Assembly: GCA_018648325.1 (NCBI GenBank)
Contig: JABGRK010000010.1
Coordinates: forward strand, 72,621 to 136,620
Reading direction: 5' to 3'
Length of the DNA stretch: 64,000 bases
From: Chloroflexota bacterium
GTDB taxonomy: Bacteria > Chloroflexota > Dehalococcoidia > JABGRK01
Shown here: one piece after another, positions 1-64,000 of the stretch
How the letters are laid out: each line of letters begins with the position of its first letter
How positions within the stretch are numbered: position 1 is the first letter of the stretch
Program-made: the position numbers and the translations under genes
The notes under the pieces: model-generated
The model's database searches: none
Seen by the model: the letters and a program-made list of their open reading frames with translations, nothing else
What the model was told of the DNA's origin: nothing

Positions 1-25
1 AAATATATTTTGAAATAGGTTAAAT

Positions 26-958
26 TCACTTAGGTACTGCCGCCTCTTGAAGAACCTTGTTTATAATATCTTTCGGCACTACTCCATCCATCTCCGACTC
101 AGGACGCAGGTGTATTCTATGCTTGAGCACAGGAAGGACAAGATCCTTAACGTCATCGGGAATTACGAATTCTCTTCTATCCATATAAGCAAAAGCTCTT
201 GCTCCCTTGTAAAGCGCTATAGTTGCTCGAGGCCCCGCGCCACCAACTACATCGTTGCTATAACGAACGCCGTTTACCAAATGAACGATATAATCCTCCA
301 CCTCCGCGGATACATGGACCTTGCGAACCTCTTCCCGTAAGGCCAAAATAGTTTTGGGGTCAGTTATTTGGGCTACTTCGGGCCCTTCCAGGAAATCAAT
401 GCTATCGATTATCCTTTTTTCATCTTCGTGTGTCGGATAGTAACTCTCAGCATTGAACATAAATCTATCAACCTGCACATCCGTCAGAGGATAAGTCCCC
501 TCACCCCCTAGTTCCACCTGAGTGGCAATAACTATGAAAGGTTGTGGCACAACATGGTCCTTCCCCTCAATAGTAACCTTGCCCTCCTGCATAACCTCAA
601 GTAAAGCAGACTGCGTTCTGGGCGTGGTCCTGTTAAGCTCGTCCAACAGAAGAACATTGGCAAAAACAGGGCCATCGATGAATCGCGACTGTCCATCAAG
701 GGTATACAAATAAAATCCGGTCACATCGGTCGGCAGCATATCGGGTGTAAACTGAATTCTTTTAAACTCGCCCCCCAGCGCTCGGGCAAAGGTTTTGGCA
801 ACAGTTGTTTTAGCTGTTCCCAAGGGTCCCTCAATGAGAATGTGCCCTCCGCTAATAGCAGCCGCCACCATCAATTTTTTTAAGGCATCCAATCCTATTA
901 CAACTTTGGATACCTCATTTAATAATCCATCAACCGTGTCCTGCAGCTTATCTTTCAT
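26..958 (-). CDS. MoxR-family AAA+ ATPase
   Basis: Chaperone-like AAA+ ATPase of the MoxR group, which typically assists folding or metallation of membrane or secreted partners encoded beside it. Visible motifs are the Walker A variant GPLGTAKTT near residue 50, Walker B LLLDELNRT near residue 105, and a C-terminal lid with the GAGPRA segment. A GTG at 979 is in frame, but the ATG at 958 has a strong AAAGGAGGT Shine-Dalgarno four bases upstream and does not overlap the preceding gene, so I chose it. It is the last gene of a minus-strand operon with DUF4350- and DUF4129-type proteins, a common MoxR context. The precise substrate is unknown. Confidence 0.93.
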   Translation of the reverse strand: MKDKLQDTVDGLLNEVSKVVIGLDALKKLMVAAAISGGHILIEGPLGTAKTTVAKTFARALGGEFKRIQFTPDMLPTDVTGFYLYTLDGQSRFIDGPVFANVLLLDELNRTTPRTQSALLEVMQEGKVTIEGKDHVVPQPFIVIATQVELGGEGTYPLTDVQVDRFMFNAESYYPTHEDEKRIIDSIDFLEGPEVAQITDPKTILALREEVRKVHVSAEVEDYIVHLVNGVRYSNDVVGGAGPRATIALYKGARAFAYMDRREFVIPDDVKDLVLPVLKHRIHLRPESEMDGVVPKDIINKVLQEAAVPK

Positions 959-960
959 AA

Positions 961-1857
961 CTACCTCCTTTTTCTCCACAAAGGTCTAAACGTTAAAAAT
1001 AAAACGCCCCCAGCCATACCAAAAAACATCAACGGATGGGCAACTACACTGCGAACTGAATCTATCTGACTCTTTGCCCTGGACATCGCAGAATCCGGAA
1101 TATGAGATTGATCTATGTAGATATTGGGGGTCGAAGCGGCCAGTATAGCAGCGTTTTCTATTATTTTAAGGTTATCCTCCATATCTATCATCCCATTGAT
1201 AACTATGGAAGGATCACTTACGGCAACAAGTCTTCCCTCTCCCAATATAGTATAAGCTATCACGGGAAACGGCCCTTTCTGTTCAGACAACTCAGCGGGA
1301 TTATCATACAAAGAGTTATCATTCGTATCCAAAAAACTGAAACTTGATGACTGAGCAATAATCTGACCAACAGGCACATCAATAAGGCACGAGGAATGAT
1401 CAAATACCAGCGCGTCAATCCCAGAGGTCAGTGCCAAATCTTCAAATGTCAAAATCTTGGGGAACCTCTCATTTTTATAGTTAACAAGCGGATCCAGGAG
1501 AGGGGCATCGCTAAATCTGTAATCAACACCCAAAACATCAAGAATTTCATTGCCATGCCCATAGTCATCCAGCAAAATAAGCGTCCCACCATCAAAAACG
1601 TAGTCACTAATATCATTCAGCTCCATGGTATTAAATGACATATAGGGCACAATTATAAAAACAGTCCCCTCTGACCGACTGGGGAGATCGGACAGCGAAT
1701 CAATAGCTGTCGCATCAACCGTTGATACCAAAGTACTTATCCCGTTCCATGTCCTGTTGCCTGGCCTGAAATCATCGCCAGACGGGTACAGAGCTATAGC
1801 AACCAATGCCGCTAAAATCACCAAAAGCGCTATAAATACAATTTTAAGACGGTTCAC
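961..1857 (-). CDS. DUF4350-type membrane-anchored protein
   Basis: A 298-residue protein with an N-terminal hydrophobic segment (about residues 5-25), a long extracytoplasmic domain resembling DUF4350 (a GATase1-like fold; the stretch around GGTLILLDDYGHG near residue 92 fits), and a C-terminal membrane segment ending in basic RKRR. Its start overlaps the end of the upstream DUF4129-type gene by 14 bases, so the two are probably translationally coupled. DUF4350 proteins often sit with MoxR ATPases and DUF4129 proteins, which supports a shared envelope function. No enzymatic residue is convincing. The family assignment is from pattern only. Confidence 0.75.
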   Translation of the reverse strand: MNRLKIVFIALLVILAALVAIALYPSGDDFRPGNRTWNGISTLVSTVDATAIDSLSDLPSRSEGTVFIIVPYMSFNTMELNDISDYVFDGGTLILLDDYGHGNEILDVLGVDYRFSDAPLLDPLVNYKNERFPKILTFEDLALTSGIDALVFDHSSCLIDVPVGQIIAQSSSFSFLDTNDNSLYDNPAELSEQKGPFPVIAYTILGEGRLVAVSDPSIVINGMIDMEDNLKIIENAAILAASTPNIYIDQSHIPDSAMSRAKSQIDSVRSVVAHPLMFFGMAGGVLFLTFRPLWRKRR

Positions 1858-3793
1858 TGATAAGCTCCTGCCTTAACCTGTCATACAACTTCTGCGCCTC
1901 ATCAGAACTGCCCTCAGGTGAAGCTTCAGAGTAAAGTGCTACCTCTGCCAGATAGGTCAGCAGGGCAAAGACTTTCCTTATGCCACCCTGTCTGAGATTG
2001 CAGCGCAAAAGATACTCGCGCAGTGTTGCATTAGCCTCAAACTGTGTGCCCGTTAACTGACCAACAATAAGCACAGCATCATGATATATATTTAAAACCT
2101 TATTCCCGGAAGGTGTAAAGCTATCCCATAAGTCCGATTCCTGGGGTAAATCCAAAGGCCCCTTTGCCTCAGCCAGTTCCAACGCCAAACGTTTTCTTGA
2201 TCTATAAACAACGACACCCAAAGCAACAACTGCAGCCGAAACGAAGCTCATGTTGAGCAGGCTAAACGCCAAAACTTCAGATCGAACAGTCATTGAACCA
2301 AGCCAAGCATCAGCAGGAACAACGCTAACCGAAACTTCCTGACTACCCATAACGATAGACGACGGCGACAAACTCACATCAACACTGTACTGACCATCAT
2401 CATCCGTCGTTGTTGCAGTCCTAGTTCCAACGAAGTTCACAATTACCTCGGCATCTACCACCGGTTCCCCTTCATAAATTGCTTTACCTGAAACGACCAT
2501 CGATGATGACAACATAATATATCTGGCGGTGCTAACGGTGACCTCAGGAAAGGCTCTATATATCCGCACATCAACACTCTCATAGGCACCACTGCACTTC
2601 TTAGAGTTGTGAGGTTCCACAATTACCTTAATGGTATGATTTCCAAGATCATAATCAGCAGGGGGAATCAAAGGCAACTCAAAACGCCCGTCCCCATCAG
2701 TTAAGCCCTCGTTCACAAGACTTTTGTCTAAATACAATTGCACGGTTCTGCCCGAAAGCCACACTCCGTCACCCTCAACAAATCCGGATATTATATTTGG
2801 AGAGCCAATCAATAACCGTTGCGGCACATCAACCAGTCTCAGATCGGTAGTATTGAACGATAAATCAACATTTGTTTCTGAGTAGGTAGCTTGGTAGTTT
2901 TGGATATCAAAAGCGGTTTTTGGACTATAGGCCGCTTTTACAACCATGGTCGAGGCATAGCTGTAAGGCACCTGAATACTGGCCGTATAATCTCCCTGGG
3001 CATCGGTCGGCACACCTATCGGCGATGTGGTACCCAGTACAAGCGCCACCTCCATGTCAGGCAACCGAATACCACCTGCATACGTTAATCTACCACTGAG
3101 TATCAATTGTTCACCGACTTGCACCGTTTGAGGTACTATGTCAAGAGTAATCTTTGTACCCAAACCATCTAATTCTATACCTTCTTTAAGTTCCTGCCGC
3201 AGATTTGCATACGTGATTCTCAGCAACTCCACTTCATCTATTATTTTAGTGTACCTGTCGTACACGCTGTTGAACAAATCCGAATCTAAAATGAAATCGT
3301 TCAATGTGTTTGTGAGAGCTTCAGTTACGACACGAATATCACCAATTTTAATCTCAACCTGTTCAAGATGAACATTGGCATCATCAAGCTTATCATTGGC
3401 ATCATCAAGCTTATCATTGGCCTCAGCCCATAAATCGCTCGCTATGAGACTATCAGCTTCATCAAGTAGTTGCACTATCAACTCAAGTTGTGCAGAGACA
3501 TCAACAATCGAGCTATAGTATAAATCAAACGCATCTCGAATAGTTTCAGGTAGTTGAACCTGGGCCATTTCCGCAAGCGCTGAACTTGCATCGTCAAAAT
3601 CGCCCACAGCCAAAAACCCAACGATAACGGAATATGCATCAAAAATAGAATACGCCTGAAAAGTATCATCTGTAGTACTGGGGTCCTCATGCGGAATGTT
3701 GGTGGGCTGCGCCATGGCCAGCGGAACAAGTGCTATTATAAGCAACATCAGAATGAAAAAAGCAACCGTAACAGCTTTAATAGCCCTTTTCAT
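1844..3793 (-). CDS. Secreted/membrane protein: coiled coil, Ig-like repeats, DUF4129-like tail
   Basis: A 649-residue protein. In order: a signal peptide or anchor (about 8-28, ending in AMAQ), an acidic helical region (about 35-200) with heptad copies of DDANDKL, several beta-sandwich or carboxypeptidase-regulatory-like repeats (about 215-490, with the recurrent pattern 'D.DG.Y/F'), one membrane segment (about 510-530) followed by basic RSRKR, and a cytoplasmic C-terminal helical domain like DUF4129 (about 560-640, with LREYLLRC). The layout suggests an envelope protein presenting adhesive modules outside and a DUF4129 domain inside, next to its MoxR ATPase. DUF4129 usually ends transglutaminase proteins; no transglutaminase triad is present here. 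Confidence 0.72.
   Translation of the reverse strand: MKRAIKAVTVAFFILMLLIIALVPLAMAQPTNIPHEDPSTTDDTFQAYSIFDAYSVIVGFLAVGDFDDASSALAEMAQVQLPETIRDAFDLYYSSIVDVSAQLELIVQLLDEADSLIASDLWAEANDKLDDANDKLDDANVHLEQVEIKIGDIRVVTEALTNTLNDFILDSDLFNSVYDRYTKIIDEVELLRITYANLRQELKEGIELDGLGTKITLDIVPQTVQVGEQLILSGRLTYAGGIRLPDMEVALVLGTTSPIGVPTDAQGDYTASIQVPYSYASTMVVKAAYSPKTAFDIQNYQATYSETNVDLSFNTTDLRLVDVPQRLLIGSPNIISGFVEGDGVWLSGRTVQLYLDKSLVNEGLTDGDGRFELPLIPPADYDLGNHTIKVIVEPHNSKKCSGAYESVDVRIYRAFPEVTVSTARYIMLSSSMVVSGKAIYEGEPVVDAEVIVNFVGTRTATTTDDDGQYSVDVSLSPSSIVMGSQEVSVSVVPADAWLGSMTVRSEVLAFSLLNMSFVSAAVVALGVVVYRSRKRLALELAEAKGPLDLPQESDLWDSFTPSGNKVLNIYHDAVLIVGQLTGTQFEANATLREYLLRCNLRQGGIRKVFALLTYLAEVALYSEASPEGSSDEAQKLYDRLRQELISEPS
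3374..3421. repeat. 21-bp tandem repeat inside the DUF4129-type gene
   Basis: A 21-base unit occurs twice without mismatch (3374-3394 and 3395-3415), plus the first six bases of a third copy. On the minus strand it encodes successive heptads DDANDKL, so each unit adds exactly one turn-pair to the predicted coiled coil. It can expand or contract without changing frame. Confidence 0.85.
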
Positions 3794-4062
3794 TAGAACA
3801 ATAATCCTTGTCCCAAAATTATTTCAGCTATTTTAGCGACTACAAGCAAGATGAACAGGGAAAAAAGAATCACGTTCACCCAAATAAGATTCCGCTTGGC
3901 TCTCGGGTTAAGATAAATAAACAGTTCAGTGACTATAAGGCTTTCAATGATGTAAATGGTAAGACAAAGGTCCAAATTGGCAATAGCTACCAACGCAAAT
4001 ACCACAGAGGTAAGGCTAAAGATAAGTGCCAGCGAAACGATATATCGATTATATAGTGTCAC
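3793..4062 (-). CDS. Small membrane protein, unrecognised
   Basis: An 89-residue, strongly hydrophobic protein with about three membrane segments (roughly 8-28, 30-50 and 60-82), separated by a short basic loop (NPRAKRN). I do not recognise the family. Its end abuts the start of the DUF4129-type gene, and its start overlaps the end of the upstream gene by four bases, so it belongs to the same transcript as the MoxR ATPase. It could be a small subunit of the envelope system encoded here. Confidence 0.7.
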   Translation of the reverse strand: MTLYNRYIVSLALIFSLTSVVFALVAIANLDLCLTIYIIESLIVTELFIYLNPRAKRNLIWVNVILFSLFILLVVAKIAEIILGQGLLF

Positions 4063-4811
4063 GCGACTCCAATCCTAATATCAATGTGTTTTTTATTTTG
4101 TGTTTCCTCAAGTATTCTCACAGGCTTATCCATAGCCTCGGCCGCAATCGACGCGACGATAGAGGCCAGCGGCGTTCCAAGCCACTCGTACAATGCGACA
4201 TTCTCCCCATCCAAACGAGAACCGGATATTCGAATGGTCAGATCGCCATCGTTTGACTGAGAAACCCTGACTCCTCCTACCGCGTCCAGAAGGCCCACAA
4301 GCACGTGAGTCAGCGATGATTCTATCGCATCCATCCCGGAAATATCTTCTGCTGCAAGTAAAACGGCGCTAACCGACCCGGGAGTGGAAACTAAAATGCC
4401 TACGTTTTCATTGTTTGGGCCATATTTAACTATCAATCTCTGAGGCAAAGGCCGATCAAGCCACTTAGTATCTATATCCGATGAAAGAGGTAGTAAGGCC
4501 TGAGGTTTTCCGCTGCTTGTAAGAGAAGACGGCAGGTATATAGCTTTAACCCGGAGGCCTAATTCTTCGATAAGCAAGTTTATATTGCCCATACTTGTAT
4601 CCAACAGCATGGCGCCGGTTTCAGGAGATATACGAGGCAGGCTCCTTGCTAAGGCTAAGCAAACCAGCCCTAAAATCAACATGGAAGCCCCCACTGCAGT
4701 CAATGGTATAGACCTGTTCAGGAGATAGAAAAGGAGACAAAATAGAACTCCGGCGCAAAGCAACGCAACAGCAAGATAGAAATATGTATTCTTATAGCGG
4801 TGCATATCCAA
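4059..4811 (-). CDS. Two-TM membrane protein, unrecognised; first gene of MoxR operon
   Basis: A 250-residue protein with two N-terminal membrane segments (about 9-30 and 36-56) followed by a soluble alpha/beta region of about 190 residues, presumably cytoplasmic. The soluble part shows no catalytic motif I can name. It contains repeated small-residue stretches (LLDAVGGVRVSQ, GTPLASIVASIAAEAM) that suggest a compact ligand-binding or regulatory fold. As promoter-proximal gene of the five-gene minus-strand operon, it probably works with the MoxR, DUF4350 and DUF4129 products. Function not assigned. Confidence 0.7.
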   Translation of the reverse strand: MDMHRYKNTYFYLAVALLCAGVLFCLLFYLLNRSIPLTAVGASMLILGLVCLALARSLPRISPETGAMLLDTSMGNINLLIEELGLRVKAIYLPSSLTSSGKPQALLPLSSDIDTKWLDRPLPQRLIVKYGPNNENVGILVSTPGSVSAVLLAAEDISGMDAIESSLTHVLVGLLDAVGGVRVSQSNDGDLTIRISGSRLDGENVALYEWLGTPLASIVASIAAEAMDKPVRILEETQNKKHIDIRIGVA

Positions 4812-4995
4812 ACACTACCTATGACAAACTTGCAGAAGTAATAAGCAATACCACGTTTAAGTTATACTAGAACCCTAATACAAGACTGTCAAGTTCCTGT
4901 AAGCGAGACGGCAACAAGTGTAAAGCCACCCTTTAAGCCAGTTATTTCAATACACGAGCCTAGTTGATGTCAAGTCCCAGGTGACAACAGTATTA

Positions 4996-5020
4996 TTTTA
5001 TCAACAGCGTGTTGATAAAA
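4996..5020. promoter_or_regulatory. Perfect 11-bp inverted repeat, operator-like
   Basis: TTTTATCAACA and its exact complement flank a 3-base centre (GCG). The short odd centre and lack of a T-tract on either strand argue for a dimeric repressor site rather than a terminator. Its place between divergent operons suits control of either one. The regulator is unknown. Confidence 0.45.
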
Positions 5021-5072
5021 ACCATTGCACCATGCTAACGCCGATGATACAATAAACTTCGTATCAGCACTC

Positions 5073-5107
5073 AAAATGATCTAATAATTAGAAACTCGGA
5101 TCATTTT
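5073..5107 (+). promoter_or_regulatory. Leader stem-loop before polysaccharide operon
   Basis: AAAATGATC (5073-5081) pairs with GATCATTTT (5099-5107) around a 17-base loop and runs into a short T-tract about 30 bases before the TTG start of the nucleotide-sugar dehydrogenase. If transcribed it would resemble a weak intrinsic terminator or attenuator. If the promoter lies downstream it may instead be a protein site. Confidence 0.3.
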
Positions 5108-5139
5108 TGTATACAATGGGAGCATGGGGAAAATAAAAA

Positions 5140-6447
5140 TTGAAAAAGTCACTTGAAAGCGAAATCAATAATAAATCTGCAATAATAGCCATTGTTGGAC
5201 TTGGTTACGTTGGCCTGCCCTTAACAGTCGCCTTTGCCGAAGCTGGTTATAAAGTGCTTGGCATCGATGTGCAGCAAGCCAGAGCAGACCTGGTTAACAG
5301 TGGAAAATCTTACATTGCAGATGTAAACGGCGAGCGTCTGGCAAAAGTAGTTGCAAACGGCTTGATTGAAGCAACAACAGATCAGAGCAGACTTAAAGAG
5401 GCCGATGCCATCTGTATCTGCGTTCCGACACCGCTTACCAAAACCAAAGATCCCGACCTGTCATATGTGACTTACGAAGCCGAGCAAATACAGGAAACGC
5501 TGAGGCCGGGTCAGCTGATTGTGCTCGAAAGTACCACTTACCCCGGCACCACTAAAGAGGTAATATTACCAATCCTTTTACAATCGGGACTCAAAGAAGG
5601 CTCCGATTTTTATCTTGCCTACTCTCCCGAGAGAGTGGACCCCAATAACCAAAAATACAATATTAAAAACACCCCGAAGGTTGTAGGCGGTATAAGCTCC
5701 ACATCCACCAAACTGGCAACACTGCTTTACAGTCAGATAGCAGATAATGTGGTAGATGTCTCCTCACCTGAAACCGCTGAGATGACTAAAGTTTTTGAAA
5801 ACGTTTTCCGCAGTGTTAATATAGCCCTGGTGAATGAACTAGCCCAACTCTGTGAGAAAATGGGCATAAGTGTGTGGGAGGTTATTAAAGCAGCCTCAAC
5901 CAAACCTTACGGATACACACCTTTCTATCCGGGGCCAGGAATTGGCGGACACTGCATTCCTTTAGATCCATACTATCTGGCTAATAAGGCAAGGGAGCTG
6001 GATTTTCACACCAGATTCATCGAGCTTGCATCTGATATAAACGAGCATATGCCATATCATGTTATTGAGCGTATAATGGACGCTCTCAATTCTGCTGGTA
6101 AAAGCCTGAAAGGGGCCAAGGTACTGGTGCTGGGAGTCGCCTATAAAAAAGATATAGAAGATATAAGAGAGTCACCTGCTCTAAAACTGCTCGAACTTCT
6201 CTGTGCTAAGGAGACAGATGTTTCCTTTAACGATCCATATATAAACGAGGTGAAACTTACTCATGTCGCCCTTACGTCAACAGAGCTTAGCAGCAAAATA
6301 CTGTCAGCAGCAGATTGTGTGGTAATTGCAACCGATCATAGCTGCTACGATATAAAAGACATAGCCGCTCAGGCAAAACTGGTATTTGATACAAGGGGTG
6401 TTACCACAGAAATACGTAGCGAAAATATACACCGGCTGGGAGAGTAG
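5140..6447 (+). CDS. Nucleotide-sugar dehydrogenase (UDP-GlcNAc/UDP-ManNAc 6-dehydrogenase, WbpA/WecC type)
   Basis: A 435-residue NAD-dependent four-electron dehydrogenase of the UDP-glucose/UDP-hexosamine dehydrogenase family, oxidising C6 to a uronic acid. It has the N-terminal Rossmann motif GLGYVGLP near residue 20, the active-site GIGGHCIPLDPYY around residue 270 with the catalytic Cys, and a C-terminal UDP-binding domain. Followed by WbpB-, WbpD- and WbpE-like genes, it most likely supplies UDP-GlcNAcA to a UDP-ManNAc(3NAc)A pathway. A WecC-type role on UDP-ManNAc is the alternative, since a 2-epimerase also lies downstream. The start is TTG with a GGGGA sequence nine bases upstream; a nearby ATG at 5124 is out of frame. 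Confidence 0.92.
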   Translation: MKKSLESEINNKSAIIAIVGLGYVGLPLTVAFAEAGYKVLGIDVQQARADLVNSGKSYIADVNGERLAKVVANGLIEATTDQSRLKEADAICICVPTPLTKTKDPDLSYVTYEAEQIQETLRPGQLIVLESTTYPGTTKEVILPILLQSGLKEGSDFYLAYSPERVDPNNQKYNIKNTPKVVGGISSTSTKLATLLYSQIADNVVDVSSPETAEMTKVFENVFRSVNIALVNELAQLCEKMGISVWEVIKAASTKPYGYTPFYPGPGIGGHCIPLDPYYLANKARELDFHTRFIELASDINEHMPYHVIERIMDALNSAGKSLKGAKVLVLGVAYKKDIEDIRESPALKLLELLCAKETDVSFNDPYINEVKLTHVALTSTELSSKILSAADCVVIATDHSCYDIKDIAAQAKLVFDTRGVTTEIRSENIHRLGE

Positions 6448-6507
6448 CAATTACTAACCATTGCATTTATTCTAATTGGTATGATGCTTTTAATTGATAA
6501 GGAAGAT

Positions 6508-7518
6508 ATGGTAAAGGAAATAAACATCCTCGATCTCGCGAATAAATTAAACGGCACGATAGTTGGTTCGTTTAATAAAGAGACGATTATCTCTGGAACA
6601 TGCCCTATTGATAACTATAGCCCAAACAAGGTCTCCTTTATCCGAAGCGCAAAATATGACGCATTGCTGGCTGATTTGGAAAACGCCATCGTACTCATCC
6701 CCAAAGGGTTGGTCAAGCTTTGTGATAAGTATCCTAATAACGCTTATATCATTGTAGAAGATGTGGTTTTCGCATTGATGGACATACAATCGTTCTTTTA
6801 CAGTGATTTGTCTGTTATACATGAAGAGGGGATTTCCAAGACAGCCTATGTCGACGCGAGCGCCAGATTAGGCAATAACGTTTATATAGGGGAAAATGTA
6901 TATATTGGCGAGAACGTTGTCATTGGGGATGGGACAAAAGTGCAACACAACTCATGCGTGCTTGGTGATGTAGTTATCGGCAATGATACATATATATATC
7001 CAAATGTGTGTGTATATAATAACTGTGAAATAGGTAGCAAGTGTATAATACACTCCGGAGTTGGCATAGGGATGGATGGTTTTCGTTTTGAGCAAAACGC
7101 TGAACAAACGGAAGTAAGAAAAATGATTCATGCAGGGCAGGTTTTAATAGGCAACAACGTTGAAATTGGTTCTAATTGCACTATCGCTAGAGCTACATTT
7201 TATGGCGAAAAGACTTTAATTGCAGATAATGTGAAACTTGATAATTTGGTCCATATCGCGCATAACGCTAAGATTGGCGAGCGTACTCTAATCGCTGCGC
7301 AAACGTGCCTGGCAGGCAGTGTAAAAATCGGCCAAGACTGTTGGATCGGCGCAGGCGCTACCATATCAAACGGCGTTCGGATCAATAACGGAGCCCAAAT
7401 ACTACTCAACGCTGTTGTTGCTCATAATGTGGCGGAGAATCAAGTAGTAAGCGGGTTTTATGCTATGCCACACGATGAATGGAAATCAGCGTGGAAGAGG
7501 CTGAGAAAAAATAGATGA
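6508..7518 (+). CDS. LpxD-like hexapeptide-repeat N-acyltransferase
   Basis: A left-handed beta-helix transferase with the full LpxD layout: an N-terminal alpha/beta domain (about 1-105), then many [IV]G-x4 hexapeptide turns. The LpxD-like GMDGFRF motif lies near residue 190 and LDNLVHIAHNA carries the presumed catalytic His. LpxD acylates UDP-3-O-acyl-glucosamine in lipid A synthesis. Here it sits inside a Wbp-type sugar cluster, so it may instead N-acylate an amino-sugar nucleotide. I chose ATG 6508 because AAGGA precedes it; an upstream in-frame ATG at 6481 (nine more residues) lacks any ribosome site. It overlaps the next gene by four bases (ATGA). Confidence 0.82.
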   Translation: MVKEINILDLANKLNGTIVGSFNKETIISGTCPIDNYSPNKVSFIRSAKYDALLADLENAIVLIPKGLVKLCDKYPNNAYIIVEDVVFALMDIQSFFYSDLSVIHEEGISKTAYVDASARLGNNVYIGENVYIGENVVIGDGTKVQHNSCVLGDVVIGNDTYIYPNVCVYNNCEIGSKCIIHSGVGIGMDGFRFEQNAEQTEVRKMIHAGQVLIGNNVEIGSNCTIARATFYGEKTLIADNVKLDNLVHIAHNAKIGERTLIAAQTCLAGSVKIGQDCWIGAGATISNGVRINNGAQILLNAVVAHNVAENQVVSGFYAMPHDEWKSAWKRLRKNR

Positions 7519-8501
7519 AAAATATAGCAGTTGTAGGTGGTGGATACTGGGGCAAAAATCTGGTTCGGAATTTCGCTGAACTGGGTGGGCTCCATACCAT
7601 CTGCGATAGTAATGAACAGACTCTACTTGAGCTTAAAGAACGCTATCCTGGAGTAAACACAGAAACAGACTATGCCAGGCTGCTTAGCAATATCGATATC
7701 AAGGGTGTGGTAATTTCGTCTCCCGCAGTTATGCATTTCGCTATGGCCAAACAAGCCATGCTGGCAGGTAAGGATGTATTTGTAGAAAAACCCTTGGCCT
7801 TAAAAATAGAGGACGGACAGGAACTTGTCGATATAGCCCAAAAACTGGGCAGGATTTTGCTTGTAGGCCATATTCTGGAGTATCATCCCGCTATAGTTAT
7901 GCTGAAAGAAATGGTAAACAGTGGAGAACTGGGTACAATCCAGTATATATACTCCAACAGATTGAACCTTGGCAAATTCCGCACTGAGGAAAACATTCTC
8001 TGGAGCTTTGCTCCGCACGATATCTCCGTAATACTGTTGCTGCTTGACGGACAGATGCCCAACAGCATATCAGGACATGGCGGCTACTACCTGCACAAAG
8101 ACATCGCTGATGTAACCATGACTACTATGAGCTTTGCCAGCGGAACCCGGGCACATATTTTTGTCAGCTGGCTGCATCCCTACAAAGAACAGCGGCTGGT
8201 GATAGTAGGCAGCCAAAAGATGGCCGTGTTTAATGACACCGAACCCAAAGATAAGCTGCTTATTTATGACCACAGCATAGATTGGGTAGATAACGTACCG
8301 GTGCCCAACCGCAAGGATGCCAGATCTGTTGAGATACAAACGGCAGAACCCCTCAAAAGCGAGTGCCAGGATTTCATCGATTGTATAAAGGAGCGAAAAA
8401 AACCCAGGGTCGATGGACACAAGGGCCTGCAGGTGCTGAAACTACTGTCATACTGCCAAAACTCTCTGGAAAGGGATGGCGAGGAGATATCCCTTGAGTA
8501 A
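7515..8501 (+). CDS. Gfo/Idh/MocA oxidoreductase, WbpB/WlbA-like
   Basis: A 328-residue NAD-dependent sugar-nucleotide dehydrogenase. The N-terminal Rossmann GGGYWGKN, the EKPLAL motif near residue 95 (Lys implicated in catalysis) and a C-terminal beta-sheet substrate domain are typical of the family. Directly followed by a WbpD-like acetyltransferase and a WbpE-like aminotransferase, it most likely oxidises C3 of UDP-GlcNAcA to the 3-keto form. It overlaps the upstream LpxD-like gene by ATGA, suggesting translational coupling. Confidence 0.88.
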   Translation: MKNIAVVGGGYWGKNLVRNFAELGGLHTICDSNEQTLLELKERYPGVNTETDYARLLSNIDIKGVVISSPAVMHFAMAKQAMLAGKDVFVEKPLALKIEDGQELVDIAQKLGRILLVGHILEYHPAIVMLKEMVNSGELGTIQYIYSNRLNLGKFRTEENILWSFAPHDISVILLLLDGQMPNSISGHGGYYLHKDIADVTMTTMSFASGTRAHIFVSWLHPYKEQRLVIVGSQKMAVFNDTEPKDKLLIYDHSIDWVDNVPVPNRKDARSVEIQTAEPLKSECQDFIDCIKERKKPRVDGHKGLQVLKLLSYCQNSLERDGEEISLE

Positions 8502-9075
8502 TAAAGAATTCTATATTCACGAAACCAGCATTGTTGAAGAACCAATGCAAATCGGTAAAGGGACCAAAATTTGGCACTTCTCGCATTTGATGCCGAATGT
8601 AACCATTGGCAATGACTGTGTTATCGGCCAGAACGTTTTTATCGGCAAGGGCGTAAAAACGGGCAATAACGTGAAAATAGAAAACAATGTTTCTGTGTTC
8701 GAAGGGATTGTTTTGGAGGATGACGTGTTCTGCGGTCCGTCGTGCGTGTTTACCAACGTTATCAACCCAAGAAGCCATGTATCAAGAAAACATGAGTTCA
8801 AGCAGACACTGGTAAAACGTGGTGCCAGCATCGGGGCCAATGCCACTATTGTTTGCGGAAATACAATCGGCAAATATTCTCTGATAGGTGCCGGTGCAGT
8901 AGTAACAAAGGATGTTCCGGACTATGCTATGGTGTATGGTAATCCATCTGCAATTAAAAGTTGGGTTTGTGATTGCGGTGTAAAACTTGAATTTATTGAT
9001 GGCAAGATTGCTGTTTGCTCCGAGTGCAGTAAGAAATATACTAAGAATAAATCAAAAGTAGAAAGAGACGTATAG
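8494..9075 (+). CDS. Hexapeptide-repeat N-acetyltransferase, WbpD/WlbB-like
   Basis: A left-handed beta-helix acetyltransferase of about 194 residues, expected to N-acetylate the 3-amino group of UDP-GlcNAc(3N)A using acetyl-CoA. The family signature KIWHFSHL, repeated IG-turns and the C-terminal GNPSAIKSW are visible. It ends with an added CDCG...CSEC pair resembling a small zinc ribbon. The start is taken as TTG 8494, eight bases after an AGGAG site. An in-frame ATG at 8476 would add six residues but lacks proper spacing. It overlaps the end of the dehydrogenase gene and shares a base with the next start. Confidence 0.88.
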   Translation: MSNKEFYIHETSIVEEPMQIGKGTKIWHFSHLMPNVTIGNDCVIGQNVFIGKGVKTGNNVKIENNVSVFEGIVLEDDVFCGPSCVFTNVINPRSHVSRKHEFKQTLVKRGASIGANATIVCGNTIGKYSLIGAGAVVTKDVPDYAMVYGNPSAIKSWVCDCGVKLEFIDGKIAVCSECSKKYTKNKSKVERDV

Positions 9076-10169
9076 TGAAAGTTCCACTGGTTGATTTGGT
9101 TACACAATATAATTCCATAAAGGCGGAAATGAACGAGGCAATACAACAGGTGCTTGATAATGGGCAGTTCATTCTTGGGCCAAGAGTGGCAGAACTTGAA
9201 GAAAAAATTGCTGCATACCACGGCTTGAAACATGCGGTTGGTGTTGCCTCCGGCACCGATGCGCTGGTGCTTGCGCTAAGGGCACTGGATATCGGACCTG
9301 GAGATGAGGTGATCGTTCCCGCCTTTACTTTCTTCGCCACTGCTGAGGCTGTGTCTGCTGTAGGAGCGACTCCGGTATTTGTCGATATTGACCTGCAAAC
9401 CTACTGCATAGATACAAATCAGATCGAAAGCAGGATTTCAAAAAAAACGAAGGCAATCATACCGGTTCACCTGTACGGCCATCCAGCGGATATAGATGCT
9501 ATTTTAAATATCGCCGGCAAGCATAATCTCAAGGTGATCGAAGACAATGCACAGGCCTTCGGAGCCGAGTACAAGGGACGCAAAACCGGTTCAATGGGTC
9601 ATGTGAGTTGCTTCAGTTTCTTCCCCAGCAAAAACCTGGGTACGTATGGTGACGGTGGAATGCTGGCCACCAATGACGCAGATGTGGCTGACAAAGTGAA
9701 AATGCTGCGTGCTCATGGTTGGAAGAAAAAGTACTTCCCTGTAACCATCGCCTACAACAGCAGACTGGATGAATTGCATGCCGCCATACTGCTGGTAAAA
9801 CTGAAATACGTTGATAAATGGAATGAAAAGCGCTGGCAGACGGCTCAAAAATACAACAAATTGCTGAATGCGGCAAACACAGTGATTCCCACTGAAGCAT
9901 CATATGCAAAACATGTATATCATATGTACGTTATCAGAGTACAAAGGCGCAACGAACTCCAAAGCCATCTGAAACAAAACGAGGTTGCCTCAGCCATCTA
10001 CTATCCGATCCCTCTGCATCTACTGGAGGCATATACGGATTTAGGGTACAACAAAGGCGATTTCCCCAATTCAGAAAAAGCCTGCCAGGAGACCTTGGCT
10101 ATCCCTATGTATCCTGATATGCCAGACGAGCAGGCAGAGGTCGTTGTAAAATCAATTACTGCCTTTTAA
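9075..10169 (+). CDS. DegT/DnrJ/EryC1 aminotransferase, WbpE-like
   Basis: A 364-residue PLP-dependent sugar aminotransferase, expected to convert the UDP-3-keto-GlcNAcA made by the WbpB-like enzyme into the 3-amino sugar with glutamate. FSFFPSKNLGTYGDGG around residue 185 contains the PLP-binding Lys, and the N-terminal GVASGTDAL motif is typical. The start is a GTG overlapping the upstream TAG. It is the last gene of the tightly packed dehydrogenase/LpxD/WbpB/WbpD/WbpE block. Confidence 0.92.
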   Translation: MKVPLVDLVTQYNSIKAEMNEAIQQVLDNGQFILGPRVAELEEKIAAYHGLKHAVGVASGTDALVLALRALDIGPGDEVIVPAFTFFATAEAVSAVGATPVFVDIDLQTYCIDTNQIESRISKKTKAIIPVHLYGHPADIDAILNIAGKHNLKVIEDNAQAFGAEYKGRKTGSMGHVSCFSFFPSKNLGTYGDGGMLATNDADVADKVKMLRAHGWKKKYFPVTIAYNSRLDELHAAILLVKLKYVDKWNEKRWQTAQKYNKLLNAANTVIPTEASYAKHVYHMYVIRVQRRNELQSHLKQNEVASAIYYPIPLHLLEAYTDLGYNKGDFPNSEKACQETLAIPMYPDMPDEQAEVVVKSITAF

Positions 10170-10220
10170 GAAAATAAGCTAGAATTAAACCAATCTTGCT
10201 TGGGGCAATATTGCGTCTTT

Positions 10221-10249
10221 TTGAAAAAAACTACCCTTTATGCTAGACT
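10221..10249 (+). promoter_or_regulatory. Sigma70-type promoter before ligase/polymerase gene
   Basis: TTGAAA (10221-10226), a 17-base spacer, and TGCTAGACT with an extended -10 (TAGACT 10244-10249). It lies 57 bases before the start of the next gene, in the first real gap after the WbpE-like gene. Confidence 0.5.
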
Positions 10250-10305
10250 GTATTACGTTCATTCAGAATGAAATATCTAACGTATATATTGATTAAAGAG
10301 GTGGG

Positions 10306-11580
10306 ATGAACCTGCCCAACCGCCAACGCAGTACTCCGGAAAAACTAGGTGATTTCGTTTTGCGCACTGAGCCGCTATGGCCGGTGCCGCTTTATTTTCT
10401 GCTGCTTTTTGATAGTCCCTTTTTGTGGGTAGGATGGATAATCGCTTTAGTACCCTGGCCCTTAAGACGGTGGCGCAAGGGATACCTGTTCCCTCGCACG
10501 CTTTTCGATATTCCTATAGCAATTTTCATGATCGGTGCGATAGTAGGGCTGATCTATTCCAATCACACAGCAATAAGTATAGTGGCGTTCCAGAGCTATA
10601 TATGTGTTGTTTTTTTCTATTATGCCATTGCTGCTGGCGACTGGATTCGTGACTGGAAATTATGGGGAGTTTTCTGGGTTCTTTTTGCATTACTGATAAG
10701 CGTTTTCGTTTTCTCCCAGATACCTATCACTCAATCGTACACATCTACATTTACACCGCTTAACGCCTGGTTTATTCGCATGCTGCCTTCATTACCCGAG
10801 ATTTTCGCATTCAGAGCAAACGTCAACTCATTGGCCATTATACTAGCTATGATTATTCCGGTACTTTTCGGTGTCTCAATTTTCGGGATCAAAGCTCACT
10901 TCCGTATCCGGGTCGGGAGCATCATTGTAACAATTCTGTTTATAATACTATTGATATTTACCAGTAGTAGAGGAGGCTGGATAGCAACCGGTATAGCTCT
11001 TTTCTTCATCCTCTCGTTACGTACTAAATGGGCTTTAGTATTGATCCCCATTGCTGTCGGAACTATCATATGGTTATGGCAAACCGCTTATGATCCATTC
11101 AATATGCTTCAATTGGGAGACTCAGGCAGCCTGCGCAGAATAGAAATATGGCAACTTACAATTCAAATGCTTAAAGATTATCCTCTCCTGGGATGCGGGC
11201 TAGGGGCATTCCCTATAGTTTTTCTGCCACTCGCTGAACTTCATTACTGGTTCCCCGTCTCAAATCCGCATAATGCTTATCTCATGTTATACACCGATAT
11301 GGGCATTTTGGGAGCATTGACAGCATTTTTAGCTTTTACAATACTTATGATAACGATGGTTAAACTGTGGAAAAGACCTAGAAACCAGCCTGTTTATGGT
11401 ATGGCAGTTGGTATTGTAGCAGGTTTAATTGCATTGGGAATTCACGGCGTTTTTGAAGCTTCAGGCGCTGCCATTTGGCTCGACGGTGCTGGTGGGTATC
11501 ATTACCTAGCCTCGCCTGCGCCATGGTTTGTGGCTGGAAATTTGGCAATTGCTATCAAGAAAATGAGAATCAGGGAATAA
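10306..11580 (+). CDS. O-antigen ligase/polymerase-family membrane protein
   Basis: A 424-residue polytopic membrane protein with about ten hydrophobic segments. It has the Wzy_C/WaaL-family features: a large periplasmic loop around 265-310 with GCGLGAFP and a His-containing SNPHNAYL motif. It probably polymerises or ligates undecaprenyl-linked glycan repeats outside the membrane. A second polymerase-like protein lies 1.6 kb downstream, so this one may be the ligase. AGAGGTGGG lies immediately upstream of the ATG. Confidence 0.82.
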   Translation: MNLPNRQRSTPEKLGDFVLRTEPLWPVPLYFLLLFDSPFLWVGWIIALVPWPLRRWRKGYLFPRTLFDIPIAIFMIGAIVGLIYSNHTAISIVAFQSYICVVFFYYAIAAGDWIRDWKLWGVFWVLFALLISVFVFSQIPITQSYTSTFTPLNAWFIRMLPSLPEIFAFRANVNSLAIILAMIIPVLFGVSIFGIKAHFRIRVGSIIVTILFIILLIFTSSRGGWIATGIALFFILSLRTKWALVLIPIAVGTIIWLWQTAYDPFNMLQLGDSGSLRRIEIWQLTIQMLKDYPLLGCGLGAFPIVFLPLAELHYWFPVSNPHNAYLMLYTDMGILGALTAFLAFTILMITMVKLWKRPRNQPVYGMAVGIVAGLIALGIHGVFEASGAAIWLDGAGGYHYLASPAPWFVAGNLAIAIKKMRIRE

Positions 11581-11667
11581 TGCAGCATATGATATATTTA
11601 TCAGATAAGTATTAATGCCCTTGCTAAAGACTGTTTATAATATAAATTCATAGGTATATAAGTAATA

Positions 11668-13173
11668 ATGAAGATAAACGAAGAATTATCCTCCAATAAA
11701 CAACATACAGGCTTTGCGAAAGATATTGCCTTTGTTGCTCTGGCAAATATAATAGCAGCGGCACTTCAATTCTTACGACTGCCCATCTTGACCAGATGGC
11801 TTGACGATACTTCTCTTTACGGCACCTGGTCGCTTATCTGGGTAACAATAACTCTAGTTAGCTACATAGCTGCACTTGGGCTAGGCGTATCCACTGTTCG
11901 TTTTCTGGCCACAGAAACAGACAAAGATAAAATACGCGAGAATTTTTACTCCGTATTGTTCACCGTTCTTGCTGCGGCTGCGTTTTTTGCCTTTTTGCTC
12001 ACCATTACCTCCGGCCCTTTCTCATCCTATATTTTAAAGGATTCAAGTCACTCCAATTTAGTTAAACTTGCCTCAATTATGATTGCCACACAGTGTTTGA
12101 GCCAAATATGTTTTGCTTTCTTCCGCACTTTCCGTCAAATGAAATTCTTTGCTGCTTTTATCGCGGGAAAGGCAATAGTAGAAACCAGCCTTATGGTGGT
12201 TTTTTGGATATTCGGCTGGGACATTACAGGAGTTATAATTGCCTTCATCGCCAGCGGCACTTTGTCGATTCTAATTTCCCTGATTATCATTCTGAGACAA
12301 ATCGGTTTCAAATTCCCAAGATTCACTCTAATAAATAGCTATTTAAAATACGGGCTTCCACTGATTCCTGCAACTATAATATTGTGGATAATTCACTCCA
12401 GCGACCGATACATGATTGGGATTTTTATGGAGGCCAGAGATGTAGGATTATATTCTGGCGCATACTCTTTGAGTAATATCATAATCCTCTTTGCGGGATC
12501 ACTTGGCATGGTTCTATTGCCGATTATTTCAAAGTTGTATGACAATGGAGATCTGGAACAAACTAGGAAATATCTGAAGTATTCATTGAAATCTATAATG
12601 ATGCTATCTATACCAGCCGCTTTTGGGTTATCCATTTTGGCAACCCCGCTTCTTCGTATATTAACACCCGATGATTACATTTCAGGGAACACAGTTATTC
12701 CGTATATCACCTCCGGCTTGGTTGTTTTCGCCTTCTACCAAATATGTATATATACAATCTACCTGGTAAAGAAAAATATGTGGATAGTCGTCTTGCTTTC
12801 TATATCAGCTGTTCTAAATATTCTTTTCAATCTGTTGCTTATCCCCTATTTAGGTATTATAGGTGCTGCAGTGGCAACTTTAGTCTCATACGGCATATTG
12901 GGAGTCATCACCGTACTAGTTTCTTCTAGATACTTAAAGTTCGATATCAACATCGTTTTCATGATCAAGAGTGTATCCGCCTCTGCGATCATGAGCCTTA
13001 TCATCTGGTGGTTGAACCCAGCCGGAATTGGCATGATTGTTCTTGCTGTTTTATTAGGTATAATTATCTATCTGGTAACGCTGTTCTTATTAAAGGGAAT
13101 AAGCAGGTATGAAATCAAGCTATTTAGAACTTCTATATCGGGGATATTCAAAGGCAGCATCAATAAAGTATAA
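11668..13173 (+). CDS. Polysaccharide flippase (Wzx/PST family)
   Basis: A 501-residue integral membrane protein with 12-14 predicted helices of the MOP/PST exporter superfamily. It has the characteristic N-terminal amphipathic start and PILTRWLDDTSLYGTW, resembling the family's 'R.L....G......' opening. It is expected to translocate undecaprenyl-PP-linked oligosaccharide units across the cytoplasmic membrane. It lies between the ligase-like gene and the polymerase-like gene, as in Wzx/Wzy-dependent loci. Confidence 0.88.
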   Translation: MKINEELSSNKQHTGFAKDIAFVALANIIAAALQFLRLPILTRWLDDTSLYGTWSLIWVTITLVSYIAALGLGVSTVRFLATETDKDKIRENFYSVLFTVLAAAAFFAFLLTITSGPFSSYILKDSSHSNLVKLASIMIATQCLSQICFAFFRTFRQMKFFAAFIAGKAIVETSLMVVFWIFGWDITGVIIAFIASGTLSILISLIIILRQIGFKFPRFTLINSYLKYGLPLIPATIILWIIHSSDRYMIGIFMEARDVGLYSGAYSLSNIIILFAGSLGMVLLPIISKLYDNGDLEQTRKYLKYSLKSIMMLSIPAAFGLSILATPLLRILTPDDYISGNTVIPYITSGLVVFAFYQICIYTIYLVKKNMWIVVLLSISAVLNILFNLLLIPYLGIIGAAVATLVSYGILGVITVLVSSRYLKFDINIVFMIKSVSASAIMSLIIWWLNPAGIGMIVLAVLLGIIIYLVTLFLLKGISRYEIKLFRTSISGIFKGSINKV

Positions 13174-13215
13174 TCTGCTTTCTAGAAGTAATGCTAAACT
13201 TTGGGATAAAACTGT

Positions 13216-14526
13216 ATGAAAATGGTAAATCAAAACGCAGACTTGAATCAGTATCTAAACATGCGTGTTAAGACCAGCACTTTATGGTCTTTTATCTCTG
13301 TTTGCTTTTTCAAAATAATCCTGGATCTTTCTTATCATTATGTCATCGCTCCGATATGGGGTTATTCGGGATTTGGATCACAGTTTGACAATCTCAAATT
13401 TGTTGAATCTTACTTTCTGTTATTAATCATTTTTTTATTGATGCCAAAATCATCGAAACCCATCTCTAATACATTCATCTTCGTATTGATATTGCTGACA
13501 TACATACCAATGCTTACTTTTTATACGTTCAATGATGGCGCCAGAGTTTATCTATATATGGTAACTGCTTTTTGGATACTCGTTTTTTTTCTCTTGCGAA
13601 TTCTCCCCAGCTTCATATTTACTCCACTAAAGCAAGCCAATATAATTCGCTACCTTTTATTCATCTGTTTGGGTACTACTGCCTTTTTGCTAATCTACAT
13701 ATATATCGGACTATCCTATAATTTAAGCCTTACAAACATTTATGAGACTCGATCCATTTATATTGGGACAGGTATACCATTGGCAGGATATCTTTTCACT
13801 TGGATGGTACACACAATCAATCCAACATTCTTTGCTCTTTTTATTGCAAAAAGGAAATGGTTTCTTGTTGCATTGATTATTGCCTTACAGCTATTGCTTT
13901 TTTCAACAACTGGCGATAAACTTACACTGTTTGCGCTGCCTTTTGTCTTCATACTAATGTGGGTAGTAAAGCGTAATAACCCTCTCGCTTATATAGGAGT
14001 TATATTTGCGGGCATAATATTGATAGGGATGCTATTCTATTTACTAACCGGTGATGTATGGATATCATCAATTTTTACTAGAAGAATGCTATTAATCCCG
14101 GCACAGATATCATTTATTTACTTTAACTTCTTTTCAAAAAATGGTCCTATATATCTTTCGCATAGTATATTTAGAGGTTTTCTGAAATACCCTTATGAGC
14201 TTGATCCTGCAAACCTCATAGGGAGCGTATATTTTGATCAACCAGCGATGCATGTAAATACAGGAATTGCAGGAGATGCCTATATGAATTTCGGACCTGT
14301 TGGCCTACTCATGTGGGGCATATTGCTTGCTGTAACATTAAAGCTGTTTGATGCCGGTTTAAAAAAGGTAGATTATAAAATAGGAGCAGCAATTGTCATA
14401 ATGGTAGCCATTACCCTGTCAAATACTGGACTACTCACCAGTTTACTGACTCATGGAATACTCTTGGCATTATTATTAGCATACTTACTTCCAAAGGAGG
14501 AAACATGGAAAGCGAAATTGACCTAA
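13216..14526 (+). CDS. Wzy-like oligosaccharide polymerase, multi-TM
   Basis: A 436-residue membrane protein with about 10-12 hydrophobic segments and no soluble domain. Its mid-to-late extracytoplasmic loops (around 265-345) contain scattered aromatic and charged residues. The sequence is poorly conserved, as is usual for Wzy polymerases. The call rests on topology and location between a flippase and a chain-length protein. Its 3' end overlaps the next start by 22 bases. Confidence 0.65.
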   Translation: MKMVNQNADLNQYLNMRVKTSTLWSFISVCFFKIILDLSYHYVIAPIWGYSGFGSQFDNLKFVESYFLLLIIFLLMPKSSKPISNTFIFVLILLTYIPMLTFYTFNDGARVYLYMVTAFWILVFFLLRILPSFIFTPLKQANIIRYLLFICLGTTAFLLIYIYIGLSYNLSLTNIYETRSIYIGTGIPLAGYLFTWMVHTINPTFFALFIAKRKWFLVALIIALQLLLFSTTGDKLTLFALPFVFILMWVVKRNNPLAYIGVIFAGIILIGMLFYLLTGDVWISSIFTRRMLLIPAQISFIYFNFFSKNGPIYLSHSIFRGFLKYPYELDPANLIGSVYFDQPAMHVNTGIAGDAYMNFGPVGLLMWGILLAVTLKLFDAGLKKVDYKIGAAIVIMVAITLSNTGLLTSLLTHGILLALLLAYLLPKEETWKAKLT

Positions 14527-15683
14527 AGAAATATACCGATATACTACTCAAACGCTGGCTGGCGATAATTGCTATCGCAGTGGTAGCAGGATTCATAGTA
14601 GGCCTTATTGGTCTTATTCAGCCATCTACCTATGAAGCCAAAGCATCCGCGATTGTCACCGGCTACAGAACAGAGCTTATACTCGCACCCGAGTACGAGT
14701 CTTCACAGAAAGTGGACATCTTCTCTCAACGCACTGCACTGGTTGCCTTAGTAAAATCCAGCGCTATTGCCAACAAGGTAATAGAACAACTGGGAGATGA
14801 TCTGACGATTGACGAGCAAAAATCTGCGAATCTACTAATGCAACTACAGGTTACAGAACAAGGCGATCTTATTGAGATATCATGGCAATCCACCAATGCC
14901 CAGAAAGCGGCAGATATCGCTAATGCCTGGGCAGAGGCCTATGAGATCCATATTAACAATCTATATAGTGGCATCTCTATATCACAGGAAGAGTTACAAA
15001 ATATAGCAGCTACTGCCCTTACGGAATACGAAACCGCCCAAACCGCATGGGAGACTTTCATCGGTGATAATAGAATCAATGAGATATCTGAGAAAATCGA
15101 TGATAAAGAACTGTTGATTGATATTAAGTCTCTTCGCACTCAAATTGCCACGAACCCTGCATCCACTACATCCATTGCAGCCAATAATCTGTCGGTTATT
15201 CTGCTACAAGCCAGTGCTTTTACCACTGTGCCGGATCAATTGCTGCAGTTTTCCGCAGAACAGCTCTCAGCTCTGACCACGGACGTGGATGAGATAGATG
15301 ATCTCATCACCACACTGGAGACTCGATCTGGTACAACAGCGGGGAAGACCATTAGTGAGTTGAGGGCAGAGATTCTAGCGTTGCGGGAACAACTGGAGAA
15401 GGAGAGCGACACCGAACGAGAGTTAAGGAGCACAAAAACCATTGCGTGGGAAACATACACAACCCTTGAAAGCAAGACAGCTGAGGTACAGGTCACCTCT
15501 CTGGCACCAGACGCAATTGTCAGGGTTGCGGACAACGCCCTGGTCCCAACGTCGCCCATCAGTCGTAACACAGTACAAAACACCGTTATTGCTATTATAT
15601 TAGGCCTGATTGTCGGAATTTTGGTTGCCTTCATAATTGAGTATTTCCAAAATAGCAACAGGAAGAACGGTGAAACAGAATAA
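14505..15683 (+). CDS. Wzz-type chain-length determinant protein
   Basis: A 392-residue polysaccharide co-polymerase. It has a short cytoplasmic N-terminus starting with the typical DLKKYTDILLKRW, one membrane helix (about 17-38), a long periplasmic coiled-coil region, a pre-helix Pro segment (ALVPTSPISRN near 350) and a C-terminal membrane helix (about 360-380). It has no fused tyrosine kinase domain. A near-consensus AAAGGAGG lies four bases before the ATG. It would set glycan length for the Wzx/Wzy pathway encoded around it. Confidence 0.9.
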   Translation: MESEIDLKKYTDILLKRWLAIIAIAVVAGFIVGLIGLIQPSTYEAKASAIVTGYRTELILAPEYESSQKVDIFSQRTALVALVKSSAIANKVIEQLGDDLTIDEQKSANLLMQLQVTEQGDLIEISWQSTNAQKAADIANAWAEAYEIHINNLYSGISISQEELQNIAATALTEYETAQTAWETFIGDNRINEISEKIDDKELLIDIKSLRTQIATNPASTTSIAANNLSVILLQASAFTTVPDQLLQFSAEQLSALTTDVDEIDDLITTLETRSGTTAGKTISELRAEILALREQLEKESDTERELRSTKTIAWETYTTLESKTAEVQVTSLAPDAIVRVADNALVPTSPISRNTVQNTVIAIILGLIVGILVAFIIEYFQNSNRKNGETE

Positions 15684-15983
15684 TACAGAAGAACTACATT
15701 GATCGGTATCGTCTCTGCCCAGACCGTAAGCTACTATTACAAATACAGATTTAATATACTAGGGAGTATTAAAGAGAAAACTGAATAATATTTCGCATCT
15801 TAAACTTGAGAGCAATGCTTGAGCTTTCTGAACTCAATGCCTTATTTTATTCGATCATCACTTACCCATTATGGTAATGCATGTCTCTGGGATGCTATTA
15901 TCTGCTAAACTATTATTGAGACTGCCCCCAACATTACAGCTATTGCGTATTGGGTGAATTTATCATCAGGAGTAATAACAAAA
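15684..15983. other. Intergenic gap, no gene seen
   Basis: About 300 bases without a convincing frame. A short hairpin CATTA-TGG-TAATG lies near 15868-15880, and TGCTAAACT at 15903-15911 resembles the extended -10 found before the tRNA-His gene, so a promoter for the following glycosyltransferase may lie here. No good -35 element is visible. Confidence 0.4.
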
Positions 15984-17219
15984 GTGAATATATGGATTCT
16001 TAATCACTATGCCACACCGCCAGATGCTGCTGGCTATACGAGGCATTTCGACTTTGCCGTGGAATTGGTAAAAAGAGGTCATCAAGTGCGAATATTTTCA
16101 TCAAGCTTTAGTCATCGCACGGGACAACAAAGGCTAGCAGAAAATAATATTTATGGAACCGAGAGGGTAGCTGGAGTAGAATTTGTTTGGGTAAAAACAT
16201 TCGCTTATGAAAAGAACAATTGGCGCAGGGTTGCAAATATGTTGAGTTATGCAGTACGTGTAGTCCCCGCTGGGCTTGTAACCTCAGGGAGCCCTGACGT
16301 TATTCTGGCATCATCGCCACATCTGTTTGCCGGACTTTCAGGATACATCCTGTCAAAAATAAAAAAGGCCAAATTTATTCTGGAAATACGTGATCTCTGG
16401 CCACAAACGTTTATAGATATTGGAGGATATAGCAATACAAGCCCTCTGGTAAGAATACTAAAAGTCATGGAAAATTTTCTCTACCGCAAGGCATCAAAAA
16501 TCATTTCGCTTCTGCCCAGAGCCTTCGTGTATATGAATAAATTGGGCATAAAAAAGCAAAAAATCATTTGCATTCCAAACGGTGTGGATGCTCAGTTTTT
16601 TGAAAACAATGAGGCGAGCCTGCCAGAAGATTTGCACAAGCTAATATCTAAACTAAAGGCATCTGGGAAAATACTGGTAGGCCACATCGGGTCTTGCGGT
16701 ATTGCCAATTCAGTTTATACAATAATTGGAGCAGCACGACTGCTGCAAGAAAAGGGCTATGAAAAAATCCACTTTCTTTTAGTTGGCGATGGCCCATTAA
16801 AAAATGAGATTATCAAAACTGCTAAAAAGTTGGGGTTAAAAAATATTAGTTTCTACCAGTCCATTCCTAAAAAAGAGGTAACGGAGATACTCAAGGCGAT
16901 TGATATAGGCGTAACTGCCTCACCAAAATCTAATCTCTATAGGTTTGGAGTAAGTATAAATAAGATATTTGATTACATGATATGTGCCAAGCCAATAGTA
17001 TCTGCGCTTGATTCACCAAATGATGCAGTTACAGAATCAGGCTGCGGTATCACGGTACCACCCGAGAGCTCCGAGGAAATGGCAAAGGCAATGATAAGGA
17101 TATATAACATGAGTGAGAATCAACGTCATGAAATGGGAACTAAAGGCTATGAGTATGTAAACAAATACCATTCGTTTCCAACTCTAACCGATAATCTATT
17201 AGAGGCTATAAGAGACTAA
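15984..17219 (+). CDS. Glycosyltransferase family 4 (WbuB-like)
   Basis: A GT-B fold glycosyltransferase of about 411 residues. The N-terminal NHYATPPDAAGYTRH with a glycine-rich loop and the C-terminal EX7E-like region (SPKSNLYRFGVSINKIFDY) fit the WbuB/GT4 group that adds an amino sugar to lipid-linked intermediates at the cytoplasmic membrane face. I chose GTG 15984, preceded by AGGAG at 11 bases. An in-frame GTG at 15954 would add ten residues with no ribosome site. Confidence 0.85.
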   Translation: MNIWILNHYATPPDAAGYTRHFDFAVELVKRGHQVRIFSSSFSHRTGQQRLAENNIYGTERVAGVEFVWVKTFAYEKNNWRRVANMLSYAVRVVPAGLVTSGSPDVILASSPHLFAGLSGYILSKIKKAKFILEIRDLWPQTFIDIGGYSNTSPLVRILKVMENFLYRKASKIISLLPRAFVYMNKLGIKKQKIICIPNGVDAQFFENNEASLPEDLHKLISKLKASGKILVGHIGSCGIANSVYTIIGAARLLQEKGYEKIHFLLVGDGPLKNEIIKTAKKLGLKNISFYQSIPKKEVTEILKAIDIGVTASPKSNLYRFGVSINKIFDYMICAKPIVSALDSPNDAVTESGCGITVPPESSEEMAKAMIRIYNMSENQRHEMGTKGYEYVNKYHSFPTLTDNLLEAIRD

Positions 17220-17327
17220 TAATTAGAAGAAGTATTAGTAGTTAAGAAATTTATTACTATTTACATTGGTTAAACTTTGAACAATCTCAGAAATAATAAT
17301 TGAGATTCGTGGGGAATTCCACAAAGC

Positions 17328-17984
17328 ATGGATAAAAATAATGCAGCAATTAATGCAGAGGAAAAACACTTGAAAAGAGGACCATTATATAAAAGACCAC
17401 TTGACTTTATCTTGGCGTTATTTGGGCTAATTGTTAGTTCTCCACTCTGGGTAGTCATTGCGCTGTTGATATTCCTTGAAGATCGAGGGCCGGTTTTTTT
17501 TCTGCAAAAACGTTGCGGCAAAGGGGGTACACTTTTCCCCCTAATAAAATTCCGCACAATGAAGTATAACAAAAGCACTCCTCACAAAATCGTAGATATA
17601 GAAGATGATCCCAGAGTTACAAAAGTTGGCAAGATACTAAGGGCTTCAGGGATGGATGAATTACCTGGACTTACGAATATACTAATTGGCAACATGAGCT
17701 TCGTTGGCCCAAGGCCACAACCGTTTAACCTAGATGATGATGATAGCCTTCTTTATAATAATATAGCGGATATACCCGGTTTTGCCAGGAGAAGCCAGGT
17801 AAGACCTGGCCTCACCGGAATAGCCCAAATATATGCACCAAAAACTACTCCACGTAGAAATAAATTTAGATATGATAATTTGTATGTTCGAAACATTGGC
17901 TTTTTCCTTGACGTGAAACTGATTGTTGCTTCTTTCTGGATAACGATTCGTGGTAAATGGGAACGCAGGGGCAAAAAGATCTGA
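17328..17984 (+). CDS. Bacterial sugar transferase (undecaprenyl-phosphate phosphoglycosyltransferase)
   Basis: A 218-residue monotopic phosphoglycosyltransferase (PF02397-like, PglC/WcaJ C-terminal type). It has KRPLDFILAL with the N-terminal reentrant helix, then FRTMK, the acidic DPRVTKVG segment, LRASGMDELPGL and FVGPRPQP. It transfers a sugar-1-phosphate to undecaprenyl phosphate and so starts each repeat unit. Only the catalytic module is present; the four-helix N-terminal domain of WcaJ-like enzymes is absent. It is probably the initiating enzyme of this locus. Confidence 0.92.
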   Translation: MDKNNAAINAEEKHLKRGPLYKRPLDFILALFGLIVSSPLWVVIALLIFLEDRGPVFFLQKRCGKGGTLFPLIKFRTMKYNKSTPHKIVDIEDDPRVTKVGKILRASGMDELPGLTNILIGNMSFVGPRPQPFNLDDDDSLLYNNIADIPGFARRSQVRPGLTGIAQIYAPKTTPRRNKFRYDNLYVRNIGFFLDVKLIVASFWITIRGKWERRGKKI

Positions 17985-18240
17985 AGTATCCAATATAATG
18001 TGGTATCACTCATCCAAACGCCAGACATGGGTAGTTAATAGTCCCCCAAAGGCAACTTCGAGGGTTTTTCGATCCATAATTATCGCTATCGAATCTAGGT
18101 AAAAGCAAATATTGACAAAAGCTGAGCACTAAAGAAACTTTTATCGTTTCTGCCAACATATTGCTCTCCACTGTTTGTGGCGTTATACTCAAGTAGACCT
18201 CTAATCCATTGTTATAATTAAGAAGGATGTCAGTTTCCCC

Positions 18241-19344
18241 ATGAATAAAAGAGTATGTATATTAACTTCTGCTCACCTAATGTTTGATCCCAGAATATTC
18301 TACAAGCAAGCCAAAACACTTGTAGAGGCAGGTTATAAAGTAACCATCATTTCACAGCACAATAAAAGCGAGACGGTAGATGGAATAAACATCATCGCAT
18401 TACCAAAACCGACAAGTAGATTTTTGAGAATGCTAAGTACAATGAAGGTATTTGTGTTAGCGCTCAAAAATAAAGCTGATATTTACCATTTCCACGACCC
18501 AGAATTGATACCAACAGGCATTCTGCTTAAACTAGTTACAGGAAGTAAGGTTATCTACGATGTGCATGAAGATTACCCTAAAGCTGTTTTAACCAAGAAC
18601 TGGTTACCATCTGCTGCCAGAAAAACGATATCACTTCTCTTTGAGTCCATCGAGAAACTGGCATCTTTGTTCTTTAATCGTGTTATTACAGCAACAAAAA
18701 GTATTGCTAAGCACTTCAAAAAAAGTATAGCTACTATTGTGGGTAACTATCCAATACTTAAACACATCAGAGCCAAGCAAGAATACAACAATGGCAATCC
18801 CGTGTTGATATATATCGGCGGCCTTAATAGCGCAAATGGCATTGGAGAAATTGTTCAGTCGATGAAGCTCATCAATGCCAAATATAATGCCAAGCTATTG
18901 TTAGTTGGCAGGTTTTCAGATAAAGATTATGAAAGTAATATCTTATCAGCGATCAGCGAGCTCAGCAATATAGAGTATATGGGGCAGCAACCTCAAATTA
19001 CGGTATTCAACATTTTGCAGAAAGCCAGTATTGGATTTACCATTTGTCCTCCGCAGCCAAATAGTATTGACGCTGAACCAAATAAAATGTTTGAATACAT
19101 GGCAACCGGATTACCTGTAATAGTATCTAACTTTCCATTGTGGAAAGAGATAGTAGAAGATAATAAATGTGGCATAACTGTCAATCCTCTTGATCCTCAA
19201 GAAATAGCCAGGGCGGTAGAATACTTATGCTCTAATCCTGAATTAATGGAAAAAATGGGGCGAAATGGCAGAAAGACGGTTATGGGAAAATACAACTGGG
19301 GAAACGAGAGCAAAATATTGTTATCCGTCTACTCAAGTCTTTAG
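18241..19344 (+). CDS. Glycosyltransferase family 4
   Basis: A 367-residue GT-B transferase. DVHEDYP near residue 115 and a C-terminal retaining-GT motif (EPNKMFEYMATGLPVIVSN, with E-x7-E) are clear. It would add a sugar to the lipid-linked repeat; the donor cannot be told. AGAAGGA precedes the ATG, and a TGTTATAAT extended -10 lies at 18210-18218, which would give a very short leader. It is followed closely by the 2-epimerase gene. Confidence 0.87.
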   Translation: MNKRVCILTSAHLMFDPRIFYKQAKTLVEAGYKVTIISQHNKSETVDGINIIALPKPTSRFLRMLSTMKVFVLALKNKADIYHFHDPELIPTGILLKLVTGSKVIYDVHEDYPKAVLTKNWLPSAARKTISLLFESIEKLASLFFNRVITATKSIAKHFKKSIATIVGNYPILKHIRAKQEYNNGNPVLIYIGGLNSANGIGEIVQSMKLINAKYNAKLLLVGRFSDKDYESNILSAISELSNIEYMGQQPQITVFNILQKASIGFTICPPQPNSIDAEPNKMFEYMATGLPVIVSNFPLWKEIVEDNKCGITVNPLDPQEIARAVEYLCSNPELMEKMGRNGRKTVMGKYNWGNESKILLSVYSSL

Positions 19345-19361
19345 ATTAGGAATATGAACAA

Positions 19362-20441
19362 ATGATAAAACTATTGCATATAGTAGGCAATCGTCCACAA
19401 TTCATTAAACTTGCCCCCTTTTTAGAAGCCACAAATAAGTATAAAGATATCAAAAACATTATCGTGCATTCGGGGCAGCACTATGATTATGAGATGTCTA
19501 AAATATTTTTTAAGGAACTGGGAATTCCTAGCGTAAATTATAATTTGGAAACAGGATCAGGAACACATGGTTCCCAAACGGGTAAGATACTAATAAAACT
19601 AGATTCAATACTTTCAAAAGAGCAACCCTCTGTAGTTGTTGTATATGGTGATACAAATACGACACTTGCGGGTGCTTTGGCAGCGTATAAACTCCACTTT
19701 CCCGTGGCTCATGTCGAATCTGGTATGAGAGAATATATGTGGCGGCCTGAAGAGATTAACAAGAAAATTGCAGACCACTGCGCCGACTTCTGTTTTTGCC
19801 CATTAGAAAGAGCTTGCCAAAATCTACAGAATGAGGGTATACCTTCTGAGCGTATTTATTTCACTGGCGATATAACTTTTGATGCTTTTTTGATGAATAA
19901 AACTATTGCCAACGAAAAAACAAGTCTAGAGTTACCTGATTCCGATTATATATTCATGACTATGCATAGGGCAGAAACAGTGGATATCTATGACAGAGTA
20001 AATGGAATAATAGAAGCGCTCCCTCAGATTCCAATGAGGATAATATATCCTATGCATCCACGTACAAAGAAGCGCCTTATTGAAATGGAATTATATAATA
20101 AGCTTAAGGACGCAAGCAATATTGATGTGATTGATCCGGTGGGTTATTTTGAATCTATAAAACTAATGATAAATTCGAAAATTGTTATAACTGATTCAGG
20201 TGGTGTAATAAAAGAAGCATTTTATGCGAGTAAGATGTGTGTGACCATTGATGACACCACAGAATATACTGAGATAATTGAAACGGGGCGTAATATTTTG
20301 GCAGGTACGGTAAAGGACAATATATTGGCAAACGTTGCTTCTATGCTTAGTAAAGCTTCAGATTCGTATACTGGAGAGAATCCTTTTGGTGATGGTAGCG
20401 CCGCTCAAAAAATGGTATCTATTCTACTTGATCGACTGTAG
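19362..20441 (+). CDS. UDP-N-acetylglucosamine 2-epimerase family (WecB/WbpI)
   Basis: A 359-residue non-hydrolysing 2-epimerase. VGNRPQFIKLAP at the N-terminus, SGQHYDYEMS, VYGDTNTTLAG, HVESGMRE...RPEEINKKIADH and the late DSGGVIKEA motif are all family hallmarks. It inverts C2 of UDP-GlcNAc or of UDP-GlcNAc(3NAc)A. Together with the WbpA/B/D/E-like genes 10 kb upstream it would complete UDP-ManNAc(3NAc)A synthesis; with the dehydrogenase alone it could give UDP-ManNAcA. Confidence 0.9.
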   Translation: MIKLLHIVGNRPQFIKLAPFLEATNKYKDIKNIIVHSGQHYDYEMSKIFFKELGIPSVNYNLETGSGTHGSQTGKILIKLDSILSKEQPSVVVVYGDTNTTLAGALAAYKLHFPVAHVESGMREYMWRPEEINKKIADHCADFCFCPLERACQNLQNEGIPSERIYFTGDITFDAFLMNKTIANEKTSLELPDSDYIFMTMHRAETVDIYDRVNGIIEALPQIPMRIIYPMHPRTKKRLIEMELYNKLKDASNIDVIDPVGYFESIKLMINSKIVITDSGGVIKEAFYASKMCVTIDDTTEYTEIIETGRNILAGTVKDNILANVASMLSKASDSYTGENPFGDGSAAQKMVSILLDRL

Positions 20442-20457
20442 TCATTAGGCACTTCTT

Positions 20458-20870
20458 ATGAAGATTAACATGAAAAATCTTATCATTATATTATTCTGTA
20501 TTGCCGTGTCTTTTTCAGATTACAGCTGTATAGCGATGGCGACGCATTATTAATAGGCAGCAGCGATGCCAGCAAAAATATTCAACGATTCCTGGAGAAA
20601 TCATGGGTGAGAGAATTTCCAACCAGACAGGATTATCCATCAGATTATCCTGTGGACAGACCTGCACGCTTGTGGGGAATAGGGTATCTACTCTATCTAA
20701 GCGCAAGTTTGCACTTGGATATTTTAGCTGATACAATCTACTCAATTCTCATTGCGGAGTACGATCAACAGGAAATGCTTATCTTCCGACCAGGCTTAGA
20801 AGATATAATTTTTTATCCGAAACACGTGGCACATGCACTTTTCGGACTTTCGTATTATGCATGGATATAA
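20458..20870 (+). pseudogene. Probable gene remnant with frameshift, unrecognised
   Basis: An ATG at 20458 opens a frame whose first 25 residues look like a signal peptide (MKNLIIILFCIAVSFS), but it stops at 20551. A different frame, open from about 20469 to 20870, continues with a plausible soluble protein (SDGDALLIGSSDA..., then RPARLWGIGYLLYLSA). A single shift near 20520 would join them. I cannot name a family. It may be a decayed polysaccharide-locus gene, since it lies between the epimerase and the PIG-L deacetylase, or chance open frame. Confidence 0.35.
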
Positions 20871-20888
20871 TACTGTTGGGAGGTAAAT

Positions 20889-21521
20889 ATGTTCTCAAGG
20901 ATTCTTGTGCTTGCTCCTCATACTGATGATGGAGAGTTTGGATGTGGAGGCTCCATCAGTAGATGGCTTAACGAGAAAAAAGAAATCTATTATATTGCTT
21001 TTTCTTCTGCAGAAAAATCGGTTCCTCAAGGAATGCCAAAGGACATCCTCAAAGTGGAAGTTAAAAAGGCGACTGAAAAACTTGGTATTCCTGCCAGTAA
21101 CCTTCAGTTGCTTGATTACCCAGTTAGAGAATTTCCTGCATATCGACAACAAATACTTGAGGATATGATTAAACTTGGTAATGATTTGAATCCTGACATT
21201 GTATTGCTACCTTCCAGCAATGATACACACCAGGACCACCAAATAATATCTCAGGAAGGGTTCAGGGCTTTTAAGAAGACCTCTATTGTCGGATATGAGA
21301 TGCCCTACAATAATCTGAGCTTCAGCACAAATATGTTCACGGTTCTTCAAGAAGAACATGTCGCACAAAAAATAAAGGCTCTTAAATGTTATCAATCACA
21401 GGCTAACAGGGCTTATGCAACTGCCGAATTTATAAGAAGCCTGGCGAACATACGAGGGATGCAAATCGGTGTCAAATATGCAGAGGCATTTGAGGTTATA
21501 CGATGGGTGATAAAATTATAA
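20889..21521 (+). CDS. PIG-L/LmbE family deacetylase
   Basis: A 210-residue zinc-dependent N-deacetylase. The metal site is visible as APHTDDGEFGCGG near residue 8 (a variant of the usual HPDDE) and the second ligand as DTHQDHQ near residue 115. Family members deacetylate N-acetylglucosaminyl compounds. GGGAGGT lies just upstream. It overlaps the following methyltransferase gene, which with the WbqC-like gene forms a three-gene module often found in glycan loci. Confidence 0.88.
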   Translation: MFSRILVLAPHTDDGEFGCGGSISRWLNEKKEIYYIAFSSAEKSVPQGMPKDILKVEVKKATEKLGIPASNLQLLDYPVREFPAYRQQILEDMIKLGNDLNPDIVLLPSSNDTHQDHQIISQEGFRAFKKTSIVGYEMPYNNLSFSTNMFTVLQEEHVAQKIKALKCYQSQANRAYATAEFIRSLANIRGMQIGVKYAEAFEVIRWVIKL

Positions 21522-22180
21522 GACCAGACAAAAATATCTGTTTTTCCTTCTATAACAAGGCAATTGCTCGTTGGGACAATGATATACACTCATTGGGTTG
21601 GGGAAACACTGAATCGCAAAAAGTTCGTTTTTCAATTATGTCGGGTATAGGGGATTTGAACAATAAAAGTATTCTCGATATAGGTTGTGGTTTTGGGGAT
21701 TTTTTTGGCTTTCTTGGCCACAACGGGATAAAGCCTAAAAAATACCTTGGTATTGATTTGAATCCTGAAATGGTTAACAGATCAAGGCGAAACTATCCCG
21801 ATGCAACTTTTGAGGTTGCAGATATATTGGAAGACGATGTCGATTGGTCATTCGATTTTGTTATTGCTTCAGGTATTTTTGCTTTGGAAGCTCCGAATTG
21901 GGCGGAAATAGTTGAAAGAACACTATTGAAGATGCATAAGATAAGTAAAATAGGCTTTGGTGTTAATTTTCTAAGCACATATACTACTGGTGACAAACAG
22001 AGTGAGTCTCACTTTGCTAACCCGAGTGAGATTTTGAGCTTAGTATCAAGTAATATAAGTACCAATGTCGTATTAAAACATGACTATAGACCAAATGACT
22101 TTACCATTTATGTTTATAAACCATTGACTCACAAAAAAAACACGACAAATTCTGACGATGCCGGCCATCATACTAAATGA
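21503..22180 (+). CDS. Class I SAM-dependent methyltransferase
   Basis: A 225-residue methyltransferase with motif I ILDIGCGFGDFFGF near residue 55, an acidic residue after the second strand (GIDLNPEM) and motif II-like DFVIASGIF. It overlaps the PIG-L gene by 19 bases and the WbqC-like gene by four. It may methylate a sugar of the surface glycan; the target is not deducible. Confidence 0.85.
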   Translation: MGDKIIRPDKNICFSFYNKAIARWDNDIHSLGWGNTESQKVRFSIMSGIGDLNNKSILDIGCGFGDFFGFLGHNGIKPKKYLGIDLNPEMVNRSRRNYPDATFEVADILEDDVDWSFDFVIASGIFALEAPNWAEIVERTLLKMHKISKIGFGVNFLSTYTTGDKQSESHFANPSEILSLVSSNISTNVVLKHDYRPNDFTIYVYKPLTHKKNTTNSDDAGHHTK

Positions 22181-22872
22181 AAATAGCCATACATCAACCT
22201 AATTTTCTTCCTTGGATTGGGTATTTTTACAAAATAGCCCACTCCGATGCGTTCGTTTTGCTAGACAACGTTCAATATACTAAAAATAGCTTCATAAACA
22301 GAAATAAGATTAAAACACCTCATGGGGAAGCGTGGCTTACCGTACCTGTTAAAAAAAGTGGTAAGTTTGGCCAAGCAATACATGAAGTGGAAATCAACAA
22401 CGCAGTGAAATGGAAAAATAAGCATCTTAAAACTATTGAGATGAATTACAAAAAAGCCAATTTCTTCAATTATCTATTCTCAAACTTGGAAGAAATATAT
22501 CTAAACACTGAAACCAATAATCTTTGTCAGCTTAACATACGACTTATCCAATTTATTTCATCCATATTTAAACTACAAACACGATTATATCGATCTTCCG
22601 AAATAGCAGCGCAAGGCGATAATACACTGCTGCTTATTGATATCTGCAAAAAACTGGGCGCAGATACATACATGTCAGGTTTTGGAGGGATAAAATACCA
22701 AGACGAAGAACTATTCAAAGAAGCTGGAATAAAGCTTGAGTACTACGATTTCACACATCCAACATATCTGCAACTGTGGGGGGAATTTTCTCCCAATTTA
22801 TCGGCAATAGATCTTATATTTAATTGCGGTTCAGAAAGTTCTAGTGTCATGCTCGACCAAAAACAGATATAA
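22177..22872 (+). CDS. WbqC-like family protein
   Basis: A 231-residue protein of the WbqC family (PF08889-like), recognised from MKIAIHQPNFLPWIGYF at the N-terminus, DNVQYTKNSFINRNKI and the later SGFGGIKYQDEELF. The family is common in O-antigen and capsule loci; its activity is poorly defined, with amino-sugar modification suspected. Start ATGA overlap with the methyltransferase implies coupled translation. Confidence 0.88.
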   Translation: MKIAIHQPNFLPWIGYFYKIAHSDAFVLLDNVQYTKNSFINRNKIKTPHGEAWLTVPVKKSGKFGQAIHEVEINNAVKWKNKHLKTIEMNYKKANFFNYLFSNLEEIYLNTETNNLCQLNIRLIQFISSIFKLQTRLYRSSEIAAQGDNTLLLIDICKKLGADTYMSGFGGIKYQDEELFKEAGIKLEYYDFTHPTYLQLWGEFSPNLSAIDLIFNCGSESSSVMLDQKQI

Positions 22873-22882
22873 AGAATGGTGC

Positions 22883-23066
22883 CCAGATATCAAATCATTA
22901 CACGACTCTTTCGGTCTGCCCTCGCCAGACCAGATAAGATATTGGATTTGAACTTAGTGGGATGGGGTCTTTTATCAGCAGAAAAACGAGCATTCCTGAG
23001 CAGCTTATTAATCCTCTGAGGAGGAGATACTTTTGAACTGCGGCTCTCCTGTAAGGATATCTGGTC
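22883..23066 (+). ncRNA. Candidate structured RNA or leader
   Basis: No coding frame is visible between the WbqC-like and CapD-like genes. CCAGATATC (22883-22891) is an exact complement of GATATCTGG (23056-23064), closing about 165 bases. A second element GACCAGATA (22928-22936) is an exact complement of TATCTGGTC (23058-23066), so the two cannot form together. The second also competes with a local hairpin GGTCTG/CAGACC (22913-22918/22926-22931). This suggests alternative pairing but could be chance. No known riboswitch core or RNase P, SRP or tmRNA motif was recognised. Confidence 0.25.
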
Positions 23067-23193
23067 GCTAGGGTAGAAGTGAAAACGCCACGGGGTAAAT
23101 GATAAAACTACCCTTCAATGTATTTGTAAGGCGCCATAATATAGTTCTCTTTTTTGTTCATACGTTTACTATATGTGCTAATATGGTATTCAA

Positions 23194-23207
23194 TAATCAA
23201 TTGATTA
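23194..23207. promoter_or_regulatory. 14-bp perfect palindrome before capD-like gene
   Basis: TAATCAATTGATTA is a perfect palindrome 22 bases before the ATG of the CapD-like gene, which has no obvious ribosome site. A TAATAT at 23179-23184 could be a -10. It could be an operator; AT-rich palindromes also arise by chance. Confidence 0.3.
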
Positions 23208-23229
23208 ATGCAAAATTTGAAAAGTTGTA

Positions 23230-25125
23230 ATGAAAACAATGCGTAGAAAAATTTCTTTCTGGTTTGCTGTGGCCGATGGGCCTATTGTCGCCCTCTGCCT
23301 TATTATTGCACTTCTGCTGGTAGATGCAGATCCCGGCACTTATTTGCTCAAGTATTGGTTACTTATTCCTGTAGCTGTGCTCGCAAGAATAGCCCTTTTT
23401 CTGGTATTCAGGCTCTATCGCTGGGTGTACTACTATTTCGGTAGCCGTGAGTTACTACGCCTTGTCGAAGCAGTAACGTTAGGGTCCATCCCAATCGGTT
23501 TCATTTTACTGATAGTTGGGGTGCCATCCACACCATCTGTAATAATCATTGACTGGATGCTTAACATCATATTAGTTGGCGGACTACGCTTCACCGCCAG
23601 ACTGATTAAGGAACTCATACAGGACTTTAGAGCTAAAAAAGCACAGGATAGCAGAAAGAGAAAGAGAACTCTGATCGTAGGGGCAGGAGATGCCGGTGAA
23701 GCAATAGTCAATGAGATATATAGAAATCCCAGATTGCATTACGAAGCAATAGGTTTTGTCGATGATGACCAGGATCGTATCGGGCAGGACATCCACGAAA
23801 TACCGGTTCTGGGAACAACGGAGTACCTGCCAGCCATCTGCAAAGCCTACGGCATCGAAGAGATTCTTATTGCAGTACCATCGGCGTCCGGTGAACAAAT
23901 GAGGGACATAGTTGAGAAATGCGAGAAGTGCCAGGTGCAGTTCAGAACTTTACCCGGCTTGTATGAGTTCATAGATGGCAGCATAGATACCAAACAGATA
24001 CGCAAAGTAAAAATAGAAGACCTTTTGGGCCGGGAACAACATGCGCTGGATCTGGAAAATATAGCTCTCTACCTACACGAAGCTACAGTTATGGTTACAG
24101 GCGCCGCCGGTTCAATCGGATCGGAGTTGTGCCGTCAAATAGCCTCTTTTAAGCCTGCCGCTCTTGTGCTTCTTGATCACGAAGAAACAAACCTGTATGA
24201 AATCGAACAGGAACTAAAGGAAAAGTTCCCTGAACAAAAAATGCATCTTACTATTGGCAACATTCGCAACCAACAGGAAGTCGAGAACGTTATAAGCAAG
24301 TACAGGCCCTCTACCATATTTCATGCCGCAGCATTTAAACATGTGCCGCTGATGGAGGACAATCCAAACCAGGCAGTACTCAACAATGTTATGGGGACTA
24401 GTATATTAATCGATCTGGCTCATGACTATGAAGTCGATAAATTCGTTCTAATATCCACAGACAAGGCGGTAAATCCCACCAGCGTAATGGGTACGACCAA
24501 GCGAATCGCCGAAATGCTGATTCAAACCAAGGCGCTTCAGAGCAAAACCCAGTTTTTGGCGGTCAGATTCGGCAATGTTCTGGGCAGCAGAGGAAGCGTA
24601 ATCCCATTATTTACACGTCAAATTGCCCAGGGCGGACCGGTTACGGTTACTCATCCCGAAACGGTAAGGTATTTCATGACCATCGCAGAAGCGGTACAAC
24701 TTATTCTTCAGGCGTGCAGCATTGGAGAGGGTGGTGAGGTATTCGTGCTGGACATGGGCAAGCCGGTCAAGATACTTGATCTTGCAAAGGATATGATCAA
24801 ACTGTCGGGGCTCCAGGAAGGTACAGATATAGAAATTAAGTTTGTCGGCCTGAGACCGGGAGAAAAGCTTTATGAAGAACTGCTCACCGCTCAGGAAAAA
24901 ACAGACAGCACGCAACACGAGAAAATCTATGTGGCCAAACTTGGCAAAATGGACCCGAACGGATTTTACGACAGGGTGAGAGATTTAATAGAATTGGCTA
25001 AACACAGCCGAAATGACCAGATAAGGCTGAAAATCAAGGAACTGGTCCCCAGCTATAACCCCGCACAAAATGGCCTCAAGGAACTTGAAATCAGCGTCAT
25101 GGAGCACACCGTAAAATCAGCTTAG
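23230..25125 (+). CDS. CapD/WbpM/FlaA1-type nucleotide-sugar 4,6-dehydratase, membrane bound
   Basis: A 631-residue protein. Four N-terminal membrane helices (about 8-115) come first, then a CoA-binding-like Rossmann domain (GAGDAGEAI near 155), then the catalytic short-chain dehydrogenase domain (VTGAAGSIGSE near 295). STDKAVNPTSVMGTTK holds the serine and the SMK-type active-site methionine/lysine. Family members convert UDP-GlcNAc to the 4-keto-6-deoxy sugar, precursor of QuiNAc/FucNAc-type residues. It closes the polysaccharide locus, and its last codons overlap the convergent lepA by nine bases. Confidence 0.92.
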   Translation: MKTMRRKISFWFAVADGPIVALCLIIALLLVDADPGTYLLKYWLLIPVAVLARIALFLVFRLYRWVYYYFGSRELLRLVEAVTLGSIPIGFILLIVGVPSTPSVIIIDWMLNIILVGGLRFTARLIKELIQDFRAKKAQDSRKRKRTLIVGAGDAGEAIVNEIYRNPRLHYEAIGFVDDDQDRIGQDIHEIPVLGTTEYLPAICKAYGIEEILIAVPSASGEQMRDIVEKCEKCQVQFRTLPGLYEFIDGSIDTKQIRKVKIEDLLGREQHALDLENIALYLHEATVMVTGAAGSIGSELCRQIASFKPAALVLLDHEETNLYEIEQELKEKFPEQKMHLTIGNIRNQQEVENVISKYRPSTIFHAAAFKHVPLMEDNPNQAVLNNVMGTSILIDLAHDYEVDKFVLISTDKAVNPTSVMGTTKRIAEMLIQTKALQSKTQFLAVRFGNVLGSRGSVIPLFTRQIAQGGPVTVTHPETVRYFMTIAEAVQLILQACSIGEGGEVFVLDMGKPVKILDLAKDMIKLSGLQEGTDIEIKFVGLRPGEKLYEELLTAQEKTDSTQHEKIYVAKLGKMDPNGFYDRVRDLIELAKHSRNDQIRLKIKELVPSYNPAQNGLKELEISVMEHTVKSA

Positions 25126-26937
25126 TTTCAGCACACTCAAAAATGCCTCTTTGGGTACCTCTACCTTGCCTATATACTTAAGTTTTTTCTTGCCTTCCTT
25201 TTGCTTCTCAAGCAGCTTACGCTTACGTGTTATATCTCCACCGTAGCACTTTGCCAGCACGTCCTTGCGTATGGCAGAAATATCGGCGCGGGCAACTATA
25301 CGGCTTCCCACCGCTGCCTGAATAGGCACCTTAAACATCTGCCGCGGAATTTCCTCCTTGAGCTTGGCCACCATTGCCTTACCCACATCATGCGCTTTTG
25401 TCGGAGGAACGATACGACTGAAGGCGTCAACGAGGACGCCGTTTACCAGTACATCCAGCTTGGACAGCTTGGCCTCTCTGTAACCGATAATATGATAATC
25501 AAGCGATGCATATCCCTGGCTGCGGCTTTTCAGCTGATCGTAAAACACCGTCAGCATAGAACGCAGCGGTAACTCAAAATCAAGCTGCACCCGCTGCCCC
25601 AGCTCACCCAGCATGCCATGCTGCCCCAGATATTCGGTATGCTTATAAACGCCCTCGTACTCCACCGCCAGTTCCATAATCGGCCCGATGAATTTGGATG
25701 GACTAATTATTGAAACCTCAACCCACGGTTCTTCCAGCATCTCGATATCCACCGGCTCCGGCATTTCAGATGGGTTAACCACCTCAATCGTTTCACCGTT
25801 AATGGTGGTTACAGTAAAATTCACTCCGGGCGAGGTTACCAGCAGCGACATGCCAAACTCTCTCTCTAGTCGCTCCCGGACAATATCCATATGCAGCAAT
25901 CCCAAAAATCCGCAACGGAAGCCATGCCCCAGAAGCGGGCTCGATTCCTGCTCGTAGGATAATGATGCATCGTTTAGGCTGAGTTTATCCATGGCCTCAC
26001 GCAGTTCGTGGTAAGCCTCCGGTTCAGTGGGATATATACCGGCGAAAACCATGGGTTTGGCCGGACGATATCCGATCAAAAGATCGGATGCTCCATCAGA
26101 TACGGTGGTCACGGTATCACCAACGCGGCACTGCCCCACACTCTTGAGTCCGGTGGCTACGTATCCTACATCGCCCGTCGACAGTGAATCAACCGAACGC
26201 GGCTCGGGGGCAAAATATCCTACCTCAAGCGCCTCCATTTCCGTTCCCTGACCCATCAGCCGCAGGTTATCATTCCGCTTTATACTTCCATCAACCACGC
26301 GGATATAGGCAACAACGCCCTTGTAGGCATCGTAATGAGAATCAAACACCAGCGCACGCAAGGGAGCTTCGGGATCACCGCTGGGTGCAGGCACATGCTC
26401 AACAATTTTCTCTAAGACCTCAGGCACGCCACTGCCACTCTTGGCGCTTATCAGCGAAACTTCCTCGGACAGATACCCCAACACTTCTTCGATTTCTTCC
26501 AGCACTCGCTCAGGATCGGCAGCAGGCAGATCAATTTTGTTAGCAACCGGAATTATCTCCAGGTTCTGCTCCATAGCCAAATACACATTAGCTATCGTCT
26601 GCGCCTGAATACCCTGCGCTGCATCTATTATCAACACTGCGCCCTCACAGGCGGCCAGCGTACGTGAAACCTCATAAGAAAAATCAACGTGACCGGGGGT
26701 GTCTATCAGGTTGAGCCGATAGGTTTTGCCATCCTTTGCTTTGTAGCTGAGACGTACCGCTGTAGCCTTGATAGTAATACCACGCTCACGCTCAATATCC
26801 ATGCTGTCCAGTACCTGCTCACGAATCTCACCCTGACGCATGGTGCCGGTAAGTTCAATCATACGATCGGCAAGCGTAGACTTGCCATGATCAATATGAG
26901 CAATTATGCAAAAATTTCTTGTTAACGATTGATCCAA
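25117..26937 (-). CDS. lepA: Elongation factor 4 (LepA)
   Basis: A 606-residue translational GTPase. G1 AHIDHGKST, G2 RGITI, G3 DTPGH and G4 NKID are intact, and the C-terminal LepA-specific domain ends with GDITRKRKLLEKQKEGKKK. It back-translocates or rescues ribosomes under ionic stress. The start is TTG at 26937 with AAGGA upstream. hemW lies immediately upstream on the same strand, a widely conserved pair, so they are likely co-transcribed. Confidence 0.97.
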   Translation of the reverse strand: MDQSLTRNFCIIAHIDHGKSTLADRMIELTGTMRQGEIREQVLDSMDIERERGITIKATAVRLSYKAKDGKTYRLNLIDTPGHVDFSYEVSRTLAACEGAVLIIDAAQGIQAQTIANVYLAMEQNLEIIPVANKIDLPAADPERVLEEIEEVLGYLSEEVSLISAKSGSGVPEVLEKIVEHVPAPSGDPEAPLRALVFDSHYDAYKGVVAYIRVVDGSIKRNDNLRLMGQGTEMEALEVGYFAPEPRSVDSLSTGDVGYVATGLKSVGQCRVGDTVTTVSDGASDLLIGYRPAKPMVFAGIYPTEPEAYHELREAMDKLSLNDASLSYEQESSPLLGHGFRCGFLGLLHMDIVRERLEREFGMSLLVTSPGVNFTVTTINGETIEVVNPSEMPEPVDIEMLEEPWVEVSIISPSKFIGPIMELAVEYEGVYKHTEYLGQHGMLGELGQRVQLDFELPLRSMLTVFYDQLKSRSQGYASLDYHIIGYREAKLSKLDVLVNGVLVDAFSRIVPPTKAHDVGKAMVAKLKEEIPRQMFKVPIQAAVGSRIVARADISAIRKDVLAKCYGGDITRKRKLLEKQKEGKKKLKYIGKVEVPKEAFLSVLKLS

Positions 26938-26977
26938 AAGTTTATCCTTACTCCATTAATTGATATGTTCACGACAG

Positions 26978-28111
26978 CTAAGGCAAGAAACGCCAGAAAA
27001 CCTCATTGCCCAGCAGCCTGCCACGGCTTGTCAGTTTAATACTGCCCTTATCTGACTCAAGAAGCCCTAGCCCGGTCAACTCCTTAACCTGTGAGCCATA
27101 CCTGTCCAGCAAGTCAACACTGAACCTGCTTTTGATATCACCAGAGTTAACTCCCCTGGTCATCCTCAAGCCTAAAATTACCGCCTCGGCAAGCGCCGTC
27201 TCCCAGCCTATCTCTTCTTCCATGCCCCGTACCGGCAACCCACCATCCTTTGACGCTGCCAGATAACTATCAAGGCCAGACGTGTTAGCAAAACGACGAC
27301 CGCTAATATACGAGTGAGCAGCAACGCCAATGCCCAGATATGGCGTGCCCTGCCAATAAACCATGTTATGTTTACACTGATAACCCTCCAGCGCCCAATT
27401 CGATATCTCGTAATGAGAGTACCCGCGGATTTTCAGCATATCCTCGGCAAGTTCGTACTGGTCGGCGGTTTTGTCCAAATCAATCGCCTCTACCTGCCCA
27501 GCTTCGATCGATAAACTCAGGAGTTCATTACCCTCAAGCGTAAGCGCATAAAGCGAAAGATGCTGCGGATGCAAGTTTGCGATTTCATCCAGCATGCGTT
27601 TCCACTGATCGGTTGTTCGACCGGGTACACCATAGATAAGATCCAGATTTATATTATCAAAACCGGCATTCCGGGCAAGCTCAACAACGTCTTTGGCTTC
27701 TTCAGATGTATGGATACGACCCAGTAGCGCCAGTTCCTTATCATCCAGACTTTGCACTCCAATGCTAATGCGGTTTACACCCAAAGTCCTGACAGTAGAA
27801 AGATAAGCGCCATCGACAGTGCCGGGGTTGGCCTCCATAGTCACTTCGGCCAAAGCGTCAACTTCGAACCGATAGTGTATAGTCTTGAGCAAATCACCAA
27901 GCTGACCGACGGAAAGCAGGCTCGGCGTCCCGCCGCCAAAATAAATACTGCCCACCTGCTGCCCGCTAGCGTTGATTTCAATCTCATGTTTTAGGGCTTG
28001 AACATATGCGGGGATATCCGCCTGTCGCCCATCATGCGATACGAAAGAGCAGTAATTGCACCTGCGCAGGCAAAAAGGTATATGAATATATAGAGCCAGC
28101 TTGTCATCCAT
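26978..28111 (-). CDS. hemW: HemW-like radical SAM protein
   Basis: A 377-residue radical-SAM enzyme of the HemN/HemW family. IHIPFCLRRCNYCSF carries the CX3CX2C cluster motif, with the additional Cys typical of the family, and GGGTPSLL and the C-terminal HemN-like domain are present. HemW proteins are thought to traffic heme rather than oxidise coproporphyrinogen. ATG 28111 follows an extended -10 by only eight bases, implying a leaderless or nearly leaderless transcript; a GTG sits one codon before. Confidence 0.93.
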   Translation of the reverse strand: MDDKLALYIHIPFCLRRCNYCSFVSHDGRQADIPAYVQALKHEIEINASGQQVGSIYFGGGTPSLLSVGQLGDLLKTIHYRFEVDALAEVTMEANPGTVDGAYLSTVRTLGVNRISIGVQSLDDKELALLGRIHTSEEAKDVVELARNAGFDNINLDLIYGVPGRTTDQWKRMLDEIANLHPQHLSLYALTLEGNELLSLSIEAGQVEAIDLDKTADQYELAEDMLKIRGYSHYEISNWALEGYQCKHNMVYWQGTPYLGIGVAAHSYISGRRFANTSGLDSYLAASKDGGLPVRGMEEEIGWETALAEAVILGLRMTRGVNSGDIKSRFSVDLLDRYGSQVKELTGLGLLESDKGSIKLTSRGRLLGNEVFWRFLP

Positions 28112-28119
28112 CACAACTG

Positions 28120-28128
28120 ATTATAACA
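28120..28128 (-). promoter_or_regulatory. Extended -10 promoter for hemW-lepA
   Basis: On the minus strand TGTTATAAT reads from 28128 to 28120, a perfect extended -10. The hemW ATG lies eight bases downstream, so the transcript would begin at or within a few bases of the start codon. Confidence 0.55.
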
Positions 28129-28211
28129 AAGGTGAGGCAAAACACCTACTATAACCCGCAAATCGCCAATTAAGACACTGGCCCGGCAGAAAACGAGAAT
28201 ATGATTGTTTC

Positions 28212-28241
28212 TTGACCGTGCTTGAGTCCGAATGCTAAACT
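28212..28241 (+). promoter_or_regulatory. Promoter of the tRNA-His/tRNA-Arg unit
   Basis: TTGACC (28212-28217), an 18-base spacer, and TAAACT (28236-28241) preceded by TGC, an extended -10. It ends 12 bases before tRNA-His. Confidence 0.6.
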
Positions 28242-28253
28242 ATTACTTGGTAT

Positions 28254-28330
28254 GGTGGGCGTAGCCTAGTGGTTAAGGCGCCAGGTTGTGGCCCTGGAGA
28301 TCGGGGGTTCAAATCCCCTCGCTCACCCCA
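28254..28330 (+). tRNA. tRNA-His (GTG)
   Basis: A cloverleaf with acceptor GTGGGCG pairing CGCTCAC (one G-U), the extra G-1 of histidine tRNA opposite C73, anticodon stem CCAGG/CCTGG with loop TTGTGGC (anticodon GTG), T-loop TTCAAAT, and encoded CCA. Confidence 0.97.
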
Positions 28331-28333
28331 CTC

Positions 28334-28409
28334 GCGCCCGTAGCTCAGCGGATAGAGCATCTGTCTTCGGAACAGAGGGTCGGGAGTTCGAATCCCCCCG
28401 GGCGCGCCA
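28334..28409 (+). tRNA. tRNA-Arg (TCG)
   Basis: Acceptor GCGCCCG pairs CGGGCGC, D-loop AGCGGATA, anticodon stem TCTGT/ACAGA with loop CTTCGGA (anticodon TCG), T-loop TTCGAAT, and encoded CCA. It starts three bases after tRNA-His, so both come from one transcript. Confidence 0.97.
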
Positions 28410-28434
28410 TTTTTTAAAGCTAAAGTTAAGATAT

Positions 28435-28462
28435 AAAAGGCTGCCTTAACGGCGGCTTTTTT
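28435..28462 (+). terminator. Intrinsic terminator of tRNA operon
   Basis: An 11-pair stem AAAAGGCTGCC / GGCGGCTTTTT with two G-U pairs, loop TTAAC, followed by a T-run. It lies 25 bases after tRNA-Arg. Confidence 0.85.
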
Positions 28463-28677
28463 GTTTTTGCTAACGAAATACTTCATTCCTCATATTATAC
28501 TGCCGATACTGCGTTCACCCCATTATCTATATTGCCTATGACATTACCAGAACTACCACGTTATATTATATAGAAATAATGACCAGGCCACTATATTATG
28601 ATTGTGTTGTTGCGGTTGTTTGTGGAGCAGATGCCAAAGATAATAAAATGCGGAGGTGCGTCACGGAAGACACCCTA

Positions 28678-29601
28678 ATGATAAAAACCAACTCAATGAC
28701 CAGGGTCTTCGGCGATCTGGTGGCCGTGGACAACCTGGAACTTAACATCAGGCAGGGAGTTATCCACGGCTTTGTCGGACCCAATGGCGCTGGGAAAACA
28801 ACCACCATCAAGATGTTGGTGGGACTACTGCGATGTACCAGCGGGAGTGGAATGATAAAAGGGCTACCCGCCGGTTCCATACAAGCAAGACAATTAATAG
28901 GCTATTCCCCGGAGCGCCCCTGCCTTTACAACAACATGACCGCTAAAAACTACCTGCTTTATATGGCGGGACTGAGCGGGCTCAAAAAAAACGAGGCTGA
29001 GGCCCGAACGAACGAGCTGCTGGACTGGCTGGATTTATCCAAGTTTAGTTACAAAAAGGTTGGCGGTTTCAGTGCCGGTATGAAGCAGCGCATGGGGCTG
29101 GCTCAGGCACTTGTACATAATCCGGAATTGCTCATTCTAGACGAACCCACTGCCAATTTAGACCCACACGGCAGAACGTCTATCATAAACAAGTTAAAGG
29201 AGCTTAACAGCCAGCAAAATATCACCATATTCATCAGCAGTCATATATTGCCGGAGCTTGAAAAGCTGGTTCATTCCATGACCTTGATAGACAAGGGCAA
29301 GGTAGTTATGGAAGACAGCATGGAACAGATAAAACAGGGATTTTCGCAGGACCGGTACGTATTGAAAACCTCAGATAACGCAAAGGTTATGGAATCTATC
29401 AAAAGTAAGCCATATATTCAAGAGATGCTGCTTGATCAGAGCGATATCATCTACATCACTTGTAGCGATAAGTCGGCTCTGCAAAAAGATGTAATAAATG
29501 CAGTGCAGCAATACAATTTACGACTGTTCAATTTTGGTGAAGAAGAGATAAATCTGGAGGATATCTACACCAAGTCTGTATCGACGAGCGGGGTGCAATA
29601 A
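28678..29601 (+). CDS. ABC transporter ATP-binding protein
   Basis: A 307-residue ATPase of an ABC-2-type exporter. Walker A GPNGAGKTT, signature FSAGMKQRMG, Walker B LLILDEPTANLD and the H-loop in SSHILPE are intact. A C-terminal extension of about 90 residues is typical of this class. The frame is open 99 bases further upstream, but GGAAG eight bases before ATG 28678 and the normal N-terminal length favour this start. It is followed two bases later by its permease gene. Substrate unknown. Confidence 0.93.
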   Translation: MIKTNSMTRVFGDLVAVDNLELNIRQGVIHGFVGPNGAGKTTTIKMLVGLLRCTSGSGMIKGLPAGSIQARQLIGYSPERPCLYNNMTAKNYLLYMAGLSGLKKNEAEARTNELLDWLDLSKFSYKKVGGFSAGMKQRMGLAQALVHNPELLILDEPTANLDPHGRTSIINKLKELNSQQNITIFISSHILPELEKLVHSMTLIDKGKVVMEDSMEQIKQGFSQDRYVLKTSDNAKVMESIKSKPYIQEMLLDQSDIIYITCSDKSALQKDVINAVQQYNLRLFNFGEEEINLEDIYTKSVSTSGVQ

Positions 29602-29603
29602 AA

Positions 29604-30533
29604 ATGGGGTTTTATCTGGTTTTTAAAAAAACTTTTAGGGATATGCTGGGAATAAAACGCAATGTGGCGCTTGTTGTTCTGGGATTGATTATACCGATTA
29701 TTGCCCTCGGAACTTCGTGGAACAACCTGTCAAATCACTATTATATGCCTACACTTTCTGAAATGACGCAGCGTACGGCGGACTTCTATATAACGTTTTG
29801 GTATATGTGGATAGCTGGTGTTTTACTGGCGGCAACGGTGTCGGCAGGAGCCGCCGGATTTATCTCAAAGGAGGTCACCGATGGCACGCTTATGCTGGTG
29901 GCCGCCAAACCGGTAAACAGATGGCAGATAATAGCTGGCAAGCTTACAGCCCTTCTTTTAAATATAATGGTTCTTTTGGCAATAAGCCATTTGCTAACCG
30001 TTTTACTGTCTGGGTTGATAGTAGGCATGGAGACAGACACGCTCAATGTTCTTTTAAGGTTGACTCCCTCTCTGCTTTTATATGCGTTTATTGTTGCTAT
30101 TTTTTTTGGTGCTGTAACTGTTACTCTTTCCGTCCTTCTGCAAAGCAGGATCAAGATAGTGATAATTACTATGTCACTGGTTATTCTTACCTTCCTTTCA
30201 GGCGCATTTACTCGTTTAGGGAACCCATCCTACGAGACACGCAAGACAATATCCTACTTCAACCCCAGCGCTCATATGCGCTTAACATACGGTTTGATTT
30301 ACGACTCTGTGTCATTTTGGGAGATTGCGCCTGACACACAGGAGACATTAGATATGATGAGTGGCACACCCACTTACGATGATGATACTCGTTATTCTCG
30401 TTATAACTATACTTCTTATCAGGACATGCGAACCACTCCTATACATCCCGTTGGCTCGCTTATGATACTGCTTGCTCTGTCCTCCGGTGCGCTGGCTTTG
30501 TCTGTGTGGGCACTTAACAGGAAGCAGTTGTGA
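29604..30533 (+). CDS. ABC-2-type transporter permease
   Basis: A 309-residue membrane protein with six predicted helices (first around residues 21-40, last near 285-303) and one extracytoplasmic loop near 215-275 rich in Tyr and Asp. It pairs with the ATPase encoded just upstream, forming a two-gene exporter. Sequence resembles NosY/CcmB-like ABC-2 permeases. Confidence 0.88.
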   Translation: MGFYLVFKKTFRDMLGIKRNVALVVLGLIIPIIALGTSWNNLSNHYYMPTLSEMTQRTADFYITFWYMWIAGVLLAATVSAGAAGFISKEVTDGTLMLVAAKPVNRWQIIAGKLTALLLNIMVLLAISHLLTVLLSGLIVGMETDTLNVLLRLTPSLLLYAFIVAIFFGAVTVTLSVLLQSRIKIVIITMSLVILTFLSGAFTRLGNPSYETRKTISYFNPSAHMRLTYGLIYDSVSFWEIAPDTQETLDMMSGTPTYDDDTRYSRYNYTSYQDMRTTPIHPVGSLMILLALSSGALALSVWALNRKQL

Positions 30534-30649
30534 CTCTGTTGAGATTATTAATTGAAATAGGCACCCGTGACGTTACCCACCGCAGATAGGCAGAGGGGAG
30601 GGAGTTCCCCTTCCCCGGCATAACATACAACGAATCTAAATATGACATA

Positions 30650-30678
30650 AAAAAGGCTACTCTGGTGGTAGCCTTTTT
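30650..30678. terminator. Bidirectional terminator between ABC and ktrA genes
   Basis: A perfect 11-pair hairpin AAAAAGGCTAC / GTAGCCTTTTT around a 7-base loop, with T-tracts on either strand, placed between convergent genes. Confidence 0.9.
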
Positions 30679-30706
30679 CGTTTTATGCAAATGATCACGT
30701 TTTGAC

Positions 30707-31396
30707 CTATTTAGCCTCTTTTTCGTCCTTGGCGTCTTTCATCTGCTTTACCCATTTGTCTATACTATCGTCATTGCCAGCCAAAACAAGCATATCGCCA
30801 CTGGCAACCACATCCCCCAGCGGCGGATTGAAGATCACCTCACGTTCCCGCTGAATAAGCAGCACCGCAATATCCCACTTCCCGCCGCGACCCAGTTCCA
30901 GTTCAGATAATTGCTTATCTACCAGTTGCCCAAAAACCTCCAGCTTTACCACACTGTAACCGGGAATTACCGATATGCTGTCGATGACGTTTTTGAGATT
31001 TAGACCCTGCGCCACACGTGATCCCATTTCACGCTCAACGAATATAACCTTGTCTGCCCCTATCTTATCCAAAATAGTCTGATGAAGATCGTTTTCAGCT
31101 CTGGCTATCACGTACGGCACCCCCAGCTTCTTGAGCAGCACAGTGGCAAGAACGTTATCCTGAATAGAATCACCCATCCCAACAACAGCTACATCAAAAT
31201 TCTTGAGCCCCAATTCGGTTAGCACCGTTTCATCGGTCCCGTCCGCCTGCACGGCATGGGTAATATCAGAAATTATGTTTTGTACATTCTTTTCGTCTTT
31301 GTCAATGGCCAGCACATCATGCCCCATATTGAACAAAGCCTTTGCCAGAGAGCTGCCAAAATGGCCCAATCCTATAACTGCTATCTGTTTTTTCAC
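30707..31396 (-). CDS. ktrA: Potassium uptake regulatory subunit KtrA/TrkA
   Basis: A 229-residue cytoplasmic RCK protein. It has an N-terminal NAD/ATP-binding Rossmann domain (GLGHFGSSLA, then the acidic end of beta-2, AIDKDE) and a C-terminal TrkA_C domain. It gates the membrane subunit encoded 11 bases upstream. GTG start with GGAGGTAAACCC just before it. The 229-residue length fits one RCK unit (KtrA) rather than the double-length TrkA. Confidence 0.93.
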   Translation of the reverse strand: MKKQIAVIGLGHFGSSLAKALFNMGHDVLAIDKDEKNVQNIISDITHAVQADGTDETVLTELGLKNFDVAVVGMGDSIQDNVLATVLLKKLGVPYVIARAENDLHQTILDKIGADKVIFVEREMGSRVAQGLNLKNVIDSISVIPGYSVVKLEVFGQLVDKQLSELELGRGGKWDIAVLLIQREREVIFNPPLGDVVASGDMLVLAGNDDSIDKWVKQMKDAKDEKEAK

Positions 31397-31407
31397 GGGT
31401 TTACCTC

Positions 31408-32805
31408 CTAGCCTATTCTTACTGATTCCTGGGGATAACGGTATTTTATTGTATGATTATGCTTCATGAGGGACAAGGCCAATGTAAGAGGGCCCATCCT
31501 CCCTACAAACATGGTCACGGTAATAACCAGCCTGCCTGCCGTCGAAAGTTCCGGGGTTATGCCCGTGGACAAACCAACGGTACCAAAGGCGGATACAGTC
31601 TCAAAAAAAGCCTGAAGGAAGGTGATATCCTCTGTCATGGTCAGTATTAGCACCACAATGACAATGTATCCAAGCGCAAGCATTACCAGCGTCATTGCTT
31701 TATGCACCAGCCGCGCGGGAAACTCTCTGCCGAATGCCCCCACCTGAGCCTTCCAGCGCAGGGAACTGAAAAGCGTTGCGGTGAGCATACCAAAGGTGTT
31801 GACCTTTATACCACCGGCAGTGGATCCCGACGCTCCACCTATAAACATCAGTACCATGGTAAAAAAGAGTGCGTAGTCGGCCATATCACCTATTTGAACG
31901 GTGGTAAAACCGGCGGTTCTGGGAGTAACCGACATAAAAAATGCATTAAGTATCTTCTGAGACGTGGGCAGGGTTCCCAGCGTTGCATCGTTAAACGACT
32001 CGGTAAGCAGCATCACCACTGTGCCCACAAACAACAGGGACAGGGTAGTAACAATCACTATCTTGGTGTCCAGCGCCAGTCTTTTGAATCTTCTAACTAT
32101 ATAGATATTCCTGTACACCACAAAGCTGATTCCACCAATTATGACCAGAGCAGCAGTCACCAGAACAACCAGTGCGTCGCTCTGAAAATCGATCATACTG
32201 CGGAAGTTACCAAATATATCAAAGCCGGCGTTGTTAAAAGCAGAAACCGAATGAAACACCGCCCTCCACAATGCCGTCCCAAAAGGCATACTTTGTGAGA
32301 AACGGATACAAAAGATTACGGCGCCCACAGTTTCTATCACGATAGTAAATATGGCTATCTTCTTGATGAGTCCGACGATACCGCCAATCCTGTCCAGTCC
32401 TATGGATTCTCCGATCAGCATCCTCTCCCTCAGTCCTATTTTCCAGCCAAATACCAGGAAAAGAAGTGTGGTGCTGGTCATAAAACCGAAGCCACCTACT
32501 TGGATAAGCACTAAAATTACGGCCTGTCCGAACGGGGTCCAGAAGGTACCTGTGTCCACCACCACAAGGCCGGTAACACATACGGATGAGGTTGAGGTGA
32601 AAAGCGCGTCGATGGGGGATATAAACTCGCCGGTTACGTTGGAGACAGACAGCGACAGTAAAAGAGTGCCGATAGCTATTATCGCCAAAAATCCATATAT
32701 CAGCGTCGTAATAGACAACCCACCGGGCTTCGGCCTTATCAACCGCGGCAGGGTGGTACGCCAGCTTCTATCTCTGCGAACATATCTCTTTTGTACTCCG
32801 GGCAC
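31408..32805 (-). CDS. ktrB: Potassium transporter membrane subunit KtrB/TrkH
   Basis: A 465-residue K+ channel-like transporter with four MPM repeats. TSSVCVTGL (first pore loop), FNNAGFDIFGNF, TPRTAGFTT and the final SAFGTVGLSTG pore loops each supply the expected filter glycine. It starts at GTG 32805 with GGGAG upstream. It is first in a two-gene unit with ktrA. It imports potassium for osmotic balance. Confidence 0.94.
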   Translation of the reverse strand: MPGVQKRYVRRDRSWRTTLPRLIRPKPGGLSITTLIYGFLAIIAIGTLLLSLSVSNVTGEFISPIDALFTSTSSVCVTGLVVVDTGTFWTPFGQAVILVLIQVGGFGFMTSTTLLFLVFGWKIGLRERMLIGESIGLDRIGGIVGLIKKIAIFTIVIETVGAVIFCIRFSQSMPFGTALWRAVFHSVSAFNNAGFDIFGNFRSMIDFQSDALVVLVTAALVIIGGISFVVYRNIYIVRRFKRLALDTKIVIVTTLSLLFVGTVVMLLTESFNDATLGTLPTSQKILNAFFMSVTPRTAGFTTVQIGDMADYALFFTMVLMFIGGASGSTAGGIKVNTFGMLTATLFSSLRWKAQVGAFGREFPARLVHKAMTLVMLALGYIVIVVLILTMTEDITFLQAFFETVSAFGTVGLSTGITPELSTAGRLVITVTMFVGRMGPLTLALSLMKHNHTIKYRYPQESVRIG

Positions 32806-32962
32806 TTACACTCCCATACTACGCTTATATCGGTTGATTATAGGTATTAAACGCAGCTAAAGTCAAACGCTTCAAGCGACGGGGTCTGCAAACAATATGT
32901 ATACCACTTGCTAATCAGACCTTCTAGCCATAATTACACTATATCCCTAATACCTGCCATTA

Positions 32963-32971
32963 TGTTATTAT
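32963..32971 (+). promoter_or_regulatory. Extended -10 before TPR lipoprotein gene
   Basis: TGTTATTAT ends six bases before ATG 32978, which has no ribosome site. A leaderless transcript is implied. Confidence 0.4.
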
Positions 32972-32977
32972 ATCGAC

Positions 32978-34378
32978 ATGCAAATCAGAAGGCACTTGCA
33001 AGCGTTGATTATTATTATATTGTTTTCGCTGCCCTTATTGCTCTCAGCCTGCTCTAATGAAAGCAATGCAGCGCTACAATGCCGGCGTAAAACTCCACGA
33101 TCAGGGGAATTTTGAAGAAGCAATTGAGCAATACAACGAGGTTATCCGTCTCGACCCTCATTGGGTTACTCCCTACGTTCACCGTGGGATAATGTACAGT
33201 GAATTGGGAGATAGCGCCAGAGCTACCTCTGATTTCCAAAAGGCTATGGAATTGGACCCAGACATTGCCACTATCTATTATAATAGTGGCCACTCTAACT
33301 ACAATAATGGCAATATTGATGAAGCTATCTCTGATTATGATACGGCAATAAGGCTAAACCCAGAGCTTGCCCCGGCTTATTTTAATCGTGGACTCATCTA
33401 CGATGACTTGGGTGATCTCAACAAAACATTGGCTGATTTTAATAAGGCAATAGAGCTGGGTATTGAGTTTGCTCCTACATACATGTTTCGTGGACGTATC
33501 TATTACAGCCAAGGCGATTTTACTAATGCTATCGCCGATTTTGACAAAGCGATAGAGTTGAACTCAGAACTTATCGCAGAGTTAAAGCCAGACCTTGCCG
33601 AAGCATACACCGATCGTGGGCATGCCTATCTTGAGAAATATGAATTCACCAAAGCTATTGCTGATTTCAACAAAGCAATTGAGTTGGAGCCGAGTAAAGC
33701 ATGGCCTTACCGAGCACGTGGAGTCATTTCTCAGGAAAATGGCGACCTCACACAAGCCATCTCTGATTATACAAAAGCAATTGAGTTGAACCCGGCGTTT
33801 GCCTCAGCACTAAATCCAAAACTTGTCAGGGCATATATTGATCGCGGAATTGCCTACTTCGATACAGGTGATTTTACCAGAGCTATTGCTGATTACAATA
33901 TGGCGATTGAACTGGACCCATTGAAAGCCTGGGCGTACATGGAGCGTGGACTTGCTTACTATAGCAGCAGTGATCTCACAAAAGCTATCGCTGATTATGA
34001 TAAGGCAATCGAACTGGACCCCGATTTTGCTTACGCATATACACAAATCGCGGGAATGCTTATGACGACATGGGAGATTCCAGTAAAGCTATCACCGACT
34101 ATAGTATGGCCATTGAGCTTGAGCCAAACAATGCATGGCATTACCGAGAGCGCGCAACCATTTACCTGGAAAACGGCGACCTGATCAAAGCCATAGCTGA
34201 TTGTAATATAGCAATCGACTTAGACCCCAACAAAGACAGGGGTTACTTTACACGAGGAAAAGCCTATCTGGCGAAGGGTGAAACGGCTAACGCCATAAGT
34301 GATTTAGAAAAAGCAATTGAGGTATCAAATGATCCCGCCCTCATAAACCAAGCACAGCAACTACTAAATGAAATATGA
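32978..34378 (+). pseudogene. TPR-repeat lipoprotein, interrupted by two frameshifts
   Basis: ATG 32978 begins a lipoprotein signal (hydrophobic IIIILFSLPLLLSAC lipobox) that runs out of frame into a stop near 33113. The mature region continues in the next frame from about 33057, giving roughly nine TPR motifs of the 'A.Y.DRG.AY...GD...AI.DY.KAIEL.P' type, until about 34040, where an extra AC (34041-34044) moves it again. The last three TPRs continue in the original frame to 34378. The two shifts sum to three, so the ends are in phase. Either the gene is decayed, or the sequence carries two errors. Intact, it would be a surface-anchored TPR scaffold. Confidence 0.8.
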
Positions 34379-34530
34379 ATTAGATATCTCCCAATCCACT
34401 AACTTAAAGTCAAACATATCAAAACAATCTGATCATATATTATATTGATGTATAATGAGATTAGCAGTATACTACACCCAAAAGAACTTAAGGAACGCAT
34501 ACGTTTGCTTTTTAGAAAGGTGAGTTACAA

Positions 34531-35010
34531 ATGTCGAAAAATGCCATGATGGTCTGCTTGGATGGCTCCAAGCATGCAGAAGAAATACTACCCATTGTCA
34601 GAGATCTATCCGGTTGCGTTGCAGGAGTCATTACACTGTTTGTGGCAATAGATGAACCAACGATGTTCACCGCTCCACACCTGTCTGCCAACAAAAATGA
34701 TAATGCTGTCGATGACATGTTTAATGCCAAAACCGGTGACGAACAGTTAAGGGCTATGGGTTATATGGAAACAATTGCCGGGCCATTAAGAGAAGAGGGA
34801 TTTAACGTCAAGTGTTCAACAGGAATTGGACAGGCCAGCAAAGCCATTATAAGTTACGCCAGGGAAAAGGATGTCAAAATAATAGCCATTGCCACCAAGG
34901 GACACGCCGGCCTAAAAAGATGGCTGTTTGGCAGTGTGGCCGATGAAGTCCTAAAGGATGCAGGCAGACCTGTACTGATTTTGAAATCCAGGGAACAGGG
35001 TAAGCAGTAA
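34531..35010 (+). CDS. Universal stress protein, UspA family
   Basis: A 159-residue alpha/beta nucleotide-binding protein. The C-terminal ATP-binding motif G-x2-G-x9-G-S is present as GHAGLKRWLFGSVADEVL near residue 125, and the N-terminus MVCLDGSKHAEE has the expected Asp. These proteins act in stress and hypoxia responses. AAAGGTGAG lies upstream of the ATG. A 123-residue unknown follows 28 bases later. Confidence 0.93.
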   Translation: MSKNAMMVCLDGSKHAEEILPIVRDLSGCVAGVITLFVAIDEPTMFTAPHLSANKNDNAVDDMFNAKTGDEQLRAMGYMETIAGPLREEGFNVKCSTGIGQASKAIISYAREKDVKIIAIATKGHAGLKRWLFGSVADEVLKDAGRPVLILKSREQGKQ

Positions 35011-35038
35011 CAAACCGGATATAAAGAGGTATTAGATA

Positions 35039-35410
35039 GTGGAATCACTGGATAAAATACTGTTTTGGGAAAAGCCCATACAGAATATCAGCCGTAAAAT
35101 CGCTAAAGCCTTGCCGTTTATGTCCGACACAACCGTTACTCACAACGTTGCGCAGAAACTAGGCACAACATCAGAAGGCGCACATATGGCCATGATCGGC
35201 CTGGCAACATTCCTCACACCCGGCCTTTTTAAAATCATTTACACACCAATGATCATTGCCGAGCTTATACGAGCTTATAAAAAAGACGGCTCCAAAGGGC
35301 TCACAGAGGCCGGGAAATGGTATCTGCGGAGCTCGATTGCAATAGTAGCAACCACAGCAGGCAGTATGACATTGATGAGTGTTATTAAGACAGCAATGAA
35401 GAAAAGCTAA
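35039..35410 (+). CDS. Conserved-looking hypothetical protein
   Basis: A 123-residue protein with a GTG start eight bases after AAAGAGGT. Two hydrophobic stretches (about 50-72 and 98-115) could be membrane helices, joined by a basic segment (RAYKKDGSKG). The family is not recognised. It follows the UspA gene and ends before a clear terminator, so the two likely form one operon. Confidence 0.7.
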   Translation: MESLDKILFWEKPIQNISRKIAKALPFMSDTTVTHNVAQKLGTTSEGAHMAMIGLATFLTPGLFKIIYTPMIIAELIRAYKKDGSKGLTEAGKWYLRSSIAIVATTAGSMTLMSVIKTAMKKS

Positions 35411-35448
35411 AACATAAATGCAAAATGCTCACCATAGCCACTGCAAAC

Positions 35449-35477
35449 ATGCTACCGTCTGGGTAGCATTTCTTTTT
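35449..35477 (+). terminator. Intrinsic terminator after UspA operon
   Basis: ATGCTACC (35449-35456) pairs with GGTAGCAT (35462-35469) around a 5-base loop, followed by TTCTTTTT. Confidence 0.88.
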
Positions 35478-35500
35478 ATAAAAGGGACTTGATATCTAAA

Positions 35501-36178
35501 ATGAAAGACAAACTGATAATAGCGCATCGCGGCGCATCGGCTTACGCAAAAGATAACACTTTGGATTCGTTCAGTAAGGCCATCCAAATGGGCGCCGATA
35601 TGATCGAGTTTGATGTCAGAAGAACTCTCGATGGCATCCTGATAGCACAACACGATCCCACAATTCAATCCAAACGTATTGCCGATACCACCTATGCCGA
35701 TATTAAGACAATCGACAGCGATATCCCAACATACGAGGAAGTGCTTAAGTTTACCAGAGGCAAAATAAAGCTGGACATTGAGCTTAAGGATACGGGATAC
35801 GAAAAAGAGGCGGCCGATTTAGTCCTAACCTGTTTTGATACCGGCGATTTCATAATAACGTCGTTTAAAAGCAGATGCCTTGAGGTCATTAAAAGCTATA
35901 ATCCCAAAATAAAGCTTGGCCTGATACTGGGGCAGAATCAGAGTAAAGAAGGCGCATTCCCAATAAAACAGGCGCTTAATGTGGGAGCAGATTATCTTAT
36001 GCTTGAATACAAGCTGGCAAGCGAAAACCTACTCAAATCGGCGAGGGAGAGCGGGCTTGAGGTTATGGTTTGGACAGTCAATACGGAGTATGAACTGCGT
36101 ACATTTTTGGCAAACCACCTGATTGACGGCGTTATTAGCAATTATCCGGATATTGCGATGGCATCAAGAAACGGCTAA
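35501..36178 (+). CDS. Glycerophosphodiester phosphodiesterase
   Basis: A TIM-barrel GDPD of about 225 residues. HRGASAYAKDNTLDSF (the HRG motif and ENT-like loop), EFDVRRTLDG with E/D metal ligands, AQHDPTI with the catalytic His, and KLDIELKD are visible. It hydrolyses glycerophosphodiesters to sn-glycerol-3-phosphate plus alcohol. Start: ATG 35501; a TTG four codons upstream is an alternative, and neither has an ideal ribosome site. Confidence 0.92.
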   Translation: MKDKLIIAHRGASAYAKDNTLDSFSKAIQMGADMIEFDVRRTLDGILIAQHDPTIQSKRIADTTYADIKTIDSDIPTYEEVLKFTRGKIKLDIELKDTGYEKEAADLVLTCFDTGDFIITSFKSRCLEVIKSYNPKIKLGLILGQNQSKEGAFPIKQALNVGADYLMLEYKLASENLLKSARESGLEVMVWTVNTEYELRTFLANHLIDGVISNYPDIAMASRNG

Positions 36179-36216
36179 AGAATGAGCGATATACTTTAGA
36201 AGACATTAAAAAAGCG

Positions 36217-36693
36217 CTATTTTACATCACGCTTAATCGTATCAATAAGGGAAATAGTGTCCGAAAGAAGCCCTTTTACAATATCCAGGTTTATGAAAGT
36301 CTCCGTTCTGGTTATACTGGGAATTGCAGAGATTTCCTTCTCAATGAACTTTGATAGGGCATCTGTGGATTTTTCAATGATAAGGGCCATCAGGTCATAT
36401 CTACCAGAGATAAACGACAACCACTGTACGTTTGGTTTCGACTGAAGTATCTTGGCTACATGCCGCAACGCCGACATCTGCACATTGAGCCCCATAATAG
36501 CTATAACATTGAAGCCCAGCTTTTTGGGATCAGGCTGAGCCTGTATAGTCATTACCTTATCTTCCAACAAACGCTTGACGCGCTTCCTGATGGTACCTTC
36601 CACAACACCAAGACGCTTGGCGATATCTACATAACGTTCTCTGCCGTCTATTTCCAGCATCTGAATAATCGCAAGATCAAGCTCATCTAGCAT
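36217..36693 (-). CDS. Lrp/AsnC-family transcriptional regulator
   Basis: A 158-residue regulator with an N-terminal winged HTH (LDLAIIQMLEIDGRERYVDIAKRLGV...TIRKRVKRL) and a C-terminal RAM/ACT-like ligand domain (about 65-140). Members sense amino acids and control amino-acid metabolism. It lies beyond the aroF-like gene of the aromatic block, so it plausibly senses an aromatic or branched amino acid. AAAGGATG precedes the ATG. Confidence 0.9.
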   Translation of the reverse strand: MLDELDLAIIQMLEIDGRERYVDIAKRLGVVEGTIRKRVKRLLEDKVMTIQAQPDPKKLGFNVIAIMGLNVQMSALRHVAKILQSKPNVQWLSFISGRYDLMALIIEKSTDALSKFIEKEISAIPSITRTETFINLDIVKGLLSDTISLIDTIKRDVK

Positions 36694-37058
36694 TTTTTAC
36701 ATCCTTTAGTCTTATTCTCGCCATATAGCAAACAACAAAAATACTACGGCAGTAATAAATCACGATAAAAAGCAATCAATAGCGCAATCACAACTGCTCT
36801 TGTTAAAAAATACTACCTTCTGGCATCACTGTCAACCGTATTATTACGATAATCATGATACAAACGTCTGAAATATAATGATTAATACGAAAAGCGTGCT
36901 AACTACAAACTCATGACAGAGCTTGCCAGTGCTCTTGGTAATGTAACCTGCTCATGAGTAAGGGGCAGGAGAAAAAGGTCAACTCAAGCAGAAACACAGC
37001 GAAATAATGCACTCAAAGAATTGCAGAAATAAGTAGCTAAGATATCAAACTGGTTAAA
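36694..37058. other. Intergenic gap with nested inverted repeats
   Basis: A 365-base non-coding stretch. ACTCATGA (36909-36916) pairs with TCATGAGT (36952-36959), enclosing AGAGC (36918-36922) and GCTCT (36931-36935). This forms a possible two-stem hairpin. No T-tract follows on the plus strand. It may be a regulator site or a small structured RNA. The rest shows no gene. Confidence 0.35.
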
Positions 37059-38078
37059 CTATATGGTCCTGCCAACCGACTCAGCAATAGGCCTCAGTTC
37101 TTTCATCAGCTTTTCAAAGGCTACAGGCGTTAGCGATTGAGCCCCATCCACCAGCGCCTCCTTCGGATTGGGATGAACCTCAATAAGCAAACCATCAGCG
37201 CCAGCAGCAACCGCCGCTTTTGATATGGCCGGTACCAGCGAATAATGTCCGGCAGCATGACTGGGATCAACGATAACCGGCAAATGGCTTGCCTTTTTGA
37301 GAACCGGAATAGCGGCTATATCCAGAGAAAAACGCACACTGTCCTCAAATGTCCTGATGCCGCGCTCACACAAAATAACGTTTTTGTTGCCTTCGGCCAA
37401 CAGGTAATCTGCGGCAGTAAGCCACTCGGTGATGGTACAGGCAAAGCCTCTTTTAAGAATTATGGGACGATTGCCCTTACCGGCACTGGTAAGCAATGCA
37501 TAGTTTTGCATATTGCGTGAGCCTATTTGCAGTATATCGGCAGTCTCTGCAACAAGCGCAACATCGTGAGGGTCCACAACCTCGGTGGCAAAAGGCAATC
37601 CGCACTGCTCGCGTGCTTCTGCCAAAAGCTCCAATCCCGTTTTTGCCAAACCCTGGAAACTGAAAGGAGAAGTACGCGGCTTGAATGCTCCGCCCCGCAT
37701 AATGCTGGCACCACTGGCCTTAACCTGCCCGGCAATCTGAAGCATCTGCTCCCTGGTTTCAACAGCACAGGGACCCGCAATTACAATAATCTGGTTGCCG
37801 CCAATTTTTACGCCACCACAGGCAACAGTAGTATCCTTGGTTTTAAACTCGCGGGAAGCAAGCTTATAGGGCTTCATAATGCGCGTTACGCTTTCCACAG
37901 ACGGCAACACCTCAAAAACACCGGTCTGAGTCTGACCCGTATTGCTGCCCAGTACCGCGATAACCTTTTTATCGGTGCCCTCGTTAAGTTGAACGGTAAA
38001 TCCAAGCGATTTGGCGCGATCTACAACGGCCTTTACTTCATCAGGAGAGGCTCCTGTTACCATCTCTACTATCATCAC
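37059..38078 (-). CDS. aroF: 3-deoxy-7-phosphoheptulonate (DAHP) synthase
   Basis: A 339-residue type I-beta DAHP synthase, the first step of the shikimate pathway (PEP + erythrose-4-phosphate). It has an N-terminal ferredoxin-like domain (about 1-70), then the TIM barrel with IAGPCAVETREQ, RGGAFKPRTSPFSFQG, ILQIGSRNMQNY, LKRG and DPSHAAGH. Lying 150 bases downstream of an aminotransferase and the IorAB genes, it is probably part of an aromatic amino-acid block. Start GTG 38078 or ATG one codon later. Confidence 0.95.
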   Translation of the reverse strand: MMIVEMVTGASPDEVKAVVDRAKSLGFTVQLNEGTDKKVIAVLGSNTGQTQTGVFEVLPSVESVTRIMKPYKLASREFKTKDTTVACGGVKIGGNQIIVIAGPCAVETREQMLQIAGQVKASGASIMRGGAFKPRTSPFSFQGLAKTGLELLAEAREQCGLPFATEVVDPHDVALVAETADILQIGSRNMQNYALLTSAGKGNRPIILKRGFACTITEWLTAADYLLAEGNKNVILCERGIRTFEDSVRFSLDIAAIPVLKKASHLPVIVDPSHAAGHYSLVPAISKAAVAAGADGLLIEVHPNPKEALVDGAQSLTPVAFEKLMKELRPIAESVGRTI

Positions 38079-38155
38079 TTCTGCCCCACTTTACATAAAT
38101 GCAATACCTTTGCCCCACCGGCAATGACTTAAAAACAAACATAATCTACATTCGA

Positions 38156-38184
38156 AATATAATACTACCAGCGCAATCAGTCAA
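38156..38184 (-). promoter_or_regulatory. Sigma70-type promoter for DAHP synthase gene
   Basis: On the minus strand TTGACT (38184-38179), a 17-base spacer and TATATT (38161-38156). It predicts a leader of about 70 bases before the GTG. Confidence 0.6.
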
Positions 38185-38230
38185 GTTTGTTATGTAATGT
38201 AATACGTCAAATCAGCAAATCAAACAGACG

Positions 38231-39391
38231 TTATCCAATTATACCAAACTTTTTAGCAGCGCTTTCAAAGCCCTCAAGTGCGCCCTCAAGCGTCCTGTCA
38301 TCCACACAGTAGGCTATCCTAAAATACCCCGGCGCACCAAACGCTGTTCCCGGCCCAGTAATTACCTTGAATTGCTGCAACTGCTGCACGAAAGCGACAT
38401 CATCCTCAATCGGTGTTTTGGGAAACAGATAGAAAGCGCCCTGCGGCAAACTCAACTGATAGCCTAAATCAATTAAACTCTTATAAAGATAATCACGCTT
38501 TTTCTGATAAGCGTCTATATCTACAGTCACACTCTGTAAAAAACTGACCACCTGCTGCATCATGGCAGGCGCGTTTACATAACCCAATGCGCGCATACAA
38601 AAAACAAGCCCGTTTATAAGATCAGGCTTCTGGTCAATATCAGGGTGGACTGCCACATACCCTATTCTCTCGCCAGGCAGCGCCAGATCCTTGGAATGAG
38701 ACTCAATGATAATGGATCTTCTGTAATGGTGCAGCGGCGACGGATACTTCAGCCCGTCGTAGATAATCTTGCGATAGGCCTCATCACTAATAAGATATAT
38801 CTGCGTGCCGTATTGCTGTTCTTTTTTCTCCAGTAAAAGGCCAAGCTGGTCCCAAAACTCATCACTTAACACAACACCGGACGGATTATTGGGCGAGTTT
38901 GCCAGTACCACTTTGGTGTTATCGCTTATCGCCGCCTCGATGTCGTCTATCTTGGGCACAAATGTTTCATCTGTTGTCACAACTCTGAGCACCGCACCGT
39001 AGTTGGCTGCGTAATTTACGTATTCACCAAAATAGGGCGCAAAGATGATCATCTCATCGCCGGGATTAAGCAACGTTTTCATAGTAATATTCAGAGCTGC
39101 TGCCGCACCACCGGTCATAACAACATCGTTCGTGCTAAAGCTCAGATCGAAATCTACGGATAGCTGCGCCGCTACCGCCTCACGAGTTTCGGGGTAACCA
39201 GCGTTGGGCATATACCTGTGCAGACCGGTATCTGCGCTGGTAGCCAGCCTTAAAAGCTCTTTTCTGAACTGAGCGGGAGGTTCCATCTCAGGATTGCCCA
39301 ATGAAAGGTCGTAGACGTTTTTGGTTCCATACTTCTGTTTGAGCACTATGCTGCCCTCTATACCATGCCTTACGTTATCTGAGATTGTCAT
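38231..39391 (-). CDS. PLP-dependent aminotransferase, class I/II
   Basis: A 386-residue fold-type I aminotransferase. The PLP Lys lies in ESHSKDLALPGERIGY, the SPNNPSG loop is intact, and the conserved Arg lies in the C-terminal YFRIAYC segment. Start ATG 39391 follows AAGGA by eight bases; an in-frame TTG at 39418 lies inside iorB. It overlaps the end of iorB, so is co-transcribed. Paired with indolepyruvate oxidoreductase it likely interconverts aromatic amino acids and aryl-pyruvates. Confidence 0.92.
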   Translation of the reverse strand: MTISDNVRHGIEGSIVLKQKYGTKNVYDLSLGNPEMEPPAQFRKELLRLATSADTGLHRYMPNAGYPETREAVAAQLSVDFDLSFSTNDVVMTGGAAAALNITMKTLLNPGDEMIIFAPYFGEYVNYAANYGAVLRVVTTDETFVPKIDDIEAAISDNTKVVLANSPNNPSGVVLSDEFWDQLGLLLEKKEQQYGTQIYLISDEAYRKIIYDGLKYPSPLHHYRRSIIIESHSKDLALPGERIGYVAVHPDIDQKPDLINGLVFCMRALGYVNAPAMMQQVVSFLQSVTVDIDAYQKKRDYLYKSLIDLGYQLSLPQGAFYLFPKTPIEDDVAFVQQLQQFKVITGPGTAFGAPGYFRIAYCVDDRTLEGALEGFESAAKKFGIIG

Positions 39392-39974
39392 TTCTAATTT
39401 CCTTTTTCCCAACCTCAAAAGCCCTGTCGTTTATCTCCAAAATAGCCGCAGGAAGTCGCTGTGCCATGCTCTCCTTCCAAACCTGATCAGTTATGGGCAG
39501 GAAGTGCGAAATGGCTCCCAGCATCAACATATTCAGCGTTTTTACGTTACCCAGATCCGCTGCCATACTTGTCCCGCTAATAAGATATATCTTATCTGTT
39601 GCCCTCTTAATATCGGCGATAACCGTATCATCAGATGGATACGTTTCAACACCCAGATTAACCGAAAGAGGGGGCAAAACGTGATTATTAACTATGGCCA
39701 CGCCATCGGGTTTCAGGTAGTATGCCCAACGGGCGGCCTCCATCTTCTCAAAGGCCAGCAGGATATCCACATCCCCCTGTGCGATAAGAGGTGAGTTTAC
39801 TTTTGGTGCGATTTTCAGGTGACTGATAACGCTGCCGCCGCGCTGCGCCATCCCAAGAGTATCCGTCTTTTTAAAATCGTATCCGGCAGCAATTGCCACT
39901 TCACCAACGATATCGCTGGCCAGTATAACTCCCTGACCTCCAACCCCGGCTATTAGCAGATTAACCTTATCCAA
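39375..39974 (-). CDS. iorB: Indolepyruvate:ferredoxin oxidoreductase, beta subunit
   Basis: A 199-residue gamma-domain-type subunit of 2-oxoacid:ferredoxin oxidoreductases. It has GVGGQGVILASDI at the N-terminus, then the GMAQRGGSV and KMEAARWAY motifs. With the alpha subunit it oxidatively decarboxylates aryl-pyruvates to aryl-acetyl-CoA, or runs in reverse, using ferredoxin. Start TTG 39974 with AGAGGATAGG upstream. 27 bases separate it from iorA. Confidence 0.94.
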   Translation of the reverse strand: MDKVNLLIAGVGGQGVILASDIVGEVAIAAGYDFKKTDTLGMAQRGGSVISHLKIAPKVNSPLIAQGDVDILLAFEKMEAARWAYYLKPDGVAIVNNHVLPPLSVNLGVETYPSDDTVIADIKRATDKIYLISGTSMAADLGNVKTLNMLMLGAISHFLPITDQVWKESMAQRLPAAILEINDRAFEVGKKEIRNDNLR

Positions 39975-40001
39975 ACCTATCCTCTTTTACATAATAATGT
40001 T

Positions 40002-41783
40002 TTATTTAAGTTCGATTGCTCCGCGCGGGCAAACCTGCTCGCATATGGTGCAAATGTCTCCTGCGCACAGCGTAGCATCTATCCTGACCTTATCGCCATC
40101 CTTCTGAATTGCCGAACAACCCAGTAGCAGGCACATGCCGCAATCATTGCACTTTTCGGTCTCCACAGCCCGTGGGCCGGAACGCGCTTTTATGCGCACG
40201 GCGCAGTCGCCGCGTACGATGATAACCGACAGATGATCAGCATCCAGCGCCTTCTTTACGGTAGACTTGATCGTTTTTATGTCAAATGCATCCACAACCT
40301 CAAGATCGTTGACGCCGCTGCCACGAATCAGTTGCTCAAGTCCCACTTTTCTAGTCTGGTCTCCCTGCGCCGAAACGCCGGTACCAGGGTGATCCTGATG
40401 CCCGGTCATGGCGGTGGTCAGGTTATCCAGAATAACAAGCGTCATTTTAGAATCAAAATACACCGCTGAGAGCAGCCCGGATATGCCGGAATGGAAAAAG
40501 GTTGAATCGCCAATTACAGCAACCACCTTTTTATCAACATTGGCCCTTTCCATACCCAGCGCCGTGCCGATGCTGGCACCCATACAAACGTTTATATCCA
40601 TCGCAGAAAGCGGCGGATAAGTACCCAGCGTGTAGCAGCCAATGTCGCCGCAAATCACAAGGCCGGAATTATTTATGTCCGTGGTCTTTTTGGGCGCAGA
40701 ACGTTTGCCGATACTGCTTAAGATGGAAAACAGCCCCGTATGCGGACAGCCCGGACACAGCAGCGGAGGACGTTTTGGCAACCCTTCAGCCGGTTTATTG
40801 CTAACCACGATATTATCAATAAGGCCAGCTTTTGCAGCGTTTTGTGCAATTACGTCTGGTGAGTACTCACCTATGGTCGGGAAAATATCCTTGCCTTGAA
40901 GTTCGATTCCCATCAGCCTTATGTTTTCTTCCAGGAACGGGTCAAGCTCCTCAACAACAATCAGCTTATCGACGCCGTCAGCAAAATCGCTGATCAGCTT
41001 TTTGGGCAGAGGATAAACCATACCCAGTTTTAAAAACGATGCATCGGGGAACACTTCTTTGGCATACTGATATGCAACGCCACTACTGATAATACCAACA
41101 TCTTTGCTTCCCAAGGTGATTTGGTTTAATTCAAACGTCTCGGCATGCTCTTCAAGCCCCGCAACACGGGCATATTGATCGGGCCGCCTGGCTCGTGCAT
41201 ATCCGGGCAGCAGCACGTATTTGGAAACGTTGTACGTAAAATCACGATTATGCTCGGTGCGAACCTTGTTCACGTTTACCACAGACTTGGAGTGAGATAT
41301 GCGCGTTGTGGTGCGCACTATCACAGGGGTATCAAACGTCTCACTCAAATCAAAGGCGTACTCGATGAAATCATACGCTTCCTGACTGTCGCTGGGCTCA
41401 AGCACGGGAATCTTGGCAAACCTGGCGTAGTTGCGCGTATCCTGCTCGCTCTGGGAACTATGCATACCCGGATCATCAGCAACAATCATCACAAGTCCGG
41501 CGTTTATCCCGGTTATGGATGATGACATAAATGGATCGCTGGCCACGTTCAATCCAACGTGCTTCATGACCACCAGCGATCGCACGCCGGCATACGATGC
41601 CCCCAACCCGACCTCCATGGCAACGCGCTCATCGGATGCCCAGTCAGTGCGTATGTCCTTGTGTTCAGATAGCACTTCCAGTATCTCGGTGCTGGGTGTT
41701 CCGGGATAGGCCGAGGCCACCATCACACCGGCGTGATAGGCACCCAGGGCCAGGGCTTCATTTCCTGCAAGCAGCTCTAACAT
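40002..41783 (-). CDS. iorA: Indolepyruvate:ferredoxin oxidoreductase, alpha subunit
   Basis: A 593-residue TPP-dependent subunit. N-terminal PYR domain (YPGTPSTEILE), central region with CPGCPHTGLF, TPP-binding GDIGCYTLG...DSTFFHSG...NLTTAMTGHQ, and C-terminal ferredoxin-like clusters CNDCGMCLLLGC and CTICEQVCP. It is an oxygen-sensitive enzyme used by anaerobes in aromatic amino-acid metabolism. GGGAG lies five bases before the ATG and an extended -10 lies at 41822-41830. First gene of a four-gene minus-strand unit. Confidence 0.96.
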   Translation of the reverse strand: MLELLAGNEALALGAYHAGVMVASAYPGTPSTEILEVLSEHKDIRTDWASDERVAMEVGLGASYAGVRSLVVMKHVGLNVASDPFMSSSITGINAGLVMIVADDPGMHSSQSEQDTRNYARFAKIPVLEPSDSQEAYDFIEYAFDLSETFDTPVIVRTTTRISHSKSVVNVNKVRTEHNRDFTYNVSKYVLLPGYARARRPDQYARVAGLEEHAETFELNQITLGSKDVGIISSGVAYQYAKEVFPDASFLKLGMVYPLPKKLISDFADGVDKLIVVEELDPFLEENIRLMGIELQGKDIFPTIGEYSPDVIAQNAAKAGLIDNIVVSNKPAEGLPKRPPLLCPGCPHTGLFSILSSIGKRSAPKKTTDINNSGLVICGDIGCYTLGTYPPLSAMDINVCMGASIGTALGMERANVDKKVVAVIGDSTFFHSGISGLLSAVYFDSKMTLVILDNLTTAMTGHQDHPGTGVSAQGDQTRKVGLEQLIRGSGVNDLEVVDAFDIKTIKSTVKKALDADHLSVIIVRGDCAVRIKARSGPRAVETEKCNDCGMCLLLGCSAIQKDGDKVRIDATLCAGDICTICEQVCPRGAIELK

Positions 41784-41821
41784 TCATACTCCCGCTTCTA
41801 ATAAGACTATCAATCAGATTC

Positions 41822-41830
41822 ATTATAACA
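41822..41830 (-). promoter_or_regulatory. Extended -10 promoter for iorA
   Basis: On the minus strand TGTTATAAT (41830-41822), a perfect extended -10, about 39 bases before the ATG of iorA. Confidence 0.55.
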
Positions 41831-41884
41831 AATATTCCAGATGGAAAACAGACGACCAAAACGCGAGCAAAAACCAAGGCCGTA

Positions 41885-41913
41885 TTGATGTAGGTATATC
41901 TGTGTACTATAAT
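41885..41913 (+). promoter_or_regulatory. Promoter for GNAT/acyl-CoA synthetase genes
   Basis: TTGATG (41885-41890), a 17-base spacer and perfect TATAAT (41908-41913). It lies 27 bases before the GNAT ATG, and diverges from the iorA promoter. Confidence 0.65.
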
Positions 41914-41940
41914 TGCTTTGTTCGCTTTAAAGAGGTAGAT

Positions 41941-42417
41941 ATGTTCAGCGTCAGGCAATATCAAGAATCAGACCACGATGCGGTTTGGAACCTGCACAAT
42001 CTGGCACTGCATGCTGTAAAAGCCCATGTGGGAAACGGCCCGTGGGATGACGATTTGCATAATATCGATACTATTTACGCCAAAAACAAAGGCGTATTTT
42101 TAGTCCTGATCCAGAATGACACTATCTTTGCCATGGGGGCACTTAAAAAATTATCAGACTCAGAAGCCCAAATAACGCGCATGAGAGTACACCCCAATCA
42201 TCAAAAAAGGGGACTGGGCCAGATAATACTCACTGCGCTTGAGGGAAAAGCACGCGAACTGGGATATCAAATGCTGCGTCTGGATACAACCACTAAACAA
42301 ATTGCGGCGCAGGCTCTTTACAAGAAAAACGGTTACGTATTAACCGGACACAAGGAACTGTGGTCCTTTGAGGTAATTTCGTACCAGAAAACCATAACCC
42401 AGGCAGACATATGCTAA
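41941..42417 (+). CDS. GNAT-family N-acetyltransferase
   Basis: A 158-residue acetyltransferase. Motif A is clear (MRVHPNHQKRGLGQIILTALE near residue 80), and the C-terminal YKKNGYVLTGHKE is typical. The start is ATG 41941 with AGAGGT just before it; upstream in-frame codons lie inside the promoter. Nineteen bases separate it from the acyl-CoA synthetase gene. Substrate unknown. Confidence 0.9.
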   Translation: MFSVRQYQESDHDAVWNLHNLALHAVKAHVGNGPWDDDLHNIDTIYAKNKGVFLVLIQNDTIFAMGALKKLSDSEAQITRMRVHPNHQKRGLGQIILTALEGKARELGYQMLRLDTTTKQIAAQALYKKNGYVLTGHKELWSFEVISYQKTITQADIC

Positions 42418-42436
42418 AGAGGTGTAAAATTATAGC

Positions 42437-43978
42437 ATGACCATAGTAGACATGCTCAAAAACAATGCGGACAAGTATCCCGATGATACTGCACTCATCG
42501 AGCTAAAACCCAGCAAGGATATCAGGTTGGAAATAAGCTGGAGCGAGTTCGACGAACGATCGAATCGTGTAGCTAACGCCCTTGCCTCCAGAGGCATAAA
42601 AAAGGGCGACAAGGTCATCCATCTCATGCGCAACTGTATAGACTGGCTTGTGGCCTACTTCGGCATCATCAAAACCGGTGCATGGGCAGTCCCTCTCAAC
42701 TACAGGTTTACCAGTACGGATATCAAATATTGCGCATACATCGCCGAGGCACAGGCGATGATACTCCAGGAGGAGTTTATCGACCGGATTGAACAAATAA
42801 AGCCGGAACTTACCACCATTAAGCATTACATTGGATTGGGAAGCGACCTGCCGGATTACATGGAAGATTTTAAAACGGTGGTTGCAGACTCAAAAGCCGA
42901 TGCCGTTGAAGTAGATATTGCTGAAAGTGACTCCTGCGGACTGTACTTTACCTCCGGCACAACAGGCGATCCCAAGCCGATCCTGCTGACACACAAAAAC
43001 ATGGAGCACGCCGCAGTAACCGAGCAGATGCACCATAAGCAGACGCGTGAGGATAACTTTATACTGCTGCCACCGCTGTATCACACCGGGGCCAAGATGC
43101 ACTGGTTCGGAAACCTGCTTTCGGGAAGCCGGGCAACACTGCTGACCGAAATAAGCCCCAGATATATCTTCGAAGCTGTGCACAAGGAGCGCGGCACCAT
43201 CGTGTGGCTGCTGGTGCCATGGGCACACGATATCGTAGTAGCAATCGAAAGAGGCGATCTGAATATAGCAGATTACGACTTAAGTAGCTGGCGCCTGATG
43301 CACATCGGTGCCCAGCAGGTCCCCACAAGCCTGGTTATGCAATGGAAAGAGCTTTTCCCGGACATGCAGTACGATGAAAACTACGGGCTTTCCGAAAGCA
43401 CCGGCCCGGGAGTGGTTCACCTTGGAATGGAAAACGTGGACAAGGTGGGAGCAACCGGCAAACCCGGATACAAGTGGGAAGCGCGCATTGTTGATGAACA
43501 TGACAATGACGTCCCCACCGGCCAGACGGGAGAGCTGATCGTAAAAGGCCCCGGCGTACTGCAGGAGTATTACAAAAATCCACAGAAAACGGCTGAGACT
43601 ATTAAAGGCGGATGGCTGCACACCGGTGATATAGCCAAAATGGATGAGGACGGCTTTATCTACATCGTTGATCGCAAAAAGGACATCATCAACAGTGGCG
43701 GCGAAAACATCTTCCCGGCCGAAATTGAGGAACTGCTGGAAAGCCATCCCAAGATCTACGACGTAGCCGTGATCGGCATTCCCGACGATAGACTCGGCGA
43801 AATAGTGGCGGCGGTTATAGATCCCAAGCCGGATCAGACACTTACCGAAGACGAGATAGACCTGTTTTGTGAATCCCTGCCCAGATACAAAAGACCACGG
43901 CGCGTGATTTTCGACAAGGTACCGCGCAATCCTACAGGTAAGCTGGAAAAACCTCAACTCAGACAAAAGTATTCGTAA
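42437..43978 (+). CDS. AMP-forming acyl-CoA synthetase
   Basis: A 513-residue member of the ANL adenylate-forming superfamily. LYFTSGTTGDPKPILLTHKN is the P-loop-like motif near residue 170, YGLSESTG near 315, HTGDIAKMDEDGFIYIVDRKKD near 400, and the late catalytic Lys lies in NPTGKLEK. Activates a carboxylic acid, most likely a medium or long-chain fatty acid or an aryl acid, to its CoA thioester. An aryl-acid substrate would connect it with the divergent IorAB products; that link is inference. Confidence 0.93.
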   Translation: MTIVDMLKNNADKYPDDTALIELKPSKDIRLEISWSEFDERSNRVANALASRGIKKGDKVIHLMRNCIDWLVAYFGIIKTGAWAVPLNYRFTSTDIKYCAYIAEAQAMILQEEFIDRIEQIKPELTTIKHYIGLGSDLPDYMEDFKTVVADSKADAVEVDIAESDSCGLYFTSGTTGDPKPILLTHKNMEHAAVTEQMHHKQTREDNFILLPPLYHTGAKMHWFGNLLSGSRATLLTEISPRYIFEAVHKERGTIVWLLVPWAHDIVVAIERGDLNIADYDLSSWRLMHIGAQQVPTSLVMQWKELFPDMQYDENYGLSESTGPGVVHLGMENVDKVGATGKPGYKWEARIVDEHDNDVPTGQTGELIVKGPGVLQEYYKNPQKTAETIKGGWLHTGDIAKMDEDGFIYIVDRKKDIINSGGENIFPAEIEELLESHPKIYDVAVIGIPDDRLGEIVAAVIDPKPDQTLTEDEIDLFCESLPRYKRPRRVIFDKVPRNPTGKLEKPQLRQKYS

Positions 43979-44065
43979 GGGGATGTAACAAACACGCCCC
44001 TTTCATCGTTAACATAATTAAGAGAGACAAAAAGTCCGAACTTAAAACAAAAATGAGAAGCAGCG

Positions 44066-44801
44066 ATGAAACAACCACTCAAACGCATAACTTTGGCAAT
44101 ACTTACGGCAACGCTGATAATCAGCCTGCTGTCAAACGCATGCCTTTTAGAGCAAGCTTCCATATACACCGTCACCCCCCCCCAATGAGGAAAACAACTA
44201 CCATGTCCAGTGTGAGTGGAACTACAAAGACAGAAGATGGGCATACGAGGTCGAAATACCGGTAACGCTTTATGAACACCTAAAAGGCACAGAAAGAAGC
44301 GCAAATTACGACGATTATGCGGTTAATGATCTGGATGACGACTGGTTGCAGGAAACAGCGACCACTTTCAAAACGCAGGCCGAGCAGGCAGGATGGGGAT
44401 TTCTCGATACGGTCGACTTCGTTATGTCGTTCGTACAAAATATACCGTACACCGTCGATCCTGAAACTACAAGCTATGACGAATATCCGCGCTATCCCAT
44501 AGAGACCATGATAGACGAAGGAGGTGACTGTGAAGACACAGTGGTGCTTCTTATCACTATCCTCAAGGAGATGGGATACGACGTAGCGCTGTTACTATTT
44601 GCTTCAGATCAGCATATGGCCGCCGGAGTTCACATAACGCAGGAATTCGTTGACGGCTGGACTGAAAGCTACTCACTGAGATATTACAAAGGACTAAACG
44701 GCAAAAACTACGCCTATTGTGACACAACCGGCTTGGGCTACAGACCGGGTGAGCAACCGGAAAAAATAAAGGGCAGCGCAAATATACTGCCTATTGAGTA
44801 G
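44066..44801 (+). pseudogene. Transglutaminase-like lipoprotein gene, frame broken by C9 tract
   Basis: ATG 44066 begins a lipoprotein-like signal peptide (ISLLSNAC lipobox, somewhat atypical). At a run of nine C (44175-44183) the frame shifts: with eight C the signal would read straight into the downstream frame, which stays open to 44801. That frame holds a transglutaminase-like cysteine-protease fold with Cys in EGGDCEDTVVLL, His in ASDQHMAAGV and Asp in YCDTTG. So the gene is off in this sequence, either by phase variation, decay or a sequencing error. A downstream start at 44346 would give only the catalytic part. Confidence 0.8.
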
Positions 44802-44840
44802 CAGACAATGAAATATCTGCGCAACTGATTAACCACAAAC

Positions 44841-45413
44841 TCATCCGTTTTCCTGCGGTTCTTTCGAAGCCAGCGCCCGTTTCTTTTTCTTCGATATGCG
44901 CCAGCGCCACAGGACAAAAAGCGCAACAAAACCAAATACTGCCCCTGTAACGCGCCAGGTTACAAAATCACCCAAGGCAATTGAAAGACCCCACGCTAGT
45001 AAAAATACTATAGAACCGGCAATAAGCACACCAATAACCGCTGCTGCAAATGCTTTCTTCCAATCCATACCCACCAGCCATGCAAGCAACGTGCCGGAAT
45101 ATACGCCCGATCCGGGCAGTGGTATTCCTATAAAAATGCCCAGACCTATAAATCCATATTTTTTAATATAGGGTTCGCCCTTTTCCCTAATTCTTATTGT
45201 AGTTCTTTCATAGAACTTCCAACGTATAAGATATTTATGCGCGAATTTCAGTCCAAAATATATGGGGAAGAACAGCAGGATATTTACTATAACAGCTATA
45301 GCAAAAACGGTTACCGGATTAAGGTCGTTATCAAGGATACCAATAGGAATGGAGGCCCTCAATTCTATCCAGGGCACCAGTGTAATCAATGCTATCTTCA
45401 AATAATCGACCAT
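44841..45413 (-). CDS. Small multi-drug export protein family (COG2426-like)
   Basis: A 190-residue membrane protein with about five helices. PWIELRASIPIGIL near the N-terminus and GIPLPGSGVYSGTLLAWL around residue 98-115 match the family (PF06695-like), followed by a basic tail. Despite the family name, its transport function is weakly supported. It is transcribed convergently to the transglutaminase-like gene. Confidence 0.82.
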   Translation of the reverse strand: MVDYLKIALITLVPWIELRASIPIGILDNDLNPVTVFAIAVIVNILLFFPIYFGLKFAHKYLIRWKFYERTTIRIREKGEPYIKKYGFIGLGIFIGIPLPGSGVYSGTLLAWLVGMDWKKAFAAAVIGVLIAGSIVFLLAWGLSIALGDFVTWRVTGAVFGFVALFVLWRWRISKKKKRALASKEPQENG

Positions 45414-45462
45414 ATATGCAATTCCTTATTCAAAATAAAAACCGCTGTACGCTTGCTTGAAA

Positions 45463-45515
45463 TTCTACACACTAACTTTGCCAAAGTCTACCTTGCCTGT
45501 GGTGATATAATGCGA
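45463..45515 (+). promoter_or_regulatory. Promoter/operator module, copy A
   Basis: A 53-base element repeated at 45873-45925 with 46 of 53 bases identical. It contains ACTTTGCCAAAGT (45475-45487, a 6-1-6 inverted repeat over the -35 position) and an extended -10 TGATATAAT (TATAAT 45506-45511). It lies just upstream of the 88-residue membrane protein. Confidence 0.65.
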
Positions 45516-45539
45516 GCAAGATAGTGAAGGAGAGTGAGT

Positions 45540-45803
45540 ATGGATTGGCTACTATGGGTCGTTAGAGCCATAATAATTGTTATAGGAATAATAGTGGCAA
45601 TAAAGGTTTGGAAAGGGGAAAAGGGATACTCCTTTAGGTTTCTTACAATAGGAATTACTATTTTAATTTTGGGGGTTATTCTCCTAATAGTGTCTTTTGC
45701 AACAGACCTATCATCATTTTATGGTTTGTATCTTACTACTGCTGGAGCGATAGCTATCATAATCGGGTTGGTTATTCGGAATATATGGGAGAAGAACCGT
45801 TAA
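45540..45803 (+). CDS. Small membrane protein, unrecognised
   Basis: An 87-residue hydrophobic protein with three predicted helices (about 5-22, 33-53 and 57-80) and a short basic loop (KVWKGEKGYS). Start ATG 45540 follows GAAGGAG with seven bases between. A GTG two codons upstream is the alternative. Family unknown. Controlled by promoter/operator module A. Confidence 0.65.
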   Translation: MDWLLWVVRAIIIVIGIIVAIKVWKGEKGYSFRFLTIGITILILGVILLIVSFATDLSSFYGLYLTTAGAIAIIIGLVIRNIWEKNR

Positions 45804-45872
45804 TGGCTCAACCTATGTTCAAACTCTCCCTATAGCTATAAAACCAGTTCAAACTCTAATTTTGTAACTGTG

Positions 45873-45925
45873 TTCTACACATTAACTTTGGCAAAGTCCA
45901 CCTTGCCCATGATGGTATAATGCGA
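45873..45925 (+). promoter_or_regulatory. Promoter/operator module, copy B
   Basis: The second copy of the 53-base element, with ACTTTGGCAAAGT (45885-45897) and extended -10 TGGTATAAT (TATAAT 45916-45921). The central base of the inverted repeat differs from copy A while both arms are kept. The methyltransferase ATG is nine bases after the -10, giving a leaderless transcript. Confidence 0.65.
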
Positions 45926-45930
45926 TAATC

Positions 45931-46536
45931 ATGAGCGATAAATACTATGCAGATATGGAAATCTTCTGGGCTGATTCATATCCATCGGTAGATTCTATCG
46001 AAAATAGCGAGGCTTTCTATCAAGAGACTGGCTTTGTCGGAGGCTTCTTTCCTTACATCAACAAAATTCTGGCCCATCCATCGCTGAAGCCCAAAAAAGC
46101 ACGCCTGCTTGAATTCGGTTGCGACAATGGCATCACACTAAACTACTTCAAAGATCGCTCACTTGAGTTATACGGCGTTGATATTAACAATGCCGCTATC
46201 CAAAAAGGCAGAAAACTCTTCCCGCAGTTCAACCTTGTAAGATCATTCGGACTAGAAATCCCTTTCAAGGATAAATATTTTGATATAGTATTTGCTTCCG
46301 CTGTATTAAAACATATCAGGCACAAGGATAGACCTGCCGTATATCAAGAATTGGCGCGAGTTGCAGATTATGTTATTGTCAGCGAACTCAACTCTAAGGC
46401 TGATAACATCGAAGAAAGTTCGGGATTTATGTTTTACCATTCTGACTTTATCAAGGAGCTGCCAGACTATTTTGTCGAACTTGAGTTAATAAATATCGGC
46501 AATTACTTTCTGGGTCTATACAAGGTGAAACAATGA
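45931..46536 (+). CDS. Class I SAM-dependent methyltransferase
   Basis: A 201-residue methyltransferase. Motif I is LLEFGCDNGITLNYF near residue 50, then GVDINNAAI and FDIVFASAVLKHI. No ribosome site precedes the ATG, consistent with a leaderless message. It overlaps the RibD_C gene by four bases. The substrate is unknown. Confidence 0.85.
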   Translation: MSDKYYADMEIFWADSYPSVDSIENSEAFYQETGFVGGFFPYINKILAHPSLKPKKARLLEFGCDNGITLNYFKDRSLELYGVDINNAAIQKGRKLFPQFNLVRSFGLEIPFKDKYFDIVFASAVLKHIRHKDRPAVYQELARVADYVIVSELNSKADNIEESSGFMFYHSDFIKELPDYFVELELINIGNYFLGLYKVKQ

Positions 46537-47063
46537 CAAATCACGTATACATAGCTACAAGTTTAGATGGATATATTGCTACAAGCGACGGGGGATTGGA
46601 TTGGCTTAACCAGATACCTAATCCCCAAAAAAGTGACTTCGGGTATGCTGAGTTTAACAGTAGAATCGATGCTATAGTGATGGGAAGAATCACATTTGAG
46701 AAAGTTTTAACCTTTGGCATTTGGCCATATGATAAACCTGTTTTCATATTAAGTACTACCCTAACCGAGCTTCCAGATACAATGGTTGGTAAAGCTGAAA
46801 TTGTTAATGGAGACTTACACGAGCTGATTAAACGATTGAAAAAGAGAGGGTATAATAATTTATATATTGATGGCGGCAGAACAATACAGAACTTTTTGCA
46901 GGAAGATCTCATTGACGAAATGATTATTACAAGGGTTCCAATCCTGCTTGGAGATGGAGTCCCTTTATTCGGAAAGATCACGCAAAATATTAAGTTTAAA
47001 CATAAGAAAACCGAGATTCTTAATAATTATCTAGCAAAGAGCAGCTATACCAGAGACAGATAA
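46533..47063 (+). CDS. RibD C-terminal domain/dihydrofolate reductase-like protein
   Basis: A 176-residue stand-alone reductase of the RibD_C/DHFR superfamily. It has YIATSLDGYIA at the N-terminus, IVMGRITFEKV with the NADPH-binding pattern, and YIDGGRTIQNFL. Such proteins are widespread orphan NADPH reductases with undefined substrates. It overlaps the methyltransferase gene by ATGA. Confidence 0.88.
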   Translation: MTNHVYIATSLDGYIATSDGGLDWLNQIPNPQKSDFGYAEFNSRIDAIVMGRITFEKVLTFGIWPYDKPVFILSTTLTELPDTMVGKAEIVNGDLHELIKRLKKRGYNNLYIDGGRTIQNFLQEDLIDEMIITRVPILLGDGVPLFGKITQNIKFKHKKTEILNNYLAKSSYTRDR

Positions 47064-47161
47064 TGGCAACTAAGGTGCCATCAAACTACCACCGTACTAT
47101 TCTCATAACTACAGCGCCAACTCAAATTCTTGCTTGTAACTGAAGTTCACATTGCATACAG

Positions 47162-47170
47162 TGGTATAAT
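47162..47170 (+). promoter_or_regulatory. Extended -10 promoter
   Basis: TGGTATAAT followed by GCA, the third member of the TGnTATAATGC set. It precedes the 129-residue membrane protein by 36 bases. Confidence 0.5.
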
Positions 47171-47206
47171 GCAGCCAATAATCAATGCATCCGAGAAAGG
47201 GAAACA

Positions 47207-47596
47207 GTGACTGCTCAAGTAGCCGCTATTATTGCATCAACGGGATTATTTGGATTGATGTGTTTTCAGCTATTACTGGCTACAGGATTGCCAATAGGAC
47301 ATCTTGCATGGGGAGGCAAGTATAGAATACTTCCCACCCGTTTGCGCATCGCCAGCGTTTTCTCGGCGTGCGTTTTTGTATTTGCATCCATCCTAGTGCT
47401 GGAAAAAGCAAACGTCTTTTCGCTCCTGAACAATAGTATTCTATTAACATATGGGGTCTGGATACTTACCGGTTTCTTTGGATTAAACACCGCTTCCAAC
47501 CTGGCCTCACGCAGTAAATGGGAAAAGCGGATTATGGCCCCCATAGCGCTGAGTTTGTGCATACTATGCATAATTATTGCCATTACCTCCGGTTGA
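47207..47596 (+). CDS. Four-helix membrane protein, unrecognised
   Basis: A 129-residue protein with four predicted helices (about 5-30, 45-65, 75-97 and 108-127) and a conserved-looking IGHLAWGGKYRILP loop. GTG start after GAAAGGGA. The family is not recognised with certainty. It stands alone behind its own extended -10 promoter. Confidence 0.7.
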   Translation: MTAQVAAIIASTGLFGLMCFQLLLATGLPIGHLAWGGKYRILPTRLRIASVFSACVFVFASILVLEKANVFSLLNNSILLTYGVWILTGFFGLNTASNLASRSKWEKRIMAPIALSLCILCIIIAITSG

Positions 47597-47621
47597 TAAC
47601 GATTGTATTCAAAGCCTGTGG

Positions 47622-47630
47622 TGGTATAAT
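47622..47630 (+). promoter_or_regulatory. Extended -10 promoter for TfoX-like gene
   Basis: TGGTATAAT followed by GCGATAATT and the ATG at 47640, a leaderless layout. The sequence from the -10 to the start codon is almost identical to module B. Confidence 0.55.
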
Positions 47631-47639
47631 GCGATAATT

Positions 47640-47993
47640 ATGAGTAATAAATCTGAAAAGGCACAATTCCTTCAGTACGTATTATCCGAAGTCCTGGCAG
47701 ACATAGACGGAATATCATCACGGGCTATGTTTGGAGGCTATGGCATCTACAAAGAAGGCATCATCTTCGCCATCATTGCTGATGAGCAACTCTACTTCAA
47801 AGTTGACCAATCCAACCGCTCTGACTACGAGCAGTACGGCAGCCACCCCTTCGTCTACTCTCAGGGTAAAACCAAATCCACCACCATGTCCTACTGGGAA
47901 CTACCTGCCGATATTCAGGAAGACAGGCATGAAATCGCCAAATGGGTTGAGAAGGCATACGAGGTTAGTAAAAACCGAAAGAAAAATAAATGA
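47640..47993 (+). CDS. TfoX/Sxy N-terminal domain protein
   Basis: A 117-residue single-domain protein. SSRAMFGGYGIYKEGIIFAII matches the TfoX N-terminal domain, a fold associated with competence regulation in some proteobacteria, although stand-alone versions elsewhere are uncharacterised. The start is ATG 47640, nine bases after the -10 element; upstream in-frame codons lie within the promoter. It overlaps a broken DUF1801 gene by ATGA. Confidence 0.87.
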   Translation: MSNKSEKAQFLQYVLSEVLADIDGISSRAMFGGYGIYKEGIIFAIIADEQLYFKVDQSNRSDYEQYGSHPFVYSQGKTKSTTMSYWELPADIQEDRHEIAKWVEKAYEVSKNRKKNK

Positions 47994-48442
47994 GATCTGA
48001 AGCTACAACAGTAGATGATTACCTTTCGGAGCTACCCAAGGAACGCAGGCAGGCGATCGACAACGTTCGTAAGGTAATTCTAAATAACTTACCCCCGGGC
48101 TATGAAGAAGTGATGAACTGGGGAATGATCACCTATTAGGTCCCGCTAGCTACCTATCCCGATACCTACAACAAAAAACCGCTCATGTATGCCGCCCTGG
48201 CCTCTCAGAAAAACCATATGGCGGTGTATCTTATCAGTATCTATATGAATGAGCAAACAAGCCGAGAGTTTGAGGCAGAATACCGTGCTACCGGTAAAAG
48301 ATACGATGTGGGCAGGTCATGCGTGCGCTTTAAAAAAGTCGATGATTTGCCACTTGAGCTGATCGCAAAAGCCATAGCCATGTACGATGCTAAAACCTAT
48401 GTGAATATGGAAAAAGCCAGAACTGCCAAAGACAATTCTTGA
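47990..48442 (+). pseudogene. DUF1801-type protein with in-frame amber codon
   Basis: From ATG 47990 one frame encodes a DUF1801-like protein, with NLPPGYEEVMNWGMITY and then VPLATYPDTYNKKPLMYAAL, running to 48442. A TAG at 48137-48139 interrupts it where relatives usually carry Glu, a single G-to-T change from GAG. The rest of the frame is well kept, so the mutation is recent, or a sequencing error, or the amber is read through. A restart at 48185 would lack the first third of the domain. Confidence 0.82.
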
Positions 48443-48487
48443 GTTATCAGGTATAATCGTTCCATTCTAATAAAAGGAGTATGCAAA

Positions 48488-48904
48488 ATGACCATCGAGA
48501 TCAACGACCTCAACATCTGGGCAATCATCGTTTGTATCATAATCTATATGGCTATCGGGGCACTGTGGTACTCTCCAAAGCTGTTCGGCAATATCTGGCT
48601 CAAACTGGTTGGCAAAACCAAGGAGGACATAAGCAAGTCCGATGCCAATAAATCTATGATGCTCAGCATCATACCCGCCGCCATAACCGTGTTTCTGCTG
48701 GCGCATATACTGGGCTTTGCCAACACAACAACAGCATTTGATGCCTTGATCATGGGAACAATTGTATCAATAGGAATTATAGGCATGAGCACACTTAACC
48801 TGGTGTTTTTCGAAGGAAGGTCACTCAAACTGACGGGGATAAATGTCGCCTATCCGTTCGTGGCACTCAACATTGCGGCGATAATACTTACATACTGGCA
48901 GTAG
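48488..48904 (+). CDS. DUF1761 membrane protein
   Basis: A 138-residue protein with four predicted membrane helices. IGALWYSPKLFGNIWLKL near residue 22 is characteristic of DUF1761. The family's function is unknown. AAAGGAG precedes the ATG, and GGTATAAT lies about 30 bases upstream. Confidence 0.87.
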   Translation: MTIEINDLNIWAIIVCIIIYMAIGALWYSPKLFGNIWLKLVGKTKEDISKSDANKSMMLSIIPAAITVFLLAHILGFANTTTAFDALIMGTIVSIGIIGMSTLNLVFFEGRSLKLTGINVAYPFVALNIAAIILTYWQ

Positions 48905-48988
48905 ATTGAACTATTTTGAACAACCGCGGCAAAAAAGACTTTTCGGTGGACTACCCAATTCAGGTTTTAAAATGGGAGAATAGGCAAA

Positions 48989-49663
48989 ATGGACCTAAAC
49001 ACATCAATCATAAGCTTCCTGATCCAGCTAACGCTGAACAATGACCGCAGTTGGTTTAATGCAAACAAAGAGCTATATGTGAGCGCCAAAAAAGAGTTCG
49101 AAGGATTTGTCGACAAACTCATTCCCATTATCAAAGGTATCGACCCGGGAATAGACGTGTTAAGTGCCAGCCAATGCACATTCAGAATCTATAGAGATGC
49201 CCGGTTTTCAAGAGACGGCTTGCCATACAAAACAAACTTTGGCGCGCATATCGCAAAAGGAGGCAGAAAAAGCCCCTTTGCCGGATACTACGTTCATCTG
49301 CAACCGAATGAGTCCTTTGTTGGAGGAGGCATTTATATGCCCCAGCCCAAATATCTTAAAGCAATCAGAACCCGGATTTATGAAAACGCTCAAAGCTATA
49401 AAGAAATAATAAATAACGCTGCTTTCAAGAAGTATTTCCCGGAACTATATGGTGAAAAGCTAAAAACCGCCCCCAGAGATTTCCCCAAGGATTTTGCAGA
49501 TATCGGCCTGCTTAAAAACAAGCACTATGTCGTGACTCACAGTGTCGATGATTCTTTCTGGACATCACAAGAATTGATTAAAAAGCTGACCGAAATATTT
49601 AAAGCCCAACTCCCGTTCAATCAATTCATGAACAAAGCGATTAAGAGTGCAATAAATACCTAG
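48989..49663 (+). CDS. DUF2461 family protein
   Basis: A 224-residue soluble protein of the DUF2461/TIGR02453 group. LTLNNDRSWFNANKELY near the start, then FRIYRDARFSRDGLPYKTNFGAHI, and YYVHLQPNESFVGGGIYMP are recognisable. The activity is unknown. It is the last of the run of small stand-alone genes here. Confidence 0.88.
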   Translation: MDLNTSIISFLIQLTLNNDRSWFNANKELYVSAKKEFEGFVDKLIPIIKGIDPGIDVLSASQCTFRIYRDARFSRDGLPYKTNFGAHIAKGGRKSPFAGYYVHLQPNESFVGGGIYMPQPKYLKAIRTRIYENAQSYKEIINNAAFKKYFPELYGEKLKTAPRDFPKDFADIGLLKNKHYVVTHSVDDSFWTSQELIKKLTEIFKAQLPFNQFMNKAIKSAINT

Positions 49664-49778
49664 GCAACACCCCGTCCCTCCAATCCCACAAAACGCCGCT
49701 TCATTGACAATTGTAGCCTCAAAACCCTATACTTAAGTTTCGTGACCCATATCCTATAACAGAAGGGAGGTGAAACCT

Positions 49779-49961
49779 GTGAGCGAAGTATATATCCGCG
49801 ATGACGAAAACTTCGAGGGCGCACTTAAACGTTTCAATAAGAAGGTCCAGCAGGAAGGCATCCTTTCTGAAACGCGCCGCAGAGGTTACTACGAAAAACC
49901 AAGCATAAAACGCAAGAAGAAGGAAGCTATCAAGAGGCGTAAGAGCGCCAAGAGTTCTTAG
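49779..49961 (+). CDS. rpsU: 30S ribosomal protein S21
   Basis: A basic 60-residue protein. [20 protein letters not shown] and the Lys/Arg-rich C-terminus ([12 protein letters not shown]) are typical of bS21. The start is GTG 49779, eight bases after GAAGGGAGG. The ATG-like GTG three codons upstream sits within that site. Encoded before yqeY, a common arrangement. Binds 16S rRNA near the anti-Shine-Dalgarno. Confidence 0.96.
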
Positions 49962-49990
49962 AATAATTCTCTTATTTGATAGGTTTTTAA

Positions 49991-50437
49991 ATGGCTTTAG
50001 AAGAAAAACTAACGGATGACATGAAAACGGCGATGAAAAGCAAAGACAAGCTGCGCCTGTCGGTCATTCGCATGGTAAAAGCCAAGATCAAAAACGCCCA
50101 GATAGAAAAACGCGACGTGCTAAACGACGATGAGGTGCTCAAAGTCATTGCCCGCGACGTCAAACAGCACAAGGAAAGTATCACTGCGTTTACAGATGGC
50201 GGGCGCACCGAGCTTGCCGAAAAAGAAGAGGCCGAGCTTGAAATACTCATGGAGTATATGCCACAGCAAATGTCACGAGACGAGGTTGTGGCCATTATCA
50301 ATCAGGCGATTGCTGAGACAGGAGCCACCGGCCCGCAGGACAAGGGCAAGGTCATGGGCAAGATAATGGCTCAGGTTTCAGGCAAAGCCGATGGCAAAGA
50401 GGTCAATACTATCGTAATGGAACTTCTGGCCGGTTAG
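49991..50437 (+). CDS. yqeY: GatB/YqeY domain protein
   Basis: A 148-residue helical protein of the YqeY family, related to the C-terminal domain of GatB. It has SVIRMVKAKIKNAQIEKR, EYMPQQMSRDEV and KGKVMGKIMAQVSGKADG. The role may lie in tRNA-dependent amidation. It follows rpsU by 29 bases and ends inside its own terminator hairpin. Confidence 0.93.
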   Translation: MALEEKLTDDMKTAMKSKDKLRLSVIRMVKAKIKNAQIEKRDVLNDDEVLKVIARDVKQHKESITAFTDGGRTELAEKEEAELEILMEYMPQQMSRDEVVAIINQAIAETGATGPQDKGKVMGKIMAQVSGKADGKEVNTIVMELLAG

Positions 50438-50459
50438 AGATAACCGGCCTTTCCTTTTC
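50428..50459 (+). terminator. Terminator overlapping the yqeY stop codon
   Basis: GGCCGGTT (50428-50435) pairs perfectly with AACCGGCC (50442-50449) around a 6-base loop, followed by TTTCCTTTT. The stop codon lies in the hairpin. Confidence 0.85.
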
Positions 50460-50467
50460 TCCCCACG

Positions 50468-53400
50468 CTACTTTTCACACCACTGGCGCGCGTTCTGGAA
50501 CATGCGCAACCACGGCGAAACTTCGATTTTAGACCATGCTTTAGGCCAGTAGTGCCACTGCCACGGTAAGAAGAAGCGTTCCGGATGAGGCATGACCGCC
50601 AGATGACGTCCGTCCGGAGAACACAGCGAACTGATGCCCTGCTGCGATCCGTTGGGATTGGCGGGGTATGTTTCGGTTATCAGGCCACTATCATCGACAT
50701 AACGCAGTGGTGCAAGATTCTGGCTCTCGATTTCTTGCACGAGCGACTCGTCGGTGCAATAGAATCGTCCCTCACCGTGAGCCACGGCAACACCAAGCAC
50801 AGATCCCTCCATACCTTCCAGCATGATGGCCGGATTCTTCTGTATTTGTACCGCAACAAAGCGTGATTCGAACATCTCGGACTGGTTTAGCACGAAGCGT
50901 GGCTGCTGCTTGATATCCAGACCCTGCCACGGCACCCAGCCCAAAAAGGCCATCACCTGGCAGCCGTTGCACACACCCAGCGAAAACGTATCCTGTCGCT
51001 GATAGAAGGCATCAAACTGACGTTTAACTTTATCGTTGAAAAGCACGCCCGCCGCCCAGCCTCTGCCCGAATCCAGCACATCAGCGTAGGCGAAACCACC
51101 GCAAAAGGCAATACCCCTAAACTGATCCAAACCTATTCGCCCTTGGGCCAGATCGGTCATGGTCACGTCCCACGGCTCAAAACCAGCGGCGTAGAAAGCA
51201 CCGGCCATCTCGCGATCGCCGTTCACGCCCTCCTCGCGAAGGATAGCTATCTTTGGTTTGGTAGCTGATTTAAGATGGGCTTGAGGCGTAGGCTCCAATA
51301 TAAAACTGAGGTTAAAGTTAAGGCCGGAACGATCATAACCAGTCTTAAATTCGCTCTCAGCACATATGGGATTGGACTGCAACTTTTCTATCTGATACGA
51401 AGTCTCCTGCCAGATAGAGCGTAGCTTACGCATGTCCTCAGAAAGGACGCTATTCCCATCGTATACTACGTTTATATGCTTTTCGACCGTTGTACTGCCA
51501 ATGGTATAGCTGCTTTCGATTAAACCGCGATTCTTCAACACAGCCTTGATGCTATCTTCATTCTCCGGCGCATATTCGACTATCAAACCAAGTTCTTCAG
51601 CAAACAGATAATCGATTGCACTGACATCAGATTTGAAGTCCAGTTTGATATCAAGACCACAGTTTCCGGCAAAGGCCATCTCGGCAAGACACGTTATCAG
51701 CCCGCCATCGGATACGTCGTGTCCGGCAAGGATCAGCTCATCTGCGATCATAGCCTGCACAGCCTCAAATCCTGCCTTTAGCGTCTGCGGATCATCAACG
51801 TTTGGCGACTGATCACCTACCTGATTGTAAACCTGCGCCAGCGCAGAGCCACCTGTTCTGCTCTTACCACCAGACAGATCGATGAACATCAGCTTGCTTT
51901 GTCCCGGACGCTTGATATCAGGCGTTATAGTTTTGGTTATGTCTTTACACGATGCGTATGCAGTGATTACCAGCGTGCCGGGGGCCTTGGCAATGCCATC
52001 TGCCCCGTCTTTTTCGACTTTAGCGGCCATGCTCATGGAATCCTTACCACCGTTGATAGAAATACCAAGCTGGTCAAGCATGATATCGAGTGATTCATTG
52101 GCGCGATACAGGCGATCTCCCTCGCCCGGCTCCGAGGCGGCCACGCCCCAGTTACCCAGCAGGCTGATACCCTCAAACTCCACAATCTGTGCCCAAACAA
52201 GGTTTGTCAGTGCCTCCCCCACGGCCATACGCACCGATGCCTCGGAATCAACAATCCATTTAATCGGCTGATCGCCTAGCGCCCAGCAGCGGCCCGTGTT
52301 GGCAAAATAGCTGTCGGCTGTTACCGCCACGTCCGCAACCGGAAGCTGCAATGGCCCGGCGCACTGTTGGCGTGCGATCAAACCCGTAACCGAACGATCA
52401 ACGTGGTTGACCAAAAAACTCTTGGACGATACCTTGAGCAATCGTAAAACTCGATCAAGAGCGTCCTTAACCGTAGTACCAACAGTCAGATCAAGCGAGT
52501 TCAGTTTGCGCTGTACGCTTTCGTCTTTCATAACCATCTGCGGAATCTTGCCCAGCACAAAATCGAGGTTCAGGTTAACCGGATGTTTAACATGTTCCGG
52601 CGCATCGGCGGGTGCATCTTCATCAACTATCAGTTGCTTGCCATCACCAGTGATCTCGCCGATAACGGCTATGGGGCATTTCTCACGCTCAGCGATACGC
52701 TCAAGTACAGGCAATTCTTCCTTGCTCACCAGCAACACCACGCGTTCCTGTGATTCGTTGCACCACAGCTCCATAACAGACATCGTCTTGTCGCCGCAGG
52801 GAATACGACGCAGGTATATCTTGCCGCCAGCAGGGTAGATCAGTTCGGTAACCGCGTTGGAATCTCCACCGGCACCCAAATCGTGAATCGACTTAATGGG
52901 ATTGTTATCGCCCATCATAATGCAGGCCTGAATCACCCGGTCATATACCTTTTCCATCTCGGCGTTGGCGCGCTGCACCGAGTTCCAGTCCAGTTCCGCT
53001 GCCTGAGATCCCAGCGTTTTACTGGAACCTGATGCCCCACCCAGCCCAATACGGTAGGCATCGCCGCCAAGTTGTACTATCTGATATCCTTCTTTTGGAT
53101 CGTATTTATGAAGATGACGCCCGTCCATCCAGCCCACACCCATGGTCCACATGCCACACTTGGTAAAACTGAACAGCTCGGCATTTACGCCATTGCCATG
53201 CACGTATTCAAATGCAGTGGTAGAGCCGCTTATGGTGGGCTCGCCGTACTCGTTACCATAACGGTAGGCGCCTTTAGGCGCACCGAGCATTATCTGAAGC
53301 GGCGTTTCCAGCTGGAACGGATGCTGCCAGTTACGCTTTTCCCACGGCAATTCATATCCCGGGATGTGCAGGTTGCCCACAAGATATAGAGTTGAACCTG

Positions 53401-54400
53401 CTATGGCCGTGCCGCCCCTGCCCACCGTCTGGTTGTCGCGTATCCTGCCGCCTGTCCCGGTGCCCGCGCCAGATGGCGAAGTGATGGCTGTGGGATGGTT
53501 GTGCGATTCACCCTTGGCAGTCATCTCCACATCAATGTTCTCGACCACCATTTCAGAAGGTTTGGACGGATCGGAAAAGATCAACATTGGTACGTTGTGG
53601 CCTTTGATAACCGATGAGTTATCCTCAAAAGCAACCAGCGTGTGGCCCTTGTGCTTTTCATAGTTTTCCCTGATGGTTTTCATGAGGGTGCGCTTTTTAG
53701 TGTCACCGTCTATCTGCCAGATGGCGTTGAACCTGCGATGACGACTGTGATCCGACTGGACCTGATCCAGCTGCGTTAGCTCCACATCTGAGGGGTTTTT
53801 CTTGATAACGTTGGCAAAATAGTTGTAGTTATGCTCTAAAATCTCCTTATCGAAAGACATATCCAGCTTCTCAATAGCAGATATACCTTCTTCAAGCAGC
53901 GGAACGATTTTTACCGGCTCAGGGGTTTTGTCCGATTCAAAGGTAGTCAAAGGTTGAACGTATGCTGATTCGGTCATGCGGTCATGCAGCAGCGGATAGA
54001 TGTTTTGGATATCACCAGCGCTCAGTTCGACACCGGAGATTGTGTTTATCTGGTAGCGCCGCGAACGTTCAATACGTTTGATGGAAGTAAGACCGCAGGA
54101 GTGGCAGATTTTGACTGCGTTTGTGGACCAGGGTGTGACTATCTCTACTCTGGGGCCAACTTCCAGAACTGTACCAGCAAGGCCGGTTTGACTACCAAAG
54201 CTCTCAGCTTCAAATGTCTCGGAGAGCAGCCAGTCCAGTATCCCATCCTCTTGGCTGGATAAAGGATTTGTCAGCTCGACATAAAAACAGTGCTCCAGTC
54301 TCACCGATACGATTCCCGCTACTGCATTCAGGATTTTGCTTGTTACCTGCTGCTGCTCAGGCTCCCACAGAGCAGAACGGCGGTATCTTCTGACCAGCAT
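50468..54400 (-). CDS. purL: Phosphoribosylformylglycinamidine synthase, large single-chain PurL
   Basis: A 1310-residue FGAM synthase: an N-terminal PurS-like and linker region, two AIRS-like ATP-binding halves (GAGTGTGGRIRD, and the inactive second half near 730-980), and a C-terminal class I glutaminase from about 1035, with Cys in GVCNGCQVMAF near 1137 and His-Glu in MPHPER near 1270. Fourth step of purine synthesis. Most bacteria of this kind use separate PurS/Q/L; the fused form suggests a distinct lineage or transfer. GGAG six bases before the ATG. Confidence 0.96.
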   Translation of the reverse strand: MLVRRYRRSALWEPEQQQVTSKILNAVAGIVSVRLEHCFYVELTNPLSSQEDGILDWLLSETFEAESFGSQTGLAGTVLEVGPRVEIVTPWSTNAVKICHSCGLTSIKRIERSRRYQINTISGVELSAGDIQNIYPLLHDRMTESAYVQPLTTFESDKTPEPVKIVPLLEEGISAIEKLDMSFDKEILEHNYNYFANVIKKNPSDVELTQLDQVQSDHSRHRRFNAIWQIDGDTKKRTLMKTIRENYEKHKGHTLVAFEDNSSVIKGHNVPMLIFSDPSKPSEMVVENIDVEMTAKGESHNHPTAITSPSGAGTGTGGRIRDNQTVGRGGTAIAGSTLYLVGNLHIPGYELPWEKRNWQHPFQLETPLQIMLGAPKGAYRYGNEYGEPTISGSTTAFEYVHGNGVNAELFSFTKCGMWTMGVGWMDGRHLHKYDPKEGYQIVQLGGDAYRIGLGGASGSSKTLGSQAAELDWNSVQRANAEMEKVYDRVIQACIMMGDNNPIKSIHDLGAGGDSNAVTELIYPAGGKIYLRRIPCGDKTMSVMELWCNESQERVVLLVSKEELPVLERIAEREKCPIAVIGEITGDGKQLIVDEDAPADAPEHVKHPVNLNLDFVLGKIPQMVMKDESVQRKLNSLDLTVGTTVKDALDRVLRLLKVSSKSFLVNHVDRSVTGLIARQQCAGPLQLPVADVAVTADSYFANTGRCWALGDQPIKWIVDSEASVRMAVGEALTNLVWAQIVEFEGISLLGNWGVAASEPGEGDRLYRANESLDIMLDQLGISINGGKDSMSMAAKVEKDGADGIAKAPGTLVITAYASCKDITKTITPDIKRPGQSKLMFIDLSGGKSRTGGSALAQVYNQVGDQSPNVDDPQTLKAGFEAVQAMIADELILAGHDVSDGGLITCLAEMAFAGNCGLDIKLDFKSDVSAIDYLFAEELGLIVEYAPENEDSIKAVLKNRGLIESSYTIGSTTVEKHINVVYDGNSVLSEDMRKLRSIWQETSYQIEKLQSNPICAESEFKTGYDRSGLNFNLSFILEPTPQAHLKSATKPKIAILREEGVNGDREMAGAFYAAGFEPWDVTMTDLAQGRIGLDQFRGIAFCGGFAYADVLDSGRGWAAGVLFNDKVKRQFDAFYQRQDTFSLGVCNGCQVMAFLGWVPWQGLDIKQQPRFVLNQSEMFESRFVAVQIQKNPAIMLEGMEGSVLGVAVAHGEGRFYCTDESLVQEIESQNLAPLRYVDDSGLITETYPANPNGSQQGISSLCSPDGRHLAVMPHPERFFLPWQWHYWPKAWSKIEVSPWLRMFQNARQWCEK

Positions 54401-54412
54401 TATTTACTCCAC

Positions 54413-54431
54413 AACACAAGTGTTTTGTGTT
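54413..54431. promoter_or_regulatory. Inverted repeat between divergent purL and small-gene starts
   Basis: AACACAA and TTGTGTT flank a 5-base centre, 13 bases upstream of the purL ATG. Possible operator for purine control. No regulator gene is nearby. Confidence 0.35.
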
Positions 54432-54491
54432 ACTATTGTGCTTGACCAAGCCCCTCAAAGTCAACATCGTTTTTTGGAGCGTAAAAGAGAC

Positions 54492-54683
54492 ATGTTTAAA
54501 TCCATTAGAAGGCAACTGGCCTATTTTTTTGAAATGACCGGCAACATTTTGTACTGCTCATTTTTGAACCTGCTGATGGTCATCTCCTTGATACTACTTA
54601 TGCCAACTTTACTCGTAGTTACCATCTGCGTAAAAATAAAACGACTGTTTAAAAAAGAGGAAGAAAGACCTTTAAATTTTTAG
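54492..54683 (+). CDS. Small single-pass membrane protein
   Basis: A 63-residue protein with one long hydrophobic segment (about 17-46) between basic flanks (SIRRQ before, KIKRLFKKEEERP after). ATG 54492 is preceded by AAAGAGA. The frame is open further upstream, but those codons lie in the purL promoter region. Family unknown; the location before rplI-dnaB may be incidental. Confidence 0.5.
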   Translation: MFKSIRRQLAYFFEMTGNILYCSFLNLLMVISLILLMPTLLVVTICVKIKRLFKKEEERPLNF

Positions 54684-54707
54684 CGAAAAGGAGGTATAAT
54701 AGCCGCC

Positions 54708-55154
54708 ATGAAAGTTATATTTATCCAAGATGTAGACAATGTAGGTAAAGCCGGTCAGGTCAAAGATGTGGCCGACGGATATGCCAAAAACTATCTAATT
54801 CGAAGGCAACTGGCTGTTGCTGCCACACCTGCCGAGCTTAAAAAACTGGAGGCCCGCTCTCAGGCCGAATCCAAGCGCCAGCAGCGCAGTGATAGTGAAC
54901 TTCAGGAGTTGGCCGATCAGATCGCTAAGCTGGATTTAACCCTGAAGGTCAAGGTGGGCACCGACGACAAGGTTTACGGCTCTATCACCACGGCCCATAT
55001 TGCCAAAGAACTTACCAAGCTAACCGGGCACGATATCGATAAACGTAAAATCGAAATTGCACAGACAATTAAAAAGCTGGGCGATTATGAAATCAGCATA
55101 CAATTTTCCAAAGACATTATTGCAAAGGTAAAGCTAACGGTAACCGGGGAATAA
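54708..55154 (+). CDS. rplI: 50S ribosomal protein L9
   Basis: A 148-residue bL9. It has [31 protein letters not shown], an acidic/basic central helix (about 42-75) and the C-terminal domain. Binds 23S rRNA near the L1 stalk. GGAGG lies 13 bases upstream, while TATAAT (54695-54700) lies only seven bases before the ATG, so a leaderless start from this -10 is also possible. Followed by dnaB eight bases later, a classic rplI-dnaB pair. Confidence 0.97.
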
Positions 55155-55161
55155 TTAAAAC

Positions 55162-56535
55162 ATGAACAACGACAGGTTGCCCCCCAATGACGTCGACGCA
55201 GAGGAAGCGGTAATAGGGTCGCTGCTAATAGACAGCGAGTCCATGCATAAAGTCGCTGTAATGCTCAGTTCAGGTGACTTTTTCAGGGATAAAAACCGCT
55301 GGGCCTTTCAGTCATGCCTTGATCTGCACGAACGTAATGAGGCCATCAATCAGATAACGGTGGCCCAAGAACTGGCGCGCGAGGGCAAACTTGAGGCGCT
55401 GGGTGGCGCAGCATATCTGAGCCATCTGGTTTCACAGGTGCCCACATCGGTGCATATCGAATACTACGCCCAGATTGTTAACCGACTATCAATGATGCGC
55501 CACTTGATTGATGCCGCCGAAAGAATCTCAACAATCGGTTACGAGGCAGCACCGGACGTCGACGAATCCATGAACAGGGCGGAGGATATTCTGTTCCGCC
55601 TGCGCGGCAGCGAATCCCCCCGTGATTTCGTACCCATCAAAAACCTTTTGCACGACTACTTTGAGGAAAACGAACAGGATGCCAAGGATGGCAAGGACGG
55701 CCAACTACATTCTGTGATGACCGGATTTACCGATATAGACAGTGTGCTGGGAGGCATGCAGCGATCCGATATGGTGGTACTGGGTGCCAGACCAAGTATG
55801 GGTAAGAGTAGTCTGGCGCTTAACATCGCACGAAACGCAGCTGTAGACCAACACGCCAAAGTTGCCATATTCAGCCTTGAGATGTCTATGGAACAACTGG
55901 TGCACCGTTTCCTGGCCTCGGAGGCCGGCATAGACTCCAAGCGCATACGGCTGGGCCAGCACAATGCAAAAGAGGAAAGAAAGATCATGGATGCCACCGG
56001 CAAGCTTTCCGAGGCTCAGATATTTATCGACGATTCGCCTTTCCCTTCCACATCGGAGATAAGGCACAAAGCAAAACGGCTTCAAAACGAGCACGGCATC
56101 GACCTTCTGGTTGTCGATTACCTGCAACTAGTCCGCTCAAGCGGACGCTCTTCCAATCTGGTACAAGAAATGAGTGAGATATCACGATCGCTCAAGGCCA
56201 TTGCACGTGATTTGAGCATCCCGGTGCTGGCACTCTCGCAGTTGAGCCGCGCCGTGGAGTCCAGAACACCCAAAATACCACAGCTCGCCGATCTCAGAGA
56301 AAGTGGTGGTATCGAGCAGGACGCCGATGTGGTTATGTTCATCTACAGGGAAGAGTTCTATACCACAAAAGAGGAATGGGAGATGAGATCTACCGAGCAA
56401 TATCCGGAAGGCAAGGCCGATCTAATAATAGCCAAGCACAGAAACGGTCCCACGGGCAAAGTATCGCTTTACTTTAAGAAAACATTGACCAAATTTGAAA
56501 ATTCCACTAAGGATAGGCCGCAGCGTTATGACTAA
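55162..56535 (+). CDS. dnaB: Replicative DNA helicase DnaB
   Basis: A 457-residue hexameric helicase. The N-terminal DnaB domain (LPPNDVDAEEAVIGSLL) and the RecA-like domain with Walker A GARPSMGKSS near 210, Walker B LLVVDYLQL near 315 and the sensor LADLRESGGIEQDADV are all intact. Unwinds DNA ahead of the replisome. It overlaps the DnaD-like gene, which together with the downstream loader gene forms a replication-initiation block. Confidence 0.97.
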   Translation: MNNDRLPPNDVDAEEAVIGSLLIDSESMHKVAVMLSSGDFFRDKNRWAFQSCLDLHERNEAINQITVAQELAREGKLEALGGAAYLSHLVSQVPTSVHIEYYAQIVNRLSMMRHLIDAAERISTIGYEAAPDVDESMNRAEDILFRLRGSESPRDFVPIKNLLHDYFEENEQDAKDGKDGQLHSVMTGFTDIDSVLGGMQRSDMVVLGARPSMGKSSLALNIARNAAVDQHAKVAIFSLEMSMEQLVHRFLASEAGIDSKRIRLGQHNAKEERKIMDATGKLSEAQIFIDDSPFPSTSEIRHKAKRLQNEHGIDLLVVDYLQLVRSSGRSSNLVQEMSEISRSLKAIARDLSIPVLALSQLSRAVESRTPKIPQLADLRESGGIEQDADVVMFIYREEFYTTKEEWEMRSTEQYPEGKADLIIAKHRNGPTGKVSLYFKKTLTKFENSTKDRPQRYD

Positions 56536-57187
56536 ATTCGACGGATTTGCCGACAACATGCGCTACAGTTCAATACCAAGCGCGTTTTTCAGCTCCGTCA
56601 TGCCCCATATCAGCGACATTGATGAACTCAAGGCCACGCTTCAAGCTATACGTCTGCTGATTCCCAAAAAAGGCTATCCCAAATACATAACCTTTCAGGA
56701 ACTACTCAAGGCGGGACCGAAAGACGAGGCAACCTTGCAACGAGGGCTAAAACTGGCAGCGACTCGCGGAATTTTACTTCATCTCAAATTTGAAAAAGAC
56801 GCTATTTACCTGCTAAATACGTTAGAAAACAGGGAGGCAGCCGCTAAAATTACGAGCGGTCAAATAAGCATAGGACATATGCCAAAAAAAGATAATGCAG
56901 AAATCCCTGTGCAGCGTCCCAATATATTCGACCTGTACGAACAAAATGTGGGCATTCTAACGCCAATGATAGCTGAGGAACTCAAGGAAGCGGAGGATAT
57001 GTATCCCCCGGCCTGGATCGAAGAAGCTATCAAAGAAGCTGTTAGCCTCAATATACGCAAATGGAGATACATCGCCAGCATACTGGAACGCTGGACAGCG
57101 GAAGGCAAGGACGATGGAAAAACTGGACAAAATTCTAAAAAAGACAAGTATTTCAAAAGCAAATACTCCCACCTCTACCAACGCTGA
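56528..57187 (+). CDS. DnaD-like primosomal protein
   Basis: A 219-residue protein. The N-terminal part (about 1-100) resembles the winged-helix DnaD/DnaB fold. The C-terminal part contains FDLYEQNVGILTPMIAEEL and WIEEAIKEAVSLNIRKWRYI, the characteristic DnaD/DnaB C-terminal domain (PF07261). In Firmicutes such proteins assist helicase loading. ATG 56528 overlaps the dnaB stop by eight bases. Its own end overlaps the loader gene by 74 bases. Confidence 0.85.
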   Translation: MTKFDGFADNMRYSSIPSAFFSSVMPHISDIDELKATLQAIRLLIPKKGYPKYITFQELLKAGPKDEATLQRGLKLAATRGILLHLKFEKDAIYLLNTLENREAAAKITSGQISIGHMPKKDNAEIPVQRPNIFDLYEQNVGILTPMIAEELKEAEDMYPPAWIEEAIKEAVSLNIRKWRYIASILERWTAEGKDDGKTGQNSKKDKYFKSKYSHLYQR

Positions 57188-58505
57188 TGATGAGGACATA
57201 GAGTATTCTTGCGAAAAATGTAAAGATCAGGGTTGGCTGAGCTATGATGTGCCCTATGGCGACATCAATTTCGGCAAGCTGTTCCCCTGCGAGTGCAAAC
57301 AGCAGGAAATGAGTGCCGGCAGGCAGGCCAGGCTTGAACGCTACAGCAACTTGGGACCACTGACTCATCTCACATTTGAAACACTTATAGAAACGGGTCG
57401 CAGCAGCGATCCCAAAAACCAGGAGCTGTTCAAAAAAGCGCTGGCAGCTACAAAAGCCTTCGCCAAAAAACCTGATGGCTGGCTGGTACTCACCGGCAGC
57501 AGCGGTAGCGGCAAAACACATCTGGCTGCATCCGTGGCCAACAACCTGATAAAGGCAGGACAACCCGCGCTTTTCATCGTAGTTCCAGACCTACTTGACC
57601 ACCTGCGTTCGACCTTCAGCCCCGGCAGTGAGATATCATACGACGAACTTTTTAATCAGGTATTAAATGCTCCACTATTGATACTGGACGATCTGGGCAC
57701 GCAGAGCAGTACGGCCTGGGCACAGGAAAAACTGTTTCAAATAGTAAACAATCGTTTTAACTCCAAACTGCCCACTATATTTACCACCAACCTTATGCCG
57801 GAAGAACTGCCGGAAAGACTACGCACCAGACTAACCGATGTAACTTTGTCACAAGTGTTCCTGGTAGGAGAAAGTCAGCATCCGTTAATGACCAACATAA
57901 GCCCTCTCGAACTCTCCCTGCTTAAAACTATGACGTTCGATAATTTTGATTCACAACGCCTGGATCTGCCATCCGATCAGAGACAAAACATAGAATTAGC
58001 TTTCAGGAGAGCTCATAATTATGCGCAAAAGCCTGAGGGTTGGCAGATTTTAGTGGGAACCCACGGCTGCGGAAAAACCCACCTCGCTGCTGCCATTGCC
58101 AACTATAGATTACAGTCCGGACATCCAGTCGAGTTTCAGATAGTGCCTGAATTCCTGGATCATCTGCGATTCACCTTCGATCCCGGCAGTAAGATCACCT
58201 ATGACAGCCTGTTCGAAAGAGTAAAAAAGGCGCCACTTTTAGTTCTGGACGATATCGGCGCCCAGACCAGCACACCATGGGCGCAGGAAAAGCTGTACCA
58301 GGTTATAAACTATCGCTACAATGATAAACTACCTACAGTATTTACTACCGTACTCGATCTCGAAGAGCTTGAAGACCGGCTTAGCTCACGCATGATGGAC
58401 ACCTCCCTCAGCAATATGTTCCACATAATGGCCCCCGACTATAGATCTGATCGCGAACCAAAAAGGCCCTCAATAAAACAAAAAGGCAAAGGCAAGCAAA
58501 AGTAA
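57114..58505 (+). CDS. DnaC/DnaI-like helicase loader with tandem duplicated AAA+ modules
   Basis: A 463-residue protein with two complete loader-type ATPase modules. The N-terminus carries a zinc-finger-like CEKC (33-36) and CEC (59-61) pattern, as in DnaC/DnaI. Module 1 has Walker A TGSSGSGKT (127-135), Walker B LLILDDLG (188-195) and Arg-rich RLRTR. Module 2 repeats each: GTHGCGKT (315-322), LLVLDDIG (375-382), RLSSR. Spacing is about 187 residues. Ordinary loaders have one module and about 250-310 residues. Its position after dnaB and a DnaD-like gene makes a loader role likely. Confidence 0.88.
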   Translation: MEKLDKILKKTSISKANTPTSTNADDEDIEYSCEKCKDQGWLSYDVPYGDINFGKLFPCECKQQEMSAGRQARLERYSNLGPLTHLTFETLIETGRSSDPKNQELFKKALAATKAFAKKPDGWLVLTGSSGSGKTHLAASVANNLIKAGQPALFIVVPDLLDHLRSTFSPGSEISYDELFNQVLNAPLLILDDLGTQSSTAWAQEKLFQIVNNRFNSKLPTIFTTNLMPEELPERLRTRLTDVTLSQVFLVGESQHPLMTNISPLELSLLKTMTFDNFDSQRLDLPSDQRQNIELAFRRAHNYAQKPEGWQILVGTHGCGKTHLAAAIANYRLQSGHPVEFQIVPEFLDHLRFTFDPGSKITYDSLFERVKKAPLLVLDDIGAQTSTPWAQEKLYQVINYRYNDKLPTVFTTVLDLEELEDRLSSRMMDTSLSNMFHIMAPDYRSDREPKRPSIKQKGKGKQK

Positions 58506-58562
58506 GCAAACTGCGCGCCTCACTCGCAAAAGCAGATAATGTTTTGATAATGACAACCCTCC

Positions 58563-58591
58563 TTGACTACTAGAGCTCAACCTGTTATTAT
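58563..58591 (+). promoter_or_regulatory. Promoter of the fur-like gene
   Basis: TTGACT (58563-58568), a 17-base spacer and TATTAT (58586-58591) with an extended TGT. It lies 42 bases before the ATG of the Fur-family gene. Confidence 0.65.
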
Positions 58592-58613
58592 TGCTAATAG
58601 GAATTATTTGCAA
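58591..58613. promoter_or_regulatory. 23-bp imperfect palindrome over fur-like promoter
   Basis: TTGCtAATA and TATTtGCAA flank five bases, eight of nine positions matching in each arm. It overlaps the -10 and the predicted start of transcription, so it would block the gene's own promoter. It differs from the canonical Fur box and suits a Fur, Zur or PerR-type autoregulation site. Confidence 0.5.
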
Positions 58614-58633
58614 TAAGGTTTTAAAGACAGGTT

Positions 58634-59053
58634 ATGCAAAGTAACGACACAAAAACAGACAAGTTACCCGTCAAGAGGAATACCAGTCAGCGCAAGCTTC
58701 TGCTGGAAATACTCAATAAGGCCGACGGGCACCTGGATGCAGATGAACTATTCAGGCGTGCCAAGCTGCAAGAGCCGCACATAAGCTTGTCCACCGTCTA
58801 CCGCACCCTGAGGCTATTTAAAGAAATGGGCGTGATAACGGAAAGACACTTTATTGAAGAGCACCACCACTACGAGGTAAAGCCCAAATCAGATCATCAT
58901 CATTTACTATGCGCTGGGTGCGGGCAGGTGGTTGAGTTCGATCTGGAGCAGATAAGCAAGATAGCAAAGAAAATAGGGCTTGAGCACGATTTTGAAGTAA
59001 CAGGCTGTGACCTTCATATAGAGGGATATTGCCCCTCCTGCAAAAAGACCTGA
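58634..59053 (+). CDS. Fur-family metal-dependent transcriptional regulator
   Basis: A 139-residue regulator. Winged HTH (about 15-85, with LSTVYRTLRLFKEMGVI), His-rich hinge HFIEEHHHYEV and DHHHLLCAGCGQV, and a C-terminal CDLHIEGYCPSC zinc site (two CXXC pairs). It represses metal uptake or peroxide genes on binding Fe, Zn or Mn. Its place before an iron operon carrying a Fur box makes Fur the best guess; PerR or Zur is not excluded. Confidence 0.92.
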   Translation: MQSNDTKTDKLPVKRNTSQRKLLLEILNKADGHLDADELFRRAKLQEPHISLSTVYRTLRLFKEMGVITERHFIEEHHHYEVKPKSDHHHLLCAGCGQVVEFDLEQISKIAKKIGLEHDFEVTGCDLHIEGYCPSCKKT

Positions 59054-59112
59054 GGAAACTGGATTTATATAAAAAGGATGTCTACTTTATTTTTCGTACA
59101 TATTAATGCAAA

Positions 59113-59127
59113 TGATTCTTATTATCA
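59113..59127. promoter_or_regulatory. Fur box upstream of split feoB operon
   Basis: TGATTCTTATTATCA matches the 7-1-7 Fur consensus TGATAAT-N-ATTATCA at 12 of 14 positions. The outer AATGAT/ATCATT also forms an inverted repeat. It ends 15 bases before the first ATG of the iron operon and 60 bases after the fur-like gene. Confidence 0.65.
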
Positions 59128-59142
59128 TTAAGCACGATTGAA

Positions 59143-59736
59143 ATGAGCAGAAACGCAATGAAAATTAATATCCTACCAAAAATTCTAAACAGAGGAAAAA
59201 GCGCCGGTTCATGCCACACCGAAGATGAACTTTCCGATAATACGGGCATCGCAAAGGTAGCCATAGTCGGGACGCCAAACGTCGGAAAGAGCGTCATTTT
59301 CAACCGGCTGACCGGCCGCCACGCCACTATCTCGAACTACCCGGGCACAACCGTGACCATGTCCAGAGGAAAAATCAAAATCGCTGACATAGAAATGGAG
59401 ATTGTTGACACCCCCGGCATGTACTCCCTGCTACCTATTACGGAGGAAGAGCGCGTAGCCAGATCAATTCTGCTTGAGGAAAAACCCAATCTGGTTATGC
59501 ATGTGGTAGACGGCAAAAATCTGGGACGTATGCTGCCCTTTACAATGCAGCTTATTGAGGCGGAACTAAATACGCTTCTGGTGCTCAACATGATGGACGA
59601 AACCGAAGCTGCCGGAATAGAAATTGATATTAACGAACTGGAAAGCCAACTGGGGATACCTGTAGTCAGCACAGTGGCCACACGAAGCCACGGTATCGAT
59701 AACCTGAAAATAAAAATTGAAGAAGCATTTAAATAA
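59143..59736 (+). CDS. FeoB G-protein domain as a separate protein
   Basis: A 197-residue stand-alone GTPase. An N-terminal tail of about 38 residues precedes G1 GTPNVGKSV, switch I SNYPGTTV, G3 DTPGMYS, G4 NMMDE and a G5-like segment in VATRSHG. These are the FeoB G-domain motifs. The membrane part of FeoB is encoded separately 0.9 kb downstream, so the two must work in trans. An alternative ATG at 59158 would remove five residues. No ribosome site is obvious. Confidence 0.9.
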   Translation: MSRNAMKINILPKILNRGKSAGSCHTEDELSDNTGIAKVAIVGTPNVGKSVIFNRLTGRHATISNYPGTTVTMSRGKIKIADIEMEIVDTPGMYSLLPITEEERVARSILLEEKPNLVMHVVDGKNLGRMLPFTMQLIEAELNTLLVLNMMDETEAAGIEIDINELESQLGIPVVSTVATRSHGIDNLKIKIEEAFK

Positions 59737-59749
59737 GGAGAACCAAACA

Positions 59750-60601
59750 ATGATTGCATCAATGTTAATAACGCTGCGGGAAGGGCTGGAAGCAGCATTA
59801 ATAATAGGCATAATTCTGGCTTATCTGGCCAAAACCGGAAACAGGCAAGCCTTCAAGCCAGTATGGATCGGCGTTGCGCTGGCAGTTGCTGTAAGCATGA
59901 TTGTCGGCGGGATCATTTTCTGGACAGCTGGTGAATTCAGCGGCAAAGGCGAGGAGATATTCGAGGGAATCGCCATGTTCGTAGCCGTGGGCGTGCTCAC
60001 CTGGATGATATTCTGGATGCGCAAACAGGCGGCGGGTATTAAAGCTCATCTGCATTCTCAAATCGATTCGGCACTTGGTAATAACTCGATAAAAGCCCTT
60101 GTCATACTAGCCTTTGTGGTTGTAGTACGAGAAGGAATTGAAACGGCGCTGTTCCTGTTTGCCTCAACACGGGTTTCAGAATCAACCGAGTCCTCACTTA
60201 TAGGCGGACTTATCGGACTGGCCATTGCCATTGCTATAGGATACGCTTTCTATCGCGGAAGCGCCAGGCTCAACCTTAAAACCATCTTTAACGTAACCGG
60301 ATTGCTGCTGATCGTATTTGCGGCAGGGCTTCTGGCTCACGGTATCCATGAATTCCACGAGGCCGGTCTCATACCTACGGGAATTGAACATGTGTGGAAT
60401 ATCAATCATATCATCGATGAGAAATCCACCGTAGGCGCCTTCCTCAAGGCACTCGTGGGTTACAATGGCAATCCATCACTCGTTGAGGTAATAGCATACG
60501 TCGTGTTTCTGACAACAGCACTAGCGGCATTCCTGCGCCCATGGAAGTACATACGACGGCAGAAAAGCAACGTGTACCAGATACAAAAACAAGTCAGATA
60601 A
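59750..60601 (+). CDS. FTR1/EfeU-family iron permease
   Basis: A 283-residue membrane protein with seven predicted helices. Both REGxE iron-binding motifs are present (LREGLEAALIIG near residue 8, VREGIETALFLF near 130). Members transport ferric or ferrous iron. It starts at ATG 59750, with GGAGAA upstream, 13 bases after the G-protein gene. An upstream in-frame start would overlap that gene. Its insertion between the two parts of FeoB is unusual. No EfeO or EfeB partner is encoded nearby. Confidence 0.93.
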   Translation: MIASMLITLREGLEAALIIGIILAYLAKTGNRQAFKPVWIGVALAVAVSMIVGGIIFWTAGEFSGKGEEIFEGIAMFVAVGVLTWMIFWMRKQAAGIKAHLHSQIDSALGNNSIKALVILAFVVVVREGIETALFLFASTRVSESTESSLIGGLIGLAIAIAIGYAFYRGSARLNLKTIFNVTGLLLIVFAAGLLAHGIHEFHEAGLIPTGIEHVWNINHIIDEKSTVGAFLKALVGYNGNPSLVEVIAYVVFLTTALAAFLRPWKYIRRQKSNVYQIQKQVR

Positions 60602-60619
60602 GAAAGATACAGATGTAAT

Positions 60620-62077
60620 ATGCTTAAAGATGCACCAAAGCAAATCGTATACGGCGCAGCAATAGAATCGGCCATCGACAGCATCCAAAAACTGCTGGCG
60701 GGCAATTATGCCGTTTCCAAAAAGGCCATCGCCATACTGCTGTTGCAGGGCGATACTGAGATAGCAGACAAGGTTAAAGCCCGTGAAGGCGATCACTTCG
60801 AGCGCATTACTGAGATAATATCGCAGGCTCAGTCCGGCTATGGACAAGAGCTCAGCTACGTAATGGCCATGAGCCGCCAGCAACATGCGCGCGATATTCT
60901 GGCAAAAACAGTTGTCAGCCAACCAAAAATAGGTAAGGGGTTTGCCGAAAGACTGAGTCGCATTACCATGCATCCGGTAACCGGCATACCCATTCTTATC
61001 GCCGTACTCTATGTAGGCCTGTACTGGTTCGTGGGTGTATTCGGAGCAGGCACACTTGTCGGACTGCTTGAAGAAAATCTTTTCCAAGATTGGCTCAATC
61101 CATTGCTGTTGGACGCCTTTGAATGGCTCATTCCTGTCGATTGGTTAAGAAATCTGTTTGTGGGAGAGTTCGGTATTTTTACCATGGGTCTTACCTATGC
61201 CTTCGCCATAATCCTGCCGATAGTGGGCACCTTCTTTATCGTTTTCTCAATTATCGAAGACAGCGGTTACCTGCCACGGCTGGCCATGCTGCTGGATCGA
61301 ATATTCAAGAAGATCGGCCTTTCCGGCCGTGCTGTAATCCCTATGGTTCTAGGATTGGGTTGCGACACCATGGCAACCATCGTCACCAGAACGCAGGAAA
61401 CCAAGCGGGAACGCATCATCACTACTCTTCTGCTGGCCCTTGCCATCCCCTGCTCGGCACAGCTCGGGGTCATCCTGGGTATTCTGTCCACCAATGGGAT
61501 GGCACTTCTCATCTGGATTATTACCATGCTTTTTGTACTGCTACTGATAGGCTATCTTGCATCCAAGGTAATACCCGGAAAAAAAACCAATTTTTACATG
61601 GAAATCCCGCCTCTAAGGCTACCCAGACTCTCCAATGTACTGGCCAAAACCTATGCCCGGCTGCAGTGGTATTTAAAAGAGGTTGTGCCCTTTTTCGTGC
61701 TGGCCAGTTTTGTCCTGTGGCTGGGTGATCTAACCGGCGTCTTCGATTACGTGATCAAAGGGCTGGAGCCTATAGTCAGAGGCATCGGCCTGCCCAATGA
61801 AACATCAGAGGTTTTCCTGATAGGCTTTTTCAGACGTGACTTCGGTGCTGCCGGACTGTATACAATGGTCGAAGACGGATTAATTGCCGGAGTGCCGCTG
61901 GTAGTGGCGGCGGTTACACTCACCTTGTTCGTTCCCTGCATAGCCCAATTCCTGGTCATGATAAAAGAAAGAGGCAAAAAGGTGGCGCTGGCCATAACCG
62001 CGTTTGTATTCCCCTTTGCCTTCTTTGTGGGATTCTTGCTTAATACAATCTTGAATGCACTGGGGATTAAACTATGA
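60620..62077 (+). CDS. FeoB membrane domain, lacking the G domain
   Basis: A 485-residue protein. The first 80 residues match the helical regulatory domain that follows the G domain in FeoB (KKAIAILLLQGD). Then come two Gate-type domains: FFIVFSIIEDSGYLPR, GLSGRAVIPMVLGLGCDTMA, ALAIPCSAQLGV and VLWLGDLTGVFDY. So the split lies exactly at the G-domain boundary. Eight or more membrane helices. It is separated from its G-protein by the FTR1 gene. Overlaps the zinc-ribbon gene by four bases. Confidence 0.93.
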   Translation: MLKDAPKQIVYGAAIESAIDSIQKLLAGNYAVSKKAIAILLLQGDTEIADKVKAREGDHFERITEIISQAQSGYGQELSYVMAMSRQQHARDILAKTVVSQPKIGKGFAERLSRITMHPVTGIPILIAVLYVGLYWFVGVFGAGTLVGLLEENLFQDWLNPLLLDAFEWLIPVDWLRNLFVGEFGIFTMGLTYAFAIILPIVGTFFIVFSIIEDSGYLPRLAMLLDRIFKKIGLSGRAVIPMVLGLGCDTMATIVTRTQETKRERIITTLLLALAIPCSAQLGVILGILSTNGMALLIWIITMLFVLLLIGYLASKVIPGKKTNFYMEIPPLRLPRLSNVLAKTYARLQWYLKEVVPFFVLASFVLWLGDLTGVFDYVIKGLEPIVRGIGLPNETSEVFLIGFFRRDFGAAGLYTMVEDGLIAGVPLVVAAVTLTLFVPCIAQFLVMIKERGKKVALAITAFVFPFAFFVGFLLNTILNALGIKL

Positions 62078-62268
62078 AATGTGCACTATGCGGATTTGAA
62101 TTTGCTGAAGACGACGCTCAAGCATCCTGCAAGGGATGTCCGGTTTCCCGTGGCTGCAACATGGTAAAATGTCCCAACTGCGGCTATGAGGAACCCAAAG
62201 AACCGCGACTGGTTAAAATTATACGTAGACTATTTAAGGGCCGGAGGAAAAGTAAAAATGCAACTTGA
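62074..62268 (+). CDS. Small zinc-ribbon protein of the iron operon
   Basis: A 64-residue basic protein with CALC, CKGCPVSRGC and CPNC motifs, enough for one or two metal sites, followed by a Lys/Arg-rich tail. It overlaps feoB by ATGA and the DtxR-FeoA gene by 11 bases. Similar Cys-rich short proteins are seen beside FeoB in other bacteria, where they are not well characterised. Could be a FeoC-like accessory or a metal sensor. Confidence 0.75.
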   Translation: MKCALCGFEFAEDDAQASCKGCPVSRGCNMVKCPNCGYEEPKEPRLVKIIRRLFKGRRKSKNAT

Positions 62269-62995
62269 AGAAAATACAGAAGAACTTCTGGAAACCCTGT
62301 GGATTCGCCAGAAAGAAAAGAAAAGTCTTCCCTCCGTAGAGGAACTTGCAGATAACAAGCCTATATTGGATAAACTGCTTGATGAAGGATACGTATCGGT
62401 TGCCGATAACAAGGTGTCGCTAACTAAAAAAGGCCTGCCCGAGGCAAAAAGCGTTATTCGCCGGCACAGACTAGCCGAACGCCTGCTTTACGATGTACTA
62501 GGAACCAGCGATATGCTACTGCATGATAAAGCCTGCAAGTTTGAACATCTGCTCGACCGCGGGCTGGACGAAAGCATATGCATCCTGCTGGGGCACCCCA
62601 AGGTCTGCCCGCACGGTAAAGCTATACCTGCCGGTAATTGCTGCAAACAGCAAAAAACCCAGGCTCAAAAAGTGGTATATCCGCTTTCACAACTCTCAAG
62701 CGGACAACATGGCAAAGTTGCCTATATACATGCGCCGGAGACGGGCCAACTGCAAAAGCTCATGTCTATGGGAGTGCTGCCGGGTGAGCCGATCAAACTG
62801 GTTCAAAGTTTCCCCTCATACGTTTTCGAGGTTCGCCACAGCCAGTTTGCAGCAGATGATGACATAGCACAGGCCATCTACGTGCGCCTGCCCGGACAGG
62901 AAGAGCTTGTTGGTAAAGAAGAAACGAGCACATCAGAAACAAACGCTTCCCCCAAAAAACGCGGATTGTGGAACACGCTACTGCGCCGGGATTAA
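62258..62995 (+). CDS. DtxR-family metalloregulator fused to FeoA domain
   Basis: A 245-residue protein. Winged HTH (about 1-65), DtxR metal-binding and dimerisation domain with RRHRLAERLLYDVLG, FEHLLDRGLDE and LGHPKVCPHGKAIP, then a FeoA/SH3-like domain (about 150-215). GGAGGAAA precedes ATG 62258; earlier in-frame codons lie inside the zinc-ribbon gene. It should repress metal genes in Fe- or Mn-replete cells, and its SH3 domain also provides the FeoA-like partner for FeoB, since no separate feoA is present. Confidence 0.93.
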   Translation: MQLEENTEELLETLWIRQKEKKSLPSVEELADNKPILDKLLDEGYVSVADNKVSLTKKGLPEAKSVIRRHRLAERLLYDVLGTSDMLLHDKACKFEHLLDRGLDESICILLGHPKVCPHGKAIPAGNCCKQQKTQAQKVVYPLSQLSSGQHGKVAYIHAPETGQLQKLMSMGVLPGEPIKLVQSFPSYVFEVRHSQFAADDDIAQAIYVRLPGQEELVGKEETSTSETNASPKKRGLWNTLLRRD

Positions 62996-63001
62996 TCCCG
63001 G
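62986..63001. terminator. Palindrome/terminator between DtxR-FeoA and lgt
   Basis: CCGGGATTAATCCCGG is a perfect palindrome that folds into a short hairpin, containing the TAA of the DtxR-FeoA gene. It ends two bases before the lgt stop codon, and may stop transcription on either strand. T-tracts are weak. Confidence 0.45.
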
Positions 63002-63002
63002 T

Positions 63003-63872
63003 TTACTTATAATCCTTATGCTGCTCTTTATGCATAACCAAATAAATAAGTATCGGAACGCATACCAACATTATCACCAGCGTAGCTACCTGCGCCTGCT
63101 TTAGTGATCCCAGGTATGGATCGTTTACCCGCAGGAATGTAATCATAAAGCGCCCCAGCGAGTACATAGACAAATACAGCATGTAGGAAACACCCGCTGG
63201 CCGCAGTTTTTTGCGGAAAACCAGAAGCACGGCAAGCACCAGCATATCCCATATAAACTCATATACCGGTGTCGGATGTCCTACATAACTGGCCGACTCT
63301 TGAATCTGCCGATTAGAATGAGTGTACATAAGCCCCCATGGTAACCCGGTCGCGGTGCCCCATGCATCACCGTTTATAAAACAGCCGATTCTGCCAATAG
63401 CCATGCCCAAAATCGAGCCTGGAGCAGCAATGTCAGCGATTCTAACCAGCTTCGTCCAGCTCCACCCGGCTATTCTTGCATATATCATCCCACCAATAGC
63501 TGCGCCAACAACGACTCCCACAATACTGGAGCCCTGCCATATACTAAATATAGCCTTAATATCTCCTGAATATATCTCCCACTGGTCAACAACATGGAAC
63601 ACCCGTGAGAAAACAATGCCCCCAATCATAGCAGCAATGATGGGCCCGGCAAGTATCTCGATTCCATTACCGACTTTATCGGGATTCTGGCCTTTACTGA
63701 TTGCATCTTCCCTGGCAAGCTGAACCGCAAGCCCGGTTTTTTTTGCCAGATATAATGTTAAAGCAAGTCCACCAAGCAATCCCAGAACCACCATAATCCC
63801 GTGCCACTCCAGAGGGTAACGCCCAAACAGCTCCGTAATTCTCGGGTCCATGCTAATAGTTATTGAATTCAT
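63003..63872 (-). CDS. lgt: Prolipoprotein diacylglyceryl transferase
   Basis: A 289-residue membrane enzyme with about seven helices. It transfers diacylglycerol from phosphatidylglycerol to the lipobox Cys. The conserved GRIGCFINGDAWG motif (Lgt signature) and YEFIWDMLVL are present. Start ATG 63872 with AGGCAGGT before it. It shows that lipoproteins are made, consistent with the two lipoprotein genes in this window. Confidence 0.95.
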   Translation of the reverse strand: MNSITISMDPRITELFGRYPLEWHGIMVVLGLLGGLALTLYLAKKTGLAVQLAREDAISKGQNPDKVGNGIEILAGPIIAAMIGGIVFSRVFHVVDQWEIYSGDIKAIFSIWQGSSIVGVVVGAAIGGMIYARIAGWSWTKLVRIADIAAPGSILGMAIGRIGCFINGDAWGTATGLPWGLMYTHSNRQIQESASYVGHPTPVYEFIWDMLVLAVLLVFRKKLRPAGVSYMLYLSMYSLGRFMITFLRVNDPYLGSLKQAQVATLVIMLVCVPILIYLVMHKEQHKDYK

Positions 63873-63882
63873 TTTACCTGCC

Positions 63883-63910
63883 TTGCCTTGATCTCAAACT
63901 ATGCTATAAT
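63883..63910 (+). promoter_or_regulatory. Promoter of tRNA-Ser
   Basis: TTGCCT (63883-63888), a 16-base spacer and TGCTATAAT, an extended -10 with perfect TATAAT (63905-63910). Ends ten bases before the tRNA. Confidence 0.65.
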
Positions 63911-63920
63911 TTTAAATGCC

Positions 63921-64000
63921 GGAGAGGTGTCCGAGAGGTCGATGGTGCCGCTCTCGAAAAGCGGTGTTGCTGTCAAGCAACCGTGGGTTCGAATCCCACC
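63921..64000 (+). tRNA. tRNA-Ser (CGA), truncated by window end
   Basis: Acceptor 5' strand GGAGAGG, anticodon stem CCGCT/AGCGG with loop CTCGAAA (anticodon CGA), a long variable arm with TTGCT...AGCAA, and T-arm GTGGG-TTCGAAT-CCCAC. The 3' acceptor strand lies beyond position 64000. Confidence 0.92.

Follow-up and report, generated by a model that had tools for sequence, protein, structure and literature searches.

Can FeoB operate as two proteins, and does a G protein detached from it also serve a second iron permease? This question is raised by a locus in which the G domain and the remainder of FeoB are encoded by separate genes, with a gene for an FTR1-type permease between them. The locus lies in the window, i.e. 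the whole stretch of 64,000 nucleotides analysed here, from a Dehalococcoidia genome of 2.0 Mb (93.5% complete, 19 contigs). We consider it very probable that a two-subunit FeoB is encoded, whose G protein acts in trans on the channel, and that FTR1 is an independent passenger of the gene cluster.

The locus and its genes

An earlier note on this DNA had listed the G domain, the permease and the rest of FeoB as three separate open reading frames. They were found as such, with all frames intact, among the following features:

58634..59053, + strand: fur, Fur-family regulator (Pfam FUR, E 1.2e-32), heading the conserved neighbourhood
59108..59126, no strand assigned: tentative Fur-box-like palindrome between fur and the G gene, 15/19 matches to GATAATGATAATCATTATC
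59143..59736, + strand: detached FeoB G protein, 197 aa (FeoB_N, E 3e-57)
59750..60601, + strand: EfeU/FTR1 iron permease, 283 aa, between the feoB parts (FTR1, E 5.6e-58; EfeU equivalog)
60620..62077, + strand: FeoB-M, the membrane subunit, 485 aa (FeoB_Cyto, E 1.3e-15; Gate, E 7.1e-32; FeoB_C, E 2.5e-12)
62074..62268, + strand: cysteine-rich zinc-ribbon-like protein, 64 aa, conserved and Feo-associated; its ATGA overlaps the feoB stop
62186..62995, + strand: DtxR-type regulator with a C-terminal FeoA domain (Fe_dep_repr_C, E 7.3e-23; FeoA, E 3.1e-13)

A fur gene is found 5' of feoB in many relatives. The palindrome is suggestive only, since the whole window, both strands taken together, has three 15/19 matches. 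The true start of the DtxR-type regulator is possibly further downstream. Its C-terminal domain gives the single FeoA match in the genome, and a FeoA domain search found no separate FeoA there.

Elsewhere in the window, positions 57114-58505 (+ strand) encode a protein of 463 aa in which two IstB/DnaC-like AAA+ ATPase domains stand in tandem; over 173 residues these share 49% identity. The gene adjoins dnaB-like and other replication genes, and a helicase-loader domain appears to have been duplicated within the protein.

The two parts of FeoB

The FeoB_N match spans residues 38-191 of the G protein, and FeoB_Cyto opens the third gene, which places the cut at the G-domain/helical-domain boundary, in agreement with the earlier note. 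The best relatives of solved structure of the G protein are NFeoB chains. When aligned with fused FeoB, it keeps the motifs G1-G5 of the K+-type G domain (GTPNVGKS, NYPGTT, DTPG, NMMD). FeoB-M begins with the cytosolic helical (GDI) domain at residues 11-98; two Gate stretches and then FeoB_C come after it, and in the same alignment it retains GLGCDTMAT and PCSAQLG, the cysteine-bearing motifs of Gate. No match to FeoB-M was found among PDB sequences.

The domains and their order are those of one-chain FeoB (TIGR00437; FeoB_N, FeoB_Cyto, Gate, FeoB_C), with the G motifs and the Gate cysteine motifs kept, and the nearest fused relatives have a membrane part about 60% identical to FeoB-M of the window. 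The difference is that two chains are made, cut between the G and the helical domain. The TIGR00437 cut-off is 315.65 bits, and the halves score 202 and 229, both below it. The locus does not belong to one-chain FeoB; the G domain and the membrane part are two genes with FTR1 between them. It is FeoB in divided form, which is expected to function as FeoB does.

FeoB_C and FTR1 each occur once in the genome, at this locus. No second or full-length FeoB was found by FeoB_C and FeoB_N profile matches in the 93.5%-complete genome. Other FeoB_N matches score much lower; at 323-625 aa, the frames that hold them have the size expected of GTPases like Der, MnmE and Era.

Split FeoB in relatives

A search for the same gene order had been proposed. 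The split and its neighbourhood recur in other Dehalococcoidia, in Clostridia and in Omnitrophota, with the same cut and up to 65% identity, while FTR1 between the halves was seen in no other locus examined; the lineage of the window is the only one seen to have FTR1 in the junction. These relatives share fur, FeoB-M, the cysteine-rich protein and dtxR-feoA with the window, the common flanks being a Fur-type regulator upstream and the DtxR-FeoA regulator downstream. In them the two feoB genes overlap, whereas FTR1 separates the genes in the window. The Clostridia with a two-gene FeoB include the isolate Fervidicola ferrireducens.

Within the class, five relatives (G009, G008, G036, G213, G320) have the order G, FeoB-M, dtxR-feoA without FTR1 between the halves, and G217 shows the same order as far as its contig extends; fur was seen ahead of it in some of the six, not all. 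A further relative, G040, has the order fur, FTR1, G, FeoB-M. More distant FeoB types of the class are split as well (G053, G020, G279). The order to which the window belongs holds two genomes only. In the other one no FTR1 was found, and its FeoB is fused, different and shorter (570 aa).

A maximum-likelihood tree was made of 99 FeoB sequences, the split ones being joined. The tree requires 8 changes between split and fused FeoB, at least 5 of which are forced by well-supported branches; it comes from a quick search and holds one long branch (L083). Of the well-supported sets that include the window, the smallest has 18 sequences, 9 split and 9 fused. Such repeated switching, also within the clade of the window, fits pieces that work equally joined or apart.

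Two further observations were made on feoB genes. A Chloroflexota genome outside the class (G465) carries both split and fused copies of this FeoB type (L201, L207). In another genome (G027; L076 / L045) an in-frame TGA interrupts feoB in the helical domain, which may be a sequencing error, a pseudogene or recoding.

The junction between the G gene and FeoB-M

In 25 other split loci the frames of G and FeoB-M overlap. Measured from the earliest start codon available, the overlap is 8-119 bases long, and relative to the G gene FeoB-M is without exception in the +1 frame. In 21 of these loci the overlap contains an ATG, frequently where Tyr-Val codons close the G domain. A ribosome-site match of at least 4 bases precedes a candidate start in 19/25, which is a raw count with no background rate. 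From its sequence, the overlapping junction looks like translational coupling. In the window FTR1 takes the place of the overlap; a strong ribosome site of FTR1, TAAGGAG, overlaps the G stop, and no clear ribosome site is seen for FeoB-M.

The FTR1 permease

The permease passes the cut-off of the NCBIfam EfeU model (NF041756) with 292.8 versus 255 bits, and it has two REGxE motifs (REGLE, REGIE), in agreement with the RExxE pattern of the family. In this it resembles EfeU of EfeUOB. It differs from that system in its partners: the genome gave no PF09375 match for an EfeO-type M75 protein, and no P19-type protein (PF10634) was found in it either.

The class was surveyed in 393 genomes, using E <= 1e-15 for FTR1 and E <= 1e-10 for FeoB-M. 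FTR1 was found in 69 genomes, FeoB-M in 153 and both in 11, so that 58 of the 69 FTR1 genomes are without a detected FeoB membrane part; presence and absence across these MAGs are affected by incompleteness. FTR1 and FeoB were seen as neighbours in 4 of the 11 genomes with both, and the position of FTR1 varies among the four: in the window it separates the halves, in G040 it lies upstream of a split pair, and in G011 and G028 it adjoins a fused feoB. In several genomes FTR1 adjoins fur without FeoB nearby. Split FeoB is also found without an FTR1 match (e.g. G036, G217, G320). Conversely, FTR1 homologues that are 56-60% identical occur where neither FeoB part was detected (e.g. G016, G019, G038, G039), the best match to the G protein in these four genomes being weak, at the level of GTPases in general.

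The cysteine-rich protein behind feoB

The protein at 62074-62268 has the conserved pattern CxxC...CxxC...C...CPxC, and no Pfam or NCBIfam model scored above its cut-off. A profile was built from 12 examples and searched against 110 feoB loci. The protein, of about 60 residues, is encoded just 3' of FeoB in 60 of the 110, in several phyla and in archaea including Methanosarcinaceae, and its gene start usually overlaps the feoB stop. Among the loci of the tree it accompanies 18 of the 23 other split ones and 34 of the 75 fused ones. This protein is possibly a FeoC-like component not recognised before, and it offers a better lead than the link to FTR1.

Alternative explanations

The gene order is unusual and the genome is spread over 19 contigs, which would suit a broken feoB of which only remnants are left, or an assembly join. 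For remnants, we would not expect what is found here, that frames and motifs are all intact and that the locus carries the only FeoB of the genome. A join appears unlikely from the sequence context, because the locus lies well within a contig of 278 kb, its genes are even in GC (0.47-0.50) and both flanks match those of relatives; the same split with the same flanks is present in independent assemblies, including that of the F. ferrireducens isolate (L102). We regard either of the two as extremely improbable. A different reading takes the overlaps of the relatives as sites of programmed ribosomal frameshifting that gives full-length FeoB, the window then being the lineage in which FTR1 broke the fusion. 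The +1 frame of FeoB-M in every overlapping locus is what this reading has in its favour. However, that constancy has a simple cause in codon make-up: judging from the genetic code, an ATG in +1 arises from Tyr, His, Asn or Asp codons followed by Val, Ala, Asp, Glu or Gly codons, whereas one in +2 requires a Cys or Trp codon. Since an out-of-frame ATG in +1 arises from such common codon pairs, the constant frame needs no frameshifting. The G stops have no slippery codon in common, most of the 25 loci have an ATG in the overlap and most have a ribosome-site match ahead of a candidate start, as counted above (the latter with no background rate), and in the window frameshifting is impossible, with FTR1 and stop codons between the genes. 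Frameshifting is thus very unlikely to account for the split.

It had also been suggested that the detached G protein serves the permease as well, as a shared switch by which the FeoB channel and FTR1 would both be gated or energised. The gene order of the window speaks for this, as do three further genomes of the class in which FTR1 adjoins feoB, one split (G040) and two fused (G011, G028). On the other hand, close FTR1 homologues are present in genomes without a detected FeoB G domain, split FeoB is present without a detected FTR1, FTR1 is also found next to fused feoB, whose G domain is tethered, and the position of FTR1 is not constant. FTR1 and FeoB dissociate in both directions, which argues against an obligate pair of G protein and FTR1 and leaves the suggestion unsupported; we regard a shared switch as very unlikely. 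A private interaction of the two in the lineage of the window alone would be compatible with the dissociation.

Discussion

The preferred explanation is the two-subunit FeoB with FTR1 as a passenger. Of what the earlier note proposed, the two-gene FeoB stands as the only FeoB of the genome, and the service of its G protein to FTR1 does not. We propose that the soluble G protein (59143-59736) would bind and hydrolyse GTP and would dock on the helical (GDI) domain carried by FeoB-M, which in one-chain FeoB links the G domain with the channel, replacing the tethered domain in trans, so that gating of the channel would depend on GTP. Judged from their domains, the G protein and FeoB-M together would do the job of one-chain FeoB, uptake of iron(II). 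FTR1/EfeU would be a separate iron importer with its own route, which presumably moved into the junction in the lineage of the window and would not depend on the G protein. The genes of the cluster may be co-transcribed, and Fur and the DtxR-FeoA regulator probably control them.

Fission and fusion of Feo parts are a recognised mode of evolution (PMC8980893, PMC8749426, PMC10353542). These papers treat FeoA-FeoB fusions, loss of FeoC and the placement of Helicobacter feoA apart from feoB (PMC8749426, PMC8980893, PMC10353542), and FeoA-NFeoB proteins without a membrane part are there regarded as possible sequencing errors (PMC8980893). These rearrangements concern FeoA versus FeoB, whereas in the window FeoB itself is divided. 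No description of FeoB divided at the G/helical boundary was found in the open literature searched, which is weak evidence that none exists.

As neither half reaches the equivalog cut-off, models of one-chain FeoB can miss or mislabel a split FeoB. For annotation this means that split systems can be overlooked or mislabelled.

Tentatively, and with rather less than even confidence, the Feo system of several lineages may be seen as a machine of several parts: a separable G subunit acting in trans, a channel subunit and a cysteine-rich (zinc-ribbon-like) subunit so far unrecognised, encoded with a start that overlaps the feoB stop in bacteria and archaea, which would be a new FeoC-like component. 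In lineages like that of the window the sole FeoA domain would be the one in the adjoining DtxR-type regulator. That FeoB has switched repeatedly between split and fused suggests that a covalent linkage of G domain and channel is not required. A natural two-chain FeoB bears on how the G domain drives the channel, and with it the G protein could be added, removed, swapped or titrated while the channel stays as it is.
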